Source: Paludibacter sp. (GTDB lineage: Bacteria > Bacteroidota > Bacteroidia > Bacteroidales > Paludibacteraceae). From it: DNA of 64,000 nt. Shown here in pieces: positions 1-64,000 of this stretch; position 1 is the stretch's first letter, and every line of letters starts with the position of its first letter. The notes beneath the pieces were generated by a model that saw only the letters and a list, made by a program, of their open reading frames with translations, did no database searches and was not told where the DNA came from. The translations under genes were made by a program, and so were the position numbers. The stretch spans positions 186,001 through 250,000 of the forward strand of contig JAQVAV010000005.1 of the NCBI GenBank assembly GCA_028690665.1. Direction: 5' to 3'.

Positions 1-191
1 TTTAAAATTCTAATTTTTTACCTGTAGTATGCTTATTAAAACAACAAAGGATAATTTCCTTTTCAGGAAAAAACTCACTATCTTAGTGCAATTTTTAGAA
101 CTTAAATATTGAAGCAATCAGCAAAAAATGATATTTCTCTCTAAAACAACATTTTATTCACGTCTAAAACCTCGATAAAAAACAGCGATAT

Positions 192-1265
192 ATGAAAAAT
201 AACTATTGTATCATTATGGCGGGTGGAATTGGTAGTCGTTTTTGGCCTTTCAGCCGGAACAGCCGCCCAAAGCAGTTTCTTGACTTTTTTGGAACAGGTC
301 GCTCTCTTCTGCAGATGACCTTTGACAGATTCCGCCATGTGGTACCTTCGGAAAACGTCCTGATTGTCACAAATCAAATCTATAAGGATCTGATTCTTGA
401 ACAATTACCTGAAATTAATGAGAATCAGGTATTACTTGAACCCAATCGACGAAACACAGCTCCCTGCATTGCTTATGCCGTTAACAGGATTAAAGCCATA
501 ACCGACAAAGCGAATATTATTGTTGCTCCATCAGATCATTTAATCATAAAAGAAACAGACTTTCTGGATACAATCAAGGCCGGTCTGAAGTTTATCGAAG
601 AGAATAACAGCCTGCTTACCTTAGGAATTAAACCCAGCCGCCCCGAAACCGGATATGGTTATATTCAGATAGATGAAGGAAAAACAAATCTAAGAAAAGT
701 AAAAACATTTACAGAAAAACCGAATGCTGAATTAGCTCAGATTTTTTATGAAACCGGTGAATTTTACTGGAACTCCGGCATGTTTTTATGGAATTTGCAA
801 ACAATAACCAGAGCCTTCGATACTTTATTACCCGAAGTTGCAGTAAAGTTTAACATGGGGAAACAGGTATATAACACAGCAGAAGAACAAGCCTTTATTG
901 ACGAAATGTATCCTTCATGTCCAAATATTTCTATTGATTACGGAATTATGGAAAAAGCTGAAAATGTCTATGTACTTTGCTCCGATTTTGGTTGGACAGA
1001 TTTGGGAACATGGGGATCGCTCTACGAAATGTCGGAAAAAGATAACGAACAAAATGTTACTTTAAAATGCAACACTATGTTTTACGAAAGTAAAAATAAT
1101 ATTGTCGCTTTACCCAATGAAAAGCTTGCCGTAATTCAGGATCTTGATGGCTATATTGTTGCCGAATCCGACAATGTATTGCTTATCTGCAAATTGGAAG
1201 AAGAACAACGAATCCGGCAATTTGTGAATGATGCTAATTTAAATTTTGGAGAAAAATATATTTAG
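192..1265 (+). CDS. manC: Mannose-1-phosphate guanylyltransferase
   Basis: Makes GDP-mannose from mannose-1-phosphate and GTP in the cytoplasm, feeding capsule, O-antigen and glycoprotein sugars. The nucleotidyltransferase signature is at the N-terminus (residues about 9-27, MAGGIGSRFWPFSRNSRPK), followed by the APSDH metal/nucleotide loop near residue 112 and the FTEKP sugar-binding motif near residue 176. At 357 residues it is the short single-domain form without the phosphomannose isomerase tail seen in bifunctional ManC/AlgA proteins. The ATG at 192 starts just before the conserved motif, so the start is secure. A small membrane-protein gene follows 11 bases after the stop and probably shares the transcript. 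Confidence 0.95.
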   Translation: MKNNYCIIMAGGIGSRFWPFSRNSRPKQFLDFFGTGRSLLQMTFDRFRHVVPSENVLIVTNQIYKDLILEQLPEINENQVLLEPNRRNTAPCIAYAVNRIKAITDKANIIVAPSDHLIIKETDFLDTIKAGLKFIEENNSLLTLGIKPSRPETGYGYIQIDEGKTNLRKVKTFTEKPNAELAQIFYETGEFYWNSGMFLWNLQTITRAFDTLLPEVAVKFNMGKQVYNTAEEQAFIDEMYPSCPNISIDYGIMEKAENVYVLCSDFGWTDLGTWGSLYEMSEKDNEQNVTLKCNTMFYESKNNIVALPNEKLAVIQDLDGYIVAESDNVLLICKLEEEQRIRQFVNDANLNFGEKYI

Positions 1266-1276
1266 ATCGAAGAGTT

Positions 1277-1543
1277 ATGGGATTTTTCAATTTATACAAG
1301 CCAAAAGAATACAATTACCGTTACATTTACTACGACCCTAAAAAAGAAGCTAAGAAAGAACGGGATAAAGAAACGAATGGCAACGAAGATGGAGAATATA
1401 AACGTATAATCAGGCGTGGAACTTTTAGGGAGATGGCCGAAAAGAATAAAAGAGCCCGCATCGAAGAAATGCGTAAAACCAATATCAGACTGATAATTAT
1501 TGTTCTCATTTTACTTGCTTTTGCATATTATATATTGTCATAA
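1277..1543 (+). CDS. Small C-terminally anchored membrane protein, function unknown
   Basis: An 88-residue protein I cannot assign to a named family. The first 65 residues are very hydrophilic and charged (RYIYYDPKKE near the start, then many Lys, Arg and Glu). Residues about 70-88 form one hydrophobic helix ending at the C-terminus, so it should be a tail-anchored inner-membrane protein with a cytoplasmic basic domain. A purine-rich GAAGAG lies just upstream of the ATG. It sits between manC and mutL on the same strand; the 11-base gap to manC argues for cotranscription with manC, while mutL is 273 bases further on. Confidence 0.7.
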   Translation: MGFFNLYKPKEYNYRYIYYDPKKEAKKERDKETNGNEDGEYKRIIRRGTFREMAEKNKRARIEEMRKTNIRLIIIVLILLAFAYYILS

Positions 1544-1663
1544 TAATTATTTTAAAAAGCTGGTTTAGAAACCATTTAGAATGCAACTCATGTAAGCTTA
1601 TGCGAATTATTTTCGTAAAAACGATAAAACAAAGTAGTTACTGTTTAGTGAAATTTGCGTTCT

Positions 1664-1693
1664 TTTGTACACACTCTGTTTTTATTTAGATTG
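1664..1693 (+). promoter_or_regulatory. Possible promoter for mutL
   Basis: TTTG at 1664-1667, then 19 bases, then TAGATTG at 1687-1693, one base short of the Bacteroidota -7 pattern TAnnTTTG. It is about 125 bases upstream of the mutL ATG. An imperfect inverted repeat (about 1688-1700 with 1721-1734, TTGTTTGTT/AACAAACAA) follows immediately. No transcription data exist here. Confidence 0.3.
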
Positions 1694-1816
1694 TTTGTTT
1701 TTTGTTGCTTACCATAAAAAGAACAAACAAATCTTACGAACCTATTTACCAATCAACCTATTTTTAGTATAAAATCCGGCATGTAGCTCTTTTGTCAGCC
1801 GGTAAGCATATATTTC

Positions 1817-3691
1817 ATGAGTGATATAATACATCTTTTACCCGATTCGGTTGCCAATCAGATTGCGGCAGGAGAAGTTATTCAACGTCCGGCATCGGTA
1901 CTGAAGGAGTTAGTCGAAAACTCGATTGATGCAGGAGCAGACTTTATTCAAATTTTGATTAAAGATGCGGGCCGGACTCTGATACAAATTACAGATAACG
2001 GAAAAGGCATGAGCGAAACGGATGCCCGAATGTCATTCGAACGTCATGCAACGTCAAAAATACAATCAGCCGAAGATCTGTTTGCTCTTCGTACAATGGG
2101 ATTTCGCGGCGAGGCGTTGGCCTCCATTGCGGCTGTAGCTCAGGTGGAATTACGCACCCGCAGAGAAGACGATGAATTAGGAACTCTTATCGAGATAGCA
2201 GGAACAAGGGTATTTCGTCAGGAAGCGGTACAATGTAATAAAGGCACTACTTTTCAAATTAGAAATCTTTTTTTCAATGTTCCGGCCCGACGTCGTTTTC
2301 TGAAAAGCGATAACGTTGAAAAATCTCACTTGCTGAACGAATTTTACCGGATCGCCCTCGTAAATCCGGAAATTGAATTTTCTTTTTTCGACGGAGATGA
2401 CGAAATATTTCATCTGCCGGCCTCCAATCATAAAATTCGGATAGAAAGTATCTTTGGCAAAAGCCAGAAGAAGAAAATACAGCAGCAACTTCTTACCATT
2501 GAGACATCGACCAACTTAATAAGTATTCACGGCTACGTTGGCAAACCGGAATTTGCACAAAAAAATGCAAATCAGTATTTTTTTGTAAATGGTCGTTATA
2601 TGAGGCATCCCTATTTTCACAAAGCTGTAATGATGGCCTATGGTCAAATGATTCAGCCTACCGAAAACCCAAACTATTTTATCTATTTCGAAGTAGATCC
2701 TCAAACAATTGACATCAATATACATCCGACAAAAACAGAAATTAAGTTTGAAAACGAGCAGGCTATCTGGTCAATAATTTCGGCCACAGTAAAAGAAGCA
2801 CTTGGTAAATTCAACATAATCCCTTCCATTGATTTCGACCAGGAAGGAGCCATTGACATTCCGGCAGGGACAGTTGATCCGGCTAAAATAAAACCGCCTG
2901 TAAGCTCTTTCAATCCGAACTACAACCCTTTTAATTCTTCGTCGTACAAACGGCCCTCTTTCGATTGGGAAAAACTTTATGGCTCTTTCGAATCTTCAAA
3001 ACAGGGCGGCGAAAAAAACGTTTTTGGGGATAAGCCAGAATTAAATGATCCGGATATTGCAGTTACTCCGTTTGATTCCGGAATCTCGGATACAGAACCG
3101 GTGCAGCAAACTATAGAAACCGATGACCAGCGATCTGCAAATTTCCAGCTCAAAAATCGCTATATCATTACCAGCGTAAAATCGGGGATGATGATGATTG
3201 ACCAACACAGAGCACACGTAAGAATTCTTTTCGAAGAATTTTTACGGGAAATAGAGCAACAACATGCTCCTTCGCAGCAGGTACTGTTTCCCGAAGAATT
3301 AGAGTTATCTCATGACGATGCCCTTTACTTCGAACAAATAATACAAAATTTGAATTCTGTCGGATTCGAATTTTTCAGGAGTGAAACAAATATTTACCAA
3401 ATAAAAGGAGTCCCCTCATCGTGCAACAGCGGCAGTGTCATTGAATTATTACACGCTCTGATTGAGAAAAAAAGGAATACTGCGATTGAAACCACTACAG
3501 CGATACATGAGCAGATAGCTCTGACTTTAGCTGAGAATTCAGCCCTTAAAAACGGCCAGGGCCTGACTCAGGAAGAAATGGCTGACTTGATCGACCGGTT
3601 ATTTGCCTGTTCCGATTCGAATCATACGCCGGACGGAAAAACAATCATAACCATATTCAGCATAGAAGAAATTCAGGCAAAATTCAGATAA
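1817..3691 (+). CDS. mutL: DNA mismatch repair protein MutL
   Basis: Couples MutS mismatch recognition to downstream repair. The N-terminal GHKL ATPase is clear: ELVENSIDAGA near residue 35, DNGKGM near 62 and GFRGEAL near 95, with the following transducer domain. A low-complexity linker of about 100 residues leads to the C-terminal dimerisation domain from about residue 440. In canonical nicking MutL proteins that domain carries DQHAxxExxxxE and CPHGRP; here the first reads DQHRAHVRILFEE, with Val where the first Glu belongs, and the last region reads SNHTPDGKT. By sequence the usual endonuclease metal site looks absent. That is an inference from motif loss. Length (624) is normal. Confidence 0.95.
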   Translation: MSDIIHLLPDSVANQIAAGEVIQRPASVLKELVENSIDAGADFIQILIKDAGRTLIQITDNGKGMSETDARMSFERHATSKIQSAEDLFALRTMGFRGEALASIAAVAQVELRTRREDDELGTLIEIAGTRVFRQEAVQCNKGTTFQIRNLFFNVPARRRFLKSDNVEKSHLLNEFYRIALVNPEIEFSFFDGDDEIFHLPASNHKIRIESIFGKSQKKKIQQQLLTIETSTNLISIHGYVGKPEFAQKNANQYFFVNGRYMRHPYFHKAVMMAYGQMIQPTENPNYFIYFEVDPQTIDINIHPTKTEIKFENEQAIWSIISATVKEALGKFNIIPSIDFDQEGAIDIPAGTVDPAKIKPPVSSFNPNYNPFNSSSYKRPSFDWEKLYGSFESSKQGGEKNVFGDKPELNDPDIAVTPFDSGISDTEPVQQTIETDDQRSANFQLKNRYIITSVKSGMMMIDQHRAHVRILFEEFLREIEQQHAPSQQVLFPEELELSHDDALYFEQIIQNLNSVGFEFFRSETNIYQIKGVPSSCNSGSVIELLHALIEKKRNTAIETTTAIHEQIALTLAENSALKNGQGLTQEEMADLIDRLFACSDSNHTPDGKTIITIFSIEEIQAKFR

Positions 3692-3693
3692 AT

Positions 3694-3763
3694 AAAAATC
3701 CGGCAAAATTCAGAATAATAGTCATCCAAACATCAATAAAACTGAATTTTACCGGATTTTTAT
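3694..3763. terminator. Bidirectional intrinsic terminator between mutL and tal
   Basis: Arms at 3697-3713 and 3742-3758 pair over 17 bases with one mismatch (AATCCGGCAAAATTCAG on the left). An A-run lies before the left arm and a T-run after the right arm, so it can terminate in both directions between the convergent genes. Confidence 0.85.
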
Positions 3764-3773
3764 TTTCGACTTT

Positions 3774-4730
3774 TTATAACAACTCTTTTATCTGATTTTC
3801 AAGTTTGATCAGATCTTTTGTAAAATTGCGAATTCCTTCTGCCAGTTTTTCGGTAGCCATGGCATCTTCGTTCATTAGCCATCGAAAAGTTTTTTCGTCC
3901 ATACTTATTTTCTCGATATTAGCAGCTTTAGCCTTTTCTACATCAAGCTTCTTTATTAATGTACCGTCCTGTTTTTCGAGTTCGCTAAGTAAGGTTGGCG
4001 AAATAGTAAGCAAGTCGCTTCCGGCCAGTTCAATAATTTCGCCCGTATTGCGGAAACTTGCACCCATAACCTGTGTAGGGTATCCGAATTTTTTATAGTA
4101 ATTAAAGATGTTCGTTACCGAAATAACTCCCGGATCTTCCGGAGCCGGAATAGAATCCACTCCCCGGGCTTTTTTATTCCAGTCGAGAATCCGGCCTACA
4201 AAAGGAGATATTAAACGGACACCCGCCTCAGCACAAGCTATAGCCTGAGCCATAGAGAAGAGTAAAGTAAGATTGCAATGAATTCCCTCTTTCTCTACAA
4301 TTTCAGCAGCTTTTATACCTTCCCAGGTCGAAGCCACTTTTATCAAAATCCGTTCACGGGAAATTCCCGCAGCTTCATAAAGAGCAATAATTTCTTTAGC
4401 TTTTTTGACCGTAGCTTCGGTATCGAACGACAAACGGGCATCAACCTCGGTCGAAACTCTTTCAGGAACAATCTTAAGAATTTCTAATCCAAAATTCACC
4501 GCCAATTTATCCATAGCTTTCCCAAGCCGGACCGCTTTATCAGGAGAAGATTTTCGCCCGTATTCCACCGCCTCATCGATAAGCATTTTATATTTTGGAT
4601 TTTGCGATGCAACATATATAAGAGAAGGGTTAGTCGTTGCATCGACCGGTTTATAAGCTTCTATAGAAGCAAAGTCGCCTGTATCAGCAACTACTTTGGT
4701 GTATTGTTTTAATTGTTCAAGTAAGTTCAT
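3774..4730 (-). CDS. tal: Transaldolase
   Basis: Transfers dihydroxyacetone units between sugar phosphates in the non-oxidative pentose phosphate pathway; cytoplasmic. The protein begins [19 protein letters not shown], followed by DATTNPSLI near residue 33. The Schiff-base lysine is in [11 protein letters not shown] at residue 131 of this start, matching Lys132 of E. coli TalB. At 318 residues the length equals TalB. An in-frame extension to a TTG at 4859 exists but has no family similarity and would run to the neighbouring stop, so the ATG at 4730 is chosen. The gene faces mutL across a shared terminator. Confidence 0.95.
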
Positions 4731-4851
4731 AAGGCAATTATTTTTATGATTACAACTATATAAATAACTGATTTCAAGATCAAAATGTTTGTAAAAACAA
4801 GCAATAATTTCACATAAACCATATCGAACTCCAATATGCCTGATTTTCAAA

Positions 4852-5418
4852 TCATTCAATTTTCAAATCATACTTTCCAAGCAAGCCGGCAAGCCCTTCT
4901 TTCGAGAAACGGGCTTTAGCCATTTGATTATTTTCCGGATTAATTATAAAATTAAAGGCTGTCCTAAAATCGACTTTTTGAAGTTTTGTAAAGTCAAATA
5001 TTGCGCCTTTGAGATCACAATTATCAAAACAGGCTTCCTGTAAATCCGCTTCAGAAAAATCAACATCGTGTAAATCAGTATTTTTAAATTGGGTTTTCCG
5101 CAATTTCACCTGATAAAAAGAAGACATATTTAACACGCAACGGTTAAAAGACACTTTGAACAGGAACGGGTTGCAATGTGCAAATTCTAATCCCAACATC
5201 TTGCAATGATTAAATTCGATTTCATTCAACTGGGTTTCAATAAGTTTTGACATGCTTAAATTACATTCCTCAAAAGTACAACCTGTAAAATTAATTTGCT
5301 TCAGATCTGCTTCTGCAAAATTGCAGAGGCGGAAAATACAATTTTCGTAATTTCCTTTTGGAAGTATGGTCTGACTAAAATCCTGTTTTTCAAATATCTG
5401 ATCGTCGTAATAGTTCAT
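4852..5418 (-). CDS. Pentapeptide-repeat protein
   Basis: A 188-residue protein made almost entirely of A(D/N)LxX-type pentapeptide units (for example [18 protein letters not shown] and [18 protein letters not shown]), which fold into a right-handed quadrilateral beta-helix. Central Phe and Leu every fifth residue are plain to see. Some family members of this length mimic DNA and protect gyrase from quinolones (Qnr-like), but most chromosomal copies have no known role, so no function is assigned. The ATG at 5418 is preferred over an upstream in-frame TTG at 5433. tal lies 121 bases downstream on the same strand. Confidence 0.85.
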
Positions 5419-5716
5419 AAGATTTCTTTTCAATTCAAAAAATATATCATTGCTATTTTATAATTATTTTTTTAGTTACACAAGAGCTGTAAGTCAAACT
5501 TTATATAATGATGTAATTTTGAGTTTTGATAGTCGAAATTCAGACTATTGTAGGTAAAATATAAGTTTTACAAAAACAATCCACATACAAAAAATCCAAT
5601 AAATTTGACAAGTAGATTAATTTGGATCTTTTTTCACACATTAATTGCAACAGCCAACTTATTCCATACTAATTATGCGTTCAAGGAACTATATAAAAGA
5701 ATAGAGAGGCTGTTAA

Positions 5717-5745
5717 TTGAATTTAAAAGATATTGTATATATTTG
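5717..5745 (+). promoter_or_regulatory. Promoter-like site in gene-free region
   Basis: TTG at 5717-5719, 18 bases, then TATATTTG at 5738-5745, a full match to TAnnTTTG. No gene follows before the terminator at 6039-6072, so it may drive a noncoding transcript. Confidence 0.35.
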
Positions 5746-5751
5746 TTGAAT

Positions 5752-6072
5752 CATAGTTTTTTTTTGACAAAAAAAACAGTTCTTTGACAAAAAAAGAATA
5801 AAAAATTCAAAAATTCAGCTTTTTTCACACCTGTGACACAATAAATATAATTTATTTATATACAAACAGTTACCACCAATACAGGTATAAAAGAAGCATC
5901 CTATTTATTCAAAAAGATGGAAAAACAGGTTGTAAAACATATTTTATGATTTTGTTACATCAGAATTTCACTGTTTCTTTGTCATCGTTAACTAAACAAC
6001 ACAATCTTTTTTATACCTTAAAAAACTAATACCTATTGAAACGCGAGACTTTGTGAAAAGTCTCGCGTTTTT
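5752..6072 (+). ncRNA. Candidate noncoding transcript of about 320 nt
   Basis: The 860 bases between the pentapeptide gene and etfB hold no convincing protein gene. On the + strand a promoter-like site (5717-5745) is followed about 330 bases later by a textbook hairpin terminator, with no open frame that looks coding. Near the 5' end TTTGACAAAAAAA occurs twice in tandem (about 5763-5794). The sequence is very AT-rich and resembles no RNA family I can identify (not tmRNA or RNase P by eye). The alternative is that the terminator is a relic or simply insulates the etf promoter. Confidence 0.25.
6039..6072 (+). terminator. Strong intrinsic terminator
   Basis: A perfect 12-bp stem (AAACGCGAGACT at 6039-6050 with AGTCTCGCGTTT at 6059-6070), an 8-base loop and a T-tract point it along the + strand. 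No + strand protein gene precedes it for more than 2 kb (mutL ends at 3691). Confidence 0.8.
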
Positions 6073-6099
6073 TGCATACATTCCATTCTTAAACTAAAT

Positions 6100-6123
6100 T
6101 GCACATTTTAATAATAATGTGCA
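6100..6123. promoter_or_regulatory. Perfect palindrome upstream of the etf promoter, putative operator
   Basis: TGCACATT at 6100-6107 and AATGTGCA at 6116-6123 form a perfect 8-bp inverted repeat with an 8-base spacer. It ends 9 bases before the -33 element of the proposed etfB promoter, where an activator or repressor dimer could act. The regulator is unknown. Confidence 0.45.
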
Positions 6124-6132
6124 TTATTTTAG

Positions 6133-6162
6133 TTGCCAAATCAATAAAATCTTTTATTTTTG
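6133..6162 (+). promoter_or_regulatory. Promoter of the etfB-etfA-acyl-CoA dehydrogenase genes
   Basis: TTG at 6133-6135, exactly 19 bases, then TATTTTTG at 6155-6162, matching the Bacteroidota TTG-N19-TAnnTTTG consensus. Transcription would start near 6169, giving a leader of about 110 bases before etfB. Confidence 0.6.
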
Positions 6163-6280
6163 CGTGGTTTTATTAAATACGAACCCAGATTTTTTACTCT
6201 ACCTTAGGCAGAACATAAAATCCGTAAAACTCACGAAAAATCAAAAAGCTATATATTATTAACTAATAAAATAATACAAA

Positions 6281-7153
6281 ATGAGTTTTAATATTGTCGT
6301 TCTTGCCAAGCAGGTGCCCGATACGCGCAATGTGGGTAAAGATGCCATGAAAGCAGATGGGACGGTGAACCGTGCTGCGCTTCCAGCCATCTATAATCCC
6401 GAAGACCTTAACGCGTTGGAACAGGCGCTACGCTTGAAATCTCAAATTGAAGGAGCAACAGTTCACGTGTTGACTATGGGTCCGGCCCGTGCTGCCGAAA
6501 TTATCCGCGAAAGTATGTATCGTGGCGCTGATGGTGGTTACTTGCTGAGTGGCCGCGAATTTGCCGGTTCCGATACGCTTGCAACTTCTTATGCTCTGGC
6601 CTGTGCCATTCGTAAAATAGAGAAAGTAGACATTATCCTTTGTGGCCGTCAGGCCATTGATGGCGATACTGCTCAGGTCGGGCCACAGGTTGCAGAAAAA
6701 CTTGGCTTGCCTCAAATTACTTATGCCGAAGAAATTATCGATCTGAAAAATAATGTAATAACCGTTAAACGTCGTTTGGAACGTGGTGTGGAAGTGGTGA
6801 AAGGTGCTCTGCCTATGGTTGTAACTGTCAATGGTTCGGCAGCTCCGTGTCGTCCGCGTCATGCCAAACTGACCATGAAATACAAACATGCTGCAACTCC
6901 TACCGAAAAACAGGAATCAGGTTCTGATTATACCGATTTGTATGATACTCATCCGTATCTGAATATTGATGAATGGGGTGTGAATGATATTGAACACGAT
7001 ATTCAGTGGCTCGGATTGTCGGGCTCACCTACCAAAGTAAAACAGATTGAAAGCGTTGTTTTTACGGCGAAGGAAAGTAAACGGCTTACACCTGCCAACA
7101 ACGAAATTGAAGATCTGATGAAAGAACTTATTGCTAATCACACTATCGGGTAA
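6281..7153 (+). CDS. etfB: Electron transfer flavoprotein, beta subunit
   Basis: Small subunit of the heterodimeric Etf, which takes electrons from acyl-CoA dehydrogenases. The start IVVLAKQVPDT and the internal CGRQAIDGDTAQVGPQVAE segment are characteristic of EtfB. At 290 residues it is longer than the roughly 250-residue mitochondrial type, with extra sequence at the C-terminus. The subunit order etfB-etfA-acyl-CoA dehydrogenase is typical of anaerobes, some of which use Etf for electron bifurcation between NADH, ferredoxin and crotonyl-CoA; whether this Etf bifurcates cannot be read with confidence. etfA follows after 75 bases on the same strand. Confidence 0.95.
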   Translation: MSFNIVVLAKQVPDTRNVGKDAMKADGTVNRAALPAIYNPEDLNALEQALRLKSQIEGATVHVLTMGPARAAEIIRESMYRGADGGYLLSGREFAGSDTLATSYALACAIRKIEKVDIILCGRQAIDGDTAQVGPQVAEKLGLPQITYAEEIIDLKNNVITVKRRLERGVEVVKGALPMVVTVNGSAAPCRPRHAKLTMKYKHAATPTEKQESGSDYTDLYDTHPYLNIDEWGVNDIEHDIQWLGLSGSPTKVKQIESVVFTAKESKRLTPANNEIEDLMKELIANHTIG

Positions 7154-7228
7154 TCAGTTAACCCGTTAATTGGTGAATTAGTTGATTGGTTTCTACAAGT
7201 AATTTGTAACTAAAATTCCTGTTAAGAA

Positions 7229-8248
7229 ATGAATAATATAATAGTATATCTTGAAATAGAAGATGGCATCGTGGGCGATGTCAGTCTCGAACTTCTTACC
7301 AAAGGACGCGCTCTGGCCGATCAGCTTAAATGTAAGCTCGAAGCGGTAGCCGGGGGCTTCAAACTCGATGGTATTGGTGCGCAGGTTTTCCCTTATGGCG
7401 TTGATACGCTTTATATAGCCGACGATAAACGTATGGCTCCTTATACAACTCTTCCTCACACATCTTTACTCGTAAATTTATTTAAAGAAGAAAAGCCACA
7501 AATCGCTTTAATGGGGGCAACTTCCGTTGGCCGCGATCTGGGACCGCGTGTTTCCTCCGCACTTTTCAGTGGCCTGACTGCCGACTGTACTTCTCTCGAA
7601 ATCGGAACTTACGAAGATAAAAAAGCCGGTAAAAAATATGAAAATCTGCTTTATCAGATCCGGCCTGCTTTTGGAGGAAACATTGTGGCTACCATTGTGA
7701 ATCCTGAATGTCGTCCGCAAATGGCAACTGTTCGTGAAGGCGTCATGAAAAAAGAAATTCGCAATCCGAAATATAAAGGAGAAACTAAAATACTCGAAAT
7801 AACGAAATATATTTCGGATACTGATTTTGTGCTTGATGTGGTCGAACGTCATATCGAAAAAGCTAGAATAAACCTGAAAGGTTCCCCGATTATTGTTGCC
7901 GGCGGATACGGAATGGGATCAGCTGAGAATTTCAAAATACTTTACGATTTGGCCGATGTTCTTGGTGCCGAAGTAGGCGCTTCACGTGCAGCGGTTGATG
8001 CCGGACTTTGTGAACATGAACGCCAGATTGGCCAGACCGGTGTAACAGTGCGTCCAAAACTTTACATTGCCTGTGGTATTTCCGGACAGATTCAACACAT
8101 TGCCGGTATGCAGGAAAGCGCTATGATTATTGCTATCAACAGCGATCCGAATGCTCCTATCAACACCATTGCCGATTACGTCATTACCGGCACCGTGGAA
8201 GAAGTGATTCCGAAAATGATTCAATATTATAAGAAGAACAGTAAGTAA
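7229..8248 (+). CDS. etfA: Electron transfer flavoprotein, alpha subunit
   Basis: Large Etf subunit. The C-terminal FAD-binding domain is easy to see: VGASRAAVDAGL, then RQIGQTGVTVRPKLYIACG, SGQIQHIAGM and the NSDPNAPI(N)TIADY loop. The N-terminal half has the Rossmann-like fold shared with EtfB. At 339 residues the length is usual. It pairs with the upstream EtfB and presumably passes electrons to or from the acyl-CoA dehydrogenase encoded just downstream. The ATG at 7229 gives an immediate MNNIIVYLEIEDG, a normal EtfA start. Confidence 0.95.
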   Translation: MNNIIVYLEIEDGIVGDVSLELLTKGRALADQLKCKLEAVAGGFKLDGIGAQVFPYGVDTLYIADDKRMAPYTTLPHTSLLVNLFKEEKPQIALMGATSVGRDLGPRVSSALFSGLTADCTSLEIGTYEDKKAGKKYENLLYQIRPAFGGNIVATIVNPECRPQMATVREGVMKKEIRNPKYKGETKILEITKYISDTDFVLDVVERHIEKARINLKGSPIIVAGGYGMGSAENFKILYDLADVLGAEVGASRAAVDAGLCEHERQIGQTGVTVRPKLYIACGISGQIQHIAGMQESAMIIAINSDPNAPINTIADYVITGTVEEVIPKMIQYYKKNSK

Positions 8249-8250
8249 AA

Positions 8251-8350
8251 GACCCCTTTATCCCCTAAAGAGGGAAATCATAAAGGAATTAACAACTAAT
8301 TACTAACTCAAAAAAGTGCTTTCCTACTCCCCTTTAGGGGTTGGGGGCCA
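8251..8350. repeat. 100-bp element with G/C-rich terminal inverted repeats
   Basis: The gap between etfA and the acyl-CoA dehydrogenase is filled by an element whose ends are imperfect inverted repeats of about 24 bases: 8251-8274 (containing CCCCTAAAG) and 8327-8350 (containing CTTTAGGGG), with a perfect 9-bp core. The C-runs stand out in an AT-rich intergenic background. Short CCCC(T)TTAGGGG-type elements are common between genes in Bacteroidota. It may have arisen by insertion, and it could fold in the mRNA between the two genes. Confidence 0.6.
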
Positions 8351-8359
8351 TAAAATATT

Positions 8360-10072
8360 ATGAACTACTACAGCAATAATCCGGCGTTGAAATTTCAGCT
8401 TTCGCATCCGTTGATGCAGAAAATTGTTGCGCTCAAGGAGCAGAACTTCGCCGATAAAGATAAATATGATTATGCCGCCCGCGATTTCGAGGATGCCATA
8501 GATAATTACGAAAAAGTACTCGAAATTATAGGAGAAATTTGTGGAGACATTATAGCTCCGAATGCGGAAGATGTTGACCACGAAGGACCGCGTGTTGAGA
8601 ACAACCGCGTGATTTATGCCCGTGGAACTCAGGAAAACCATGAGGCTTTGGCTCAGGCCGGACTTTACGGAATGTCGCTTCCGCGTCAGTACGGAGGTTT
8701 GAATTTTCCCATGATTCCTTATGTAATGAGTGGCGAATTAGTATCGCGTGCCGATGCAGGCTTTGCTAACATCTGGGGCTTGCAGGACTGTGCCGAAACT
8801 ATTGCCGAATTTGCAGATGAAGATGTAAAAGAAGAATTTTTGCCCCGTGTTTGCGACGGGCAAACCTGTTCGATGGATCTGACAGAACCGGATGCCGGTT
8901 CTGACCTTCAGGCAGTTCAGCTCAAAGCAACTTACAACGAAGCAGATAAAACCTGGTATCTGAATGGTGTAAAACGTTTCATTACCAACGGAGATGCACA
9001 AATTAAACTGGTATTGGCCCGTTCGGAAGAAGGCACAAGCGATGGACGTGGTTTGTCTTATTTTGTAGCTGACAATAAACATGATAACACCGTAAAAGTT
9101 CGTCGTATCGAAAATAAGTTAGGTATCAAAGGTTCCCCAACCTGCGAACTTGTGTTTACCAATACGCCAGCAAAGTTGGTTGGTGTGCGCCGTATGGGAC
9201 TGATTAAATACGTAATGTCGCTTATGAACGGCGCTCGTTTGGGTGTCGGCGCTCAGTCAGTCGGAGTTTCGCAATCGGCTTACGACGAAGCCGTGGCTTA
9301 TGCACGGGAACGTCAGCAATTTGGCAAACCTATTATTGAATTTCCGGCAGTATCGGAAATGATTTCATTGATGAAAGCTAAATTGGATGCAAGTCGTACA
9401 TTGCTTTACGAAACAACCCGTTTTGTGGATGTTTATAAAGCCTACGAAGCCATAGACGCAACCCGCAAACTGACTCCGGAAGAAAAAGCCGATTATAAAG
9501 AATTCCAGAAACTGGCAGATGCGTTTACGCCTCAGTTGAAAATGTTCGCCAGCGAGTTTGCCAATCAGAATGCCTACGATGCCATTCAGGTTCACGGAGG
9601 TTCAGGATTCATGAAGGATTATGCCTGCGAACGCATTTATCGTGATGCCCGGATTCTGACAATTTATGAAGGAACATCGCAGTTGCAGACCGTGGCCGCC
9701 ATACGCCACGTCATGACCGGAACTTATCTGAAACAAATTAAACATTACGAAACATTGCCAATCAATCCGGAATTCGATTCAATTCGGAAACGTTTGGTAA
9801 CAATGACCAATCTGCTCGAACATTCGGTTGAACGGGTAGCCGAAGCCAAAAGTCAGGAATACATCGACTTCCATGCACGCCGTTTGGTCGAAATGGCCGG
9901 ACACATTATCATGAGCTATCTGCTGATTATTGATGCTTCGCGTGATACAGAAGACTTGTTCCGCAAATCAGCATTTATTTATAGCAAATATGCCGAAGTA
10001 GAAGTACGGAAACATGCCACCTTTATCAAAACATTTGATGCTGAGAATGTTGATATCTACAAAGTAAAATAA
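8360..10072 (+). CDS. Acyl-CoA dehydrogenase
   Basis: FAD enzyme that introduces (or, with bifurcating Etf, reduces) the alpha-beta double bond of an acyl-CoA. Both family signatures are present: LTEPDAGSD near residue 175, and QVHGGSGFMKDYACERIYRDAR near residue 410, followed by the catalytic glutamate in IYEGTSQLQ. The 570-residue length exceeds the 380-residue short-chain type because of an inserted acidic helix and a C-terminal helical extension of about 120 residues, as in larger bacterial members. Chain-length preference cannot be told. It lies directly after etfBA and is followed by a terminator, so these three genes form one unit. Confidence 0.92.
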   Translation: MNYYSNNPALKFQLSHPLMQKIVALKEQNFADKDKYDYAARDFEDAIDNYEKVLEIIGEICGDIIAPNAEDVDHEGPRVENNRVIYARGTQENHEALAQAGLYGMSLPRQYGGLNFPMIPYVMSGELVSRADAGFANIWGLQDCAETIAEFADEDVKEEFLPRVCDGQTCSMDLTEPDAGSDLQAVQLKATYNEADKTWYLNGVKRFITNGDAQIKLVLARSEEGTSDGRGLSYFVADNKHDNTVKVRRIENKLGIKGSPTCELVFTNTPAKLVGVRRMGLIKYVMSLMNGARLGVGAQSVGVSQSAYDEAVAYARERQQFGKPIIEFPAVSEMISLMKAKLDASRTLLYETTRFVDVYKAYEAIDATRKLTPEEKADYKEFQKLADAFTPQLKMFASEFANQNAYDAIQVHGGSGFMKDYACERIYRDARILTIYEGTSQLQTVAAIRHVMTGTYLKQIKHYETLPINPEFDSIRKRLVTMTNLLEHSVERVAEAKSQEYIDFHARRLVEMAGHIIMSYLLIIDASRDTEDLFRKSAFIYSKYAEVEVRKHATFIKTFDAENVDIYKVK

Positions 10073-10080
10073 ATATGTAG

Positions 10081-10120
10081 ACACTTGCAGGTTTGATACT
10101 CTGCAAGTGTTTATTTTTTT
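10081..10120 (+). terminator. Intrinsic terminator after the acyl-CoA dehydrogenase
   Basis: A perfect 10-bp stem (ACACTTGCAG at 10081-10090, CTGCAAGTGT at 10101-10110) is followed by TTATTTTTTT. It ends the etf unit and separates it from iorA. Confidence 0.9.
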
Positions 10121-10162
10121 ACTGTTTGTTACAATTTGTTGATCTGAAAATTATTGATATAC

Positions 10163-11758
10163 ATGAATAAAGAATTGGTACTTGGAGCCGAGGCCATAGC
10201 TGTCGCGGCCATAGATGAAGGAATTTCAGGCGTATACGCTTATCCGGGTACACCTTCCACCGAAATTACCGAATACATACAAAAAAGTCCGGATGCCCGG
10301 AAAAATAATGTGCATTCCACTTGGTCTACGAACGAAAAAACAGCTTACGAAGCAGCTCTTGGCATGTCGTATGCCGGGAAGCGAAGCTTAGTCTGCATGA
10401 AACACGTGGGACTGAATGTGGCAGCCGACGCCTTTATTAATTCAGCCATAACGGGGGTTAACGGCGGTCTGGTAGTTGTTGTTGCCGACGATCCGTCGAT
10501 GCACTCTTCACAGAATGAACAAGACACCCGCTTCTACGGCAAGTTTGCTTATCTTCCGCTTTTCGAGCCTTCCAACCAGCAGGGAACCTACGATTGTGTG
10601 CGTTTTGCATTCAATTTTTCCGAACAGGTGAAGTTACCTGTACTATTGAGAATCACCACCCGACTGTCGCATTCGCGTGCTGCTGTTGAACGGAAAGCTC
10701 AGACATCACAAAACATGCTCAATCCCGAAACGGATAAAAAGAAATGGATTTTACTTCCGGCTATTGCCCGTCAGCGTTATGCCGGTCTGTTGAATAAACA
10801 GGATGATCTGGTTGCTTTTTCCGAAAAATCGCCTTATAACTTTGTAGTTAATGGAAAAGGCAAAAAGGGAATTATTGCATTTGGCATTGCATACAATTAT
10901 GTGATGGAAATCATTCAGGAATTTGCACTTGAAATTCCGGTGCTCAAAATATCGCAATACCCGTTGCCCAAACAACTGATAAAAACGTTTCACGATCAAT
11001 ATGACACGATATTGGTAGCCGAAGAAGGCTACCCTGTATACGAAGAATTGCTCAGAGGCTATTTTGATAACCAAAAAATATCAGGCCGTTTGGATGGAAC
11101 TTTACCGCGTACCGGAGAGTTGTCTCCTGATATTATTGCCAAAGCTTTAGGGGTGAAAATTCCACAAAAGCAACAGGAGGCAGAAGTTCCCGGGCGTCCA
11201 CCACGTTTATGCGATGGCTGTAGTCACCGAGATTTATTCGAAGCCTTGAATGCCGCTTTGTCCGAAAATGAATCGAAACATGTTTTTTCCGATATAGGCT
11301 GTTACACTTTAGGAGCTTTGCCTCCTTACAATGCCATCAATACCTGTGTGGACATGGGCGCATCCGTTACCATGGCCAAAGGAGCTGCGGACGCAGGTTT
11401 ACGTCCGGCTGTTGCGGTAATTGGCGACTCCACTTTTACGCATTCGGGAATTACCGGTTTGCTCGATGCCGTAAATGATCACTCACCAGTTACTATCATT
11501 ATTTCAGACAATGATACTACGGCCATGACCGGAGGGCAGGATTCTGCCGGCACAGGAAAATTTTTTAAAATATGCAACGGCATCGGGGTTGAAGAAGAGC
11601 ATATCCGTTCCATTGTTCCGCTGAAAAAAAATCTGGAAGAAAATGTGCGTATTCTGAAAGAAGAATTCGCTTATAACGGCGTTTCGGTAATTTTGGCCAA
11701 CCGCGAATGTGTTCAGACGGCTGCACGTAAAAAACGAAAATCTAAGAACAATGAATAA
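10163..11758 (+). CDS. iorA: Indolepyruvate:ferredoxin oxidoreductase, alpha subunit
   Basis: Thiamine-diphosphate enzyme that oxidatively decarboxylates arylpyruvates (from Trp, Phe, Tyr) to arylacetyl-CoA. The N-terminal pyrimidine-binding domain begins LGAEAIAVAAIDEGISGVYAYPGTPSTE. The thiamine domain has LCDGCSHRDL near residue 350 and GDSTFTHSG...NDTTAMTGGQ near residues 420-455. Archaeal-type IorA runs to about 600 residues with a C-terminal two-cluster ferredoxin domain; this one stops at 531 with a basic tail and lacks those cysteines. The ATG at 10163 is preferred to an in-frame TTG at 10154. Its stop overlaps the iorB start. Confidence 0.9.
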   Translation: MNKELVLGAEAIAVAAIDEGISGVYAYPGTPSTEITEYIQKSPDARKNNVHSTWSTNEKTAYEAALGMSYAGKRSLVCMKHVGLNVAADAFINSAITGVNGGLVVVVADDPSMHSSQNEQDTRFYGKFAYLPLFEPSNQQGTYDCVRFAFNFSEQVKLPVLLRITTRLSHSRAAVERKAQTSQNMLNPETDKKKWILLPAIARQRYAGLLNKQDDLVAFSEKSPYNFVVNGKGKKGIIAFGIAYNYVMEIIQEFALEIPVLKISQYPLPKQLIKTFHDQYDTILVAEEGYPVYEELLRGYFDNQKISGRLDGTLPRTGELSPDIIAKALGVKIPQKQQEAEVPGRPPRLCDGCSHRDLFEALNAALSENESKHVFSDIGCYTLGALPPYNAINTCVDMGASVTMAKGAADAGLRPAVAVIGDSTFTHSGITGLLDAVNDHSPVTIIISDNDTTAMTGGQDSAGTGKFFKICNGIGVEEEHIRSIVPLKKNLEENVRILKEEFAYNGVSVILANRECVQTAARKKRKSKNNE

Positions 11759-12329
11759 AAATATCATATTAGCAGGAGTCGGCGGGCAGGGAATTCTGAC
11801 TTTAGCCGCCGTAATCGATCATGCCGCCATGCAATCGGGGTTACAAATCAAACAAGCCGAAGTACACGGAATGAGTCAACGCGGAGGAGCTGTACAATCG
11901 CATTTGCGCATTTCGGATCAAAACATTTATTCTGATTTAATTCCCTTGGGAAAGGCGGATCTGATTGTTTCGCTCGAACCGCTCGAGGCTTTGCGCTATT
12001 TGCCTTATCTTTCGGAAAACGGCGTTATTATTACAGCTACAGAGCCGGTGAAAAACATTCCGGATTATCCCGAAGAAGCGGATATTTTGAATAAGATTAA
12101 GTCGAGCGGACATAAGTATTTATTGGTAGATGCCGGAAAAATAGCCCGGCTTGCCGGAAATCCGAAAACCGAAAATGTCGTTATGGTAGGGGTACTTTCG
12201 GATTTTGTAGGTATTGAAAAGGCACAATTTGAAAAAAGTCTGAAAGAAATGTTTTCCGCAAAAGGAGAAAAAATCGTAGCATTGAATCTGAAAGCCTTTA
12301 ATCTGGGTTACGAACATGCACAACAATAA
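11751..12329 (+). CDS. iorB: Indolepyruvate:ferredoxin oxidoreductase, beta subunit
   Basis: The gamma-type catalytic-domain partner of IorA. It begins NIILAGVGGQGILTLAAVID, the glycine-rich loop of pyruvate/ketoisovalerate oxidoreductase gamma domains, and continues AEVHGMSQRGGAVQSHLRI, also diagnostic. The length of 192 residues is normal. The ATG at 11751 overlaps the iorA stop (ATGAATAA), indicating translational coupling and a fixed stoichiometry; an upstream in-frame start at 11709 would lie inside iorA and is rejected. Loss of the iorA ferredoxin domain means electrons must leave through a separate ferredoxin or an unrecognised route. Confidence 0.92.
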   Translation: MNKNIILAGVGGQGILTLAAVIDHAAMQSGLQIKQAEVHGMSQRGGAVQSHLRISDQNIYSDLIPLGKADLIVSLEPLEALRYLPYLSENGVIITATEPVKNIPDYPEEADILNKIKSSGHKYLLVDAGKIARLAGNPKTENVVMVGVLSDFVGIEKAQFEKSLKEMFSAKGEKIVALNLKAFNLGYEHAQQ

Positions 12330-12431
12330 AACGGATGCCGTAGAAGGTGTGTCATGAAAACATATTAAATTTCAGATAATTATAAAAAAAGAATCATTAA
12401 ACAATTTTCTAATAACTATAAATAACACAAA

Positions 12432-13727
12432 ATGATCTGGAACGAATGTATTGAAACTGCCGACAGAGAAAAGCTTCGTGAAATTCAGAACGAACGGCTG
12501 TCGCAAATGATAGAACGTATCTATTTCAACGTTCCCTTTTACAGGAAAAAATTACAGGAAAAAGGCATTGAGCCGGGAGACATTAAATCAATCGACCAAC
12601 TAAAAGACCTTCCTTTCACAACAAAAGCCGATTTACGCGATAATTATCCTTTTGGATTGTTTACCGTGCCACAAAATGAAATTGTGCGACTTCATGCTTC
12701 GAGCGGAACTACTGGAAAACCTACTGTTGTAGGGTATACGCGCAAAGATCTCCAAACATGGAGCGAAGTAGTGGCTCGTGCTCTGACCATGGCCGGAATC
12801 GGCAAAACCGATATTATGCAAATCGCTTACGGTTACGGATTATTTACCGGCGGGCTGGGAATGCATTACGGAGCCGAAAAAGTTGGGGCTTCCGTAATTC
12901 CGATTTCCGGTGGAAATACAAAAAAACAAATACAATTGATGCGGGATTTCGGTTCGACAGCTATTGCCTGTACACCATCGTATGCGGCTCATTTGGGAGA
13001 AACGATTCATAGTGAAGGCATCGACCTGAAAGAAATCCGTTTAAAAGCCGGTATTTTCGGGGCCGAACCATGGACAAACGAATTGCGCAAACAAATAGAA
13101 AAGCTTTTACACATCAAAGCTTTTGATATTTATGGCCTTAGCGAAGTAATTGGCCCGGGTGTGGCCATGGAATGCGAATGCCAAAACGGGATGCATATTT
13201 TCGAAGACCATTTTATTCCGGAAATTATTAATCCCGAAACAGAAGAAGTTTTACCTTACGGCGAAGTGGGAGAATTAGTATTTACCACAGTTACCAAAGA
13301 AGCCATGCCGTTGCTGCGCTACCGTACACGCGACCTGACCCGCCTGCATGTTGAAAAATGCGCCTGCGGACGTACTTTGGTACGCATGGAAAAATGTCTG
13401 GGACGAAGCGACGATATGCTCATTATCCGCGGCGTAAATGTATTCCCATCTCAAATTGAATCCGTGTTACTCGAAATGAGCGAAACAACTCCTCATTATC
13501 AACTGATTGTAGACCGGGAAAACAACCTGGATACATTGACGATTAATGTTGAAATTGATGCTCAGTTCTGGTCGGATGAAATCAAACAATTAGAAGATTT
13601 GAAAAAACGCATTCATCACAACATCACCAGTTTGATCGGCATTAATGCTAAAATTAATCTGGTTGAACCTCACAGCATCACACGCTTCGAAGGAAAAGCG
13701 CAAAGAGTAATTGATAAACGTAAATAA
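12432..13727 (+). CDS. paaK: Phenylacetate-CoA ligase family (arylacetate-CoA ligase)
   Basis: AMP-forming acyl-CoA synthetase of the PaaK type. The ATP-binding P-loop is [17 protein letters not shown] near residue 90, [17 protein letters not shown] lies near residue 235, and RTRDLTRL and [14 protein letters not shown] mark the hinge and C-terminal lid. The length of 431 is typical. Zinc-binding-like cysteines (CEC, CAC) are present as in many PaaK proteins. Next to IorAB it probably handles phenylacetate, indoleacetate or related acids, either activating exogenous acid or interconverting the IorAB product. The direction in vivo is inferred. It starts 102 bases after iorB. Confidence 0.9.
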
Positions 13728-13739
13728 AATTCTAATGCC

Positions 13740-14168
13740 ATGATTATAAAACAATTATCAGTATTTCTTGAAGATAAGGTCGGTCGGTTGACAAAAATGA
13801 CCAAAATACTTGCCGAACATGATATTAATGTTTCTGCATTTAGTATTGCCGATGCCGCCGATTACGGTATTGCACGTTTTATTGTGGATAAACCGGAAGC
13901 TGCACTGAAAGTGTTGAAAGACAATAATTTCTCCGTCAACATTACGGATGTTACGGGAGTTATCGTTCCTCACAAACCCGGAGGATTACATAAAGTTTTA
14001 CAAATTTTGTCCGACAACTGTATTGCTATTGATTATATGTATGCGTTTGCTTTGGAAAATGGAGAAGCGTCGGCTATTATCCGTTCAAAATCGAATGATG
14101 CAGTTATCAAAGTTTTACAGGAAAACAAGCTTACGCTTCTCGAAGCGAACGATATTTATAAAATTTGA
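13740..14168 (+). CDS. Tandem ACT-domain protein
   Basis: A 142-residue protein of two ACT domains and nothing else. The first (about 1-70) starts KQLSVFLEDKVGRLTKMTKILAEHDINVSAFSI; the second (about 72-142) starts GVIVPHKPGGLHKVLQILSDNCIAIDYMYAF. ACT domains bind amino acids as regulatory ligands. Such stand-alone ACT proteins regularly follow paaK in anaerobes. Here it starts 12 bases after paaK, so a sensing or allosteric role for aromatic amino acids in this pathway is a reasonable inference. The ligand is not known. Confidence 0.88.
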   Translation: MIIKQLSVFLEDKVGRLTKMTKILAEHDINVSAFSIADAADYGIARFIVDKPEAALKVLKDNNFSVNITDVTGVIVPHKPGGLHKVLQILSDNCIAIDYMYAFALENGEASAIIRSKSNDAVIKVLQENKLTLLEANDIYKI

Positions 14169-14174
14169 TTTTAC

Positions 14175-14573
14175 ATGGATAAACATATTGAATACTTTAA
14201 AGCAGACCGGTTTGCTGCATTTAACGGGTTGGAACTCGTTGAATGCAGGCCCGGCTATGCCAAAGTAATGGTAAAGATTAATGAAAACCATCTGAACGGA
14301 GCGGGCGTTGTGCATGGCGGATTACTGTTCACAGTCGCTGATTTTGCCTTTGCTGCGGCTACAAATTCTTATGGCAGTGTGAGTCTTTCGATATCAACTT
14401 CCATGTCCTATTTTCAAAAAAGCACGGAAGGGGTGATATATGCGGAAGCCCGTGAGATTGCCCGTTCCAATAAATTAATTCACTGCAATGTTTCTCTGTT
14501 TCACGAATCAGGTACTTTATTAGCCGAATTCAAAGGAACAGCATACATTACATCGCAAAAGATAACATTCTAA
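14175..14573 (+). CDS. PaaI-type hotdog thioesterase
   Basis: Hydrolyses acyl-CoA thioesters, in PaaI mainly aryl-CoA species. The 132-residue hotdog domain shows the family motif NGAGVVHGGLLFTVADFAFAAA near residues 40-60, in which the HGG loop and the following Asp bind and cut the thioester. It lies 6 bases after the ACT gene and 14 bases before the aminotransferase gene, in the middle of the arylpyruvate operon. It may release CoA from arylacetyl-CoA made by IorAB or clear dead-end CoA esters. Substrate specificity is an inference from context. Confidence 0.88.
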   Translation: MDKHIEYFKADRFAAFNGLELVECRPGYAKVMVKINENHLNGAGVVHGGLLFTVADFAFAAATNSYGSVSLSISTSMSYFQKSTEGVIYAEAREIARSNKLIHCNVSLFHESGTLLAEFKGTAYITSQKITF

Positions 14574-14587
14574 CAGATTAAATACAA

Positions 14588-15793
14588 ATGCCTGTTTTTT
14601 CTAATTCTACGAATGAATTGCGAACTTCGGAAATTCGCGATTTAATGAGCTTGGCCAATAAACCCGGAATGATTTTATTTTCCGGAGGGATGCCGGACAA
14701 CGATTTGTTTCCGCTTGCCGAAATTGATAAAATATATAATGGTTTAACTCCTCAGGAAAAAAAAGTTGCCATGCAGTATGGTCCGACCTGTGGTTTACCT
14801 GAATTGATTGGTTCCCTGTCCGAATTTTTGTCAAGAAAAGGGTTACCTGTGGCTGAGAATAAAATTCTGATTACGACCGGGTCCTTACAGGCTATTAATA
14901 TTCTCGCCAAAGTTTTCATCGATCCGGGAGATATTATCCTCACCGAGAATCCTTGTTTTATCGGAGCTATTTCGGCCTTTAAATCTTATCAGGCTGATAT
15001 TAAAAGCATTCCGCTCACCGGGGATGGAATTAATTTAGTTCTATTGGAAGAAATGTTGAATAAATTAGAAAAGAAACCTAAATTTATTTATCTGACACCA
15101 AATTTTCATAATCCTGCCGGAACCTTGTACTCTTCGGAAACGAAACAAAAACTGATCAAACTAATGTCGGGTCGCGATATTCCCATTATAGAAGACGATG
15201 CATACAGCGACCTGTATTTCCACGACGAGGATAGAGATGACCTGAAAACACTGAAGGCTATTCATCCCGCCGGAATTGACATCTGCTATACCAGTTCGTT
15301 TTCAAAAATTATCGGCCCGGGACTACGTTTGGGTTGGATGCTTGTGCCGGAACAAATTTATGCTAAATGCGAATTGATTAAGCAATCGGTAGATGCCTGC
15401 TCACCAAGTTTTACACAGGTTATAGCTGACAAGTTTCTCCGGTCGGGAGTTGTGTACAGTTATATCGATAAAGTCCGCACGGAGTATAAAAAACGAGCCG
15501 AAGCTATGACGGCTGCTTTGCAAAAATATTTGCCCGATGGGGTTACATTTACCGTGCCTCGGGGCGGATTCTACATTTGGCTTCAGCTCCCCGAAAATGT
15601 TGACTCAACGGACGTTCTTAAAAAAGCCATCGAAAAAGGAACTGTTTTCGTTTCAGGCAAAACTTTTGACCCCGCCGGGAAGAAAAATAATTTTATCCGG
15701 TTGTCTTATTGTAACACGCCTGTCGAAAAAATCAACAAAGGAATTCCTATCGTTGCGGATGCCATTAGAGAAATGATGTCCCCAACAAAATAG
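14588..15793 (+). CDS. PLP-dependent aminotransferase, class I/II (aromatic/2-aminoadipate type)
   Basis: Transfers an amino group between an amino acid and a 2-oxo acid; the operon suggests aromatic amino acids giving arylpyruvates for IorAB. Fold-type I features are in order: ITTGSLQAINILAKVFIDPGD near residue 95, YLTPNFHNPAG near residue 180, PIIEDDAYSDLYF near residue 205 and the PLP lysine in TSSFSKIIGPGLRLGW near residue 240. The length of 401 and closest general look are those of the LysN/ARO8-like group rather than AspC. It is the last gene of the operon; a MITE-like element begins 25 bases after its stop. Confidence 0.88.
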   Translation: MPVFSNSTNELRTSEIRDLMSLANKPGMILFSGGMPDNDLFPLAEIDKIYNGLTPQEKKVAMQYGPTCGLPELIGSLSEFLSRKGLPVAENKILITTGSLQAINILAKVFIDPGDIILTENPCFIGAISAFKSYQADIKSIPLTGDGINLVLLEEMLNKLEKKPKFIYLTPNFHNPAGTLYSSETKQKLIKLMSGRDIPIIEDDAYSDLYFHDEDRDDLKTLKAIHPAGIDICYTSSFSKIIGPGLRLGWMLVPEQIYAKCELIKQSVDACSPSFTQVIADKFLRSGVVYSYIDKVRTEYKKRAEAMTAALQKYLPDGVTFTVPRGGFYIWLQLPENVDSTDVLKKAIEKGTVFVSGKTFDPAGKKNNFIRLSYCNTPVEKINKGIPIVADAIREMMSPTK

Positions 15794-15817
15794 ATTCTTT
15801 CGCAAGAACATCATAGA

Positions 15818-15973
15818 AGAAGGGTGCCCAAAAAGAAAAAGAACGCAAGTCTCCGCAAATTAACACAAACCATAAGTTATTGATAATGTGGTAATATCGC
15901 AAATTGAATTTGCGTAAATTTGTGTGATTTGCGCAATTTGTGTTGAAAATAAACACTTATTGGACACCTTCCT
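15818..15973. repeat. MITE-like palindromic repeat, copy 1
   Basis: A 156-bp element with imperfect 14-bp terminal inverted repeats (AGAAGGGTGCCCAA on the left; the right end reads AGGAAGGTGTCCAA on the other strand) and further internal inverted segments rich in CGCAAATT. A clearly related element lies at 34237-34413: both share a run near AAAAAGAACGCAA inside the left end and GATTTGCG(C/T)AATTTGTGTT near the right end. It has no coding capacity. It sits just after the aminotransferase stop and could act as a transcript end. Confidence 0.75.
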
Positions 15974-16587
15974 TTTGTGATCAAAAATAGAAATTCTATT
16001 AGAGCAAATTGAAAAATTTATTCATTGCCAATTTCAAGCGAAACTACAGTTTTTTTCAACCCCCAAACAGTGCATTTTCACATTTATAGTTGCAAGCAAG
16101 GATAGGCCTCGTACACTAATACTGTAGCGATAAACATAAAAAATTAAACTAAATTCTGTTTACAACCTCTTTATATCTCGAATAAAAATAATGACACAAT
16201 ATATGTCAACACAAATACTATTCCGCCAAATAAAACAACAATATTACAAGCTGCAGTTTTTATTTCCAGCAACCCATATATTCCCTACCAAATGTCCTTT
16301 TTCCCCAATTTCTTCTCTTTCATTTTATTCTGAAAATAACATGAAAGAGAAGATATAATTCCAGTAAAAAGGACAAGGAGGAATAAAAAACGAATATTTT
16401 CTGAATACCCATAAGACTAAATATCTACCATATTATGGACAAACTAATGATCAATAGTCTAAAAAAAAACACTTCTAAATAATCGGTCTTAATTTATTGA
16501 ATTTAACTACTCAGTTCCGTTGATAGTATTCTATCCTCCTTTAGCTCGTGAATTTTTATGAATACCATTCTTTCTCCTTTTTATTTT
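15974..16587. other. Gene-poor AT-rich stretch
   Basis: Between the MITE-like element and the first hairpin repeat no intact gene, RNA or clear terminator is visible. Apart from the possible decayed membrane protein (16171-16417) I see nothing supportable. Confidence 0.5.
16171..16417 (-). pseudogene. Possible decayed small membrane-protein gene
   Basis: On the - strand two hydrophobic stretches can be read in one frame on either side of a TAG: FLFLLVLFTGIISSL followed by a basic segment ending KKDIW, then GIYGLLEIKTAACNIVV and a second helix ending LFLFEI. The layout (helix, basic loop, helix) looks like a two-helix membrane protein with a nonsense mutation, but no family is recognised and chance cannot be excluded in such AT-rich DNA. 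Confidence 0.25.
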
Positions 16588-16641
16588 ATAATTATCCGCA
16601 AAGCAACGTAAAAACACAGGTTGAAATTGCAGATAATCATA
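16588..16641. repeat. Hairpin repeat, degraded copy
   Basis: Arms at 16588-16602 and 16626-16640 pair at 12 of 15 positions. The core ATTATCCGCAAAGC(A/G)AC is shared with the perfect copy at 18478-18541. It lies immediately downstream of the O-antigen-ligase-type fragment. Confidence 0.55.
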
Positions 16642-16647
16642 TTTATT

Positions 16648-16824
16648 CTATCTATTTTTTACTAAACGATACATTTTATTTTTAATCGTGTAGATAGCAG
16701 AAGACGGAATCTTTACTTTTTTATCCAATATCTTTTGAGCAAGAGACCGAGCCTCTTCTTTCTTTCCCGTAGCTAAATAAAGTTCCACTAACCGATATAA
16801 AGGCCTAAATTTGACAGGACACAT
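16648..16824 (-). pseudogene. C-terminal fragment of an O-antigen-ligase/Wzy-type protein
   Basis: Reading the - strand from 16824 gives MCPVKFRPLYRLVELYLATG, then KKEEARSLAQKILDKKVKIPSS and a normal TAG at 16648. This is the TPR-like tail typical of Bacteroidota O-antigen-ligase-family membrane proteins (the MCP..F.PLY.L...Y...G...A...A..I..K.VK.PS pattern). The membrane domain is missing and the frame is blocked by a TAG a few codons upstream, so it is a remnant. It overlaps the end of the next fragment in another frame. Family assignment is by pattern recall. Confidence 0.6.
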
Positions 16825-17044
16825 TTGACAAGTCTATAATTTCTTCCGCTATTGCCGTTCGTGTTTTGGGAGAAGCTGAATTCAACTCGAGATAAGTTTT
16901 TATTACCGTCTTCTCCTCCTGTCCTATCTTTAATAAATAAGGCTCTTTCTCTGACAAATCCACAAACACAAGAAGATTAACTTCTGTTTCCGAAAAAAAT
17001 GGTGAATAATATTTCCGATTTGTTACTATCAGTCCACTTGGCAA
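16805..17044 (-). pseudogene. Truncated coding remnant, unrecognised
   Basis: An open frame of 79 codons, closed upstream by a TAA and lacking an ATG near its start (only TTG). Its text (for example KYYSPFFSETEVNLLVFVDL and YLELNSASPKTRTAIAEEI) looks like genuine protein with normal amino acid balance, so it is probably the middle of a gene that has lost both ends. Its 3' end runs into the O-antigen-ligase-type fragment in a different frame, suggesting either a frameshift or a deletion junction. I do not recognise the family. Confidence 0.4.
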
Positions 17045-17125
17045 TACCGCTTCTTCTTATCTTTCCCGTATAGTTTATGTTTCTCCCTTGTTAAACGTAG
17101 TCTCCAAACTACGCTTTATCAATAT

Positions 17126-17995
17126 CTAAGAAGCAATATGTATATCTGCTTTTGCTTGAGGAATCAGTTTGAAAAGCCAAGTAAGTATCACAAGAGAGAT
17201 AATACCTGACAGACCAGTAAATTGGGAAACTAATGCATCTCCCCCAATAGTTAAATTCACAACATTTGCAGAAATAAGAAGCCCTTGTACTGCTGCAGGA
17301 ATAAAAAGCGAGCCACTGTTTTGGTACACATTATTCAACAAAAATGAAGATACAATAAAGATTATATATTGAATAAGTATATGATAACAGCAACTTTTCA
17401 TCCCTGTGTAATTAAACAAAATTACCGGTAAAAACCATGTACCCCAGATCAGTCCGGTAACAATGTTCCTTTTATAATAACCTATATTAAGATTTTTTTC
17501 CAGAAATCCCCTCCATCCCAATTCGCCTCCTAAAGCAAAAATCATATTATAAGTTAAACCGGCAACAAGCATAAAGCAGACGGAACTCAGATACGTGATA
17601 CTAAATCTGAGGACTATATTCTCAGGTAAAATGATCCCAAATAAATTAGATCCTTCATTGGGAACCATAACTTGCCCGAATGATTGTATTCCAAGAACGT
17701 TGCCTGCTAAAAATATACAACAAATATAAATAAGAGGATATATAAAAGCTGTACCCAGAATATATATTAGTGCCCGCTTTACATATATACTTTTTAAGTT
17801 TACTTTATATTCCCTGAAGATTTTTCCGACATTCTTCTTTTCAGAGATCCATACAGCAATAGCCGGAACAAAATAGAATAACGTTCCCATAAATTGTTTC
17901 AAAACAATAGCATTTTTTGGTAACAACAATTGTATACCTATCATAGCCAAAATACAAACGGCTAATACACAAATGAATTTTCCAAGTTTATTCAT
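17126..17995 (-). CDS. CPBP-family membrane protein lacking the catalytic residues
   Basis: A 289-residue integral membrane protein with about eight hydrophobic segments and the CPBP (Rce1/Abi) layout. Motif 1, normally GEELGWRGFL, reads GGELGWRGFL: the first Glu is Gly157, the second Glu and the Arg remain. Motif 2, normally W(G)xWHxP, reads WGTWFLP, with Phe188 where His belongs. Motif 3 has Gln237 where a His is usual. The glutamate/histidine peptidase site is therefore gone and the protein is probably a non-catalytic relative, perhaps a bacteriocin-immunity-type protein, or a decaying gene. Start ATG at 17995. It is AT-rich and flanked by pseudogenes. Confidence 0.75.
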   Translation of the reverse strand: MNKLGKFICVLAVCILAMIGIQLLLPKNAIVLKQFMGTLFYFVPAIAVWISEKKNVGKIFREYKVNLKSIYVKRALIYILGTAFIYPLIYICCIFLAGNVLGIQSFGQVMVPNEGSNLFGIILPENIVLRFSITYLSSVCFMLVAGLTYNMIFALGGELGWRGFLEKNLNIGYYKRNIVTGLIWGTWFLPVILFNYTGMKSCCYHILIQYIIFIVSSFLLNNVYQNSGSLFIPAAVQGLLISANVVNLTIGGDALVSQFTGLSGIISLVILTWLFKLIPQAKADIHIAS

Positions 17996-18009
17996 AAGAA
18001 TGATTTTAT

Positions 18010-18441
18010 TTAATATCCATAATATACCGAGTAGCTACCACCTTGATCGCTTGCAACACTAACTATTATGCTTATATTCATACCTGAATTTACAGGCAAT
18101 GAAAATTGAGCAGCACCATTCCAGAATAGGATATTATAGGTTCCCATAGATTGACTTCCATAAGCACTATTCGTTGTAACCCTCCCAAGTCCAATTATGG
18201 CATTGGAATATACAACAACTTTCACATTTATTCATCCGGCAGGAACAGTCAAATTGTGTGAGTTCGGAGTTTGACCATCGAGACTCCCTGACCCTTGGTA
18301 TGCCCATGTTTCGGAACCACTTTTCAGCCGTGGAGAGGAATAATTTAAATTTCTCGGCATAGATGATGGATCAAAAAACTGAATATCCGGATTTTCATTA
18401 ATCAAATGCTTATTTTTAACATTAATAATTCGTTTATCCAG
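18010..18441 (-). pseudogene. Unknown protein gene broken by an in-frame TGA
   Basis: One - strand frame can be read from about 18441 to the TAA at 18010. It starts LDKRIINVKNKH, passes a possible ATG at 18360 (MPRNLNYSSPRLKSGSETW), reaches SHNLTVPAG, then a TGA at 18232-18234, and continues INVKVVVYSNAIIGLGRV to SYSVYYGY. The text is consistent on both sides of the stop; TGG to TGA is the simplest explanation, with Trp before INV. A 71-codon open frame from a GTG at 18225 is only the 3' part. No signal peptide is seen and the family is unknown. The CPBP gene follows after 14 bases. Confidence 0.55.
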
Positions 18442-18477
18442 TTAGAAAAAGCTCCATTCTGTTTACAGATAAAAAGT

Positions 18478-18541
18478 TTTAATGATTATCCGCAAAGCGA
18501 CCTGTTAGAGAACGGGATAAAATTTGCGGATAATCATTAAA
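18478..18541. repeat. Hairpin repeat, perfect copy
   Basis: A perfect 19-bp inverted repeat (18478-18496 and 18523-18541, core ATGATTATCCGCAAA) around a 26-base loop, with T- or A-runs on both sides. It is related to the degraded copy at 16588-16641, and the two bracket the decayed islet. It could also act as a terminator for the PUL transcript arriving from the right. Confidence 0.7.
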
Positions 18542-18608
18542 TTTTTTATTCATAAGGTGTTTCTTCATAGTATAATGTGCTTAAAATTATTTATTAAGCA
18601 AAAATCAT

Positions 18609-18678
18609 CCGTCCGCTTCTTAAAGTATGGATATATAAAGCCTAATACCTTTGATTGAGAAAAAATCAAAGCGGACGG
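18609..18678 (-). terminator. Structured 3' end of the polysaccharide utilisation operon
   Basis: A perfect 10-bp outer stem (CCGTCCGCTT at 18609-18618 with its complement at 18669-18678) encloses an 8-bp hairpin (CTTTGATT at 18649-18656 with AATCAAAG at 18664-18671). The two stems share a few bases, so they compete. It lies 19 bases after the GH2 stop; on the - strand the outer stem is followed by GATGATTTTTG, a weak T-tract. A terminator or 3' stability element is likely. Confidence 0.45.
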
Positions 18679-18696
18679 TGGTTATATCCTGAATCT

Positions 18697-21162
18697 CTAT
18701 TTTATTTCTACATTTAATTCTGCTGATTTTAACCAAGGAGACGAAAAGTTTATTTTAATCTCGCCTTTTTCTCCGGTAGATTGGATATAAGCCAATATTT
18801 TTCCATGAAAAACCCGTTGTTTATTATCCCGATAGTCTCCCATATCCGAATTATTTCCGGCCTCCATGCCCAATAATTTGGCAGAGCCGGCAATATTGCA
18901 AGTTATTTCATTATCCGAATTCATGACCGGAATTCCTTGTTCATCAACTATCTGCAACATAATCTGAATGACATCATCCGGCTTTACTGTTTTTTCGTAT
19001 ACCGATGCTGTAATTGCATAAGGACGTTCTGATGACTGAATAAAATAGCGTATTTTCGCCTGATTATCCTGAGAAAAACCGACCACCTCAAGCTTGCCGG
19101 GAGAAAATGGAATGTCCCAGTAGATAATACCTGTTTTATCATCGTAATTTTTCATTGCCCCGACAATGTTCCCATTCAACTCCAGCCTTGCTTTTGCCGT
19201 ATTAGTATAGCAAACAACCCTGACCAACTGACCTTCATCATAATTCCAGAATGGCCATGCATCGATAGATAAATTCTCGTTATCATCAGGAGCTTCGAGC
19301 ACCGACCAGTTTTCAGCTTTTTTATGCAAAGGATAGGTTCCAATATAAGCCATTGGTTTATCCGACCAAAGTGATTGGCGGAAATATCCTCTCGGTTTCA
19401 TAAAACCGGCAAAATCAAGCAGGCCTGAATAAAACCCGCGGGATGGCCATGTACCTGACTCTCCTAAATAATCAATTCCAGTCCATAAAAACTGGCCGAA
19501 GATATAGTCATTATTTTTTACAGAATCCCACGCCGCTATATCGTGTCGGTTTTCACTTCCGAAAATAATCCTGTCGGGATATGTCTTATGATCCTCGGCA
19601 TACCGTCCTTCTGTATAATTGTAACCTGTGATATCCAAAGCAGCAGGATATTCGGTCTGATTCGACATAGCCACTCCGGCTAATCCGGCTGTGACAGGAC
19701 GTGTTTTGTCGAACTCTCTGACCACCTTGGCTAACCGTTTGGCAATTACTCCCAACCTGTTGGCATCCGGAGCATCTTTTTTATATCCACCAAAAACAGC
19801 CTGTGTAAAACCGGTATTCCCTCCGCCATCGAGCACCGGATGTGAATATGGATCATTCGGATAATCCACTTCATTCCCGATACTCCATGCAAAAACGGAA
19901 ACATGATTCCGATCACGCTTTACCATATCGGCAAGATCTTTTTCGCCCCATTCCTCAAAGAAATCGGTAGACCCCTGAAAACCCGGTGTACCTACATTCC
20001 AGCCTTCCAACCATTTTCTTTTAGGGAACTCCCATTCGTCAAAAGCTTCATTAAGTACCAATATGCCTAATTCATCACACAAATCATATAAATCCGGCGC
20101 CTGCGGGTTATGAGTTGTGCGAATGGCGTTACAACCAGTTTCTTTTAATGTAAGAAGTCGCCTTTTCCATACTTCACGCGGCACTGCAGCACCCAATACA
20201 CCGGCATCGTGATGCAGGCATACTCCTTTCACTTTCATCCATGTGCCGTTCAATGCAAATCCTTTATCCGGATCAAAAGTGTAACTTCTTATGCCTGTTT
20301 TGGTGAATGTCTGGTCTATTATCTCTCCATCTTTCAATACTGTAGTTTTCAATTGATACAAGTAGGGATGCTCCAAATTCCATAATTCAGGACGACGAAC
20401 TTTCAGTTTTGCTACAGCTTTATTAATTTGACCGGCTACAACTGAAACTGGAGTTGTATTTACAGCAACAATTTCGCCTGTAGCAGAAAGTAATTCATTC
20501 CTGATTGTGAATTTATTCTGTTCATTTGTTCCGTTGTCCACCTCAACTTCGACATTTACAACAGCTTGTTTGGCCGACACATTCGTTGGGAAAGTATACA
20601 CGCCCCATTGTTTAATATGTACAGGATTCGCATGTATCAACCATACATTGCGATAAATACCAGAACCTGTATACCAACGGGAATCTGCACTTTTGCTATG
20701 ATCAACGCGAACAGCAATAAGATTTTTCTGACCATATTTTATATACGGAGTAGCATCGTACATAAAGGAAATATAACCATTGGGCCGTTCTCCAAGAAGC
20801 TGTCCGTTTATAAACACTTCGCTTCGGTTATAAACACCCTCAAAATATAAATATATCTTTTGTCCGGCATATTCTTCGGGTATCTCAAGAGACTTTCTGT
20901 ACCAGCCTATACCTCCCGGAAGGTATCCCATGCAACTTGCATTAGCAGGACTTAATGTTCCTTCTACCGACCAATCGTGTGGCAAATTTAAAATACGCCA
21001 TTGAGAATCATTAAAATTCAATGTCTGTGCCTGCGCCGGATCGGACAAGGTGAATTTCCAGCTATCATTTATTTTCTCTGATTTTCCAAATGAAGCCTGA
21101 GCGTGAAGCAAATTCATGGCCAACAAAGAGACGACAACGCTAAATATTTTTCGGATATTCAT
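18697..21162 (-). CDS. GH2-family beta-galactosidase-type glycoside hydrolase
   Basis: Exo-acting retaining hydrolase, most likely a periplasmic beta-galactosidase. After a signal peptide (residues 1-22, ending LLHAQA) come the jelly-roll sugar-binding domain (WRILNLPHDWSVEG, GGIGWYRK), an Ig-like domain and the TIM barrel with acid/base VFAWSIGNEVDYP and nucleophile IIFGSENRH. A C-terminal DUF4982-like/Ig-like region follows. There is no T9SS sorting domain, unlike the neighbouring GH30. The ATG at 21162 gives a clean signal peptide; an upstream in-frame TTG is rejected. It is 20 bases after GH30 and is the last gene of the PUL. Sugar specificity is inferred. Confidence 0.9.
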   Translation of the reverse strand: MNIRKIFSVVVSLLAMNLLHAQASFGKSEKINDSWKFTLSDPAQAQTLNFNDSQWRILNLPHDWSVEGTLSPANASCMGYLPGGIGWYRKSLEIPEEYAGQKIYLYFEGVYNRSEVFINGQLLGERPNGYISFMYDATPYIKYGQKNLIAVRVDHSKSADSRWYTGSGIYRNVWLIHANPVHIKQWGVYTFPTNVSAKQAVVNVEVEVDNGTNEQNKFTIRNELLSATGEIVAVNTTPVSVVAGQINKAVAKLKVRRPELWNLEHPYLYQLKTTVLKDGEIIDQTFTKTGIRSYTFDPDKGFALNGTWMKVKGVCLHHDAGVLGAAVPREVWKRRLLTLKETGCNAIRTTHNPQAPDLYDLCDELGILVLNEAFDEWEFPKRKWLEGWNVGTPGFQGSTDFFEEWGEKDLADMVKRDRNHVSVFAWSIGNEVDYPNDPYSHPVLDGGGNTGFTQAVFGGYKKDAPDANRLGVIAKRLAKVVREFDKTRPVTAGLAGVAMSNQTEYPAALDITGYNYTEGRYAEDHKTYPDRIIFGSENRHDIAAWDSVKNNDYIFGQFLWTGIDYLGESGTWPSRGFYSGLLDFAGFMKPRGYFRQSLWSDKPMAYIGTYPLHKKAENWSVLEAPDDNENLSIDAWPFWNYDEGQLVRVVCYTNTAKARLELNGNIVGAMKNYDDKTGIIYWDIPFSPGKLEVVGFSQDNQAKIRYFIQSSERPYAITASVYEKTVKPDDVIQIMLQIVDEQGIPVMNSDNEITCNIAGSAKLLGMEAGNNSDMGDYRDNKQRVFHGKILAYIQSTGEKGEIKINFSSPWLKSAELNVEIK

Positions 21163-21182
21163 ATCTTTCAAAGTATTATTTT

Positions 21183-23027
21183 TCAATTCACAATTAACTT
21201 ATTCTTAGAAACGTACCGACCTGACTGAATGCTTATAGAATATATACCGGGTGCCAGTGTATTAGGGATAGAAAAGCTTAATGATTCCGCATCCGGGTCA
21301 ACATTTTGTTTATAAAGCTTGCTTCCGGTAAGGGAACTGACCGAAAGAGTTCTTTGTTCTCCGGAGTCAGCACCCGGCATTTGTATTTGCACCTGACTGC
21401 CTGCATGTACCGGATTAGGAAAAACACTAAGAAGCTCTGAAGAATTTTTTATTTCATCCAAGCCAGCCGAGAGATCCAGCTCATAAACAACAGTCATGAC
21501 TGACCTGGTCGGGATTGACAATTCCTTATCAGGATCGTACACATCGGAAGTGCTGCTGCCATATTTTCTGAGATTATATGAAACATTCGTAACATATCGC
21601 TTGTTGGAAACAGGGACAGCTTCCATATTAACAAATTCAGTGGCTATTTTTTTTGTCTCATAAGCCATATTTACGTACACTACAACAATACGATCTGAAT
21701 CAGGCGACAAATAAGCCGTACCCAGCAACCCATCCAAATCATCCCCTCCTGTCATTTTTATCCGCTTGTATCCGGGACGAATAAAAAAGCTATAATTTCC
21801 AAGCGCCCATAATGTAGACCTATCCCGAACTACGCCTGAAGTTGTGATCGGAGTGTATGAATTCCCTCCCGGCTCTAAGGCCAGAAGTAAGAATCGATCC
21901 TTATGATCCCAACGTTCCATGTCCATACTTGTCCAAAATGACCATGACGAAACATCGGCAAAAGCCAGATCGCTATAAATAACTTTAGCCATAAAAAGAG
22001 CAATATCCATATAGGATGCACTATCCGGCAATCCGATCGCATCGCTTAACAAGCTCCATTCTGTCTGATAAGTTTTCAGATTATATTTATTCGCATACGT
22101 TTTAACATTGCTACGCGTTTCCTGCAATACGGTATTATTATAATGAGTCCAGTAACTATGTGCACTTGCAACAGGAGCCAATGTTGTCAGATCCCCAATG
22201 TAATTATCTGAACGAGGATCAAAAAACGCATATATTTCATCAGTAGCCCGTCCGGACGACTGGTATAAATTAGTCCAACTCCCCGATTCCGGCAACAAAA
22301 TGCGGGTACTTACATTTTTTTCTGTTATTGCTTTATCAAATTCTACAGCTATTTTTTTTATTTCATCATTTTGCCAGGGAGAACCTTCCTGGTCTGTTCC
22401 ATCCCATTTATACTGAGGTTCATTCAGGGGTGTTATGTATGAAAACGGCAGGTCTTCATCTTCAAAATGTTTTGCTACATTGGCAAGATAATTCGAAAAA
22501 TCATCATATTTATCTTCCTGCAAATTACTATATCCATCACCGTTAGCATAACCCTTACCGTTCCGGGTATAGGCTACCGGAGGTGAATTGCAAAATCCTA
22601 TAAAAGTTTCGCAGCCATAGTCCTTTGCTTTACGCATGAAATACTGCTGTCCAGACTGTTTAGTCCAGTCATAATTGCCCTGTGAATCCAAAAAACATTC
22701 CGTCCGGCGGGAAAGATCTCCAATATCACTATTGTCTCCCTGTTCATAAGTTCCCGCTCCGAGGTTAACCCTCCACATAGAAAGTCCAATTCCTTCGGGA
22801 CTTCCGTTGTAACTGAAATTCTGACTGAAGAGATACTTTGAAATTTGCTCCTTCACATCATCATCCCAATATTTACCGACATAATTACCTGACCAACAAT
22901 CCGATGCTGCAAACCCATCAATAGTCTGATAAGTTCGCGACGGATCTATTTGTACCTGTACTGTCTGTGGAAAACAAACGAAAACAAACAACAATCCTGT
23001 TACTAATGATATTACCTTTTTCTTCAC
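21183..23027 (-). CDS. GH30-family endo-glycanase (beta-1,6-galactanase-like), T9SS cargo
   Basis: Retaining clan GH-A hydrolase. The signal peptide (1-21) precedes IDPSRTYQTIDGFAASDCW, the GH30 opening. The acid/base Glu203 is in TPLNEPQYKW and the nucleophile Glu323 in YQTEWS. The FIGFCNSPPVAYTRNGKG stretch resembles endo-beta-1,6-galactanases more than the SSPPWMK of glucanases, so galactan or arabinogalactan side chains are the favoured substrate; this is a judgement by eye. Residues about 535-614 are a T9SS sorting domain (SVFPNPV, then APGIYSISI), so the enzyme should be surface-displayed or secreted. The start is GTG, chosen because the signal peptide begins there. Confidence 0.85.
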   Translation of the reverse strand: MKKKVISLVTGLLFVFVCFPQTVQVQIDPSRTYQTIDGFAASDCWSGNYVGKYWDDDVKEQISKYLFSQNFSYNGSPEGIGLSMWRVNLGAGTYEQGDNSDIGDLSRRTECFLDSQGNYDWTKQSGQQYFMRKAKDYGCETFIGFCNSPPVAYTRNGKGYANGDGYSNLQEDKYDDFSNYLANVAKHFEDEDLPFSYITPLNEPQYKWDGTDQEGSPWQNDEIKKIAVEFDKAITEKNVSTRILLPESGSWTNLYQSSGRATDEIYAFFDPRSDNYIGDLTTLAPVASAHSYWTHYNNTVLQETRSNVKTYANKYNLKTYQTEWSLLSDAIGLPDSASYMDIALFMAKVIYSDLAFADVSSWSFWTSMDMERWDHKDRFLLLALEPGGNSYTPITTSGVVRDRSTLWALGNYSFFIRPGYKRIKMTGGDDLDGLLGTAYLSPDSDRIVVVYVNMAYETKKIATEFVNMEAVPVSNKRYVTNVSYNLRKYGSSTSDVYDPDKELSIPTRSVMTVVYELDLSAGLDEIKNSSELLSVFPNPVHAGSQVQIQMPGADSGEQRTLSVSSLTGSKLYKQNVDPDAESLSFSIPNTLAPGIYSISIQSGRYVSKNKLIVN

Positions 23028-23146
23028 TATATTTTTTTTATACGTTTTTAATATCGGGTATGATTCACAGGGTGAATCAAGTCACCCCGTGAATCATACA
23101 ATATCTCAAATCCAAGCCATAAGAGGTGGACAGAAGCCCATAATTA

Positions 23147-23605
23147 TTACTGTACCCGAATGTATATAGGGATAACCCTTACATTCAGACAAGCATCCGT
23201 AGCCGTTAGCAGTAATTTATGATAATGCTGGGTTATTGCTTCTGTGGATCCATCATTTTTGGTAACTGATTCCTTCCATTCGGTTTCGGCATCTTCAGGA
23301 ATACCAATTTTTATTTCGTAGAGATATTCTTTGGGTGAATTATCCAGATAAACAGTTTCATTCAAGAGCCAATCATCATAGGCAAATACTAGACGATATA
23401 ATCCGGATTCATCTGAAACTTTTACTTTTATCTCGACCGAATCAGATTGATTGACCAACAAAGAATCTGTCAGCACCTCATAAGAAGGTACTTTATGATC
23501 CAATGAAAAACTTGTCTCTTCAGCAGAATCTCCACACGCAATGAACATAAAAGCTGATAACAGGAATATGATATATTCAAATTTTATCTTTTTCATATAC
23601 TTCAT
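23147..23605 (-). CDS. Small SusE/F-position lipoprotein with an Ig-like domain
   Basis: A 152-residue protein with a lipoprotein signal peptide (cleavage before Cys24 in MFIACGDS). The rest is one beta-sandwich-like domain (VNQSDSVEIKVKVSDESGLYRLVF), in the style of DUF4625-type lipoproteins often found beside SusC/SusD. It lies 29 bases after the SusD gene, the place where SusE/SusF-like surface glycan-binding proteins usually sit, so an accessory role in glycan capture is possible. No binding residues can be named. Confidence 0.7.
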   Translation of the reverse strand: MKYMKKIKFEYIIFLLSAFMFIACGDSAEETSFSLDHKVPSYEVLTDSLLVNQSDSVEIKVKVSDESGLYRLVFAYDDWLLNETVYLDNSPKEYLYEIKIGIPEDAETEWKESVTKNDGSTEAITQHYHKLLLTATDACLNVRVIPIYIRVQ

Positions 23606-23634
23606 CTAATTATTAAAATTATTTGATAAATAAA

Positions 23635-25350
23635 TTACCATCCCGGATTTTGCGTTATATCTATACCCACTGATTTATATTTAAGAATTTCTGTCCGAGG
23701 AATAGGATACCAGTAAAGTTTTGGGTCGAACTGACGTTCTTCTGCCGTAAAGGAAGTATACGTATATTTATAAACAGGATTACCTTCGGTGTCATAAACG
23801 AGATTTCCGTTTGTGTCAAGACTGTCAACTTGTTCTATTTTCATTCCCATGGCAGAGTTCTCAAGGATATCAAGATCTTTCCATCTTCTCAAATCCCAGT
23901 ATCGATGGCCTTCCAACGCAAGCTCTACCTGACGTTCTTTCTTTATATATTCCCTCATTTCATCTTTATCCGTAATATATTCACTGGTATTTCTAAAAGG
24001 TCGGAGACCGGCTCTGTTCCTGATTAAATTCAGTAAATCGTGGAGAGTTTTATCTTTAGGGTCATCCAAAACTTCATTTCTTGCCTCGGCATAGTTCAGT
24101 ATTATTTCCGCGAAACGGAATATCACCCACGATTTTGTGGCTGTTTCCCCTTTCTGGAGAGAAATATCAGGAGAAATAAATTTTTTCATATAATAACCTG
24201 TTTTCGTTGCTGTGGAAGTTGCATATAATCCATCTGTAGCTCCTTCATAAGTATATAATGTAGCATCTTTGAATGAAGCCCCATTATATAAAATAGTCGC
24301 TGCAAAACGCATTTCCCGCCCTGTATAAGGATGCTCCGGATCATAATTCTTCATGGGGTCACCGTAAGATGTTCCACTCATGGCATAAGCATCTACTAAG
24401 TTTTGTGTGGGATTGGTGTAACCTTTACCCTGAAAACTGATCGGAAAATTATTAGATTCAATATCATTCCGGCTATATGCTTTTGTTGCAAAAATCACCT
24501 CTTTATTATATGGAGTAGTAAATATAGATGCATAATCGGACTTACTCATTAAACCCAAACCTAACGCTGATCTCTGATCATATAATTCGGCAGCTGCATC
24601 TTCTGCTTTCTGCCATAAGGTTACATCGCCGGAAGGATTATTCAGAGGACTTGCCGCATACAACAACACGCGGGATTTTAATGCCATAGGAGCCGCTTTG
24701 GAAGGACGTCCGAGGTTTTCATCCTCTGTAATTTCTGTAGGAAGATAAAGAATGGCCGAATCACAATCCTGAACAATGGAATCTGTTGCTTCCTGAAAAT
24801 CACATTGCTTAATTCCAAATACTTCATCTTCGTTATTCGGGTCAAGCACTTTTCTTACATAAAAAATATTCTGGTAACGCTTCAATAGTTCAAAATGAAA
24901 ATACGCGCGTAGAAATAAGGCTTGTCCTCTGTAGTTATCCCGGTCTTCTTCATCAATGCTGTTATATTTCACAATGAGTCCGCTGTCCGGATCAAGTTCT
25001 TTCAGAAATATGTTGCATTTACGAATACCTTCATACATGGCTGTCCATACATCATCCGGATTATTGGAAGTACTTATTGAATTACTGGTAAAAAGATGAA
25101 TCAGAGATGAACTTTCGGAATGCACGGCTTCATCACTGGCGCTTGCAAATAATGCACTTCCGACCTGATTGAATCCATCGGGGATAGTGTTATAGGCATT
25201 GTTCAGAAAACCGGCAGCACCATGCGGACTTTTAAAGATATCGTCATAAGTCAAAGTTGTATCCGTCAATTTATCTCTGTCTAAATAATCTGAACACGAA
25301 GCCAGGCAAAACAGAACAATCAAACTTGAGAATATATATATTTTTTTCAT
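23635..25350 (-). CDS. SusD/RagB-family glycan-binding lipoprotein (pair 2)
   Basis: Outer-membrane lipoprotein that caps its SusC partner and delivers oligosaccharides. The lipobox is LASCSDYLD with Cys19. Family hallmarks are FLNNAYN near residue 50, the TPR-type segment AYFHFELLKRYQNI near residue 155, and the C-terminal RNRAGLRPF, ERQVELALEGHRYWDLRRW and YWYPIPRTEIL blocks, ending ITQNPGW as nearly all SusD proteins do. The length of 571 is normal. It follows its SusC gene by 18 bases. Confidence 0.95.
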   Translation of the reverse strand: MKKIYIFSSLIVLFCLASCSDYLDRDKLTDTTLTYDDIFKSPHGAAGFLNNAYNTIPDGFNQVGSALFASASDEAVHSESSSLIHLFTSNSISTSNNPDDVWTAMYEGIRKCNIFLKELDPDSGLIVKYNSIDEEDRDNYRGQALFLRAYFHFELLKRYQNIFYVRKVLDPNNEDEVFGIKQCDFQEATDSIVQDCDSAILYLPTEITEDENLGRPSKAAPMALKSRVLLYAASPLNNPSGDVTLWQKAEDAAAELYDQRSALGLGLMSKSDYASIFTTPYNKEVIFATKAYSRNDIESNNFPISFQGKGYTNPTQNLVDAYAMSGTSYGDPMKNYDPEHPYTGREMRFAATILYNGASFKDATLYTYEGATDGLYATSTATKTGYYMKKFISPDISLQKGETATKSWVIFRFAEIILNYAEARNEVLDDPKDKTLHDLLNLIRNRAGLRPFRNTSEYITDKDEMREYIKKERQVELALEGHRYWDLRRWKDLDILENSAMGMKIEQVDSLDTNGNLVYDTEGNPVYKYTYTSFTAEERQFDPKLYWYPIPRTEILKYKSVGIDITQNPGW

Positions 25351-25368
25351 GGATATGTATTTTAAATA

Positions 25369-28300
25369 TTAAAATTTAATATTGGCACCAACATTTACCA
25401 CTTTCATTTCAGGATAAGCCGTGATACCGGCATCGGTGTAATCGACAGATACATTATATTTTTTCAGGTGGTCTAATGAAAATAAATTATATCCGTTTAC
25501 AAAAACTCTCAACTCCCTCAGATTCAGCGAGGACAACAATTTATTCGGAAAATTGTATCCTATCTCGGCATTTTGCAACCTGAAATAATTTCCGTTTTGC
25601 ATCCAAATGGTCGAATTCTTCATGTTATGATTGACTACTCCGGTGGTAAGACGCGGATATTTCGCGGTAGATTCGTTTACTCCTTCCTGCCATGTATCAT
25701 AAGCCGTAGCAGTTATCTTACTGTTATCTTGCATACCCAGGAATACATTATTGGTAATAAACAGGGTTCTGTTTGCAACTCCGGCAAATAATGCCGACAA
25801 ATCGAAACCTTTATAGCTTATTCCCAAATTAAAACCAAAGTTCCATTCCGGGATATAGGGATGCCCGAGTGGAATCATATCACTTTCATCAATGACATTA
25901 TCACCATTCTGATCCACATATTTAACATCTCCCGGTTTTACTGTTCCAAAAGATGATTTTGCCCAGTTATCAATCTCCTCCTGAGAGCTGAAAAATCCAT
26001 CTGCTACCAGACCCCACCGCTGAGTAACAGAGTGACCTGTACGATATTCCCATGATTCTAATCCGGAAACTTCATCTTTTTCTGTTATTTCATTCCGGGC
26101 AAAAGATGTATTCGCCTGTATAAAATAGCCAAAATCATTGATTCTGTCCTGATATTTTACGGCAAATTCAAATCCTTTGTTCAGTACAGAGCCTTCATTT
26201 TCATACGGAAGATCCTGCCCTACAATGGAAGATAATATATCGCTTCTTGTTGTAATAATGTCGTGCCGGTTGTTTCGGAAAACATCTAAATTCAGGGTTA
26301 ATCTTTCATTCAGTAACTCTGCATCTAAACCGATATTGGCATTTAAAGATTTCTCGTATGTTATGTAGGTATTACTTATTCTGCCTTCATAAGCTCCATC
26401 TGATGTAGCATAACCACTCCCAAAAACATAACCACCGCCCAGGTAATACTGACTTTGGTAAGGAAAGCGCCCGATTCCAATATCGGAATTTCCGACTAAT
26501 CCGTAAGAACCTCTCAGTTTCAGAAAATTCAGTATGTTATTTTGTTTCAAAAAATCTTCGTTGGAAATTATCCACGCGGCAGATCCCACAGGGAAAAAGC
26601 CAAAACGGTTTCCTTTTTCAAAATTTTCGGAACCACTGTATGAATATCCGAATTCGGCCACATAACGACTGTCATAAGCATAGGTAACCCGGCCGGAAAG
26701 CGTTTGTTTTTTATAATCAGGATCGCTGCCCACAACGCTTTTAGCCGACTGCATATATTTCAAATCAGAAGATATGTCATGTACTCCAAACGTTCTTTGA
26801 TAAGCCAGACCACCTAAAGCTGTCATAAGAAGATAGTAACCGTCGGTAGAATTATAAAAAGATAAATCAAGGTTAGAGTCTTCACCGTACTGAGTATATG
26901 TCCCGTCTAAATTCTGCTGATAAACAGCATAACCCTGAGATTTGCCTCGTCCGTATAATTTATAAGAATCAAAACCAAACATCCCGTTTACCGAAAGACC
27001 TTTTACCCAAAAATCAAGTTTTTGAACAGCATTGACACTTCCCTGAAGATAACGGTAATACTGATTCTGATATCCTCCCTGAGATAACATACCGTAAGGG
27101 TTAGTGGTGTATACAGAACTTCCCGCAATAGAGCCATCTTCATTTAATATCGGCATAGTAGGAGGTAAAGTAGACAAGGCAGTAAAAATATTACTTGCTG
27201 ACGCCAGAGGTACTTTCTTGGTTTCAAGTCGTCCACCCAAATCCAAAGAAACGCTCAAATAATCCGATAACTGAATATCCGTATTGGTTTTTACATTATA
27301 ACGGATATAATCTGGATTGGAATCATAAGCCTTGTTTTCATTGGTATAGTTATAAATACCCATCTGATTTACAACACCTAACAACAAATAATACTTAACA
27401 GATTCTGTTCCTCCCGTTACACTTAATTTATAGCTCTGCTGTGGTGATGTCTTCCGGACAAACTCCTCATACCAGTCGGTATTTGCATATAAGTACGGAT
27501 TTTGTGTTCCATCATACATATCGGGATTGTACCGGGAATCAGACGGAATACTTAAACCGTCATTCTGTAAAGCTATATTTCTAAATTTCACATATTCTTT
27601 AGAATCCAGATATTGAGGCAAACGGGCAGGACTCTGTAGTCCATAATTTAGCTTTAAACCAATTTCAGGTTTTCCCGTAAATCCACGTTTTGTGGTTACC
27701 GCAACAACTCCGTTAGCCGCATTCATACCATAAGCCACAGTGGCCGCTGCATCTTTTAATATTGTGATTGATTCTATTTCTTCCGGATCCAACTGAGTTA
27801 TGTCCCTCTCAACATTATCGACCATAAACAGCGGACTGTTTCCACTTCCGAAAGTTCCTATTCCTCTGACATAAAAATTAGACAAGCTCCAACCCGGCTC
27901 ATTTCCTGAGGTACGCTCAATAGTCAAACCGGTAACATTTCCCTGTATCGCATCATTCACCGTAGAGACCGGAGTTTTCAGTAACTCGTCTCCATTCAGA
28001 GAAGAAACAGCTGCCGTTAATAAGGTTTTCGATCTTGTTGTGTAGCCTACCTGATAAACATCTTTTTCAGCTAAAACCTTCATTTCTATTTTTACAAAAT
28101 CTTCGTCGCCGGTGATGTTGTATTTCTCCGGAGAATATCCTTTCCCTGAAAAAACCAGAGTTTTCCCTTCCTCCGCCGAGATAGCAAATGTTCCTCTTTC
28201 GTCTGTCTGTGTTTGAGTGACTCCATTTTCTACTGCTACAGAGATCTTAGCCAATGGTTTTCCATTCGCCGTTACAACGCCTTTTATATTTAACGTTTGA

Positions 28301-28377
28301 GCAGACAGTACGAATGTAGTCATACAACTAAAGCTCAGAACGATAAACCTCAAATGTTTATATAGTTGTTTTACCAT
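25369..28377 (-). CDS. SusC/RagA-family TonB-dependent transporter (pair 2)
   Basis: Outer-membrane importer for oligosaccharides, energised by TonB-ExbBD. After the signal peptide (1-26) comes a carboxypeptidase-regulatory-like beta-sandwich (LNIKGVVTANGKPL), then the plug with DAIQGNVTGLTIERTSG, the SusC signature around FMVDNVERDITQLDPEEIESITILKDAAATVAYG, and a 22-strand barrel ending FDLSALFAG...NVGANIKF. The length of 1002 is typical. The SusC/SusD pair differs clearly from pair 1 (different plug and barrel sequence), so the two pairs probably take different oligosaccharides. It is 33 bases after the SusD of pair 1. Confidence 0.95.
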   Translation of the reverse strand: MVKQLYKHLRFIVLSFSCMTTFVLSAQTLNIKGVVTANGKPLAKISVAVENGVTQTQTDERGTFAISAEEGKTLVFSGKGYSPEKYNITGDEDFVKIEMKVLAEKDVYQVGYTTRSKTLLTAAVSSLNGDELLKTPVSTVNDAIQGNVTGLTIERTSGNEPGWSLSNFYVRGIGTFGSGNSPLFMVDNVERDITQLDPEEIESITILKDAAATVAYGMNAANGVVAVTTKRGFTGKPEIGLKLNYGLQSPARLPQYLDSKEYVKFRNIALQNDGLSIPSDSRYNPDMYDGTQNPYLYANTDWYEEFVRKTSPQQSYKLSVTGGTESVKYYLLLGVVNQMGIYNYTNENKAYDSNPDYIRYNVKTNTDIQLSDYLSVSLDLGGRLETKKVPLASASNIFTALSTLPPTMPILNEDGSIAGSSVYTTNPYGMLSQGGYQNQYYRYLQGSVNAVQKLDFWVKGLSVNGMFGFDSYKLYGRGKSQGYAVYQQNLDGTYTQYGEDSNLDLSFYNSTDGYYLLMTALGGLAYQRTFGVHDISSDLKYMQSAKSVVGSDPDYKKQTLSGRVTYAYDSRYVAEFGYSYSGSENFEKGNRFGFFPVGSAAWIISNEDFLKQNNILNFLKLRGSYGLVGNSDIGIGRFPYQSQYYLGGGYVFGSGYATSDGAYEGRISNTYITYEKSLNANIGLDAELLNERLTLNLDVFRNNRHDIITTRSDILSSIVGQDLPYENEGSVLNKGFEFAVKYQDRINDFGYFIQANTSFARNEITEKDEVSGLESWEYRTGHSVTQRWGLVADGFFSSQEEIDNWAKSSFGTVKPGDVKYVDQNGDNVIDESDMIPLGHPYIPEWNFGFNLGISYKGFDLSALFAGVANRTLFITNNVFLGMQDNSKITATAYDTWQEGVNESTAKYPRLTTGVVNHNMKNSTIWMQNGNYFRLQNAEIGYNFPNKLLSSLNLRELRVFVNGYNLFSLDHLKKYNVSVDYTDAGITAYPEMKVVNVGANIKF

Positions 28378-28410
28378 AGTATTTAAATTTTTACTCCTAA
28401 GATTTTTATA

Positions 28411-30117
28411 TTACCATCCGGGATTTTGGGTATACAACGGATTTTTTTGCATTTCACTTGTTGGAATCGGATACAGATTCATATACGAACGGAAAATCCG
28501 TGTATAAAAAGTTTTTTTCGTATAAGTAAGGGTACTTCCTTTTTTCCTGACTTCCATTTCGTACATAGATCCGCCGAACCAGTCCTCAGCTTTCATCCAT
28601 CTGCGGGCATCCCACCAACGATGTTCTTCAAAAGAAAGCTCAACAGCTCTCTCGTTCCAAATTCGTTCTCTCATTTGATCTTTACTTAATGAATTATATG
28701 GAATACCGGTAACCCCGGATCTTTCTCTAATTTTATTTACAGCATCGTACACGCTGTCATCCGGTGCCGAAAGCATTTCGTTCCGTGCCTCGGCATAATC
28801 CAAATACATTTCGGCCAAACGAAAGTATATCCAGTTATGATAAGCGGTATTGGATGAAAGATATTCTACCGATTCAGGAAGATATTTTCTTACATAATAT
28901 CCTGTTCTGGTATAGGATGTTTTATCCTTCCGGTTTGCACCGCTTGAATCGGTTACCTCATTATAAGTGAGATCAAGCGTTTCTCCCTGCCATTCGGATC
29001 CATTGTAAAGAACTGTTTTGTAAAAGCGGGGGTCAAGATCTTTATATGGATTTTGTGCATCATATCCTGCCCGTGCATCGGTTATCGGGTAATAATTTCC
29101 ATCAGCACCTTTTTTCTCAAATAACTCAACAAAATTCTCTGTCGGACATACAGCTCCATCTCCTCCGAATGCACCTCCTTTAGGAGACCAGACCTTAATT
29201 TCATCAGACGAAAATCCAACCGGGGCATTCTGCTTTGCAAAAATCACTTCTTTATTTCCTCCTTCACGACGCGTAAAGAACAGCTGCGCATAATCATCTG
29301 CTCCGTTTCCGGTATTATATAGTTCATATTCAAGATTTCCATCGTCATCTTTGAGATTTATAACTGCCAATGCCGCATTGGCAGCATCGCTCCACAAATT
29401 TTCTCCCATTTTCGACTGCCAAAGCGGACTTGCCGCAAACAGCAAGACTCTTGCTTTCAAGGCCATGGCTGCTCCCTTTGTTGCCCGGCCATATTCCGTT
29501 TCGGATAAATCCACAGGTAATAAATCTATGGCCTTTCCCAAGTCTCCCAGAATAAAATCAACACATTCTTTATACGTGTTACGAGACAGGTTTAAATCGT
29601 CGTTCGGATATAGAAGCGAGTTTTCATCCATAATTGGCATTCCACCAAAACGCTTAACCACTTCATTGAAATAAAATGCTCTTAAGAAATAAACCTCGCC
29701 AAGCATTTGATTTTTTTTCTTTTCTGTTGGAAATGGAATAACATCTTTTTTTGATAAAAAGAGATTTGCTTTTCGTATTCCGGCATAACTGTTGGATAAG
29801 TTATCATCTAATCCATCATAATTTCCAATATTAAATTTTGTAGTGCCGTGATAGCCCTGCTGAGAATCAGACTCATCAGATGCCGATGAAAGAGGAACCG
29901 GCTGGTAATCTCCCACAGCATTAAATCTTGCTTTTAAATTGGAATATATATCTGCCTGAAATTTTTCCGCATTGGTAAATACCGTAAAAACGGTTTCTTC
30001 ATCCAAATTTGAATCGGGAGCTGTATCTAAGAAATCATCTAAATTACAAGATACCAACAGGATAGAGGCAAGAATATAATAGATATAATTTTTAAAACTA
30101 TGATTCATAATATTCAT
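28411..30117 (-). CDS. SusD/RagB-family glycan-binding lipoprotein (pair 1)
   Basis: Lipobox LLVSCNLDDFLD (Cys24 from the first ATG; a second in-frame ATG three codons later would also work). The SusD pattern is complete: FLRAFYFNEVVKRFGGMP near residue 150, the middle RATKGAAMALKARVLLFAASP, and the C-terminal NKIRERSGV, ERAVELSFEEHRWWDARRW and NLYPIPTSEMQKNP blocks ending YTQNPGW. The length of 568 is normal. It follows its SusC by 3 bases. The EEHRWWDARRWMKAEDWF stretch is the usual conserved helix. Confidence 0.95.
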   Translation of the reverse strand: MNIMNHSFKNYIYYILASILLVSCNLDDFLDTAPDSNLDEETVFTVFTNAEKFQADIYSNLKARFNAVGDYQPVPLSSASDESDSQQGYHGTTKFNIGNYDGLDDNLSNSYAGIRKANLFLSKKDVIPFPTEKKKNQMLGEVYFLRAFYFNEVVKRFGGMPIMDENSLLYPNDDLNLSRNTYKECVDFILGDLGKAIDLLPVDLSETEYGRATKGAAMALKARVLLFAASPLWQSKMGENLWSDAANAALAVINLKDDDGNLEYELYNTGNGADDYAQLFFTRREGGNKEVIFAKQNAPVGFSSDEIKVWSPKGGAFGGDGAVCPTENFVELFEKKGADGNYYPITDARAGYDAQNPYKDLDPRFYKTVLYNGSEWQGETLDLTYNEVTDSSGANRKDKTSYTRTGYYVRKYLPESVEYLSSNTAYHNWIYFRLAEMYLDYAEARNEMLSAPDDSVYDAVNKIRERSGVTGIPYNSLSKDQMRERIWNERAVELSFEEHRWWDARRWMKAEDWFGGSMYEMEVRKKGSTLTYTKKTFYTRIFRSYMNLYPIPTSEMQKNPLYTQNPGW

Positions 30118-30120
30118 TTA

Positions 30121-33100
30121 TTAAAAGTTTACATTCAACCCGAAATTAAATGCTCTGGTTTGAGGCATTACTCCACCACGCTGATCTCTGTTATCGGGAT
30201 CCAAATAAGGTTCAGCAGCCCACAGGAACAAGTTATTTCCGGAAAAATAGACCCGTGCACCGGACATTTTCACTTTAGAAATTATACTTTTAGGCAGACT
30301 ATAGCCAATTTCTAAGTTTTTCAACCTCAGGTAATCTCCGCTTCCCAAACTGTAAGTTGATCCGTTGGGTGAAGGCTCGTTGTTTTGGTAAGGGCCATAG
30401 ATTCTGATAAATGATTCCGATCCGGAAATTTCAGGAGTCCAATACATCCAGTGTCTTGAATATACATTGTTTGCATTCGAGAATGGCCACATAATCTCCC
30501 AGTTCTTTGCAAAATTTGAATGTGCTGTACCCTGAAAAAGGACTGAAAAATCAAAATTTTTATAATTACATGAAAATGTTACTCCGTATTCAATCTCAGG
30601 AACAGTTCCATATCCCTGACGAAAACTGTCAGCATCATCAATCTGTCCATCTCCGTTAAAATCCAGATATTTCAAGTCTCCGGGTTTCACCTCCGTATTT
30701 CCAGATATTGTCAATTGTGTAGGACTGTTATATATATCCTCGTAATCCTGAAATACCCCGATAACCTTATACACATTAGGTGTACCAATAGAATATCCGG
30801 CAGCTTTCTGATAAGCTAATGTGCCATCAGCATCTGCTTCTGAAATAACTTTATTACGTGTAAAAGAATAATGTCCTTTGATGCTATAGTTGAAGTCTCG
30901 TCCGATTTTGTACTGATGGGAAAGCTCTATTTCTATACCTTTATTTTGCACTACTCCCACATTGGCATCCATAAAAGTAGCCCCTACATAGTCCGGAGTT
31001 ATGGAAGAAATATCCGTTAAAATATTACTTCTCTTTTCGTAAAACAAGTCTAAATTCAGGCCTATTAAATCGCCCCAAAAGTTACTTTCTATTCCGATGT
31101 CCGACTTCATTCCTACTTCCCAGGTTACATCCTTATTGGCAATGCTTTCCTGATATATCCCCGAAAACCAATTATCTCCACTACCGAAATAGGCTCCTCC
31201 TCCACTCACATATTGTTGAATATACATAAAACGATCACTTTGATAATCACTTCTAGTAACATCTCCCGATTTATCATTTCCGACCCAGCCAAGAGAACCT
31301 CTCAGCTTCAAATGAGTCAGAATGTCTGCTAACGAAGACTCCGCAATAAAGTCTTCGTTGGATACCAGCCAGCCGGCAGCAAATGAAGGGAACAAACCGT
31401 AACGGTTTCCCTTTGCAAAATTTTCAGAACCATTGTAGCAAGCGTTTACTTCTCCAAAATAGCGTCTGTTATAATCATAAGTCACACGGGCCACTATCCC
31501 CTGTTCAGCGTAAGGACTGTAATACACAATTTCACGCTTACCCCGGTTTGCTAACAGCAATCCTGTAATACTATTTAATCCGAAACTTTTATTATATTCT
31601 AATCCTGCCTCGGCATATACTTTCTGATCAAACCAGTTATTAGCCCATCCATAAGACAATTCAGAATCTTCCCCTACCTGAGTATAGGTGTCCGTCGCCA
31701 GATTGTAATCGTATACAGCAAAACCCTGAGTAAAATACTTTCCATTGGTACCCGTATTATCAAAAGCCAACTGTGCTCTGGCTGATAATCCGTTGAGAAT
31801 TGACGAAAGATCGTACTTCACGTTCAGTCCCATCTCAACTACACTTTTGGTTTCCTTATAAACACCACCTTCGCTTATTACGCCTATCAGGTTTGTTTGG
31901 GAAGAAGTGCCCGCCAACGAACCATCCGGATTATATACAGGCTCAGTCCTTCCTCCGGTTGCAAATGCTCCCCTGTATATATTCCAACTATTGTCTCTTG
32001 AATTTCCGGGATACGTTCTTTTTTCAATACGTGCACCCAAGTTGAACGAGGCAGTTAATTTTTTTGTGATATTAAAGTCTAAGTTCGAACGAAAATTATA
32101 TCTGGTAAAATTGGTATAAGGATCATGTTTGTAAAACCCATCCTGACCCAATGTTCCTCCTGATACAAAATACTTTATAAATTTATTTCCGCCCGTAATA
32201 TTGACATTGTATTGTTGCATAGACGAGAAATCCTTCATTACTTCATCCATCCAATGAACATCGGGATGAGTATAAGGAGAAGCTCCGGTACGATACTTAA
32301 TAATATCTAAAGGGGAATATGCATCTACCAGATCATTTGCCTGATTTTGAACATTTTTCAAAATAGCTGCATCGTAAGATCCAAGCGGATCCGGAACACG
32401 AACCGGTTGAGTTATGGCATACTGAGCTGAAAAAGATATTTTGGGTTTGCCTTCTTCACCCCTGCGCGTAGTAATGATGATTACACCATTCGCGCCCTTA
32501 ACCCCGTAAACTGCTGTTGCAGAAGCATCTTTCAGGATATTAATTGATTTTATTTCGTTCGGATCAATTTGAGCAAAACTTTCACGCACAATTCCGTCCA
32601 CAACAATCAGAGGAGTAGCAACACCATAAGTGGCAAGCCCCCGGATATAAACAGACGCTTCGTCACGGCCAACCTCACCGGAACTTTGTACAACGGCCAC
32701 CCCGGGTAATTTTCCGGCCAAAGCCTGCGTTACGTTAGAAACCGGAAGAGAAACTATAGCCGAATTATCAATAGAAGAAATTGCCCCGACAACGGACTCT
32801 TTCTTTTGTGTTGCATATCCGACCACTACCACTTCATTTATAAGTTTCGAATCTTCTTCCAAAGCGATATTGATTGATTTTTGTCCTTTCAGAATTATAT
32901 TTTGAGATTTATACCCTATATAGCTGATAACTAAATGAATATTTGCAGATCCTTTAGGAACGGACAACTGAAATTCTCCTTTATCATTCGTGATAGTTCC
33001 GAGGGTCGTTCCTGAAACCGCTATACTTGCTCCGTATATAGGTTCTTTGGTTTTTGCATCGTATATCATACCCTTTAGTACAATATCCTGCGCAAAAAGC

Positions 33101-33156
33101 GAATGGAATGATAATGACACGACGAATGCCATTAGGAATATTATTTTTTTTCTCAT
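30121..33156 (-). CDS. SusC/RagA-family TonB-dependent transporter (pair 1)
   Basis: Outer-membrane oligosaccharide importer of 1011 residues. Signal peptide 1-22 (SLFAQ); regulatory-like beta-sandwich IVLKGMIYDAKTKEPIYGASI; TonB box region NEVVVVGYATQKK near residue 115; plug with ALAGKLPGVAVVQSSGEVG; signature VDGIVRESFAQIDPNEIKSI, then NILKDASATAVYGVKGANGV; barrel ending FNFGLNVNF. It is the more upstream of the two SusC proteins in the transcript and follows two lipocalin-like lipoprotein genes. No N-terminal FecR-signalling extension is present, consistent with control by the HTCS rather than an anti-sigma system. Confidence 0.95.
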   Translation of the reverse strand: MRKKIIFLMAFVVSLSFHSLFAQDIVLKGMIYDAKTKEPIYGASIAVSGTTLGTITNDKGEFQLSVPKGSANIHLVISYIGYKSQNIILKGQKSINIALEEDSKLINEVVVVGYATQKKESVVGAISSIDNSAIVSLPVSNVTQALAGKLPGVAVVQSSGEVGRDEASVYIRGLATYGVATPLIVVDGIVRESFAQIDPNEIKSINILKDASATAVYGVKGANGVIIITTRRGEEGKPKISFSAQYAITQPVRVPDPLGSYDAAILKNVQNQANDLVDAYSPLDIIKYRTGASPYTHPDVHWMDEVMKDFSSMQQYNVNITGGNKFIKYFVSGGTLGQDGFYKHDPYTNFTRYNFRSNLDFNITKKLTASFNLGARIEKRTYPGNSRDNSWNIYRGAFATGGRTEPVYNPDGSLAGTSSQTNLIGVISEGGVYKETKSVVEMGLNVKYDLSSILNGLSARAQLAFDNTGTNGKYFTQGFAVYDYNLATDTYTQVGEDSELSYGWANNWFDQKVYAEAGLEYNKSFGLNSITGLLLANRGKREIVYYSPYAEQGIVARVTYDYNRRYFGEVNACYNGSENFAKGNRYGLFPSFAAGWLVSNEDFIAESSLADILTHLKLRGSLGWVGNDKSGDVTRSDYQSDRFMYIQQYVSGGGAYFGSGDNWFSGIYQESIANKDVTWEVGMKSDIGIESNFWGDLIGLNLDLFYEKRSNILTDISSITPDYVGATFMDANVGVVQNKGIEIELSHQYKIGRDFNYSIKGHYSFTRNKVISEADADGTLAYQKAAGYSIGTPNVYKVIGVFQDYEDIYNSPTQLTISGNTEVKPGDLKYLDFNGDGQIDDADSFRQGYGTVPEIEYGVTFSCNYKNFDFSVLFQGTAHSNFAKNWEIMWPFSNANNVYSRHWMYWTPEISGSESFIRIYGPYQNNEPSPNGSTYSLGSGDYLRLKNLEIGYSLPKSIISKVKMSGARVYFSGNNLFLWAAEPYLDPDNRDQRGGVMPQTRAFNFGLNVNF

Positions 33157-33229
33157 ATTAGATATTTATAAGTTTGAATGTTTCAACGGTTTGAAACGAA
33201 ACATGAGAGATCTTTTATAATTAAGACAA

Positions 33230-33799
33230 CTATTGCTGCTTAACAAAAGTAAAAATATAGGTTTTTAACTCTTTATATTCATTTGTTATTTGAGAGTAGT
33301 TATCCTCCGTCACCAAAGGGCGGTCATGTACTACAAACAATGGCGAATATTTTTTATTACCAACATAAGTTTTTATTCTAATCTGCATCATATCTGCATC
33401 GACAGACAAAATGGTAAATCTGGTAAGCACATGGTTTTCATTCCATTGATCACTTTCCGACAAGGTATAAGCATCGCTTTCCAGAGTCCATGTATTGACA
33501 GAAAATTCAATCCACTTACTGTCGGTTACAGTCCAGGCTCCGTAATATTCGGTGGAACCGGAACCGTCATCATTATTGGTGTGAGTACGGTATACTCCGT
33601 TACTTTCTATCAGTAGTTCCAAATTCTTTTCCTTTTCAGAAAGGCTTACTTCCTGACCATCTTCCGTTATTGATTGCTGCACCCAGAGCCCTGTAAATAA
33701 ATCCGAATCAATTTCATCATTGCAGGACGAAAAGACGAAAGCAGTAAAGAATAAAAGAATGAAAGAAATATGATTATTTATCTTCTTCATGATATTCAT
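33230..33799 (-). CDS. Lipocalin-like lipoprotein A
   Basis: A 189-residue lipoprotein: signal peptide with lipobox FVFSSCNDE, then a lipocalin-type domain with TGLWVQQSITEDGQEV, NGVYRTHTNN and YYGAWTVTDSKWIEF, the GxW plus alternating-strand pattern of Bacteroidota lipocalin-like domains. It probably faces the periplasm or the cell surface. A similar, shorter lipoprotein is encoded 12 bases upstream, and the first SusC gene lies 73 bases downstream. A ligand-binding or SusC-accessory role is only an inference from location. Confidence 0.75.
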   Translation of the reverse strand: MNIMKKINNHISFILLFFTAFVFSSCNDEIDSDLFTGLWVQQSITEDGQEVSLSEKEKNLELLIESNGVYRTHTNNDDGSGSTEYYGAWTVTDSKWIEFSVNTWTLESDAYTLSESDQWNENHVLTRFTILSVDADMMQIRIKTYVGNKKYSPLFVVHDRPLVTEDNYSQITNEYKELKTYIFTFVKQQ

Positions 33800-33811
33800 A
33801 TTATTTGAAAA

Positions 33812-34222
33812 TTAAGGGATTAAATCATCGGCTGCTTTTTCATAAAAAAGTTGAGTTGTCAGTAGTTCCCCATCTGTTCCAAAATCAAATCTTTTCAATT
33901 CAAGAGAATTTTCACTAATCGTTTCAACATAATATGCAGCAGGAAGATCTAATGAAATATTCAACATATTTCCCTGATAACTCCATCCGCCCCTGTTTTT
34001 TTCCTCGGTTGTTGTGTTATACGACTGATAAATTGAATTTGCCTGAAATTGAATTAAATCCGTTTTATCGGAAATATCTTCTGATTGCTCATTCACTTTC
34101 ACCTCTGTCAGTTGCCATGTTCCCACAAGCAAATCCGGAATGTCCACATCTTCTTTACAGGCAGTTGACAACAGGCTTAAACAGCAAAACAATAACACAT
34201 AAGAAAATTTTTTCCTTATCAT
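33812..34222 (-). CDS. Lipocalin-like lipoprotein B
   Basis: A 136-residue lipoprotein with lipobox LLSTACKED (Cys22), followed by LLVGTWQLTEVKVNEQ, the lipocalin-like opening, and RGGWSYQGNMLNISLD later. It is a shorter relative of lipoprotein A next door and the pair probably arose by duplication. Its stop lies 12 bases before the start of A, so they are cotranscribed. The region upstream of its ATG is almost entirely filled by the second MITE-like repeat, so any promoter for the SusCD block would have to lie in or beyond that repeat. Confidence 0.7.
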   Translation of the reverse strand: MIRKKFSYVLLFCCLSLLSTACKEDVDIPDLLVGTWQLTEVKVNEQSEDISDKTDLIQFQANSIYQSYNTTTEEKNRGGWSYQGNMLNISLDLPAAYYVETISENSLELKRFDFGTDGELLTTQLFYEKAADDLIP

Positions 34223-34236
34223 AATTATTCTGTATT

Positions 34237-34413
34237 ACATTCAGGAGGGTATCCAAAAAGGAAAAAGAACGCAAATTACGCAAGTATCCGCAAATCAGCA
34301 TAATCTACAAATGACTGATATTGTGATAATAATAGAAATTTCATTTGCATAATTTTATATGATTTGCGTAATTTGTGTTCAAAAAATTACTTATTAGACA
34401 ACCTCCTGAATGT
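34237..34413. repeat. MITE-like palindromic repeat, copy 2
   Basis: A 177-bp element with 20-bp terminal inverted repeats (left 34237-34256, right 34394-34413; 17 of 20 match, core ACATTCAGGAGG). Internal sequence matches copy 1 at 15818-15973. It lies in the middle of the PUL operon, 5 bases after the stop of the CBM protein gene at 34419 and 14 bases before the ATG of lipocalin-like lipoprotein B. An RNA copy would fold into a long hairpin and may adjust expression of downstream SusC/SusD relative to the upstream enzymes. Confidence 0.8.
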
Positions 34414-34418
34414 TTTTG

Positions 34419-35807
34419 TTATTTAACTAAAACTTTATTGATTTTGCGGTCTCCATTTGAACTTACAGACACAATGTAGAGACCCGGTGAAGCTGCGATT
34501 GTGGCAGAATTATGAAATGTAGAGCTATGTACCAAATCGCCCAAAGTATTGTATACATTCACAATTGAATTCGTACTCGAAATATCGGATACGTATATCA
34601 TTCCTGATTTTGAATAAACATGAACTCCATCCGATTTGGTTACTTTAGTTCCACTCGTAATTTCAAAACGAGGATCTGGTGAATCGTTGAGAGTGATTTC
34701 ATCCAAATAATAGGTATTTGATGAAGAGTTTACATATTCTCCGGATGTTTCATCTGTTTTTACATCAAAGCGCACGGTCAGTTCTTTCAGATAATCAATA
34801 CTGTTCAACTCCATGACAATATCCAGCCACTCATCAACCTGGTCGTCCCAAACAGTTTCCAGATAATTATTTTCTGCTCCGGTGTGATCCTTTGCGCAAA
34901 GCTGAACATCTACACCCATTCTGTCTTCCAGAGCAACCGATGGCACATATACCATCGCATGTAAATATCTTGTATTATCGTTCAACTCCATAGTACCATT
35001 GAATACGGTTCTGAATCCCTGCCACCATGATGCCTGATCACTTTTATAAAATTCTACAACTTTTCCCTGAGAATTAACTTCGCTGGTTGTAAAAGGATTG
35101 TCTATTATCTGGTAAGTATTATTTACATTCAAAGTATCAAACTCTCCGACCCATTCGTCGATGGCTGTCTGGTTTTCAAAATTAAGATTAAAACCTGTCG
35201 GATCAATGACTGTAACTCCTGTTGGTATCGGATCAGAGGAAAGTTGAAAATCATCAAAAGCATAAGTTCCTACGCCCCAACCAGAACGTGGGTCAGTCCA
35301 GTTACAGCTAAATATAAAAGTAATGTCGGTAAGAGTTTTTCCCATCCAGTTGGCACCCAAATCAGCGACGACACCAACCCAAGTTGCGTCCTCTGAAACT
35401 AAGCCCTGATAAACAGAATAAGCGTCTTCATGTTCCTGATTCCCGTTTTCGTTCACACAGATTCTAAAATCTTTGGGCTGAATAGAGCGATAAACTAAAA
35501 ATTTTAAATAACGATTATCTTCGGTAATAGTAACAGGGGTTTTAAAGGTTAATTCGCCAAAATTCCCCCACCAGTCGGCATCCGCTACATTGACTGCCAA
35601 GAAACATTTGTCCGAGGTATTGAGACCTGATTTAGACGGGTTATCACCAATACATGGTTCTACTGAAAAGAGAGCTGATTCATACCATTTAGATCCAAGT
35701 TCAAGTTGGTCAGTGCCGGTATCTTCAAAAGTTGCTAATACTTGTGCCTTCACAGTATAAGTAAGGCTCAATAAAGCGCATGCGCAAATTGTAAATAATT
35801 TTCTCAT
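34419..35807 (-). CDS. T9SS-sorted protein with putative carbohydrate-binding domains
   Basis: A 462-residue secreted protein without a recognised catalytic domain. Signal peptide 1-21 (TVKAQ). Residues about 22-190 form a beta-sandwich-like domain (TFEDTGTDQLELGSKWYESA, WWGNFGELTFKTPV, YLKFLVYRSIQPKDFRI, AFDDFQLS) that recurs in the proteins at 39318 and 44314. Residues about 200-375 are a second, diverged copy with WWQGFRTVFNGTMEL. The last 70 residues are a T9SS sorting domain (GDLVHSSTFHNSATI, SPGLYIVSV). The domain resembles galactose-binding folds but is not a family I can name. It follows the propeller-deacetylase A gene. Confidence 0.75.
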   Translation of the reverse strand: MRKLFTICACALLSLTYTVKAQVLATFEDTGTDQLELGSKWYESALFSVEPCIGDNPSKSGLNTSDKCFLAVNVADADWWGNFGELTFKTPVTITEDNRYLKFLVYRSIQPKDFRICVNENGNQEHEDAYSVYQGLVSEDATWVGVVADLGANWMGKTLTDITFIFSCNWTDPRSGWGVGTYAFDDFQLSSDPIPTGVTVIDPTGFNLNFENQTAIDEWVGEFDTLNVNNTYQIIDNPFTTSEVNSQGKVVEFYKSDQASWWQGFRTVFNGTMELNDNTRYLHAMVYVPSVALEDRMGVDVQLCAKDHTGAENNYLETVWDDQVDEWLDIVMELNSIDYLKELTVRFDVKTDETSGEYVNSSSNTYYLDEITLNDSPDPRFEITSGTKVTKSDGVHVYSKSGMIYVSDISSTNSIVNVYNTLGDLVHSSTFHNSATIAASPGLYIVSVSSNGDRKINKVLVK

Positions 35808-35964
35808 GATATTAAATTTTAATTTATTAGTATTAAATAAACTGTTTCTCTGTATGCAAATTTAGGCAGGTCGGCAACAATAGATGTTTACGAACTATTC
35901 AAAATAGGCTTGATTTTTATTCAATCAGGCAAACATCGTTTATCAGAAGGATATTAACATGGAA

Positions 35965-38900
35965 TCATTCTCTGATAAATCGAAAAGAGCCGGACATATT
36001 ATCATTTTCGACATGCAGAATATAAATTCCGTGGGTCAGATTTCTCACATCGACAAAATGTGAAGAATTACCTGTCTGAAGCAAACCATCCATCAGGCAA
36101 ATTCCCTGCATATTGTATATTGAATAATGTCCGTTAACAGAAATATCGGATTTCAGTATTAATTTGTCTTTTACAGGATTTGGATAAATCTCGATATCGT
36201 TATCGCTAATTCTATTTATTTCTGAAGATTTATCCTTCACCAAAATCAGTTTTTGCCGGTCAGGAATTACATTGATCTGGAATTTTCCCGTTGAAGGGGT
36301 ATAAATACTGTCACTAATTACTGATTCTCCTTCAATCACACGACATTCTGCCGATGTCCAGCCATCCGGCAAGTTAACCGTTAAGGTCAGTGGATGGTAA
36401 AATCCCGTTGTGTCCAAAAAGGTCTGTACCGTGATGTCATATTCTATGCTGTCGCTGTTTATTTCGGTGCGTAGTACACGCATGTTATCACGTTCCTGAG
36501 CATATTGAACTATATCGCCGAATGTTGCAGGCCAAATATCACCACTTGCTTTTTTCTCAGCCAAATACTCACACATTTCTGTCAACCATTCAGTGGTAGC
36601 TATTTCGTAAGTGTCGGAAGTCGACAATAAACTGAAAGGCAGCACCTCATGAATGCACAACACCCCGAAATTACGATTGCGGCGAACGGTACTTTCTATA
36701 GATGATTTTAAATCATCAAAACTGACTGAATCATTCGACAATGAACGCGGTTCTGTCCATGTCAACAAATCGGAATTGATTGTGTAGCATTCGCTCTTAC
36801 TTAATGAAGCATTATTTTCAAGCGTACCACATTGGCGGGCGCCGATAAATAACGGAGCAGCTACATTACGAACATCCTCGTTATTCAAGCAATACGGATA
36901 GGCGTGCGACAAGCATTTTTTCCCTATATTTGATTCAATATTTTCTTTATCCTGTTCCAACTCTTCGTATATACTATTGTAAGGCAAAGAGGTCAAATCT
37001 GGATGAGTCAATGAATGAGAACCTATTTCATACCCGTTATCAGCCATTTCCTTGAAATCTTCCCAAAAGCCGTAACGGCCTTTTTGTGTTTCGCCTTTAT
37101 GTACCAAATTCCCGGAATTTACAAAAAATGTAGCTGGGATATTGTGCTCTTTCAGTACGGGATAAGCATAGGTGTAATGTGCTTCAAAGCCGTCGTCAAA
37201 AGTCAGAGCCATGGCCGATTTGGCATTATTGTACCAACGTGTGGCCGTTACGCCTGTACTACTCGAGCCTTTTTCATAACGGAAATTTTTAAAACGATGA
37301 AATGTAATATAATTAGCATTATGCTGACTGTTTGCCTGCCCGGTTTCATCATCCCAGGCTGTACGCGATACGGCAATAATGTCATCTCCATCGAAAAGCC
37401 AGTCGAGATACTGAAAACCATGATAGGAGATTTCATCCACGTGTAATAATATCTCTTTTATAGTCCAGTTTTTGAGGTCGGACGAATACGAAAGAGCAAT
37501 AGTGTTTCGTGTACGTTCCAGATTTCCACCTCTGTCAGCCGGAAGTACATAGTTGCTCAATGTCCAGTATTTACCTGAAATGGTATCGTAGCGAATGGTG
37601 AATTTTTTCAGCGCCCCAGGGAGCGAAACAAAACTGTTCTCAGCATCAAAGCTTGCCATTTTCCCATCAGCCGAAATATCCACAATTGCCGCAATGTCAT
37701 CCGAAGCATAATTCACACGAAGAATATCTTTTACAGTTCCATCTTTTGCTATCACAGCATTTCCTTCTAACCAAGCATTACCATATCCGTTTAGTCCCGC
37801 GTCAAAGGTGAGTTCATTGGAAAACGTCCAATTCGAAGCATCCAACAAGTCTGTATTTTCATCAACAGACATCATAAAAGCCTTAAAATTTCCCCACGAG
37901 CCGTTGGCTTCTCCTCTATCCTCCATTGCTCTCCAATACCTGCCGTTATATTTGACTACCGGCACCGGTGCACAATGATAATAACCGCTGCGCAATAGTC
38001 CGTTTGTACTGTTTGTAGGACTTGTCCATGTCACCCCGTTATCCAGCGACTTTAGAATCACCGTATTACCATATTCGGCTCCATTCACGTTTACACCGAT
38101 CAAATAAACTTCATTCCCCCTGCGGAAAATAGTTGACCATTTTAAATGCATAATTTCTGCTATGCGCTCCCAGGTTTCTCCTTTATCTGTTGATTTATAT
38201 ACAAACGATTCCGTAGTTGTTCCAAAATAATCATGAGACGCCAGATAAGTTCCATCCGCAAGTACTACTATGCTTGGCGAACCAATATATATTTGTGAAG
38301 AAGCTTTTGAATTATGAATTACAACTCCGGGAGGCGGAACAAAATCCTGTAACAAAGTGTAATCTATCGTTTCGGAAGACAGCACAAGAACTCCCTGCCA
38401 GCCAGTAGCATTAATGGAAAATTTATCTCCCAACGCAAATGATTTTTTATATACTGTAAAGGTTGTATTATTAGGATCATTATATTGAAACTCAATATCT
38501 GAAACTTCAGTCCACCCATTCTCAGTCGGGTCGTAACTGGTATCTTCACCGGAAACAGCAATATACACATCACCAGCTTCTTCTACTGTTATTTGTAATT
38601 TAGGGACGCTACCTCCGTTATATCGGGTAAAATACAGCCCTTTTATCTGATCGTCCACAGAACTGAATACATACGAACGATTAGCATAAGCAACTGTTCC
38701 GTTGTCCAACACGGACGTCTCCAGCCAGCCGGAGGCTGAAATAGAAACTTTTGCCGCGTCAATCGTTTGAACTACCGCCTCCGAAATCCCCGGGGCAATA
38801 ATCAACGCCCCACTAAATGTTTCCGGCTGCACGATATTTACCCAGTTATTGGCAACGCAGGCTTTCTTATAAATCGAAAATGTTTGGTTTACATTTGTTC

Positions 38901-39276
38901 CAAACGGAATTGCCAACGAGGATACCAATTCCCAACCGTTATCAGAAGCCCATTGTGCACAAACCGTGGGCTTTTCCTGATCTTCTACCATGGCATAAAT
39001 AAATCCATCTCCATCGGGCTTTACCTGAAAGGCAGGGAGCGGACCTGACTGCCAACTGGAATTGGCATTGATTTTAGTAAATTTCCATCCTGCAGCATAA
39101 TCTGTCGGTATAGTTCCAAGGCTCATATTTGTCCGATTAGAAAAAGGATATTTTCCCGTTTCCAATGATTCAATACTGAAATTATTCCCTTTTATAACAA
39201 GAGAGGGAGTTTGTGCTATTCCATTATAAATAGTGATGCAACAAAATAGCAACAATAATGCTAACCTGTTTTTCAT
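35965..39276 (-). CDS. Propeller/NodB polysaccharide deacetylase fusion A, T9SS cargo
   Basis: An 1103-residue multidomain surface protein. Signal peptide 1-22; two beta-rich modules (about 23-175 and 176-310); a BNR/sialidase-like propeller (about 315-680) with Asp-box-like STDKGETW and SLDNGVTW; a NodB polysaccharide deacetylase domain (about 685-900); a linker; and a T9SS sorting domain (about 1030-1103, IYPNPVKDKLIL). The NodB metal site is intact: TFDDG with Asp694/Asp695 and His754/His758 in SHSLTHPDL; LCIHEV supplies the late His motif. Expected activity is removal of N- or O-acetyl groups; the propeller may bind or cut glycan. It is a paralogue of the gene at 40990. Confidence 0.8.
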   Translation of the reverse strand: MKNRLALLLLFCCITIYNGIAQTPSLVIKGNNFSIESLETGKYPFSNRTNMSLGTIPTDYAAGWKFTKINANSSWQSGPLPAFQVKPDGDGFIYAMVEDQEKPTVCAQWASDNGWELVSSLAIPFGTNVNQTFSIYKKACVANNWVNIVQPETFSGALIIAPGISEAVVQTIDAAKVSISASGWLETSVLDNGTVAYANRSYVFSSVDDQIKGLYFTRYNGGSVPKLQITVEEAGDVYIAVSGEDTSYDPTENGWTEVSDIEFQYNDPNNTTFTVYKKSFALGDKFSINATGWQGVLVLSSETIDYTLLQDFVPPPGVVIHNSKASSQIYIGSPSIVVLADGTYLASHDYFGTTTESFVYKSTDKGETWERIAEIMHLKWSTIFRRGNEVYLIGVNVNGAEYGNTVILKSLDNGVTWTSPTNSTNGLLRSGYYHCAPVPVVKYNGRYWRAMEDRGEANGSWGNFKAFMMSVDENTDLLDASNWTFSNELTFDAGLNGYGNAWLEGNAVIAKDGTVKDILRVNYASDDIAAIVDISADGKMASFDAENSFVSLPGALKKFTIRYDTISGKYWTLSNYVLPADRGGNLERTRNTIALSYSSDLKNWTIKEILLHVDEISYHGFQYLDWLFDGDDIIAVSRTAWDDETGQANSQHNANYITFHRFKNFRYEKGSSSTGVTATRWYNNAKSAMALTFDDGFEAHYTYAYPVLKEHNIPATFFVNSGNLVHKGETQKGRYGFWEDFKEMADNGYEIGSHSLTHPDLTSLPYNSIYEELEQDKENIESNIGKKCLSHAYPYCLNNEDVRNVAAPLFIGARQCGTLENNASLSKSECYTINSDLLTWTEPRSLSNDSVSFDDLKSSIESTVRRNRNFGVLCIHEVLPFSLLSTSDTYEIATTEWLTEMCEYLAEKKASGDIWPATFGDIVQYAQERDNMRVLRTEINSDSIEYDITVQTFLDTTGFYHPLTLTVNLPDGWTSAECRVIEGESVISDSIYTPSTGKFQINVIPDRQKLILVKDKSSEINRISDNDIEIYPNPVKDKLILKSDISVNGHYSIYNMQGICLMDGLLQTGNSSHFVDVRNLTHGIYILHVENDNMSGSFRFIRE

Positions 39277-39317
39277 AGGCTTTTATTTTTTATTAGCTAA
39301 TTAAAAATTTCGTATTG

Positions 39318-40145
39318 TCACTCTTTTATAAATTGAAAAGATTTTGTTTCATTTATTTTCAATATATAATAGCCTTTTTTAAGGTTGCTGACATTTAATG
39401 ATTTCTTAACGCGTTGTTCCAATAATTTCTTTCCCATTATATCAAAAACAGAAACTTGATATGGAACAGACTGTTCCGAAGCACTGATATATAAAATGTT
39501 TTTTACCGGATTGGGATATAAAACGATATATTCATCTTGCATATTATTGATTGAACTTGGGTCAGTAGGTTGAGGATAATTCCGTAATTCAAAATCGTCA
39601 AACATATAGGTAGACTCCCCCCATCCCGAACGAGGTTCACTCCAATTACAGCTAAATATAAAGTTTAATGAAATTAACTCCCGTCCCATAAAAGTTCCTA
39701 AATCGGCACAACATTCAATCCATTTGTCATTTTCAGCAAGCAGACCAAAAAAGACTACGTTTTGGTCATTTTCATAATTATCGTTTATTGCAATGCGAAA
39801 AGGTTTAGGTTGGATTGAACGATAGGCTTTGAAATATAAATATCGGGTACTTTCTGTTACCAAAATCGGATTTTTCAATTTCAATTCACCGAAATTACCA
39901 TCCCAGTCCGCATCTGGTATATTTATCGCCACATAAGATTTTGAAGATGTATTAATATCTGGCTTTGTATTAATTCCAATATGTGGCTCTGACACAAAAA
40001 GAGATAACTCAAAATTGATAGGTTCGTTTACATACAATAAATCTGTACTTTCATCTTCAAAAGTAGCTAACACAATCGTTGTTCCCTGTTGCGCATTCAG
40101 GAAAGAAAAAAACATCATTTCAAAAAGTAAAATATATTTTCTCAT
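39318..40145 (-). CDS. T9SS-sorted single putative carbohydrate-binding domain protein
   Basis: A 275-residue protein with a signal peptide (1-18, FLNAQ), one copy of the domain shared with the proteins at 34419 and 44314 (LATFEDESTDLLYV, DWDGNFGELKLKNPI, YLYFKAYRSIQPKPFRIAIN, MFDDFELR; about 24-195), and a T9SS sorting domain (VLYPNPVKNILYI to LKKGYYILKI; about 205-275). With nothing else in it, it is effectively an isolated surface copy of the domain and a good test case for glycan binding. Stop and the next start (propeller-deacetylase A) are 41 bases apart. Confidence 0.75.
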   Translation of the reverse strand: MRKYILLFEMMFFSFLNAQQGTTIVLATFEDESTDLLYVNEPINFELSLFVSEPHIGINTKPDINTSSKSYVAINIPDADWDGNFGELKLKNPILVTESTRYLYFKAYRSIQPKPFRIAINDNYENDQNVVFFGLLAENDKWIECCADLGTFMGRELISLNFIFSCNWSEPRSGWGESTYMFDDFELRNYPQPTDPSSINNMQDEYIVLYPNPVKNILYISASEQSVPYQVSVFDIMGKKLLEQRVKKSLNVSNLKKGYYILKINETKSFQFIKE

Positions 40146-40259
40146 AACGGAGATAACTATGAATAAATTGGCAATTGGAGTATACTCCTCGCCAATTGCT
40201 CATAAGCAGGTCTTTAAGCATTAGCTTTTGTTGTGTTTTTAGTCATCTTTTGTATCCAT

Positions 40260-40880
40260 TCAATAAGTCTTTTTTGTAAAATTCAAATATTTCATGGTAT
40301 ACCCAAATCCCAGTCCAGCTATTGTCCAAATCGGAATCCCAATCAAAATCATTGTCAGTGTTATTTCTTCTCCGGTAATTAGAGGATTGATAATGGTCAT
40401 TAAAATGAACATAATTCCACTCCATGCAAATCCGATTTTTAACCAACTACCATTTTCGTATTTTATCTCCTCTATTTTGAGATTTTCAAACCTTTTGGGT
40501 TGTTCTTTTAACCACCTTTCTTTCCACTTTTTTACAAACCAAATCCAAATTGGAACTGTCAGAATAATTACAATTAAGCTTGTCAGATTTCGTAAACATG
40601 GAATTATGTTACCACAATTTGGACAATAATAACCAAACCAATTCTTAAATCCATTCCTTTTCGCCCACAGTCTTCCGTCATTCAATTCTCCGCAATGAGG
40701 ACACGGAAAAAATTGTCTGTCTATGAGTGGTCTGTCTATTGTTTTGTCAAACAGAATAACTTTTGGAGCTCTTTGTCCTAAAATTAATTCATTGATCACT
40801 AATCCGGGATTAAGAATCCAATGAATCATAATCCAATGTTTCCACGTCCACGCTGTAAACTTTGTTTTGTCGTACTCCAT
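40260..40880 (-). CDS. Zinc-ribbon membrane protein, function unknown
   Basis: A 206-residue protein with a cytoplasmic-looking N-terminus carrying a zinc ribbon (CPHC near residue 60 and CPNC near residue 85, 22 residues apart), followed by a helix (LIVIILTVPIWIWFV), a charged loop and two more helices near the C-terminus. It has no signal peptide, no T9SS tail and no link to glycan breakdown, unlike every neighbour. Aromatic-rich WTWKHWIMIHWILNPG opens the protein. It sits between the two halves of the duplicated module and may be an inserted cargo gene. Family not recognised. Confidence 0.6.
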   Translation of the reverse strand: MEYDKTKFTAWTWKHWIMIHWILNPGLVINELILGQRAPKVILFDKTIDRPLIDRQFFPCPHCGELNDGRLWAKRNGFKNWFGYYCPNCGNIIPCLRNLTSLIVIILTVPIWIWFVKKWKERWLKEQPKRFENLKIEEIKYENGSWLKIGFAWSGIMFILMTIINPLITGEEITLTMILIGIPIWTIAGLGFGYTMKYLNFTKKTY

Positions 40881-40989
40881 CTTTATTTTTCTAAAATTAC
40901 GCCTAACAATCTGAAAGTTGAATAAGTCTTAAAAAGTCTCTCATCTTACAGTCGTTTTAGGGCAGACTTATTTCAATTCAGATTTACTT

Positions 40990-43900
40990 TTATTCCTTAA
41001 CAAATCGAAATGAATCCGAGATATTCTCATTTTCAATATGTAAAATGTAAATTCCGGGCATGATATTAGAAACATCAATAAAATGTTCGGAGTCAAATTC
41101 TTGATTAAAAAAACAAACTCCTTGCATATTATATATTGAACAAAACCCTTTGATAGGATTTTCAGATTTTATCTCTATTTTGTTTTTTACCGGATTCGGG
41201 TAAATCCGAATATCAGTCTTTTCAGAGTAATTCTGAATTCCGGATGCCTCTTCCTTCACTAAAATCAGTTTTTGCCGGTCGGGAATTACATTGATCTGGA
41301 ATTTTCCCGTTGAAGGGGTATAAATACTGTCACTCATCGTTGTCCCGGCTTCCATCACCCGGCAACGGGCCGATGTCCAGCCATCCGGCAAGTTAACCGT
41401 TAAGGTCAGGGGATGGTAAAATACCGTTGTGTCCAAAAAGGTCTGTACCGTGATGTCATATTCTATGCTGTCGCTGTTTATTTCGGTGCGTAGTACACGC
41501 ATGTTATCACGTTCCTGAGCATATTGAACTATATCGCCGAATGTTGCAGGCCAAATATCACCACTTGCTTTTTTCTCTGCCAAATACTCACACATTTCTG
41601 TCAACCATTCAGTGGTAGCTATTTCGTAAGTGTCGGAAGTCGACAATAAACTGAAAGGCAATACTTCATGAATACACAATACCCCGAAATTACGATTGCG
41701 GCGGACGGTACTTTCTATGGAGGATTTTAAATCATCAAAACTGGCTGAATCATTCGACAAGGAACGTGGTTCTGCCCATGTCAACAAATCGGAATTAATC
41801 GTATAACATTCGCTTCTACTCAATGATGCATCATTTTCAAGACTACTGCATTGACGGGCACCTATAAAAAGCGGAGTTGCTATTTCCTGTACATCTTCGT
41901 TGTTCTGGCAATACGGATAAGCATGGGATAAACATTTTTTTCCGATATTGGTTTCGATATTTTCTTTATCCTGTTCCAATTCTTCGGCCACATCATCGGC
42001 TGACAGAGATGTCAAATCGGCATGGGTCAATGAATGAGAACCTATTTCGTAGCCGTTATCGGACATTGTTTTAAAATCTTCCCAAAAGCCGTAACGATCT
42101 TTTTGAGTTTCGCCTTTATGTACCAGATTCCCGGAATTTACAAAAAATGTAGCTGGGATATTGTGCTCTTTCAGTACGGGATAAGCATAGGTGTAATGTG
42201 CTTCAAAGCCGTCGTCAAAAGTCAGAGCCATGGCCGATTTGGCATTATTGTACCAACGTGTGGCCATTACGCCTGTACTACTCGAACCTCTTTCATAACG
42301 GAAATTTTTAAAACGATGAAAAGTCAGGTAATTGGCATTATGCTGACTGTTTGCCTGGCCGGTTGCATCATCCCACGCAGTACGAATAACAGCAATAATA
42401 TCATCTCCATCAAAATCCCAATCGGCATACTGGAATCCGTGATGGGTAATATCATCAACATGAAGAAGAATTTCCTTAATAGTCCAGTTTACCAAATCTT
42501 CCGACCAGCACAAAGCCATCGTATTTCTGACACGCTCCAGACTGATGCCCTGATTTGTGTCTGCCGGTAATACGTAATTACTCAAAGTCCAGTATTTATT
42601 GCTGATACTATCATAATGAATCGTAAATTTCTTCAATGCTCCCGGAAGATGAGATATTCCTGTCTGAGGGTCAAATGTCGCTGTTGTTCCATTATCTGAA
42701 ATTTTTATTATACCAGCTTCATTGTCAGGCGTATAATGCAAGCGCAAAACATCAACCATGGATCCGTCTTTTGCAATAACAGCATTGCCTTCGAGCCAGG
42801 TCCACGCATCTATCGCTCCAGCCACATATTGCAGTTCATTGCTTATAGTCCAGTTAGCCGCATTCAGCAAATCGGCATTTTCATCAGCCGACATCATAAA
42901 AGCACCAAACGGGCCCCAACCATCTACTTTTCCCTGATTTTCCATAGCTTTCCACACCCGGCCTTTATGAAAAACAACCGGAGTTGGAGCACAAGTATAA
43001 TAGCCATCCATCAAAAGCCCGTTCGTACTATTCGTTGGATTTGTCCAAGTGTATCCACCATCATAAGATCGTAATATGACTACATTACCATACCCCATGG
43101 TACCTTTAGGAGCCACACCCATCAGGTATAGTTCATCTCCCCTCGTAAACAGTTTGGCCCAATTCAGAGTATTTATCTGGGCTATCTGTTCCCAGGTTTC
43201 TCCTTTATCAGTAGATTTATATACAAACGCGTAGGAAATTATGCTCCCAAAATAATCATGCGAAGCCAAATATGTTCCATCCGGCAAAACAACGATACTC
43301 GGAGAACCTACATACTTATTGGTAGTTGCCGGAGAATTATGAATAACAACTCCGGGAGGAGGATTGAACCAGCTTTCCTGATTGACATAATCAATTGTAC
43401 CCGAAGAAAGAACAAGAACTCCCTGCCAACCGGTTGACTTTATTTCAATAATATCCCCTTCTTCAACCGACTTTTTATAAATCGAGAATGACGTAGAATA
43501 TGAATCATTATAACTAAAACTCAGTCCGTCGACCTTCGTCCAGCCATTAGCTGCAACATCATAGGTTTGATCTTCATCTGACTGGGCAATATACATATCA
43601 CCTGTTTCTTTCGCGGTTATTTTCAATTTTGGAGGAGCTCCTCCATTATAACGGGTAATATTTAAATCGGCCAGTTCTTCCGAAACAGACCCAAACACAT
43701 ACGAACGGTTAGCATAAGCAACTGTCCCATTGTCCAACACGGAAGTCTCCATCCAACCCGTAGCAACAATAGATACCGAAACAGCCTGAATGGTTTCGAC
43801 AGATGAATTTACATCGGTAATTTCGGGAGCAATAACGATAGCTCCACTGAATGTAGCAGGCTGAACCACATCAATCCACTCATCTTTCACACATGCTTTC

Positions 43901-44301
43901 CGATAAAAATAAAGTTTTGCCGCTTGTGTATCTCCATAAGAAATAACCAATCCGGGAATTGAATCCCAACCGTTATCTTCGGCCCATTGCGCACAGACAG
44001 CCGGCTTTTCATAATTAGCCACCAAAACATAAATATACCCATCCTCATCGGGCTTTACCTGAAAAGACGGAAGGGGACCGGATTGCCAGGATGAGTTCGC
44101 ATTAATTTTGATGGTTTTCCAGCCGGTATAATCGGCTGGAATATCACCAAAAGGCATAGTGGTCCTATTATAAAATATCTGATTCCCTTTAGTCAGATCC
44201 TGTATTCCAAAATTTTCACCTTTTATCTGAAGACCCGGAACGGCATAGCAGATCCCAATAACTACCGATAAAAGCAGATATGATAACAATAGACGTTTCA
44301 T
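40990..44301 (-). CDS. Propeller/NodB polysaccharide deacetylase fusion B, T9SS cargo
   Basis: Same architecture and exactly the same length (1103) as the gene at 35965: signal peptide, two beta-rich modules, BNR-like propeller with STDKGETW and SYDGGYTW, NodB deacetylase with TFDDG and SHSLTHADL, linker, T9SS sorting domain. The N-terminal modules, propeller and sorting domain differ at many positions from paralogue A, but the deacetylase and following linker are nearly identical in protein and DNA, with blocks of over 100 residues unchanged. Two paralogues that share a catalytic half but differ in the binding half suggest the same chemistry on different glycan contexts. Confidence 0.8.
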   Translation of the reverse strand: MKRLLLSYLLLSVVIGICYAVPGLQIKGENFGIQDLTKGNQIFYNRTTMPFGDIPADYTGWKTIKINANSSWQSGPLPSFQVKPDEDGYIYVLVANYEKPAVCAQWAEDNGWDSIPGLVISYGDTQAAKLYFYRKACVKDEWIDVVQPATFSGAIVIAPEITDVNSSVETIQAVSVSIVATGWMETSVLDNGTVAYANRSYVFGSVSEELADLNITRYNGGAPPKLKITAKETGDMYIAQSDEDQTYDVAANGWTKVDGLSFSYNDSYSTSFSIYKKSVEEGDIIEIKSTGWQGVLVLSSGTIDYVNQESWFNPPPGVVIHNSPATTNKYVGSPSIVVLPDGTYLASHDYFGSIISYAFVYKSTDKGETWEQIAQINTLNWAKLFTRGDELYLMGVAPKGTMGYGNVVILRSYDGGYTWTNPTNSTNGLLMDGYYTCAPTPVVFHKGRVWKAMENQGKVDGWGPFGAFMMSADENADLLNAANWTISNELQYVAGAIDAWTWLEGNAVIAKDGSMVDVLRLHYTPDNEAGIIKISDNGTTATFDPQTGISHLPGALKKFTIHYDSISNKYWTLSNYVLPADTNQGISLERVRNTMALCWSEDLVNWTIKEILLHVDDITHHGFQYADWDFDGDDIIAVIRTAWDDATGQANSQHNANYLTFHRFKNFRYERGSSSTGVMATRWYNNAKSAMALTFDDGFEAHYTYAYPVLKEHNIPATFFVNSGNLVHKGETQKDRYGFWEDFKTMSDNGYEIGSHSLTHADLTSLSADDVAEELEQDKENIETNIGKKCLSHAYPYCQNNEDVQEIATPLFIGARQCSSLENDASLSRSECYTINSDLLTWAEPRSLSNDSASFDDLKSSIESTVRRNRNFGVLCIHEVLPFSLLSTSDTYEIATTEWLTEMCEYLAEKKASGDIWPATFGDIVQYAQERDNMRVLRTEINSDSIEYDITVQTFLDTTVFYHPLTLTVNLPDGWTSARCRVMEAGTTMSDSIYTPSTGKFQINVIPDRQKLILVKEEASGIQNYSEKTDIRIYPNPVKNKIEIKSENPIKGFCSIYNMQGVCFFNQEFDSEHFIDVSNIMPGIYILHIENENISDSFRFVKE

Positions 44302-44313
44302 TAATAAATAACT

Positions 44314-45999
44314 TTATTTTCCTGAAATAATAATTTTTTTACTATTGATGCTTCCATCACTATATTTTATTTTCACAATGTAGGCGCCAGCGGATAAAGT
44401 TGAAAGGTCATCAGAAAGAAGCTTTGTTCCTGCTATTGTATAGATGGATTCTGAAACTTTTGTTTTTTCTGATTGAGTTAAAAAATTGTTTGTAGATATG
44501 TCTTCAGTAAAATGAGCAACATAAGCCAAATCGATACTTCCGGAAACAGAAGGAGAATAGTTTACATCGGTAGAAACTTCTTCTCCGTTCAAAGTCCAGT
44601 TAACAAAAGTATAGCCTGCATTTGCCGTAGCTATTAAAATCAAACTTTCTCCCGGAGAATAATAACCGGACGTAGTGGAGCCAGCTGTACTACCTCCCGC
44701 GGCCGGATCTGCGGCAACAGAAACGAGCACAGGAGTATCGGTATTGTCTGAAAGAGCAAAATTATCGAAAGCATGAATTGAAGTTTGGGCTGATCCTCCG
44801 GACCAATCGCAATTGTAGACAAACACAATACTTTTAAGCAACTTTTTGTCTTTCAAGGAAGACAAATCAACAACTACATGTTCCCATACGCCATCCTGAC
44901 TTGCTTTTCCCTGATATATTTCTGATTCTTGATCGCCATTTATAGCAACCCTGTAATTATATAACTGATTCGTCCGATACACCATGAACTTCAGGTATTT
45001 ATTATTGTCTGTAATCAAAACAGGCGTTTTCAATGCCAGTTCACCAAAGTTACCCCACCAACCGGTTTTTTGGGTTGTTGCAGAAAAACAAGTAGAAGAT
45101 AAATTTAAACCGGTTTGACTTTGATTTACTCCAATATTGGGCTCGGAAGAAAATTCTGATGAATCATACCATTTTGTTCCTTTAACCAAAGAATCGTTAA
45201 CTGCATCTTCAAAAGTAGCTCTCAACTTAGTCCCATAAGTTGCGCCGTTTAGTTGTGTTATTTGTTCAAAGTTTAAAGCCTGATCAAAAATTTCGATATC
45301 ATCAAAATAGCTTCCTCGTTCACAAGCCTGACTGTTAAATCTTAAACTTGTTAGGACTGAATTTGGAACGGCGTAATTAGATACAGCAGACTGAAATACA
45401 CCATTGATATATAATTGTAAGTTTGTCCCTTGTTTCACAATTACATAATGTGCCCAATCATAGATATAATTTGCAGGCGTAAGAGAGGAATTCAAGTAAC
45501 TATTATTGGCATATTTTAAGCTAGGTTTGCTACTATTCCACCAAGCTACAGTACGAAACTCAAACGTAGCTCCGTCAAATAGAAATAGTTGAGGAAACCC
45601 ATTTAATGTGGGGTTTGAACTAGTCCCAGATTTAGTCCAGAAAGAGATAGTAAAATCACCTGTCCCTACCAATGATGAACTTGAAATAATCCTTAGACTC
45701 CGGTTACTTGTATTTTGAGTGGTGCTATTATTAGCATCAGTCCAAGTATTTGGCAAAAAAAGAACATTACCTCGTTCCTCATCTGTGACAATAGATGCAT
45801 CCGAAACGTAACTTGTAGCACTTGACAAGTCCGTAATAACAGCAGTAACATCTCCTACGGTTGGAGCAAGTTCATGAGAATTGGTTATCTCATCACAGGA
45901 ATACTTTAATGTCGGAGTCGGCAATACGCTCTGAGCACTTAATTGTACTGTAAAAACAGATACAAGCAACATGTAAAAAGTAAAAATTTGTTTTTTCAT
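44314..45999 (-). CDS. LamG plus putative carbohydrate-binding domain protein, T9SS cargo
   Basis: Signal peptide 1-22 (VQLSAQ); LamG/concanavalin-like domain about 40-240 (FTISFWTKSGTS, NLQLYINGVFQ, FDDIEIFDQAL); one copy of the domain shared with 34419 and 39318 about 250-405 (ATFEDAVNDSLVKGTKWYD, WWGNFGELALKTPV); an InlB-B-repeat-like module about 425-490 (AGYTFVNWTLNGEEV); a T9SS-type C-terminal domain to the end (LSAGAYIVKI). No catalytic domain is seen. The ATG at 45999 is preferred to one at 46011 because the signal peptide starts there. The propeller-deacetylase B gene follows after 12 bases. Confidence 0.75.
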   Translation of the reverse strand: MKKQIFTFYMLLVSVFTVQLSAQSVLPTPTLKYSCDEITNSHELAPTVGDVTAVITDLSSATSYVSDASIVTDEERGNVLFLPNTWTDANNSTTQNTSNRSLRIISSSSLVGTGDFTISFWTKSGTSSNPTLNGFPQLFLFDGATFEFRTVAWWNSSKPSLKYANNSYLNSSLTPANYIYDWAHYVIVKQGTNLQLYINGVFQSAVSNYAVPNSVLTSLRFNSQACERGSYFDDIEIFDQALNFEQITQLNGATYGTKLRATFEDAVNDSLVKGTKWYDSSEFSSEPNIGVNQSQTGLNLSSTCFSATTQKTGWWGNFGELALKTPVLITDNNKYLKFMVYRTNQLYNYRVAINGDQESEIYQGKASQDGVWEHVVVDLSSLKDKKLLKSIVFVYNCDWSGGSAQTSIHAFDNFALSDNTDTPVLVSVAADPAAGGSTAGSTTSGYYSPGESLILIATANAGYTFVNWTLNGEEVSTDVNYSPSVSGSIDLAYVAHFTEDISTNNFLTQSEKTKVSESIYTIAGTKLLSDDLSTLSAGAYIVKIKYSDGSINSKKIIISGK

Positions 46000-46049
46000 A
46001 ACAGTGAACATTTTAAAGTATTAGAAATCGATTGAATTATTAGAAAAGA

Positions 46050-48776
46050 TTATTCCTTGAGGAATTTGAATACATTATCATGGTTAACCCGGACAATATA
46101 GAAACCAGAATTGAGTGCCTGAATATCAACAAATCCGCTATTTTTTTCTTCCATAATTTTCTGGCCGGAAACCGAAAATATTTCGACATTGACCAACCCC
46201 TGATTTCCGGTTCTTTTTATATGAAGAATATCCCGGGCCGGATTAGGATATATCCCAATATTTTCATCAGAAAGAGTCGTTTTTGTTCCTGAAATATCTC
46301 CGCTTAAATCAATTACCATCCAACCGGCAGTTTCTTTCGATCCGGCATTGGGACTACCTCCTTTCGACAACTCCGGTTGCCGGAAAAGTACAGCATCAGC
46401 ATCAGTCAAATTTTTAAATCTTAAAGTGGAAACAACATCATCGGAAGTAGTTTGCATATTGGCAAAAAGCGCCGGATTCTCGAAGGTATCGCCAAAAGTG
46501 ATTTTTGCAGGAGAATAAATAGTCCCGACAACACTTTCTCCGGTCAATCCTACGGCTATTTTTTTACCATTAATAGTTCCACTTCCCGGAGTTAACGCAA
46601 TATAATTCACATTCTCCAGCGTAATAGTAGCACTCTCATTAGTTAAAGCTGATTCCTTTTGCAGTGCAATCTCGAAACCAGCACTCGTTACATTCCGTAA
46701 ACGAACAGCTGTCGCATAACCATTCCGGCTTGTTATCTGCGAAACAAATACGGCAGGTGTTACATCAAAAGGTTTTTCAAATGTAACCTGACGCCAGGTA
46801 CGTCCAACACTCTTAACAGCTCCTGCTTCTGCTTTAATTCCGTTCAAATCATAATCGCCCTGTGGCATGATCAGATATGAAATATCAATATCATCGGCAA
46901 AAGTTGACTGATCGAGATACTGCCATGTATCTAAATGAAACTGAAACGAAGTATTATCTATGCCTTTGACACGTGAACTCAGAGGTGAACTGACGGTATA
47001 AGATGGAGCACCGAAAACGACCACCGGCACTGAACTGTAGTCTGTTTTAAATTTAAAATAAGACCAGTCTGTAGTATTTAATGCTGTTTGTCCGTACTGA
47101 AAATCCGAATTTCCGGATGTAATTCCATATTTCACAGCATTAGATTCAACATTTTCCGAACCACTTTTTAAACTAAGCGTAATTTTATAATCAAAATTTC
47201 CAGATATACTTTTGTCTATTACTTCGGTATAAGTTTTTTGATCGGTAGACAATTCCGCAATTGTATCAAACTGATCCGCATTATTTTTTTTCTCTACAAT
47301 ATATTTTGAAACTAAACCTTCATTAGGGTCAGTCCATTCCAATTTAACAGTATCATTATCTAAAGTATAATCCAAAGTTGGGGTTAAAAAATTCCATGTC
47401 GGAATAACTTCAGTGTCCGGATTAAATGCAATAGCCGATTTATTATCGCGATAATACTCTCCGGCCGGTGTAACTTCTCCATTCCATATCATTGCCCGGA
47501 CAACTGTTTTCGTATCATTATTGCTATTGATTCTCACTTCGTTTACCCAGTCGTAAATTGAATAACGTTCTATGAAACTGCAAGTATCCAGGACATTCAA
47601 AATTTTCTTCAGGTCCGAAAGTTGTTTTGCCTCCTGCCCTTCAACATCGTCCGGCCAGTATTCGTTAGTCCAGTTTGCTCCATTATTCCACTCCGTAATC
47701 CATATTGGTCTTTTTCCACACTTATTGTATTCACCTTTTAGCTTTGAATACCAACTTTCAGGCGATAAACCACCCCAATAAGCATGCACAACGACATAAT
47801 CCACCCGGTAATTCAAGCTGTCACATTTATCTAAGAAATCATATAGCCAACCATTTCCATTGCCCGGATTGGAGGGTACCGGAGAGCCCAGTCGCAGCCC
47901 CGACTTCATCAACTCCGGCCATTGTGCAATGGCTTCTTCCACGGTAACATCCGATTGGTCTGACCTGTCCGGTTCATTATATCCCAACAAATGAGACACA
48001 TTAGTCTTATTGTAAATCTCATCAAAGCCCGGCCAGCCTGTCGACTGTTTTATAGGAACGTATTGATAATTATACGTAGAATTTTTATCGGCACTCCAGG
48101 AATAGTACCATGTGCAGTTAAGTGTATCAACAAGTCCGGGATCGCCACCGCACCATCCTTTCTTGGTATTCCAGTCCCATTTGAATACTCTGATAAAAGA
48201 AATCGTCTGATCTAAAACATCAGGCAGATACTGAACTTCCAGATCTTCTTTATCGGCAATAAAAACGCGGCTGTATCCGGTTCCATCAGAATTGTTAGCA
48301 AACGTAGCCATGTAGCCTCTTTTCAGACGGAAAGAGCGGATGGCATTATCAAATTCACCTAAATCTTTATAAAATTCAAATAGAGAATACTTATGAGAAT
48401 CTCCGCGTAACCCTCTGTTTGTAAAAACTTCCAGAGGTTGAAAATCATCGCTCTGAGGTATAACCACGGTACCATGAGCATAGACCCGAACCTGACCATT
48501 TTCTCCCGGCTTAAGCGTATCTCCGGCAATAAGGATATTTTTAGAGTAATTGTTGACAACGACCAAAGGTTTTATATTGTCGAAAAAAAGCCACGAGTCT
48601 TCTGCGGCCAGAGTAATATAGCTTCTTAACAAGACATCATCCGTACCGGTAATATGAAGGTCTGTGGCAGCAGGAACAGTTACATTCTGATCGACATATT
48701 TTTCTGTAAAAATTTCTTCTGCATGAATAAATAACGCACACTGAATAAAAAAAAGAAGGAGTAATTTTGTTTTCAT
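46050..48776 (-). CDS. GH128-like endo-glucanase with FnIII and lectin-like domains, T9SS cargo
   Basis: A 908-residue surface enzyme. Signal peptide 1-19; an N-terminal beta-rich region; a TIM-barrel hydrolase about 190-450 of the GH128 type, with acid/base Glu268 in LLGYNEPD and nucleophile Glu362 in IWITEWN; an FnIII-like domain (YTLDNDTVKLEWTDPNEG); a repeated H-type-lectin-like region (TDWSYFKFKTDYSSVPVVVF) about 575-800; and a T9SS sorting domain (IGIYPNPARDIL). GH128 members act on beta-1,3-glucan. That substrate sits oddly with the galactan-type GH30/GH2 in the same locus. It is the first gene of the downstream PUL block, after a terminator. Confidence 0.8.
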   Translation of the reverse strand: MKTKLLLLFFIQCALFIHAEEIFTEKYVDQNVTVPAATDLHITGTDDVLLRSYITLAAEDSWLFFDNIKPLVVVNNYSKNILIAGDTLKPGENGQVRVYAHGTVVIPQSDDFQPLEVFTNRGLRGDSHKYSLFEFYKDLGEFDNAIRSFRLKRGYMATFANNSDGTGYSRVFIADKEDLEVQYLPDVLDQTISFIRVFKWDWNTKKGWCGGDPGLVDTLNCTWYYSWSADKNSTYNYQYVPIKQSTGWPGFDEIYNKTNVSHLLGYNEPDRSDQSDVTVEEAIAQWPELMKSGLRLGSPVPSNPGNGNGWLYDFLDKCDSLNYRVDYVVVHAYWGGLSPESWYSKLKGEYNKCGKRPIWITEWNNGANWTNEYWPDDVEGQEAKQLSDLKKILNVLDTCSFIERYSIYDWVNEVRINSNNDTKTVVRAMIWNGEVTPAGEYYRDNKSAIAFNPDTEVIPTWNFLTPTLDYTLDNDTVKLEWTDPNEGLVSKYIVEKKNNADQFDTIAELSTDQKTYTEVIDKSISGNFDYKITLSLKSGSENVESNAVKYGITSGNSDFQYGQTALNTTDWSYFKFKTDYSSVPVVVFGAPSYTVSSPLSSRVKGIDNTSFQFHLDTWQYLDQSTFADDIDISYLIMPQGDYDLNGIKAEAGAVKSVGRTWRQVTFEKPFDVTPAVFVSQITSRNGYATAVRLRNVTSAGFEIALQKESALTNESATITLENVNYIALTPGSGTINGKKIAVGLTGESVVGTIYSPAKITFGDTFENPALFANMQTTSDDVVSTLRFKNLTDADAVLFRQPELSKGGSPNAGSKETAGWMVIDLSGDISGTKTTLSDENIGIYPNPARDILHIKRTGNQGLVNVEIFSVSGQKIMEEKNSGFVDIQALNSGFYIVRVNHDNVFKFLKE

Positions 48777-48983
48777 AATATTATTTTAAGGAAACTTATA
48801 TGAAACAAAATTATGTCCTTTACTTTTCTGTTATGTCACAAATTATATTCAAATAGTTTATGCTTTTTATTCATTTTCAGGTTTACTTCGGCAGAAATTA
48901 AGAAACATAATATATCTATGTTTCAGATAGTTATTAAACTTATGTATTTAGAAATTCAAAACGTATGAAGCCATATTCGTGAA

Positions 48984-49030
48984 TAAAAAACAGCAGATGT
49001 AAAAGGTACAAACCTTAACAACTGCTGCAT
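48984..49030 (-). terminator. Terminator after the O-acetylesterase gene
   Basis: CAGCAG at 48991-48996 pairs with CTGCTG at 49022-49027, with an inner AAGGT/ACCTT pairing, and is followed on the - strand by TTTTTTATT. The remaining 200 bases to the GH128-like ATG at 48776 must then hold the promoter of the downstream block; I find only a -7-like TAATTTTG (48806-48813 on the - strand) with no convincing -33 partner. Confidence 0.6.
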
Positions 49031-49072
49031 AAAAAACAAAAATTTATTTTTGCGGAAAAAAGTTCAGATCAT

Positions 49073-51001
49073 TTACCGGTCTGGAACTGAAACTTCAAAC
49101 GGAACCGCCGGCAAACCGGCAGAATTATACAAATTGACATCATCCGGATTGTCGGCCCAGGCATAACGAAGAGAAACCGGAGAAGATACAGAAGAACAGT
49201 TTACAATAACCTGATTCCCTTCAACACGGGCCTTCGCCCAATAATATTTTCCATCAGCGCCGGCAACTGCAAAACCATTTACATAGCCGTATTTATTACT
49301 GACTTTTAATCCATTGGCCGTATAGTCAAATGAAATCACCAGATTCTCACCATCTCGTTGTACAGATTTCAATACCGGACCGGAAAAAACGATATTTTTA
49401 AAACCATAATCGTTGTGCAAGGCAATAAGCGCTAATCTTTTTCCTACATCCTGCTTATTTTTCGGATGTATGTCATTGGCATCGCCAATATCAATGATTG
49501 TGGCCTGCCCCGTATGAGGCAGGGATAATGTTTTCGATTGCGCAAATCTCAAATTAGCCCAAGAGCTTTCGCCAGGCTGACTGACCGGTTGTTTATAATT
49601 TGCCAATTGCACCCAGTAAAAAGGAAATTCTTGTTTCCATTTCGAACGCCAGTCGGTTATCATCTCCGGGAACAACGAAGTATATTCATTGGCTCTTTCC
49701 GCATTGTTTTCTCCCTGATACCAGATTACTCCGCGAATTTGATAACCGATTAACGGATTAATCATTGCATTAAACAATAATGAAGGAAATGCATTGGGCC
49801 CGGATTCAAAGAAGTGATACATTTGATTCGAGAGTGCAATTTTGTAATTCCACTGGTCGGCTAAAGGAAAACGTGTATTCCCGACCTGAATGAAAAGTGA
49901 ATCTTTCAGACCATAAATACCTCCGGCTCCGCTATAATCGGAGACTTTAATCGTTATTCTGTTTTTCTCTTTAAGAATACCTGCCGGTATTTCGTAATTT
50001 CTCTTAACGTTATAACCCTCTGTTGCTCCTATTTTCGTCCCGTTTATCCAAGTAACATCGTTATCGTCAACAGGGCCAAGGCTCAATTTTGCAGGCTGCC
50101 CGACAGAAGCTTCGGGCAAAGTAAAATCATACGAAAACCAGACTATTCCGTCTAACGAAAACAGCTCTTCCGTATTCCACAAAGCGGGGACAAATGTTTT
50201 TTTCCAGTCAGCAATATTCTGATTCTCTGCATACCATTTTTCCGAAATTCCAGGATCTTCGTTTCCGGCAAAAGCAGCTTCAAATTTCTTTTTATTGAGT
50301 TCGTTCTGTTTTATCTGATTCTCAAAATCAGGAGATTCCATTTGATTGAGCAAACGAGTGTACTTCGGATACTTCCCGATACTTTCCATGCTCATCCATG
50401 TCTGAATATCCGTCCCACCCCACGAAGAATTGATTATTCCGACAGGTATCCGCAATTTTTTATAGAGTTCACGAGCAAAAAAGTATCCCACCGCAGAAAA
50501 ATCACCGGCATTTTCAGGACTACACACCTGCCAAGCTCCGTCCACATCACTCAAGCGCTTATTCGACATTGCCCTTTGTACTTTAAAGCTACGGATTTCG
50601 GGATAATTTGCATCCGTGATTTCCTGAACGGCATTATTGGCAAAAGAAAGGGTAAATTCCATATTGGATTGTCCGCTACAGATCCAAACTTCGCCTACCA
50701 AAACATCATTAACAACAACCTTATTTTTTCCTGACTCTACCGACAAGATATAAGGGCCTCCGGCAGATAACGGTTTGAGAACAACCTTCCATACACCATC
50801 CTTGTTTGCACGTGCTTTTAATTTTTGTCCGGCAAAAGAAACGGTGACGGTTTTTCCGGGATCACACTTTCCCCAGACAGGTACTTCTTTATCGCGCTGA
50901 AGGACTATATGATCGGAAAAAAATTTTGGCAGAGACAAACCGGCGAATATCTCACCGTAATTAAAAACTACACATAAAAGAAAAATTAATGCTTTCTTCA
51001 T
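49073..51001 (-). CDS. Sialate O-acetylesterase-type carbohydrate esterase
   Basis: SGNH-type esterase that removes O-acetyl groups from sugars; the SASA name does not prove sialic acid as substrate. Signal peptide 1-20; N-terminal Ig-like domain LSLPKFFSDHIVLQRDKEVPVWG; catalytic Ser112 in VWICSGQSNMEF; GVIWYQGENNA near residue 430 supplying the block with the oxyanion residues; and DANDIHPKNKQDVGKRLA near residue 510 with the Asp/His pair. An inserted galactose-binding-like domain (about 265-385) is usual in 640-residue members. It lies 24 bases after the HTCS regulator gene and has no T9SS tail. Confidence 0.9.
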   Translation of the reverse strand: MKKALIFLLCVVFNYGEIFAGLSLPKFFSDHIVLQRDKEVPVWGKCDPGKTVTVSFAGQKLKARANKDGVWKVVLKPLSAGGPYILSVESGKNKVVVNDVLVGEVWICSGQSNMEFTLSFANNAVQEITDANYPEIRSFKVQRAMSNKRLSDVDGAWQVCSPENAGDFSAVGYFFARELYKKLRIPVGIINSSWGGTDIQTWMSMESIGKYPKYTRLLNQMESPDFENQIKQNELNKKKFEAAFAGNEDPGISEKWYAENQNIADWKKTFVPALWNTEELFSLDGIVWFSYDFTLPEASVGQPAKLSLGPVDDNDVTWINGTKIGATEGYNVKRNYEIPAGILKEKNRITIKVSDYSGAGGIYGLKDSLFIQVGNTRFPLADQWNYKIALSNQMYHFFESGPNAFPSLLFNAMINPLIGYQIRGVIWYQGENNAERANEYTSLFPEMITDWRSKWKQEFPFYWVQLANYKQPVSQPGESSWANLRFAQSKTLSLPHTGQATIIDIGDANDIHPKNKQDVGKRLALIALHNDYGFKNIVFSGPVLKSVQRDGENLVISFDYTANGLKVSNKYGYVNGFAVAGADGKYYWAKARVEGNQVIVNCSSVSSPVSLRYAWADNPDDVNLYNSAGLPAVPFEVSVPDR

Positions 51002-51025
51002 TCTTATTTTAAATTTAAAAATTCA

Positions 51026-54000
51026 TTATTGTTCCATCAGATCCATCAGATCATCTTTTACATCTTCCCGTTTCTTCCTGATATATTCGGAAGGCGACAT
51101 GCCTATTTCTTTTTTAAATACTGTACTGAAATATCTCGAATCGACAAATCCGAGTTCGTAAGCGACTTCTGTTACACTCAACTTCCTTTCCACAAGCAAT
51201 TTACAAGCAATTTTGAATTTTATATTCCGGATGAATTCATTCGGAGAAAGGTTTGTGATAGACTTTATTTTGCGGTATAAAGTTGGTTGCGACATGTTCA
51301 TTGTCTGATAAAAATCAGTAGTATTAAAATCAGACGTTTTAATATTTTCTTCAACAACTTTTATCGCCTTTTCTAAAAAATCCTTATCCACACTGTTGTA
51401 GGTGAATTGGGATAATTTAATGTTGTCTTTACTCGGGAACAAGGCAGATATTTTTCGCCTGTTTCGGACTAAACTTTTAATATTCGCAATCAGGGAATCC
51501 GTTTCAAAAGGTTTTGTTATATAAACATCGGCACCGGCTTCGAAACCTGTTATTTTATCTTCTTTATTCTGCTTAGCAGTTAAAATAATTACCGGAATAT
51601 GGGAAAATCCGATTTCCTTCTTCATATATTTTGTAAGTTCAACACCATCCATGCCCGGCATTACATAGTCTGTTACCACAATATCCACATCATTCTCCTC
51701 CAAAATTTCAAGTGCTTCTTTTCCATCCAACGCTTTAAAAATTTCAAATTCGTATGACAGTCTTTTTTCTAAAATTTCAAGCAGGTCGTTGTTATCTTCA
51801 ACAATTAAAACCGTAATATCCCGATTTCCCGGAGCCGGCTCTTCCAGTTTGTCCGAGTCTCCTATCGATTTTTCTATTGTTATTTTATCTATTTCATTTT
51901 CAGATTCTATTTGTTCCTTTTCATACGCAGAAGCATCACACGGAATTTTCACCGTAAATTCAGTTCCCTTACCCGGTTCGCTCACCACATCGATAGTACC
52001 TTTGTGCAAAGTGACTAAATCTTTTGTCAGCGAAAGCCCGATTCCGGTACCTTTTGTCTTAAATTTTCGATAGTCTCCTTCATAAAACCGCTGGAACAAA
52101 TGATCCATTTTCTGCGGATCAATGCCCTGACCTGTATCCCGGACTTTAATGGTTACAAAACATGAATTATTTTCTGGCTTTTCTTTTATAATGCTGACAT
52201 TTATTTCTCCTCCCGTTTTATTGTATTTGAATGCATTTGACAATAAATTAAACATTATTTTATCCAGTTTATCCGAATCAAAATATGATATTATAACTTC
52301 CGGCTCTGCATTCAAATGAAATTGAAGTTGTTTTGTTTTCAAAAGAGGAAGAATGCTGATTTCACATATTTCATTAATGAATCCGACAATATTCCCCTGC
52401 GAAACTTTCAGTTTCAAATTTCCTGTTTCGGCTTTCCGGAATTCTAAAATTTGCTGGAGAAGTCTCATCAACCGATCCAAATTCATTCTCATAATATGCG
52501 TAAGAGAATTACTCTGAGGACACTGAACGGACAGATCATCAATAGAGCACGACAACACGGTTATCGGTGTAAACAATTCATGGGAAATATTGGTAAAAAA
52601 CTGGAGTTTAGCCTGATGAACCTCTTCCGATTTAATTCGTTCCACCTGCTCTATTTCCAATGTTCTTTTAAAATTCATCCGATTCACAATAAATCTGTAT
52701 AGCAGATATAAAATGCCTAAAATGAGCATGGTATACAATAGATAAGCCCATATTGTTTCCCAGGGAGCAGGTAATCTTATAATCTTTAGTGCAGCATATT
52801 CATTGTTATAATATCCATCTTCATTATAAGTTTTTACATAAAAGGTATAAGTTCCCTGCTTCAAATTGTTGTATACTGCATAGCGGTCTTTTGCTTTCAC
52901 ATAAATCCAGTCTTTATCTATACCTTCCAATTTATAAGCATAAGTTTTCGACATCGGATTATCATAAGAGAGCGATGCAAATTCTATTCTGACAGAATTA
53001 TCTTTATATGAAATTTCAACTTTTTTCGTATACGGGGGTACAAATTCATTACCCTTATCAGATTGACCGGCAAGAGGTTTATTCCCGATGCTTATATCAG
53101 TAATAACAGGAGGAGGCGAGTAAGTATTATCTTTGAAATTCAATGGAGAAAACCACAATAATCCGTTACTACCTCCAAAAAATAACTGTCCGTTTCGCCC
53201 CTTACAGGATGCGCCGGGATAAAAGGAATTAATTTTCAAATCGTACCCTGTTGTAAAGGTTTTTATTTGCCTTTCCACAGGTAAATCAACATTATAACAA
53301 ACAAGTCCTTTCCCAGTAGACAACCAAAGCGCTCCCTTGTCATCTTCTTCCATAGAATAAATCACATCATCCGGCATATAAGTCATATTTTGGATAACTT
53401 CAAACTTATCCTTCTCCGGATTATAGAGGCTCAAACCACCACCATAAGTGCCGACCCAAAACCGGCCTTTGCTATCCTGATGCATACAAATAACACTATT
53501 GTTATTTAATTTCCCATTCGCGATCTGATATTGTACAATATGTTGGGGTGTACCGTCATGATTTAAAGAGAGTTTAAACAGTCCTTCATCCTGACTGCCG
53601 ATCCACAATGTTTGATGTTTGTCATACCAAAGCGTATTTACCATATTTTTACCTATTGCCTGATCAATAAGTTCATTGGATTTACAAACGTAATTACCGT
53701 CTTCTTTTTTTACATAATTCAATCCTTCGGTAGTTCCAACCCATATAAAACCATTCAATCCTTCGGTAATTTTATTAATATTGGGTGACTTTAACTGAGT
53801 TTCATCAAGATGAATCAATTTATCCGGCTTATAATTTTTTAACTTCACAACATAAAGCCCGTAATACCTTGTGGCTAACCATAATTCATCTCTTGTAGTA
53901 TGTTTCACAAAGTCAATAATTGTATTTGTCTGAGTAGATAAACCTTTCAGAACGGGAAGTTTAAAATAACGGTAAACCTGTTTCGTAACAGGATCGAAAA

Positions 54001-55171
54001 GTACCATATTCCAGCCTCTGACTCCCAGCCATAAAAGTCCGTTATCATCTTCATAAATACTTGTTATTGTTTTTATTTCATGATCCTGCTGTAACTCAGG
54101 GAAATAATATTCGGAGAAATACTTTTTATTCAAATTGACCGAACAAAAACCGGCGCCATACATCGAAAAAAAGATAACACCGGTTTTATCTTTATAAATT
54201 GAGGTTATTTCATCGGAAGTTATTTTATCCGGATTAATATTTTTGTAACTGACCATCGATTCCGGATTTTCCGGATCACATAAAATCTTTATGCCATCGG
54301 AAGTTGCGATCCAGATACATCCGGAAATATTATCCTGAACAGCAGCATAAACACTGGGAGTCGATGGAGGTGATGGTTTATATTTGTATAAAACAGGATA
54401 AACCGTGAGTTCAAAGGTTTCTTTTTGTAAAGGGTTTTTCAGTCTGTATAATCCATCTTCATTCCATGTTGACAGCCAGATATTATTATTCTTATCTTCG
54501 AAAAACGATGTTACGGAAATCTTTTTATTGTTAACAATATCGGGATAAGTATAAAAAACATTTTCATTCAAATCCAGTGCACAAAATCCGGTATGCCACA
54601 TACCTATCCACAAAACGTTTCGGCTGTCGATAAACAGGCTTTGGATATAGTTTCCCTGCATTTCAACATTTTTAGAATCCTTATGTATATTCTCAAAAGT
54701 TTCCGTTTGCTCATTTAGCCGTAAAATACCTATAGCGGTTCCGATATAAGCAACATTATCCTTAGTGATGGCAATCGCACTTATGATGCCGCAATTCATT
54801 TTTTCCAAAGAATATTGTTTGACTTTCCCTGTCTGAAGATTAAAAATATTCAATCCGGAAGTAGTGCCTATCCACAAACGGTTCAAATGATCCTTGGCCA
54901 TACACCGGATTGAGTTGCCGGTAAAAAAGTCGGGAGTAAGATAATTCGATTTATAGGATTTGAATTCATATCCGTCGTAACGGCACAAACCGTTAGTAGT
55001 GCCTATCCAGATAAAACCCATGTCATCCTGAACGAAACAGGTAATTTCATTGGAAATTAACCCATCATTAGTATTTACGATATTAAATGCCGTTTTTCTT
55101 AAATCATACGGCATAGCATACAAAAAAGCAGATACCAGGAAAAAGCATCCTGCCAAAATGATTTTTTTCAT
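51026..55171 (-). CDS. Hybrid two-component system regulator (HTCS)
   Basis: A 1381-residue one-protein sensor-regulator, the usual PUL switch in Bacteroidota. Signal peptide 1-19; two-component regulator propeller repeats (many IWIGTxxGL units) about 25-740; Y_Y_Y domain about 740-805; membrane helix 809-830; histidine kinase with His864 in FTNISHELFTPITVL; HATPase (DTGQGIDPQ, GTGIGLSL); receiver with Asp1168 in VVTDYVMPG; C-terminal AraC-type helix-turn-helix (ITNLSPNEFIRNIKFKIACKLL). Periplasmic propellers of HTCS bind oligosaccharides directly. The ATG at 55171 gives the signal peptide; the 32-residue upstream extension is rejected. SASA follows after 24 bases. Confidence 0.95.
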   Translation of the reverse strand: MKKIILAGCFFLVSAFLYAMPYDLRKTAFNIVNTNDGLISNEITCFVQDDMGFIWIGTTNGLCRYDGYEFKSYKSNYLTPDFFTGNSIRCMAKDHLNRLWIGTTSGLNIFNLQTGKVKQYSLEKMNCGIISAIAITKDNVAYIGTAIGILRLNEQTETFENIHKDSKNVEMQGNYIQSLFIDSRNVLWIGMWHTGFCALDLNENVFYTYPDIVNNKKISVTSFFEDKNNNIWLSTWNEDGLYRLKNPLQKETFELTVYPVLYKYKPSPPSTPSVYAAVQDNISGCIWIATSDGIKILCDPENPESMVSYKNINPDKITSDEITSIYKDKTGVIFFSMYGAGFCSVNLNKKYFSEYYFPELQQDHEIKTITSIYEDDNGLLWLGVRGWNMVLFDPVTKQVYRYFKLPVLKGLSTQTNTIIDFVKHTTRDELWLATRYYGLYVVKLKNYKPDKLIHLDETQLKSPNINKITEGLNGFIWVGTTEGLNYVKKEDGNYVCKSNELIDQAIGKNMVNTLWYDKHQTLWIGSQDEGLFKLSLNHDGTPQHIVQYQIANGKLNNNSVICMHQDSKGRFWVGTYGGGLSLYNPEKDKFEVIQNMTYMPDDVIYSMEEDDKGALWLSTGKGLVCYNVDLPVERQIKTFTTGYDLKINSFYPGASCKGRNGQLFFGGSNGLLWFSPLNFKDNTYSPPPVITDISIGNKPLAGQSDKGNEFVPPYTKKVEISYKDNSVRIEFASLSYDNPMSKTYAYKLEGIDKDWIYVKAKDRYAVYNNLKQGTYTFYVKTYNEDGYYNNEYAALKIIRLPAPWETIWAYLLYTMLILGILYLLYRFIVNRMNFKRTLEIEQVERIKSEEVHQAKLQFFTNISHELFTPITVLSCSIDDLSVQCPQSNSLTHIMRMNLDRLMRLLQQILEFRKAETGNLKLKVSQGNIVGFINEICEISILPLLKTKQLQFHLNAEPEVIISYFDSDKLDKIMFNLLSNAFKYNKTGGEINVSIIKEKPENNSCFVTIKVRDTGQGIDPQKMDHLFQRFYEGDYRKFKTKGTGIGLSLTKDLVTLHKGTIDVVSEPGKGTEFTVKIPCDASAYEKEQIESENEIDKITIEKSIGDSDKLEEPAPGNRDITVLIVEDNNDLLEILEKRLSYEFEIFKALDGKEALEILEENDVDIVVTDYVMPGMDGVELTKYMKKEIGFSHIPVIILTAKQNKEDKITGFEAGADVYITKPFETDSLIANIKSLVRNRRKISALFPSKDNIKLSQFTYNSVDKDFLEKAIKVVEENIKTSDFNTTDFYQTMNMSQPTLYRKIKSITNLSPNEFIRNIKFKIACKLLVERKLSVTEVAYELGFVDSRYFSTVFKKEIGMSPSEYIRKKREDVKDDLMDLMEQ

Positions 55172-55367
55172 GTACTTTAATTTTATTTCCGGCTTATTAT
55201 GTACGATATAATAAGTCTGAAAATACGGTTCAATAATAATCAGACAACACACATTTCTGAAAAGCAAATTTCTCAGAATTAACCGAAACTCTGATTTCGA
55301 TATGCAATATTAGAAATTTCTATGCTGTTTCTTTTTTATGTCTCAACTTTTATTGCCTTAGATACAA

Positions 55368-57698
55368 CTATCGTTTTAAAATCTCGCAACTAAACAACGG
55401 TCCCGCAACCGATTTGTCGTCCAACGCCCTGAAAGTAACGGCCACTTTATTTTTACCTTTTGTCAGGCTTTCTGGAATGTGGTAATTTTTTTCAATGAAA
55501 GAGTTTCCCCACCAATGGATAATGACAGTTGCTATAGAAACGTCCTCCACCTCAATATTAAATTTATAAATGTCTCCAAGGTTTCCCCAGAAAGTAGCGG
55601 AAAGATCCAATGGTTGATCCGGTAAAACCGGCATTTCAAACGAAAACCAGCCTCCGTCAACGGCTTTTCGGTATTTACGTCCCTGCATTTCTCCGACTCC
55701 AAGATTTTTTCCGGTAAAATTATGATCTCTTTCGGGCTGCATTTCTCCTGGTTGAAATTCGGAAACCATTTGTGCCTTAACCCACTTGTCATAATTTTGC
55801 TTCAGCAATATTTCATCTTTCTTCTTTTTCCATTCCCCGGTGGTATAGTGTTCGAAATAAACCATAAGTTCACTGTCTTTCCTTTCGTAATAAGGTTTCA
55901 TGCCTATTTGGTAAGGCTGCGATTTTTTCATTTGGAAATTCAGTCCGGTTCTTCCTGCACGTTCGACAACCGACGCAGCATCTCCAATACTATCAGTTAC
56001 AACTACCGGATAAACCGGGTGTTTTCCATCCAGCACACCTGAAAGTACTACCGGCCCGTACAAATACGCCCTGATATGTTCATCTCCCAAAGCAGCTTCA
56101 GAGGTAACGGATTCAGGAACAACCCAGGAAATCCGGTCTCCATCTGACCACCTTCTTTTGACAGCAACATAATTTTCCGCCGTAATCTTACTTCGCACCG
56201 GTTTCCCGTTCACATAAAGAGAAAATCCGTTTTTTGCCCACTCAGGATAACGCAGTTTCAGAGTAAACTTCTGCCGCTTTTTCATTTCAAGTCTAATCCG
56301 GATCGTATCGGAAGCCGGAAATGCTGTCTCCTGCACCACTTTTACACTCCGGCTTTCCCAATTTAACACAGACGGAATAAACAAATTTACATACAAATCA
56401 TTTTGCTGATCGGTACAATAAATAAACTCTCCGTAGCGGGCATGGTTTTCCAAGCCAGTTCCCACACAGCACCAGAAAGAATCAAAAGGCGTTGAATATT
56501 GCCTCCGTGAATTAGTAGAAAGAGGCGACATGTAACACACCATGCCGGTTTCCGGATTCTGGGAACCGAGAATCTGGTTATACAAAGCCCGTTCATAATA
56601 ATCGGCCTTAGCCCCGGAAGGATGCAACATAAAAAGATGCTTTGTAAGTTTGAGCATATTGTATGTGTTGCAGGTTTCACAGGTTTTATCCGTAATGCGG
56701 TCGCAGGTTCGTCCCGGAATACCAAAATGTTCCGACTCACTGTTTCCGCCTATAACATAAGAGTGATTGTGCACAACCGTATTCCAGAAAAAATCCGCGG
56801 TTTTGAAAAATTTTTCGTTTCCAGTCAGTTCGTATTCCCTCATAACTCCTATCACTTTAGGTATTTGCGTATTGGCATGTTTCCCGGCCAAATCATCCTG
56901 TTCCCGGGCAAGCGGGTCGAGAATTACCTTATGATTAAGCCTTTCGGCCAGTACAATGAATTTTTTATTCCCTGTCAGGGCATACACTTCTGCCATAGAT
57001 TCATTAATACCCCCATGCTCGCAAAGAAGAATTTTTTGTATTAAGGAATCCGGCAAACCGGACATAATATGTTCAAATCCGTTGGCTAATTTCAGTAAAA
57101 CATCGTAAGCTTGCCGGTTACCGGTATAATTATAAACATCGATAAGCCCCGCAAATAATTTATGAAGATTATATAAAGGTACCCAGCATCCGTTCAAATC
57201 AAATCCAGCCGTTTGTATATCTCCTCTGGCTATTTCTGTAAATAAATCCCTCGCCCGTGGAAAACCTTCTACCAACCCGTAATAGTCAAAAGCCTGCTGA
57301 CACGAATCCAGCTCATTGACACTGTATTTAATCCGGTCATTCAACAATTCATTGCCGGTAGAAGCATACATCATGGATAATGCAGATAAATAATGTCCGA
57401 AAGTCTGTCCTGCAACACCCTGGCTTTCCCAGCCTCCATACTTTGGAGCCTTTGGTTTTAATCCCGATTCCGTTCTGAAGCCGCTCAGGAAGCGATCCGG
57501 ATTGAAGGACAACAACCATTTTTCGTCGGCTTCCATGGCCCGTTTAAAACGGCTGTCGGTTAAACGGACAGACGACAGAGGGAATGGAATGGCCTGCGGT
57601 ACAGGAATTTTGTTTTCAGCAAACGAGAGCAGGGTAAAAACACTCAAAAAAAGAATAATGTAATACTTATATTGGAAATGTGGCTTCATTTTATTCAT
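55368..57698 (-). CDS. GH127-family (DUF1680) beta-L-arabinofuranosidase-type hydrolase
   Basis: Removes beta-L-arabinofuranose in characterised members; related GH146 enzymes act on other arabinofuranosides. Signal peptide 1-28 (LLSFAEN). The (alpha/alpha)6 barrel shows LNGCWVPLYNLHKLFAGL, HGGINESMAEVYALTG, the zinc/cysteine motif DKTCETCNTYNMLKLT and FDSFWCCVGTGLENHARYGEFIY, which carry the catalytic glutamate and cysteines of this family. C-terminal beta-sandwich domains follow (ARAYLYGPVVLSG-type). At 776 residues it is normal. The ATG at 57698 overlaps the preceding stop (ATGAATAA); a start at 57689 is also possible, and one at 57722 less likely. Confidence 0.88.
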   Translation of the reverse strand: MNKMKPHFQYKYYIILFLSVFTLLSFAENKIPVPQAIPFPLSSVRLTDSRFKRAMEADEKWLLSFNPDRFLSGFRTESGLKPKAPKYGGWESQGVAGQTFGHYLSALSMMYASTGNELLNDRIKYSVNELDSCQQAFDYYGLVEGFPRARDLFTEIARGDIQTAGFDLNGCWVPLYNLHKLFAGLIDVYNYTGNRQAYDVLLKLANGFEHIMSGLPDSLIQKILLCEHGGINESMAEVYALTGNKKFIVLAERLNHKVILDPLAREQDDLAGKHANTQIPKVIGVMREYELTGNEKFFKTADFFWNTVVHNHSYVIGGNSESEHFGIPGRTCDRITDKTCETCNTYNMLKLTKHLFMLHPSGAKADYYERALYNQILGSQNPETGMVCYMSPLSTNSRRQYSTPFDSFWCCVGTGLENHARYGEFIYCTDQQNDLYVNLFIPSVLNWESRSVKVVQETAFPASDTIRIRLEMKKRQKFTLKLRYPEWAKNGFSLYVNGKPVRSKITAENYVAVKRRWSDGDRISWVVPESVTSEAALGDEHIRAYLYGPVVLSGVLDGKHPVYPVVVTDSIGDAASVVERAGRTGLNFQMKKSQPYQIGMKPYYERKDSELMVYFEHYTTGEWKKKKDEILLKQNYDKWVKAQMVSEFQPGEMQPERDHNFTGKNLGVGEMQGRKYRKAVDGGWFSFEMPVLPDQPLDLSATFWGNLGDIYKFNIEVEDVSIATVIIHWWGNSFIEKNYHIPESLTKGKNKVAVTFRALDDKSVAGPLFSCEILKR

Positions 57699-58761
57699 GT
57701 TCTGTAAGTTTGCGGATAACATTTATTTCTTCCTGCGAAAAGGGAGTCCCATCTTTTCTGAAAATATCGTGAAACCAGACTTTAGGTTCCCCTCCTTGCG
57801 GCATTGGCTGATCCCATGCATAAATGGTATTTGTTTTGCCGGAAACAAGCCCCCAGTTAATAGCTCCTATATGATTTGCCTTAAGCATAGGCATAATTGT
57901 CTGGAAATAACTGCCATCACGACGATTCATATACTCTGTACAAACTAAAGGGCGTTTATATCTTTCAAGAGAATCTATTGCCTGCTGATGTGTAACAGAA
58001 TCGTTATAATTGTGATACGAAATAATATCGGAGTGTTGAAACAGGAAATTATTAATTTCTGTAAGTCCGGCATTCCACACTCCGGCAGTGAGGGGCTGCG
58101 CCGGATTAACTGCCCTTGCCCACGAAAAAACTTCTTTCAATAACGGAAGACTTTTATTTCCATGCCCGCTGTTTCCCGCTTCATTATACAAATCCCAAAA
58201 AACAACACGTTTGTCTTTTTTAAATGATGCAAGTATGTCTTTCACATAAAACTCGAGTGCCGGTATTAATGTAGAATCCTGACTTAGTAAAACACCGGGA
58301 TCCTGTACCCAGCCGGAATTATGCACACCGGTTTCCGGAGCAGGTTGTTTGCCTGGAGCATAAGTCGAATTCCAGCAATCATCAAAAAAAACAAAGATGG
58401 TTGAAATGTGATGCCGGGCAGCAATATCAAGATATTCATTGATGCGGTTTTTGAATCCTTCTTTGTCTATTTCCCAAACTACATGATGTAAAAACACCCG
58501 CATACAATTCATGCCTATTACCTCAGCCATACCCAGTTCTCTATCAATAGTCTCAGGATCGAATGTCTCTTTTTGCCACATTTCCAACTGATTAATGGCC
58601 GTACTTGGCTGAAAATTACAACCCCGCAACCATTCCTGCTGTTTGTACCATGCATCCGCTTTTTGTTGACTCCAGCGTTCTGCAGCATTCATACTCTCAT
58701 TTGAAATAGTTAAAAAAATCAACAGGCTTAATAAAAAACGTCCTCTTATTACAATCTTCAT
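57691..58761 (-). CDS. Clan GH-A glycoside hydrolase, cellulase/mannanase-like
   Basis: A 356-residue secreted TIM-barrel enzyme with a signal peptide (1-26). The opening WLRGCNFQPSTAINQLEMWQ and MRVFLHHVVWEIDKEGF are characteristic of the COG3934-like 'cellulase family glycosylhydrolase' group. The acid/base glutamate is in FWDLYNEAGNSG and the nucleophile in PLVCTEYMNR, as expected of clan GH-A. CAZy family and substrate cannot be told by eye. No T9SS domain, so probably periplasmic. It is the first gene of the upstream PUL block and is translationally coupled to GH127. Confidence 0.8.
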   Translation of the reverse strand: MKIVIRGRFLLSLLIFLTISNESMNAAERWSQQKADAWYKQQEWLRGCNFQPSTAINQLEMWQKETFDPETIDRELGMAEVIGMNCMRVFLHHVVWEIDKEGFKNRINEYLDIAARHHISTIFVFFDDCWNSTYAPGKQPAPETGVHNSGWVQDPGVLLSQDSTLIPALEFYVKDILASFKKDKRVVFWDLYNEAGNSGHGNKSLPLLKEVFSWARAVNPAQPLTAGVWNAGLTEINNFLFQHSDIISYHNYNDSVTHQQAIDSLERYKRPLVCTEYMNRRDGSYFQTIMPMLKANHIGAINWGLVSGKTNTIYAWDQPMPQGGEPKVWFHDIFRKDGTPFSQEEINVIRKLTEHE

Positions 58762-58824
58762 ATTTATTATTTTAAGATTCTTATTCTGATTTAATTAAAA
58801 AAAACTAAATCATAACCGGGGCAA

Positions 58825-58858
58825 AAGCCGGATCCATCATATTCAACAGATCCGGCTT
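58825..58858. other. Perfect hairpin in the leader of the GH-A hydrolase gene
   Basis: AAGCCGGATC at 58825-58834 and GATCCGGCTT at 58849-58858 form a perfect 10-bp stem with a 14-base loop, about 65 bases upstream of the ATG at 58761. On the - strand it is followed by TTTTG, a weak T-run. It may be a leader structure, an operator or a second terminator. The AAGCCGGA motif recurs in the terminator at 59210-59243. The rest of the 58762-59207 gap shows nothing else I can support. Confidence 0.4.
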
Positions 58859-59207
58859 CAATTCACAACATCCATAACAATCTTGAGACTTTTACAGTCA
58901 CAAACAGGATAAAAACGACTAAACAACAATGAAAATTATACCTAAACCCTCTATCTAATTTATCATGATATTTTATGGTCAAATTTACAGAAAGAACTCT
59001 GTGCGCTTGTTTAATTATTATTCATGCATGTTAGATGGATTAGTCAATTCGTTTTTAAAGGAGGGGAATGATGTATCTAAGAATGGTTATTATACTTCTG
59101 AGCGTTTAAAACCATATCAAAATGAGTAATGGTTTACATAAAACTCTCTTTCCTTCCATAACATTATTTTTTCTCTGTAACGATATTTCAGGACAAGGCA
59201 AAAAAAT

Positions 59208-59245
59208 AAAAAGCCGGAGAAATAAATAAATTTCTCCGGCTTTGC
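59208..59245 (-). terminator. Intrinsic terminator after the LamG/Ig-like protein gene
   Basis: A perfect 13-bp stem (59210-59222 with 59231-59243, core AGCCGGAGAAA) is followed on the - strand by TTTTTATTTTTTTG. It lies 25 bases after the stop at 59269 and insulates the PUL from that gene. Confidence 0.85.
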
Positions 59246-59268
59246 TTTATAACTTTGTTTATCTGTCC

Positions 59269-62052
59269 TTATTTCACAATCACTTTTGTTACAGTATTAT
59301 CTACTTTTACAAGATAAATACCCGTATTTACATTGAACTCATTCTGAGATTTCGATGTTGACAACTTACGTCCGGTTATATCAAATAAACTTACGTTCTC
59401 GGTACCTTTCAATCCGGTAATCTTAATCAAATTTCCATCTGTTATAATCTTATAATAAGAATCACTGATTAAATAAATTCCACTCGGACTTGCAGTGTAA
59501 GCAGCATTAAGTTGATCGATAGTATCCGCAACACTCATTTCGCCACCCAAAAAGTCTATGTCTTCAAGAGCCTTATTATAAATTCTTAAATCATAAACCA
59601 ATGTCTTACGCAAATAGACATCACCAGTATAGCAAGAACGGCCTATCCAGTTATAGATTGTTCCTAATTTTCCGGACTTAGGTAAGCTATTGGCAAGAAG
59701 TTGAGTTACAGTTCCGCTTTCCAATCCGGCTCCATCTATGTACAACGTTCCGATAGTATCTTTTTGGGTGTAACCCAGATAATGCCATCCTCCTTTCAAT
59801 GCAACAGTATTTGGTCCGACAGTTTGTTCTGAATTCCAGTTAGTCGGGCTCACAACAGCCACTTGTTTTTTAAGAATACCAACGAAATATCCGGTAGGAT
59901 CATTATTGATATCTTTTGAATTGGAAAAAGTCCAAAGGAAGTTACCGTCACTACTCAAGTCATCATCCGAATAGTCTTCATCAATTCTATAGTATGCTCC
60001 AATAGTAAAGTCTTTCAAATTATACATGACTTTCCCAACTTCGTTGCCCATGTCAAAATAACCAATACTGTCTCCCAGATCAAGCACCTGGTAAATACCT
60101 GTTTCTGTAGTTCCAATAGAGCGTATAGTAGCTTCATTTTTAAGGACTCCCTGAAAGTGTTTTTCTGCAACATCTGTTACGACAGAATCACTTACATTAC
60201 TGAAGTCATATTTTACCCAAAGATCCCCTGTAAACTCGGTACCGTCAGCAACAATAACTGTAGCATCAAACGACTTGCTAACACTTTGACCGTTTTTCAT
60301 AAGCGTAGCAGTTAGTGTTACCGGATACGAGAAATATTTTGGACGTGTTACAACTCCGGCAGAAGTTATGAGACTATCATTTGAAGATTTCCATATAATT
60401 GAAATAGTCGGATCAAGTTCTCCCTGAGTTGGCAAAGTCAAATTTGATGTTACTGCGTCCAGGTTGCTCAAGGTAAGATTATCACGTTCGGCAGGAAGCT
60501 CAGAAACCACATAATCAGAATCTTCTGCGTAAGCAGCATTTAAAGCATCCAGAGTTTCACTTACCGGATCAAAACCTTCATATCCGTTCACAAGGTCATC
60601 CTCTGTCAGAGGTACGCCTAAAACTCTGAAGTCATAAAGCATCGTCTTTTTAAGATAACTATCAGAAGTATAGCATGAACGTCCAAGCCAGTTATAGAGA
60701 GTTCCTGTTCTACCTTCAATAGGTAAAACTGTCGAAGGCAAGCTTGTCATTCCTGTATTCTGAGCCATTTGAACGCCATCAATATATATTGTACCGGTCG
60801 TACCGTCTTGAATATATGCAAAATGATGCCATGTACCCAAAGTCGGAGCCGCGGCCACACTTACAGCCTGTTCTGCCCCCCAGTTTGATTTTGTTATTGC
60901 AACACGCTGTTTTCCAAGAATATTGATAATATATCCACTTGGATCATTTGATATATCATTTGAGTTTGAGAAAGTCCAAAGGAAATTTCCATTATCAGTC
61001 AGTGTAGAATAACTTGAATCAACCCTGAAATAACAACTCATCGAATAATCTTTCAGAGAATAAATTGCTTCACCAAGATCTGTTCCCATATCGAAATAAC
61101 CAGACCCGTTTCCTGTATACAGCACATTGTAAGTTCCATTATCCGGAGTTCCTATTGTTTTGATAGATGCATCATTCATAACAGTACCATCAAAACCGCT
61201 TTCAGATTCATCTTTTACCTTCCACTGCCCATCAACCAGCGAAATGGCGGCCGAGCTGAAATCCCATTGGGCCAGGATTAGAGGAGCTTCGTTTTGTGAT
61301 TTCACAGTTACAACAAATTCCTTGGTCAACGAGAATGTTTCATCATTATACGTCATCGACAAAGTTGCTGTCAACGTTGCTGTAGCATCATACTTTTCAG
61401 GTTGTGTTACAACACCTTCCGTTGAAATCAAAGCTGAATTGGAAGAAGCCCAGGCAATTTGAACATTTCCATCTGAAGTTGGCAGAGTTAAGTTCTCAGT
61501 TACTGCAGAAAGATCATCGCCTAAAGAAAGGCTGTTATAAGCATTGATTAATTCTGATGGAACTGTCGCATCTTCTAACTTAAAAACTCCCATGACATTA
61601 TCTACCGTTTTATCGCAATACATATAAGAATTTTCATCAACAGCGTCGGTTGCCAGATACTTTGTATTGAAAACAAGTTCTAACCGGAAAACAACAGCAC
61701 TCGTATCAACATCTGCGATTACCCATTCTGAACTTTCAGCATTAGGCTCTGACAAATAAACCGTACTCCAGTCGCTACTCGCAATTTTGCTTAAATACAT
61801 TCCGGAGACATTCCGTATAAAATATGTATCAGTAAGCCCTTCTACAGGGACAAATTCAAATGCTTGTGCAAGAGAAGATGACTTAGATTGAACTACAGGT
61901 TGTGTTGAATTAGTTACCCCAATCACCATTCCGGATGGAGATTGCACAATGTTGTAGTATTTTCCTTGTTCGGGTACTACATTTGCTGCCTGCACATTAA
62001 ATATCATTAATAATGCAAAGCATAAAGTACTTAGAAAGTAGTTTTTCTTCAT
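59269..62052 (-). CDS. T9SS-sorted surface protein with Ig-like and LamG tandem repeats
   Basis: A 927-residue non-catalytic surface protein. Signal peptide 1-22 (NVQAA); a ricin-like beta-trefoil region about 28-165 (QGKYYNIVQSPSGMVIG, FIRNVSGMYLSK); then two tandem units, each an atrophied-Ig-like domain (LTLPTSDGNVQIAWASSNSA; LTLPTQGELDPTISIIWKSSN) followed by a LamG domain (YSMSCYFRVDSSYS; FTIGAYYRIDEDYS; each with GTWHH/GGWHYLGY and IYIDG/LYIDG). The two units are similar over about 350 residues, an internal duplication. The T9SS sorting domain is about 860-927 (VSLFDITGRKLSTS, NTGIYLVKV). Probably a glycan- or surface-binding protein; no enzyme domain is seen. Confidence 0.8.
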   Translation of the reverse strand: MKKNYFLSTLCFALLMIFNVQAANVVPEQGKYYNIVQSPSGMVIGVTNSTQPVVQSKSSSLAQAFEFVPVEGLTDTYFIRNVSGMYLSKIASSDWSTVYLSEPNAESSEWVIADVDTSAVVFRLELVFNTKYLATDAVDENSYMYCDKTVDNVMGVFKLEDATVPSELINAYNSLSLGDDLSAVTENLTLPTSDGNVQIAWASSNSALISTEGVVTQPEKYDATATLTATLSMTYNDETFSLTKEFVVTVKSQNEAPLILAQWDFSSAAISLVDGQWKVKDESESGFDGTVMNDASIKTIGTPDNGTYNVLYTGNGSGYFDMGTDLGEAIYSLKDYSMSCYFRVDSSYSTLTDNGNFLWTFSNSNDISNDPSGYIINILGKQRVAITKSNWGAEQAVSVAAAPTLGTWHHFAYIQDGTTGTIYIDGVQMAQNTGMTSLPSTVLPIEGRTGTLYNWLGRSCYTSDSYLKKTMLYDFRVLGVPLTEDDLVNGYEGFDPVSETLDALNAAYAEDSDYVVSELPAERDNLTLSNLDAVTSNLTLPTQGELDPTISIIWKSSNDSLITSAGVVTRPKYFSYPVTLTATLMKNGQSVSKSFDATVIVADGTEFTGDLWVKYDFSNVSDSVVTDVAEKHFQGVLKNEATIRSIGTTETGIYQVLDLGDSIGYFDMGNEVGKVMYNLKDFTIGAYYRIDEDYSDDDLSSDGNFLWTFSNSKDINNDPTGYFVGILKKQVAVVSPTNWNSEQTVGPNTVALKGGWHYLGYTQKDTIGTLYIDGAGLESGTVTQLLANSLPKSGKLGTIYNWIGRSCYTGDVYLRKTLVYDLRIYNKALEDIDFLGGEMSVADTIDQLNAAYTASPSGIYLISDSYYKIITDGNLIKITGLKGTENVSLFDITGRKLSTSKSQNEFNVNTGIYLVKVDNTVTKVIVK

Positions 62053-62455
62053 TTTTATTGAGTTTTAGTTATTATGGTATTAGAAATAATTTACATTAAA
62101 TACACTGTTGAATGTATAAAGCAGTCAAAACATTTTTGCTCACATTCTAAGCGGAGTTCTTCACAGTATAACCGAATTCCAGCATACATAAATTCGGCAA
62201 AAATGGGTATTAAACTAAGCAATACACTCATTTTTCAATGCTCATGAAGCAAGAAAACAACTTTTTGATATTAACCTTTTCAACGAAGCACATTCTTTAC
62301 CTCAGAATAAAAATTCCCTGTTGAATATAAGCGCTTTAGCACAAACGTTCTCCTCTGAAAATCGCACATAAAGCAAGTGTAATAACAGAGTGCTATTTTA
62401 TAAAGATTAATGCTAATAAACGATAAAAAAACATTCAGAAAGGTTGACTTTTATC
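62053..62455. other. Gene-free gap upstream of the LamG/Ig-like gene
   Basis: No gene or RNA is visible. A small perfect hairpin (CCGAATT at 62172-62178 with AATTCGG at 62191-62197) is present. I find no clear terminator for the gene ending at 62456 and no consensus promoter for the gene starting at 62052. Confidence 0.5.
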
Positions 62456-63430
62456 TCAAATCCTCTTCAATCCGACGATTGCATTCCCGACTATGACAGG
62501 AATACCGGAATTAACAGCCCATAAACACATACCGGCAAAAGCAACAGCTGCAGGCTGATGTGCAAAAATGCCGATAAAAATAGCTGCGTAAGAACCCCGG
62601 ACAGCCGCTTCTGCAAAAGCCAATGAAGGAGTAAAAGTCACAAACAGGTAGGTGGTTGGAATCGCTAATGCCGCTTGCCATAGATTGATGTCAATTCCCC
62701 AGAAAAGCAGCATAGCAAACATCTGTGTAGTAAATATCAGATAACGGAACAGGGAAATTGCCAGAATTTGCAGAAGTTTACTGATATTATAGGTTCCGAT
62801 ATCCTGCAGGAAAGAAAAACGGTTATTTAATTTTTTATTCCGCGCGATTGCCGGAAATGAGAAATAAAATACAATCATCAAAACAGCAAGAAATCCTACG
62901 CAGATAAGATACTTTGGAAGTAAAACCTGAGTATTATTTGCTTTAACGGAAAACAACAAAACAGTAGCAGGAATCCCGACTAAAGCCATTACAAAATTCT
63001 GTGTCAAACTATTAATAAACGAATATACAATACCCGCTTTCCGATGACCATCTTTCAAAAACAAAATCCGGCCAGCGAATTCTCCACTTCGATTGGGAGT
63101 AAAAAAGCCACTTGAAAAGCCGGCAAGAACAGACTTTAAAGATTGACCAATGCTAAGCTTCTCTGTTCCGGAAATTAATTGTTTCCATTTTATGGATTCT
63201 GTTAGAATATTGGCCGGAAGCAACCCGAAAACGAGCAGCAGCCAGGGATATTGTTGCCATGAAATTTGTTTAAACTGAAAAAATAGTTCATTATAATTCT
63301 GGTGGTACAATAGAATATAAATCAGATACCCGTAAGAAGCCAATGCAAAAATCCACAGAAGCAGTTTGCGAAGATATTGCTGCCGAAGAACTTTGATGAA
63401 TTGCTTTATGACGCTTCTCAATTCAATCAT
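62456..63430 (-). CDS. Lysylphosphatidylglycerol synthase-type (UPF0104) membrane protein
   Basis: A 324-residue polytopic membrane protein of the LPG-synthase transmembrane-domain family, about eight helices, with the ITESIKWKQLIS and SVLAGFSSGFFTPNRSGEFAGRILFLKD blocks in the first half that mark the UPF0104 group (the family pattern has P-x-R-x-GE at this site). It lacks the C-terminal aminoacyltransferase domain of MprF, so it is the flippase-like half alone, whose substrate in these organisms is unknown. It begins 10 bases after the GtrA-family gene and the two are cotranscribed. Confidence 0.8.
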   Translation of the reverse strand: MIELRSVIKQFIKVLRQQYLRKLLLWIFALASYGYLIYILLYHQNYNELFFQFKQISWQQYPWLLLVFGLLPANILTESIKWKQLISGTEKLSIGQSLKSVLAGFSSGFFTPNRSGEFAGRILFLKDGHRKAGIVYSFINSLTQNFVMALVGIPATVLLFSVKANNTQVLLPKYLICVGFLAVLMIVFYFSFPAIARNKKLNNRFSFLQDIGTYNISKLLQILAISLFRYLIFTTQMFAMLLFWGIDINLWQAALAIPTTYLFVTFTPSLAFAEAAVRGSYAAIFIGIFAHQPAAVAFAGMCLWAVNSGIPVIVGNAIVGLKRI

Positions 63431-63440
63431 TCACTGTTTT

Positions 63441-63947
63441 TTATTTATCGATTGGAGTCTGAGTCTTAAATGTATACGTTTTTTGTGAGAAATAGCTGAA
63501 CAAGGTGGTTATAACCGTTATAATCATTTTAGCCGGAGTAGGAAAGACATGTAAAAAATCGACCAATAGCTTTAATCCTATGTAATTAAGCAACAAATTA
63601 GCGATTACCACAGCGAGATATCTCACAATTTGTACCTTACCCTTCAATTGCGATGCTGTAAAAGTAACATATTTCTGGAGTAAGAAACCCGTCATAAAAG
63701 TGATAGGAAAAACAATAAACATTGAAGCAATATGCGAACTAATCGTCACAAAGCCTATATGCAACATTTCTTTTTGCAGAATGTAGTGAAATGTAATAAA
63801 ATAAAGAACCCAGTCGAGAGCCATATTTGCAACTCCTGTGACACCATAACGAAAGAAATAAAGAGGCATGTATCTCTTAAATGGCGGATAAAAAAAATCA
63901 ACTATTTGGGTAATCCGGTGTCCGGTTGCTACAAGAGTTTTTCTCAT
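63441..63947 (-). CDS. GtrA-family membrane protein
   Basis: A 168-residue protein with four hydrophobic segments. FFRYGVTGVANMALDWVLYF at residues about 29-48 is the standard GtrA opening, and MTGFLLQKYVTFTAS and ISYFSQKTYTFKT match its two Lys/Tyr-Val-Thr-Phe repeats. GtrA proteins help move lipid-linked sugars (bactoprenyl-type) across the inner membrane for O-antigen or teichoic acid decoration. Pairing with the LPG-synthase-type gene suggests envelope lipid or glycan transport. The start ATG at 63947 leaves a basic N-terminal helix in the cytoplasm. Upstream sequence leaves the window after 50 bases. Confidence 0.88.
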   Translation of the reverse strand: MRKTLVATGHRITQIVDFFYPPFKRYMPLYFFRYGVTGVANMALDWVLYFITFHYILQKEMLHIGFVTISSHIASMFIVFPITFMTGFLLQKYVTFTASQLKGKVQIVRYLAVVIANLLLNYIGLKLLVDFLHVFPTPAKMIITVITTLFSYFSQKTYTFKTQTPIDK

Positions 63948-64000
63948 GGAATATCTAAATCTGGCATTTTAATACATCCGAAATATAAAAAGTAGGATAA

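Follow-up and report, generated by a model that had tools for sequence, protein, structure and literature searches.

The DNA mosaic formed by genes A and B, two tandem paralogues of Paludibacter sp., is real and far beyond chance. It was probably produced by the duplication of a fused gene long ago, followed by at least two short gene conversions. Both genes are located in the 64,000-nucleotide stretch analysed here (the window). The copied stretches would all lie within or at the edge of a single module, the NodB deacetylase cassette, with an old unconverted island left between them.

Layout of the paired genes

Genes A (35965..39276, minus strand) and B (40990..44301, minus strand) each encode 1103 amino acids and are separated by 1713 bases, in agreement with the first-pass annotation, which had described two genes of equal length and the same domain order about 1.7 kb apart. 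B is a full-length paralogue of A with 71% amino-acid identity, and the genome (4.05 Mb in 29 contigs) contains these two copies of the fused gene. From the N-terminus, A comprises a signal peptide (identified by eye), two N-terminal modules, a propeller, a NodB domain, a linker, and a T9SS tail. The N-terminal part of 313 residues (38338..39276, minus strand) consists of two related modules, N1 and N2, which are about 25% alike; the same module type is also present in the propeller proteins L055 and L028. An Asp-box, sialidase-like propeller follows at aa 314–671 in A (37264..38337, minus strand; placed by a 16-sequence alignment and a profile alignment to GH33-type sequences) and at about aa 314–673 in B (42283..43362, minus strand; 16-sequence alignment). 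The cassette of NodB and linker covers aa 672–1015 in A (36232..37263, minus strand), with the PF01522 match at aa 684–807, and aa 674–1017 in B (41251..42282, minus strand), as placed by PF01522 and alignment. Relatives of the A cassette show the same extent of NodB plus linker. PF01522 scores 104.5 and 98.9 bits in A and B, respectively (cut-off 23.1). The T9SS C-terminal sorting domains (A, 35974..36189; B, 40993..41205; both minus strand) match PF18962 and TIGR04183 above the cut-off.

The mosaic of A and B

Two-state segmentation of the A/B alignment, in which 2385 of 3279 nucleotides are identical, separated two diverged flanks (1207/1899, 63.6%, and 166/256, 64.8% identical) from four high-identity segments having, in order, 39/41, 241/248, 413/428, and 81/83 identical nucleotides. 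The breaks between them have 8/13, 212/277, and 18/34 identical nucleotides. The first, short segment falls in the final portion of the propeller (A, 37316..37356; B, 42335–42375), and the other three are the main patches, with identities of 96.5–97.6%. Patch 1 (A, 37055..37302; B, 42074..42321) includes motif 1, TFDD, at aa 692–695. Patch 2 (A, 36350..36777; B, 41369..41796) includes the motif-5 residue His876 and part of the linker, and patch 3 (A, 36233..36315; B, 41252..41334) stops at the linker end. Between patches 1 and 2 lies a diverged island inside the NodB domain, aa 741–833 (A, 36778..37054; B, 41797..42073; 76.5% identical), which in A carries motif 2 as HSLTH (aa 754–758), motif 3 as AYPYC (aa 792–796), and Arg814. 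All these segments are on the minus strand. A smaller break, the one with 18/34 identical nucleotides, is found at A 36316–36349. The homogenised zone starts about 30 codons ahead of NodB, at the propeller end, and ends at aa 1015, the end of the cassette. The NodB and linker regions had been described at first as almost identical; this applies to the three patches of about 97% identity, which are interrupted by the 277-nt island and the smaller break.

The longest exact run shared by A and B is 154 nt, compared with a mean of 27 nt and a maximum of 56 nt in 10,000 codon shuffles. Exact runs inside the patches are 53–154 nt long (139 and 154 nt among them); elsewhere, the longest are 20 nt outside aa 641–1015 and 23 nt in the island. 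The longest identical run corresponds to aa 907–958, beyond the last catalytic motif. When the window was compared with itself (E 1e-6), only the A/B alignment exceeded 200 nt.

Synonymous divergence was counted at degenerate codons encoding the same residue in both copies, leaving out aa 641–658 and 977–987. Outside aa 641–1015, 196 of 416 such codons are identical. The saturation expectation from the codon usage of A and B is 0.43, and synonymous sites in this part are close to saturation, in line with the earlier description of drifted modules, propellers, and sorting domains. The three patches have 73/77, 121/134, and 25/27 identical codons (together 219/238), and the island has 42/72. The island is slightly nearer to identity than the outside (0.58 versus 0.47), a difference that is not significant (Fisher p = 0.10), and is clearly distinct from the three main patches (p = 3e-10). 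Within patch 2, aa 834–878 (33/42) look older than aa 879–976 (88/92; p = 0.004, with a boundary picked after viewing the data). Uniform synonymous divergence had been named beforehand as the pattern that would speak against conversion; what we observed is a sharp drop of divergence in bounded tracts.

Gene conversion and the alternatives

We propose that the ancestral gene had already been fused, combining the N-terminal modules, sialidase-like propeller, NodB, linker, and T9SS tail, and that it was duplicated in tandem long ago. Homologous recombination would later have copied stretches of about 80–430 bp between the two copies, in at least two events. The positions of the patches are homologous in two full-length paralogues and old divergence lies between them, which argues for repeated short gene conversion, as the first-pass annotation had suggested. 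For the Salmonella tuf genes, the excerpt of PMC5485169 available to us reports that more than 96% of conversion tracts are contiguous. Patches on both sides of an old island would hence require at least two events. The same annotation had offered a recent partial re-duplication as another origin, which is disfavoured by the homologous patch positions and by the old NodB island that each copy retains.

The trees of the island (99/95), the propeller (100/100), and NodB (100/100) each place A and B as sisters, which fits a fusion that preceded the duplication. The two islands are also mutual closest relatives among 11 sequences, and because they are sisters, replacement of the island by foreign DNA is disfavoured. 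As the sole copies in the genome, A and B are each other's only visible donor: searches of the rest of the genome found neither a DNA donor nor a third copy, and third-position GC gave no hint of a donor. Open frame 1125 of contig 8, the genome's top PF01522 match, was considered as a third paralogue and rejected; it is a GH18-NodB-GT2 protein, with all three domains over the Pfam cut-off, and has no propeller.

Exact runs of 20–23 nt, such as those outside the zone and in the island, would be short for initiating recombination. Further exchange could start in the patches, given their runs of 53–154 nt. The preference for the cassette is likely to be explained by its slower change at the protein level: identical runs would be kept there, recombination would start from them, and each conversion would renew them. 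The suggestion that conversion keeps the deacetylase chemistry fixed found no support, since the unconverted island is where His754, His758, Pro794, and Arg814 are found, and the longest run is located beyond the motifs. The island retains 79% amino-acid identity between A and B despite its near-saturated synonymous sites, so that selection at the protein level is enough to hold the active site. The island serves as an internal control, indicating that the identity came from exchange and not from selection acting on the catalytic site.

Among the other explanations, the cassette could have joined one of the propeller genes only after the duplication and then moved to the other copy, its youth accounting for the identity. 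We regard this course of events as unlikely. The near match between the homogenised zone and the cassette is what it would predict, yet synonymous divergence in the island is almost on a par with that of the remaining gene, while the A and B islands are sisters. A young transfer would have left a near-identical island unless it was later replaced from a close source, and no third copy was found in the genome. It is very unlikely that the patches are an assembly artefact in which reads of both copies were mixed where the copies are most alike. Although the assembly is in 29 contigs and the 139- and 154-nt exact runs match short reads in approximate length, 26 aligned sites still differ within the four high-identity segments, the contig spans 289 kb, and read mixing is not expected to spare a diverged island between patches. 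Finally, purifying selection on the DNA itself, through an overlapping gene or an RNA element holding the patches identical without exchange, seems very improbable: antisense open reading frames of 143 and 178 codons do overlap patch 1 (37015–37446 and 42034–42570), but they extend into the diverged part of the propeller, those in patch 2, the longest patch, reach at most 44 codons in A and 41 in B (frames of at least 40 aa were listed), by which an overlapping antisense gene is rejected as the cause for patch 2, and the synonymous identity of 88/92 over 98 codons far exceeds what constraint should give.

The fused architecture and its relatives

A second propeller-NodB fusion was found in 0 of 99, 394, 394, 299, and 392 other genomes in five samples, of which the searches of 394, 394, 299, and 392 genomes scored the best two candidates per genome, and in 0 of the 47 other genomes when the genus was sampled (48 genomes); the six samples overlap. 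In other genomes, matches were limited to one side of A and B, either propeller or NodB, and tblastn and blastp searches of the halves on fetched loci agree that the halves are separate. Among 72 matching plasmid records, none had a single place covering 80% of the query. In titles and abstract openings, we found no published description of such a fusion, and PMC4071793 is, judging from the excerpt available, not about it. The earlier remark that this fusion is not known as characterised holds as far as tested in these overlapping samples. The architecture appears new, but as a new combination of known parts.

Hints to its origin come from proteins bearing one half. In genome G926, of a family relative, a 1029-aa protein has several N-terminal modules (by eye), a propeller, and a T9SS tail; BNR_2 and Por_Secre_tail are over the cut-off, and PF01522 is absent. 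One of the two long propeller proteins of genome G042 also has a tail (TIGR04183 over the cut-off, PF18962 just under). The NodB-linker proteins L058, L065, and L066 have tails of their own, with PF01522 and PF18962 above the cut-off in 3/3 scanned. The fusion may therefore have arisen end to end, from modules plus propeller and from NodB, linker, and tail, or the cassette may have been inserted ahead of the tail of a propeller protein. Because the NodB relatives bear their own tails, the end-to-end fusion is as likely as the insertion.

The propeller is a distant relative of sialidases, as judged from profiles and residue register. Its BNR matches are sub-threshold (BNR_2, 20.6 bits in A with a cut-off of 31.4; none in B), and among four scanned relatives one passes the same cut-off (the G926 protein, 35.7 bits) and three score 28.8–30.6 bits. 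A profile of 16 propeller sequences aligned with 12 GH33-type sequences over 280 columns with a probability of 97% and E of 1.2e-10; in the control, the NodB profile reached 1.1% over 15 residues that are common to both alignments by construction. The GH33-type set consisted of 12 rows from related genomes, whose GH33 status was read from a BNR_2 match and the RIP motif. L099 was dropped for having no RIP motif, and only L087 was used from the 18 sequences first cut out, which mostly belonged to another BNR_2 group. Glu504, Arg520, and Tyr623 are invariant (16/16) and exactly in register with the GH33 Glu, Arg, and Tyr, columns which we take to be those of the catalytic Glu, the second Arg, and the nucleophilic Tyr. 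Arg590, also invariant in 16/16, is one residue beside the third Arg of GH33, whose column is occupied by Thr589. In place of the first Arg (RIP motif), 15/15 sequences covering the site have Gly or Thr, and at the expected place of the acid/base Asp, where the alignment is gapped, there is no conserved Asp.

In the NodB domain, the metal-site and catalytic residues Asp694, Asp695, His754, and His758, together with Pro794 (motif 3), Arg814, and His876 (motif 5), occur in A as well as in B, without variation across 11 aligned sequences. Motif 3, AYPYC, contains Pro794 and has no Arg, and in the 11-sequence alignment no Asp located from Arg814 to His876 is invariant. As in the NodB2 class, the role of the motif-3 Arg may be taken over by Arg814, which is distant but invariant. 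The best solved relatives by profile were 6dq3, 7ax7, 4u10, and 2iw0. Among PHROGs, the only matches were to NodB-like portions of phage proteins (best E 2e-6), and a search of viral contigs found nothing.

The surroundings of A and B resemble a polysaccharide-utilisation locus, with two SusC/SusD-type pairs, GH2, GH30 (PF14587), GH127, a SASA-type esterase, a Glyco_hydro_cc protein with an H-lectin domain, and a hybrid two-component regulator. The SusC/SusD pairs, like the T9SS tails, are signs of Bacteroidota. Directly upstream of A is a small T9SS protein (39318..40145, minus strand), whose module recurs in the upstream neighbour of B and the downstream neighbour of A; a LamG protein with the same module (31–44% at the amino-acid level) is directly upstream of B (44314..46011, minus strand). 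Both fused proteins would be exported by the T9SS. Their N-terminal modules and propeller might bind, and perhaps trim, a glycan end, and NodB could remove acetyl groups using a bound metal, alongside the GH2, GH30, and GH127 enzymes. The fusion could thereby link glycan recognition or trimming to deacetylation. An acetylated glycan is a plausible target because the locus encodes a second esterase, of the SASA type, whose nearest solved chains bear the names sialate O-acetylesterase and carbohydrate esterase FI8. From GH30 (PF14587), GH127, and GH2, we considered arabinogalactan as the substrate, which is a guess.

We also screened by blastp the neighbours of 12 stand-alone or module-bearing propellers and of nine NodB relatives, with references from three propeller loci; the counts are minimum values, and one locus spans just 3.6 kb. 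The 12 propeller loci contained SusC or SusD in at least 6, sulfatase in at least 4, DHDPS-family proteins and sodium-solute symporters in at least 3 each, and fucose isomerase and YhcH in at least 2 each; none of the screened types was detected in 4 of them, nor by blastp in any of the nine NodB loci. Of the loci tested with Pfam, three were confirmed for DHDPS and one for SSF. A propeller relative of Burkholderia pyrrocinia has kdsA, kdsB, and a KpsF-type gene as neighbours, and a capsule gene lies close by. Together with the kds genes, the neighbouring DHDPS-family (NanA-type) aldolases (3/12) hint weakly at acidic 2-keto-3-deoxy sugars. One could imagine a two-headed surface enzyme, in which the propeller acts as a new sialidase-like glycosidase that cleaves off a terminal 2-keto-3-deoxy sugar acid (Kdo-like or nonulosonate-like) and NodB deacetylates the same glycan, with the twins diversifying recognition and exchanging only the deacetylase cassette; we consider this scenario decidedly improbable.

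Compared with the GH33/sialidase superfamily, the propeller has the Asp boxes and the Glu/Arg/Tyr register in common but lacks the first Arg and has an invariant Arg one residue beside the third Arg, and no acid Asp was found at its place. As the first Arg is absent (15/15), we do not file it in GH33. Stand-alone propellers named "sialidase family protein" in genomes of the same phylum are 36–55% identical over the propeller, and one on a Burkholderia pyrrocinia plasmid is 41% identical; unlike A and B, the stand-alone propeller proteins compared have no NodB match. They would constitute an uncharacterised sialidase-like propeller family, found here in two phyla, which retains some of the GH33 active-site residues but not the first Arg. 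With CE4/NodB proteins (PF01522), A and B share TFDD, HSLTH, the motif-3 Pro, and the motif-5 His, whereas they have an extra C-terminal linker and an Arg-less AYPYC resembling the AYPYG reported as motif 3 of the NodB2 class in the excerpt of PMC10967932.

Gene conversion between duplicate bacterial genes is reportedly also described in PMC6002687 and PMC8022953. As in the conversion of tuf genes (PMC5485169, in excerpt) and rRNA operons, A and B show patchy near-identity between paralogues of one genome. Unlike those cases, the exchange here affects a single part, and the remainder of the pair is strongly diverged, which would make A and B a clean natural example of a carbohydrate-active protein with several modules in which conversion is restricted to one of them.

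Genes flanking the two fusions

The paralogous propeller-NodB fusion genes A (35965-39276) and B (40990-44301), both on the minus strand, lie among three genes (34419-35807, 39318-40145 and 44314-46011) whose protein products share one repeated module at 31-47% amino-acid identity. From the repetition of this module around A and B, the sequence reads as if the duplicated unit had comprised a module-protein gene together with a fusion gene. Between A and B, a 206-residue protein (40260-40880) carries a zinc-ribbon-like motif scoring below the cut-off, and self-comparison of the window revealed no second copy of it.

The same self-comparison paired two widely separated stretches of about 160 nt, both outside long open reading frames (15818-15973 and 34243-34407; 74% identity).

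Related domains at other loci

On contig 8 of the source genome, a protein of 1116 residues (L007, 7240-10590) combines GH18, NodB and family-2 glycosyltransferase domains, each above the Pfam cut-off; it is unrelated to the A/B fusion.

Propeller genes cluster with DHDPS-family (NanA-type) aldolase genes in three loci (L026, L060 and L064), the latter two of which additionally contain a sodium-solute symporter. On a Burkholderia pyrrocinia plasmid, a stand-alone propeller relative (L106, 5950-7149), annotated as a sialidase family protein, is adjoined by Kdo-synthesis genes, with a capsule gene also close by.
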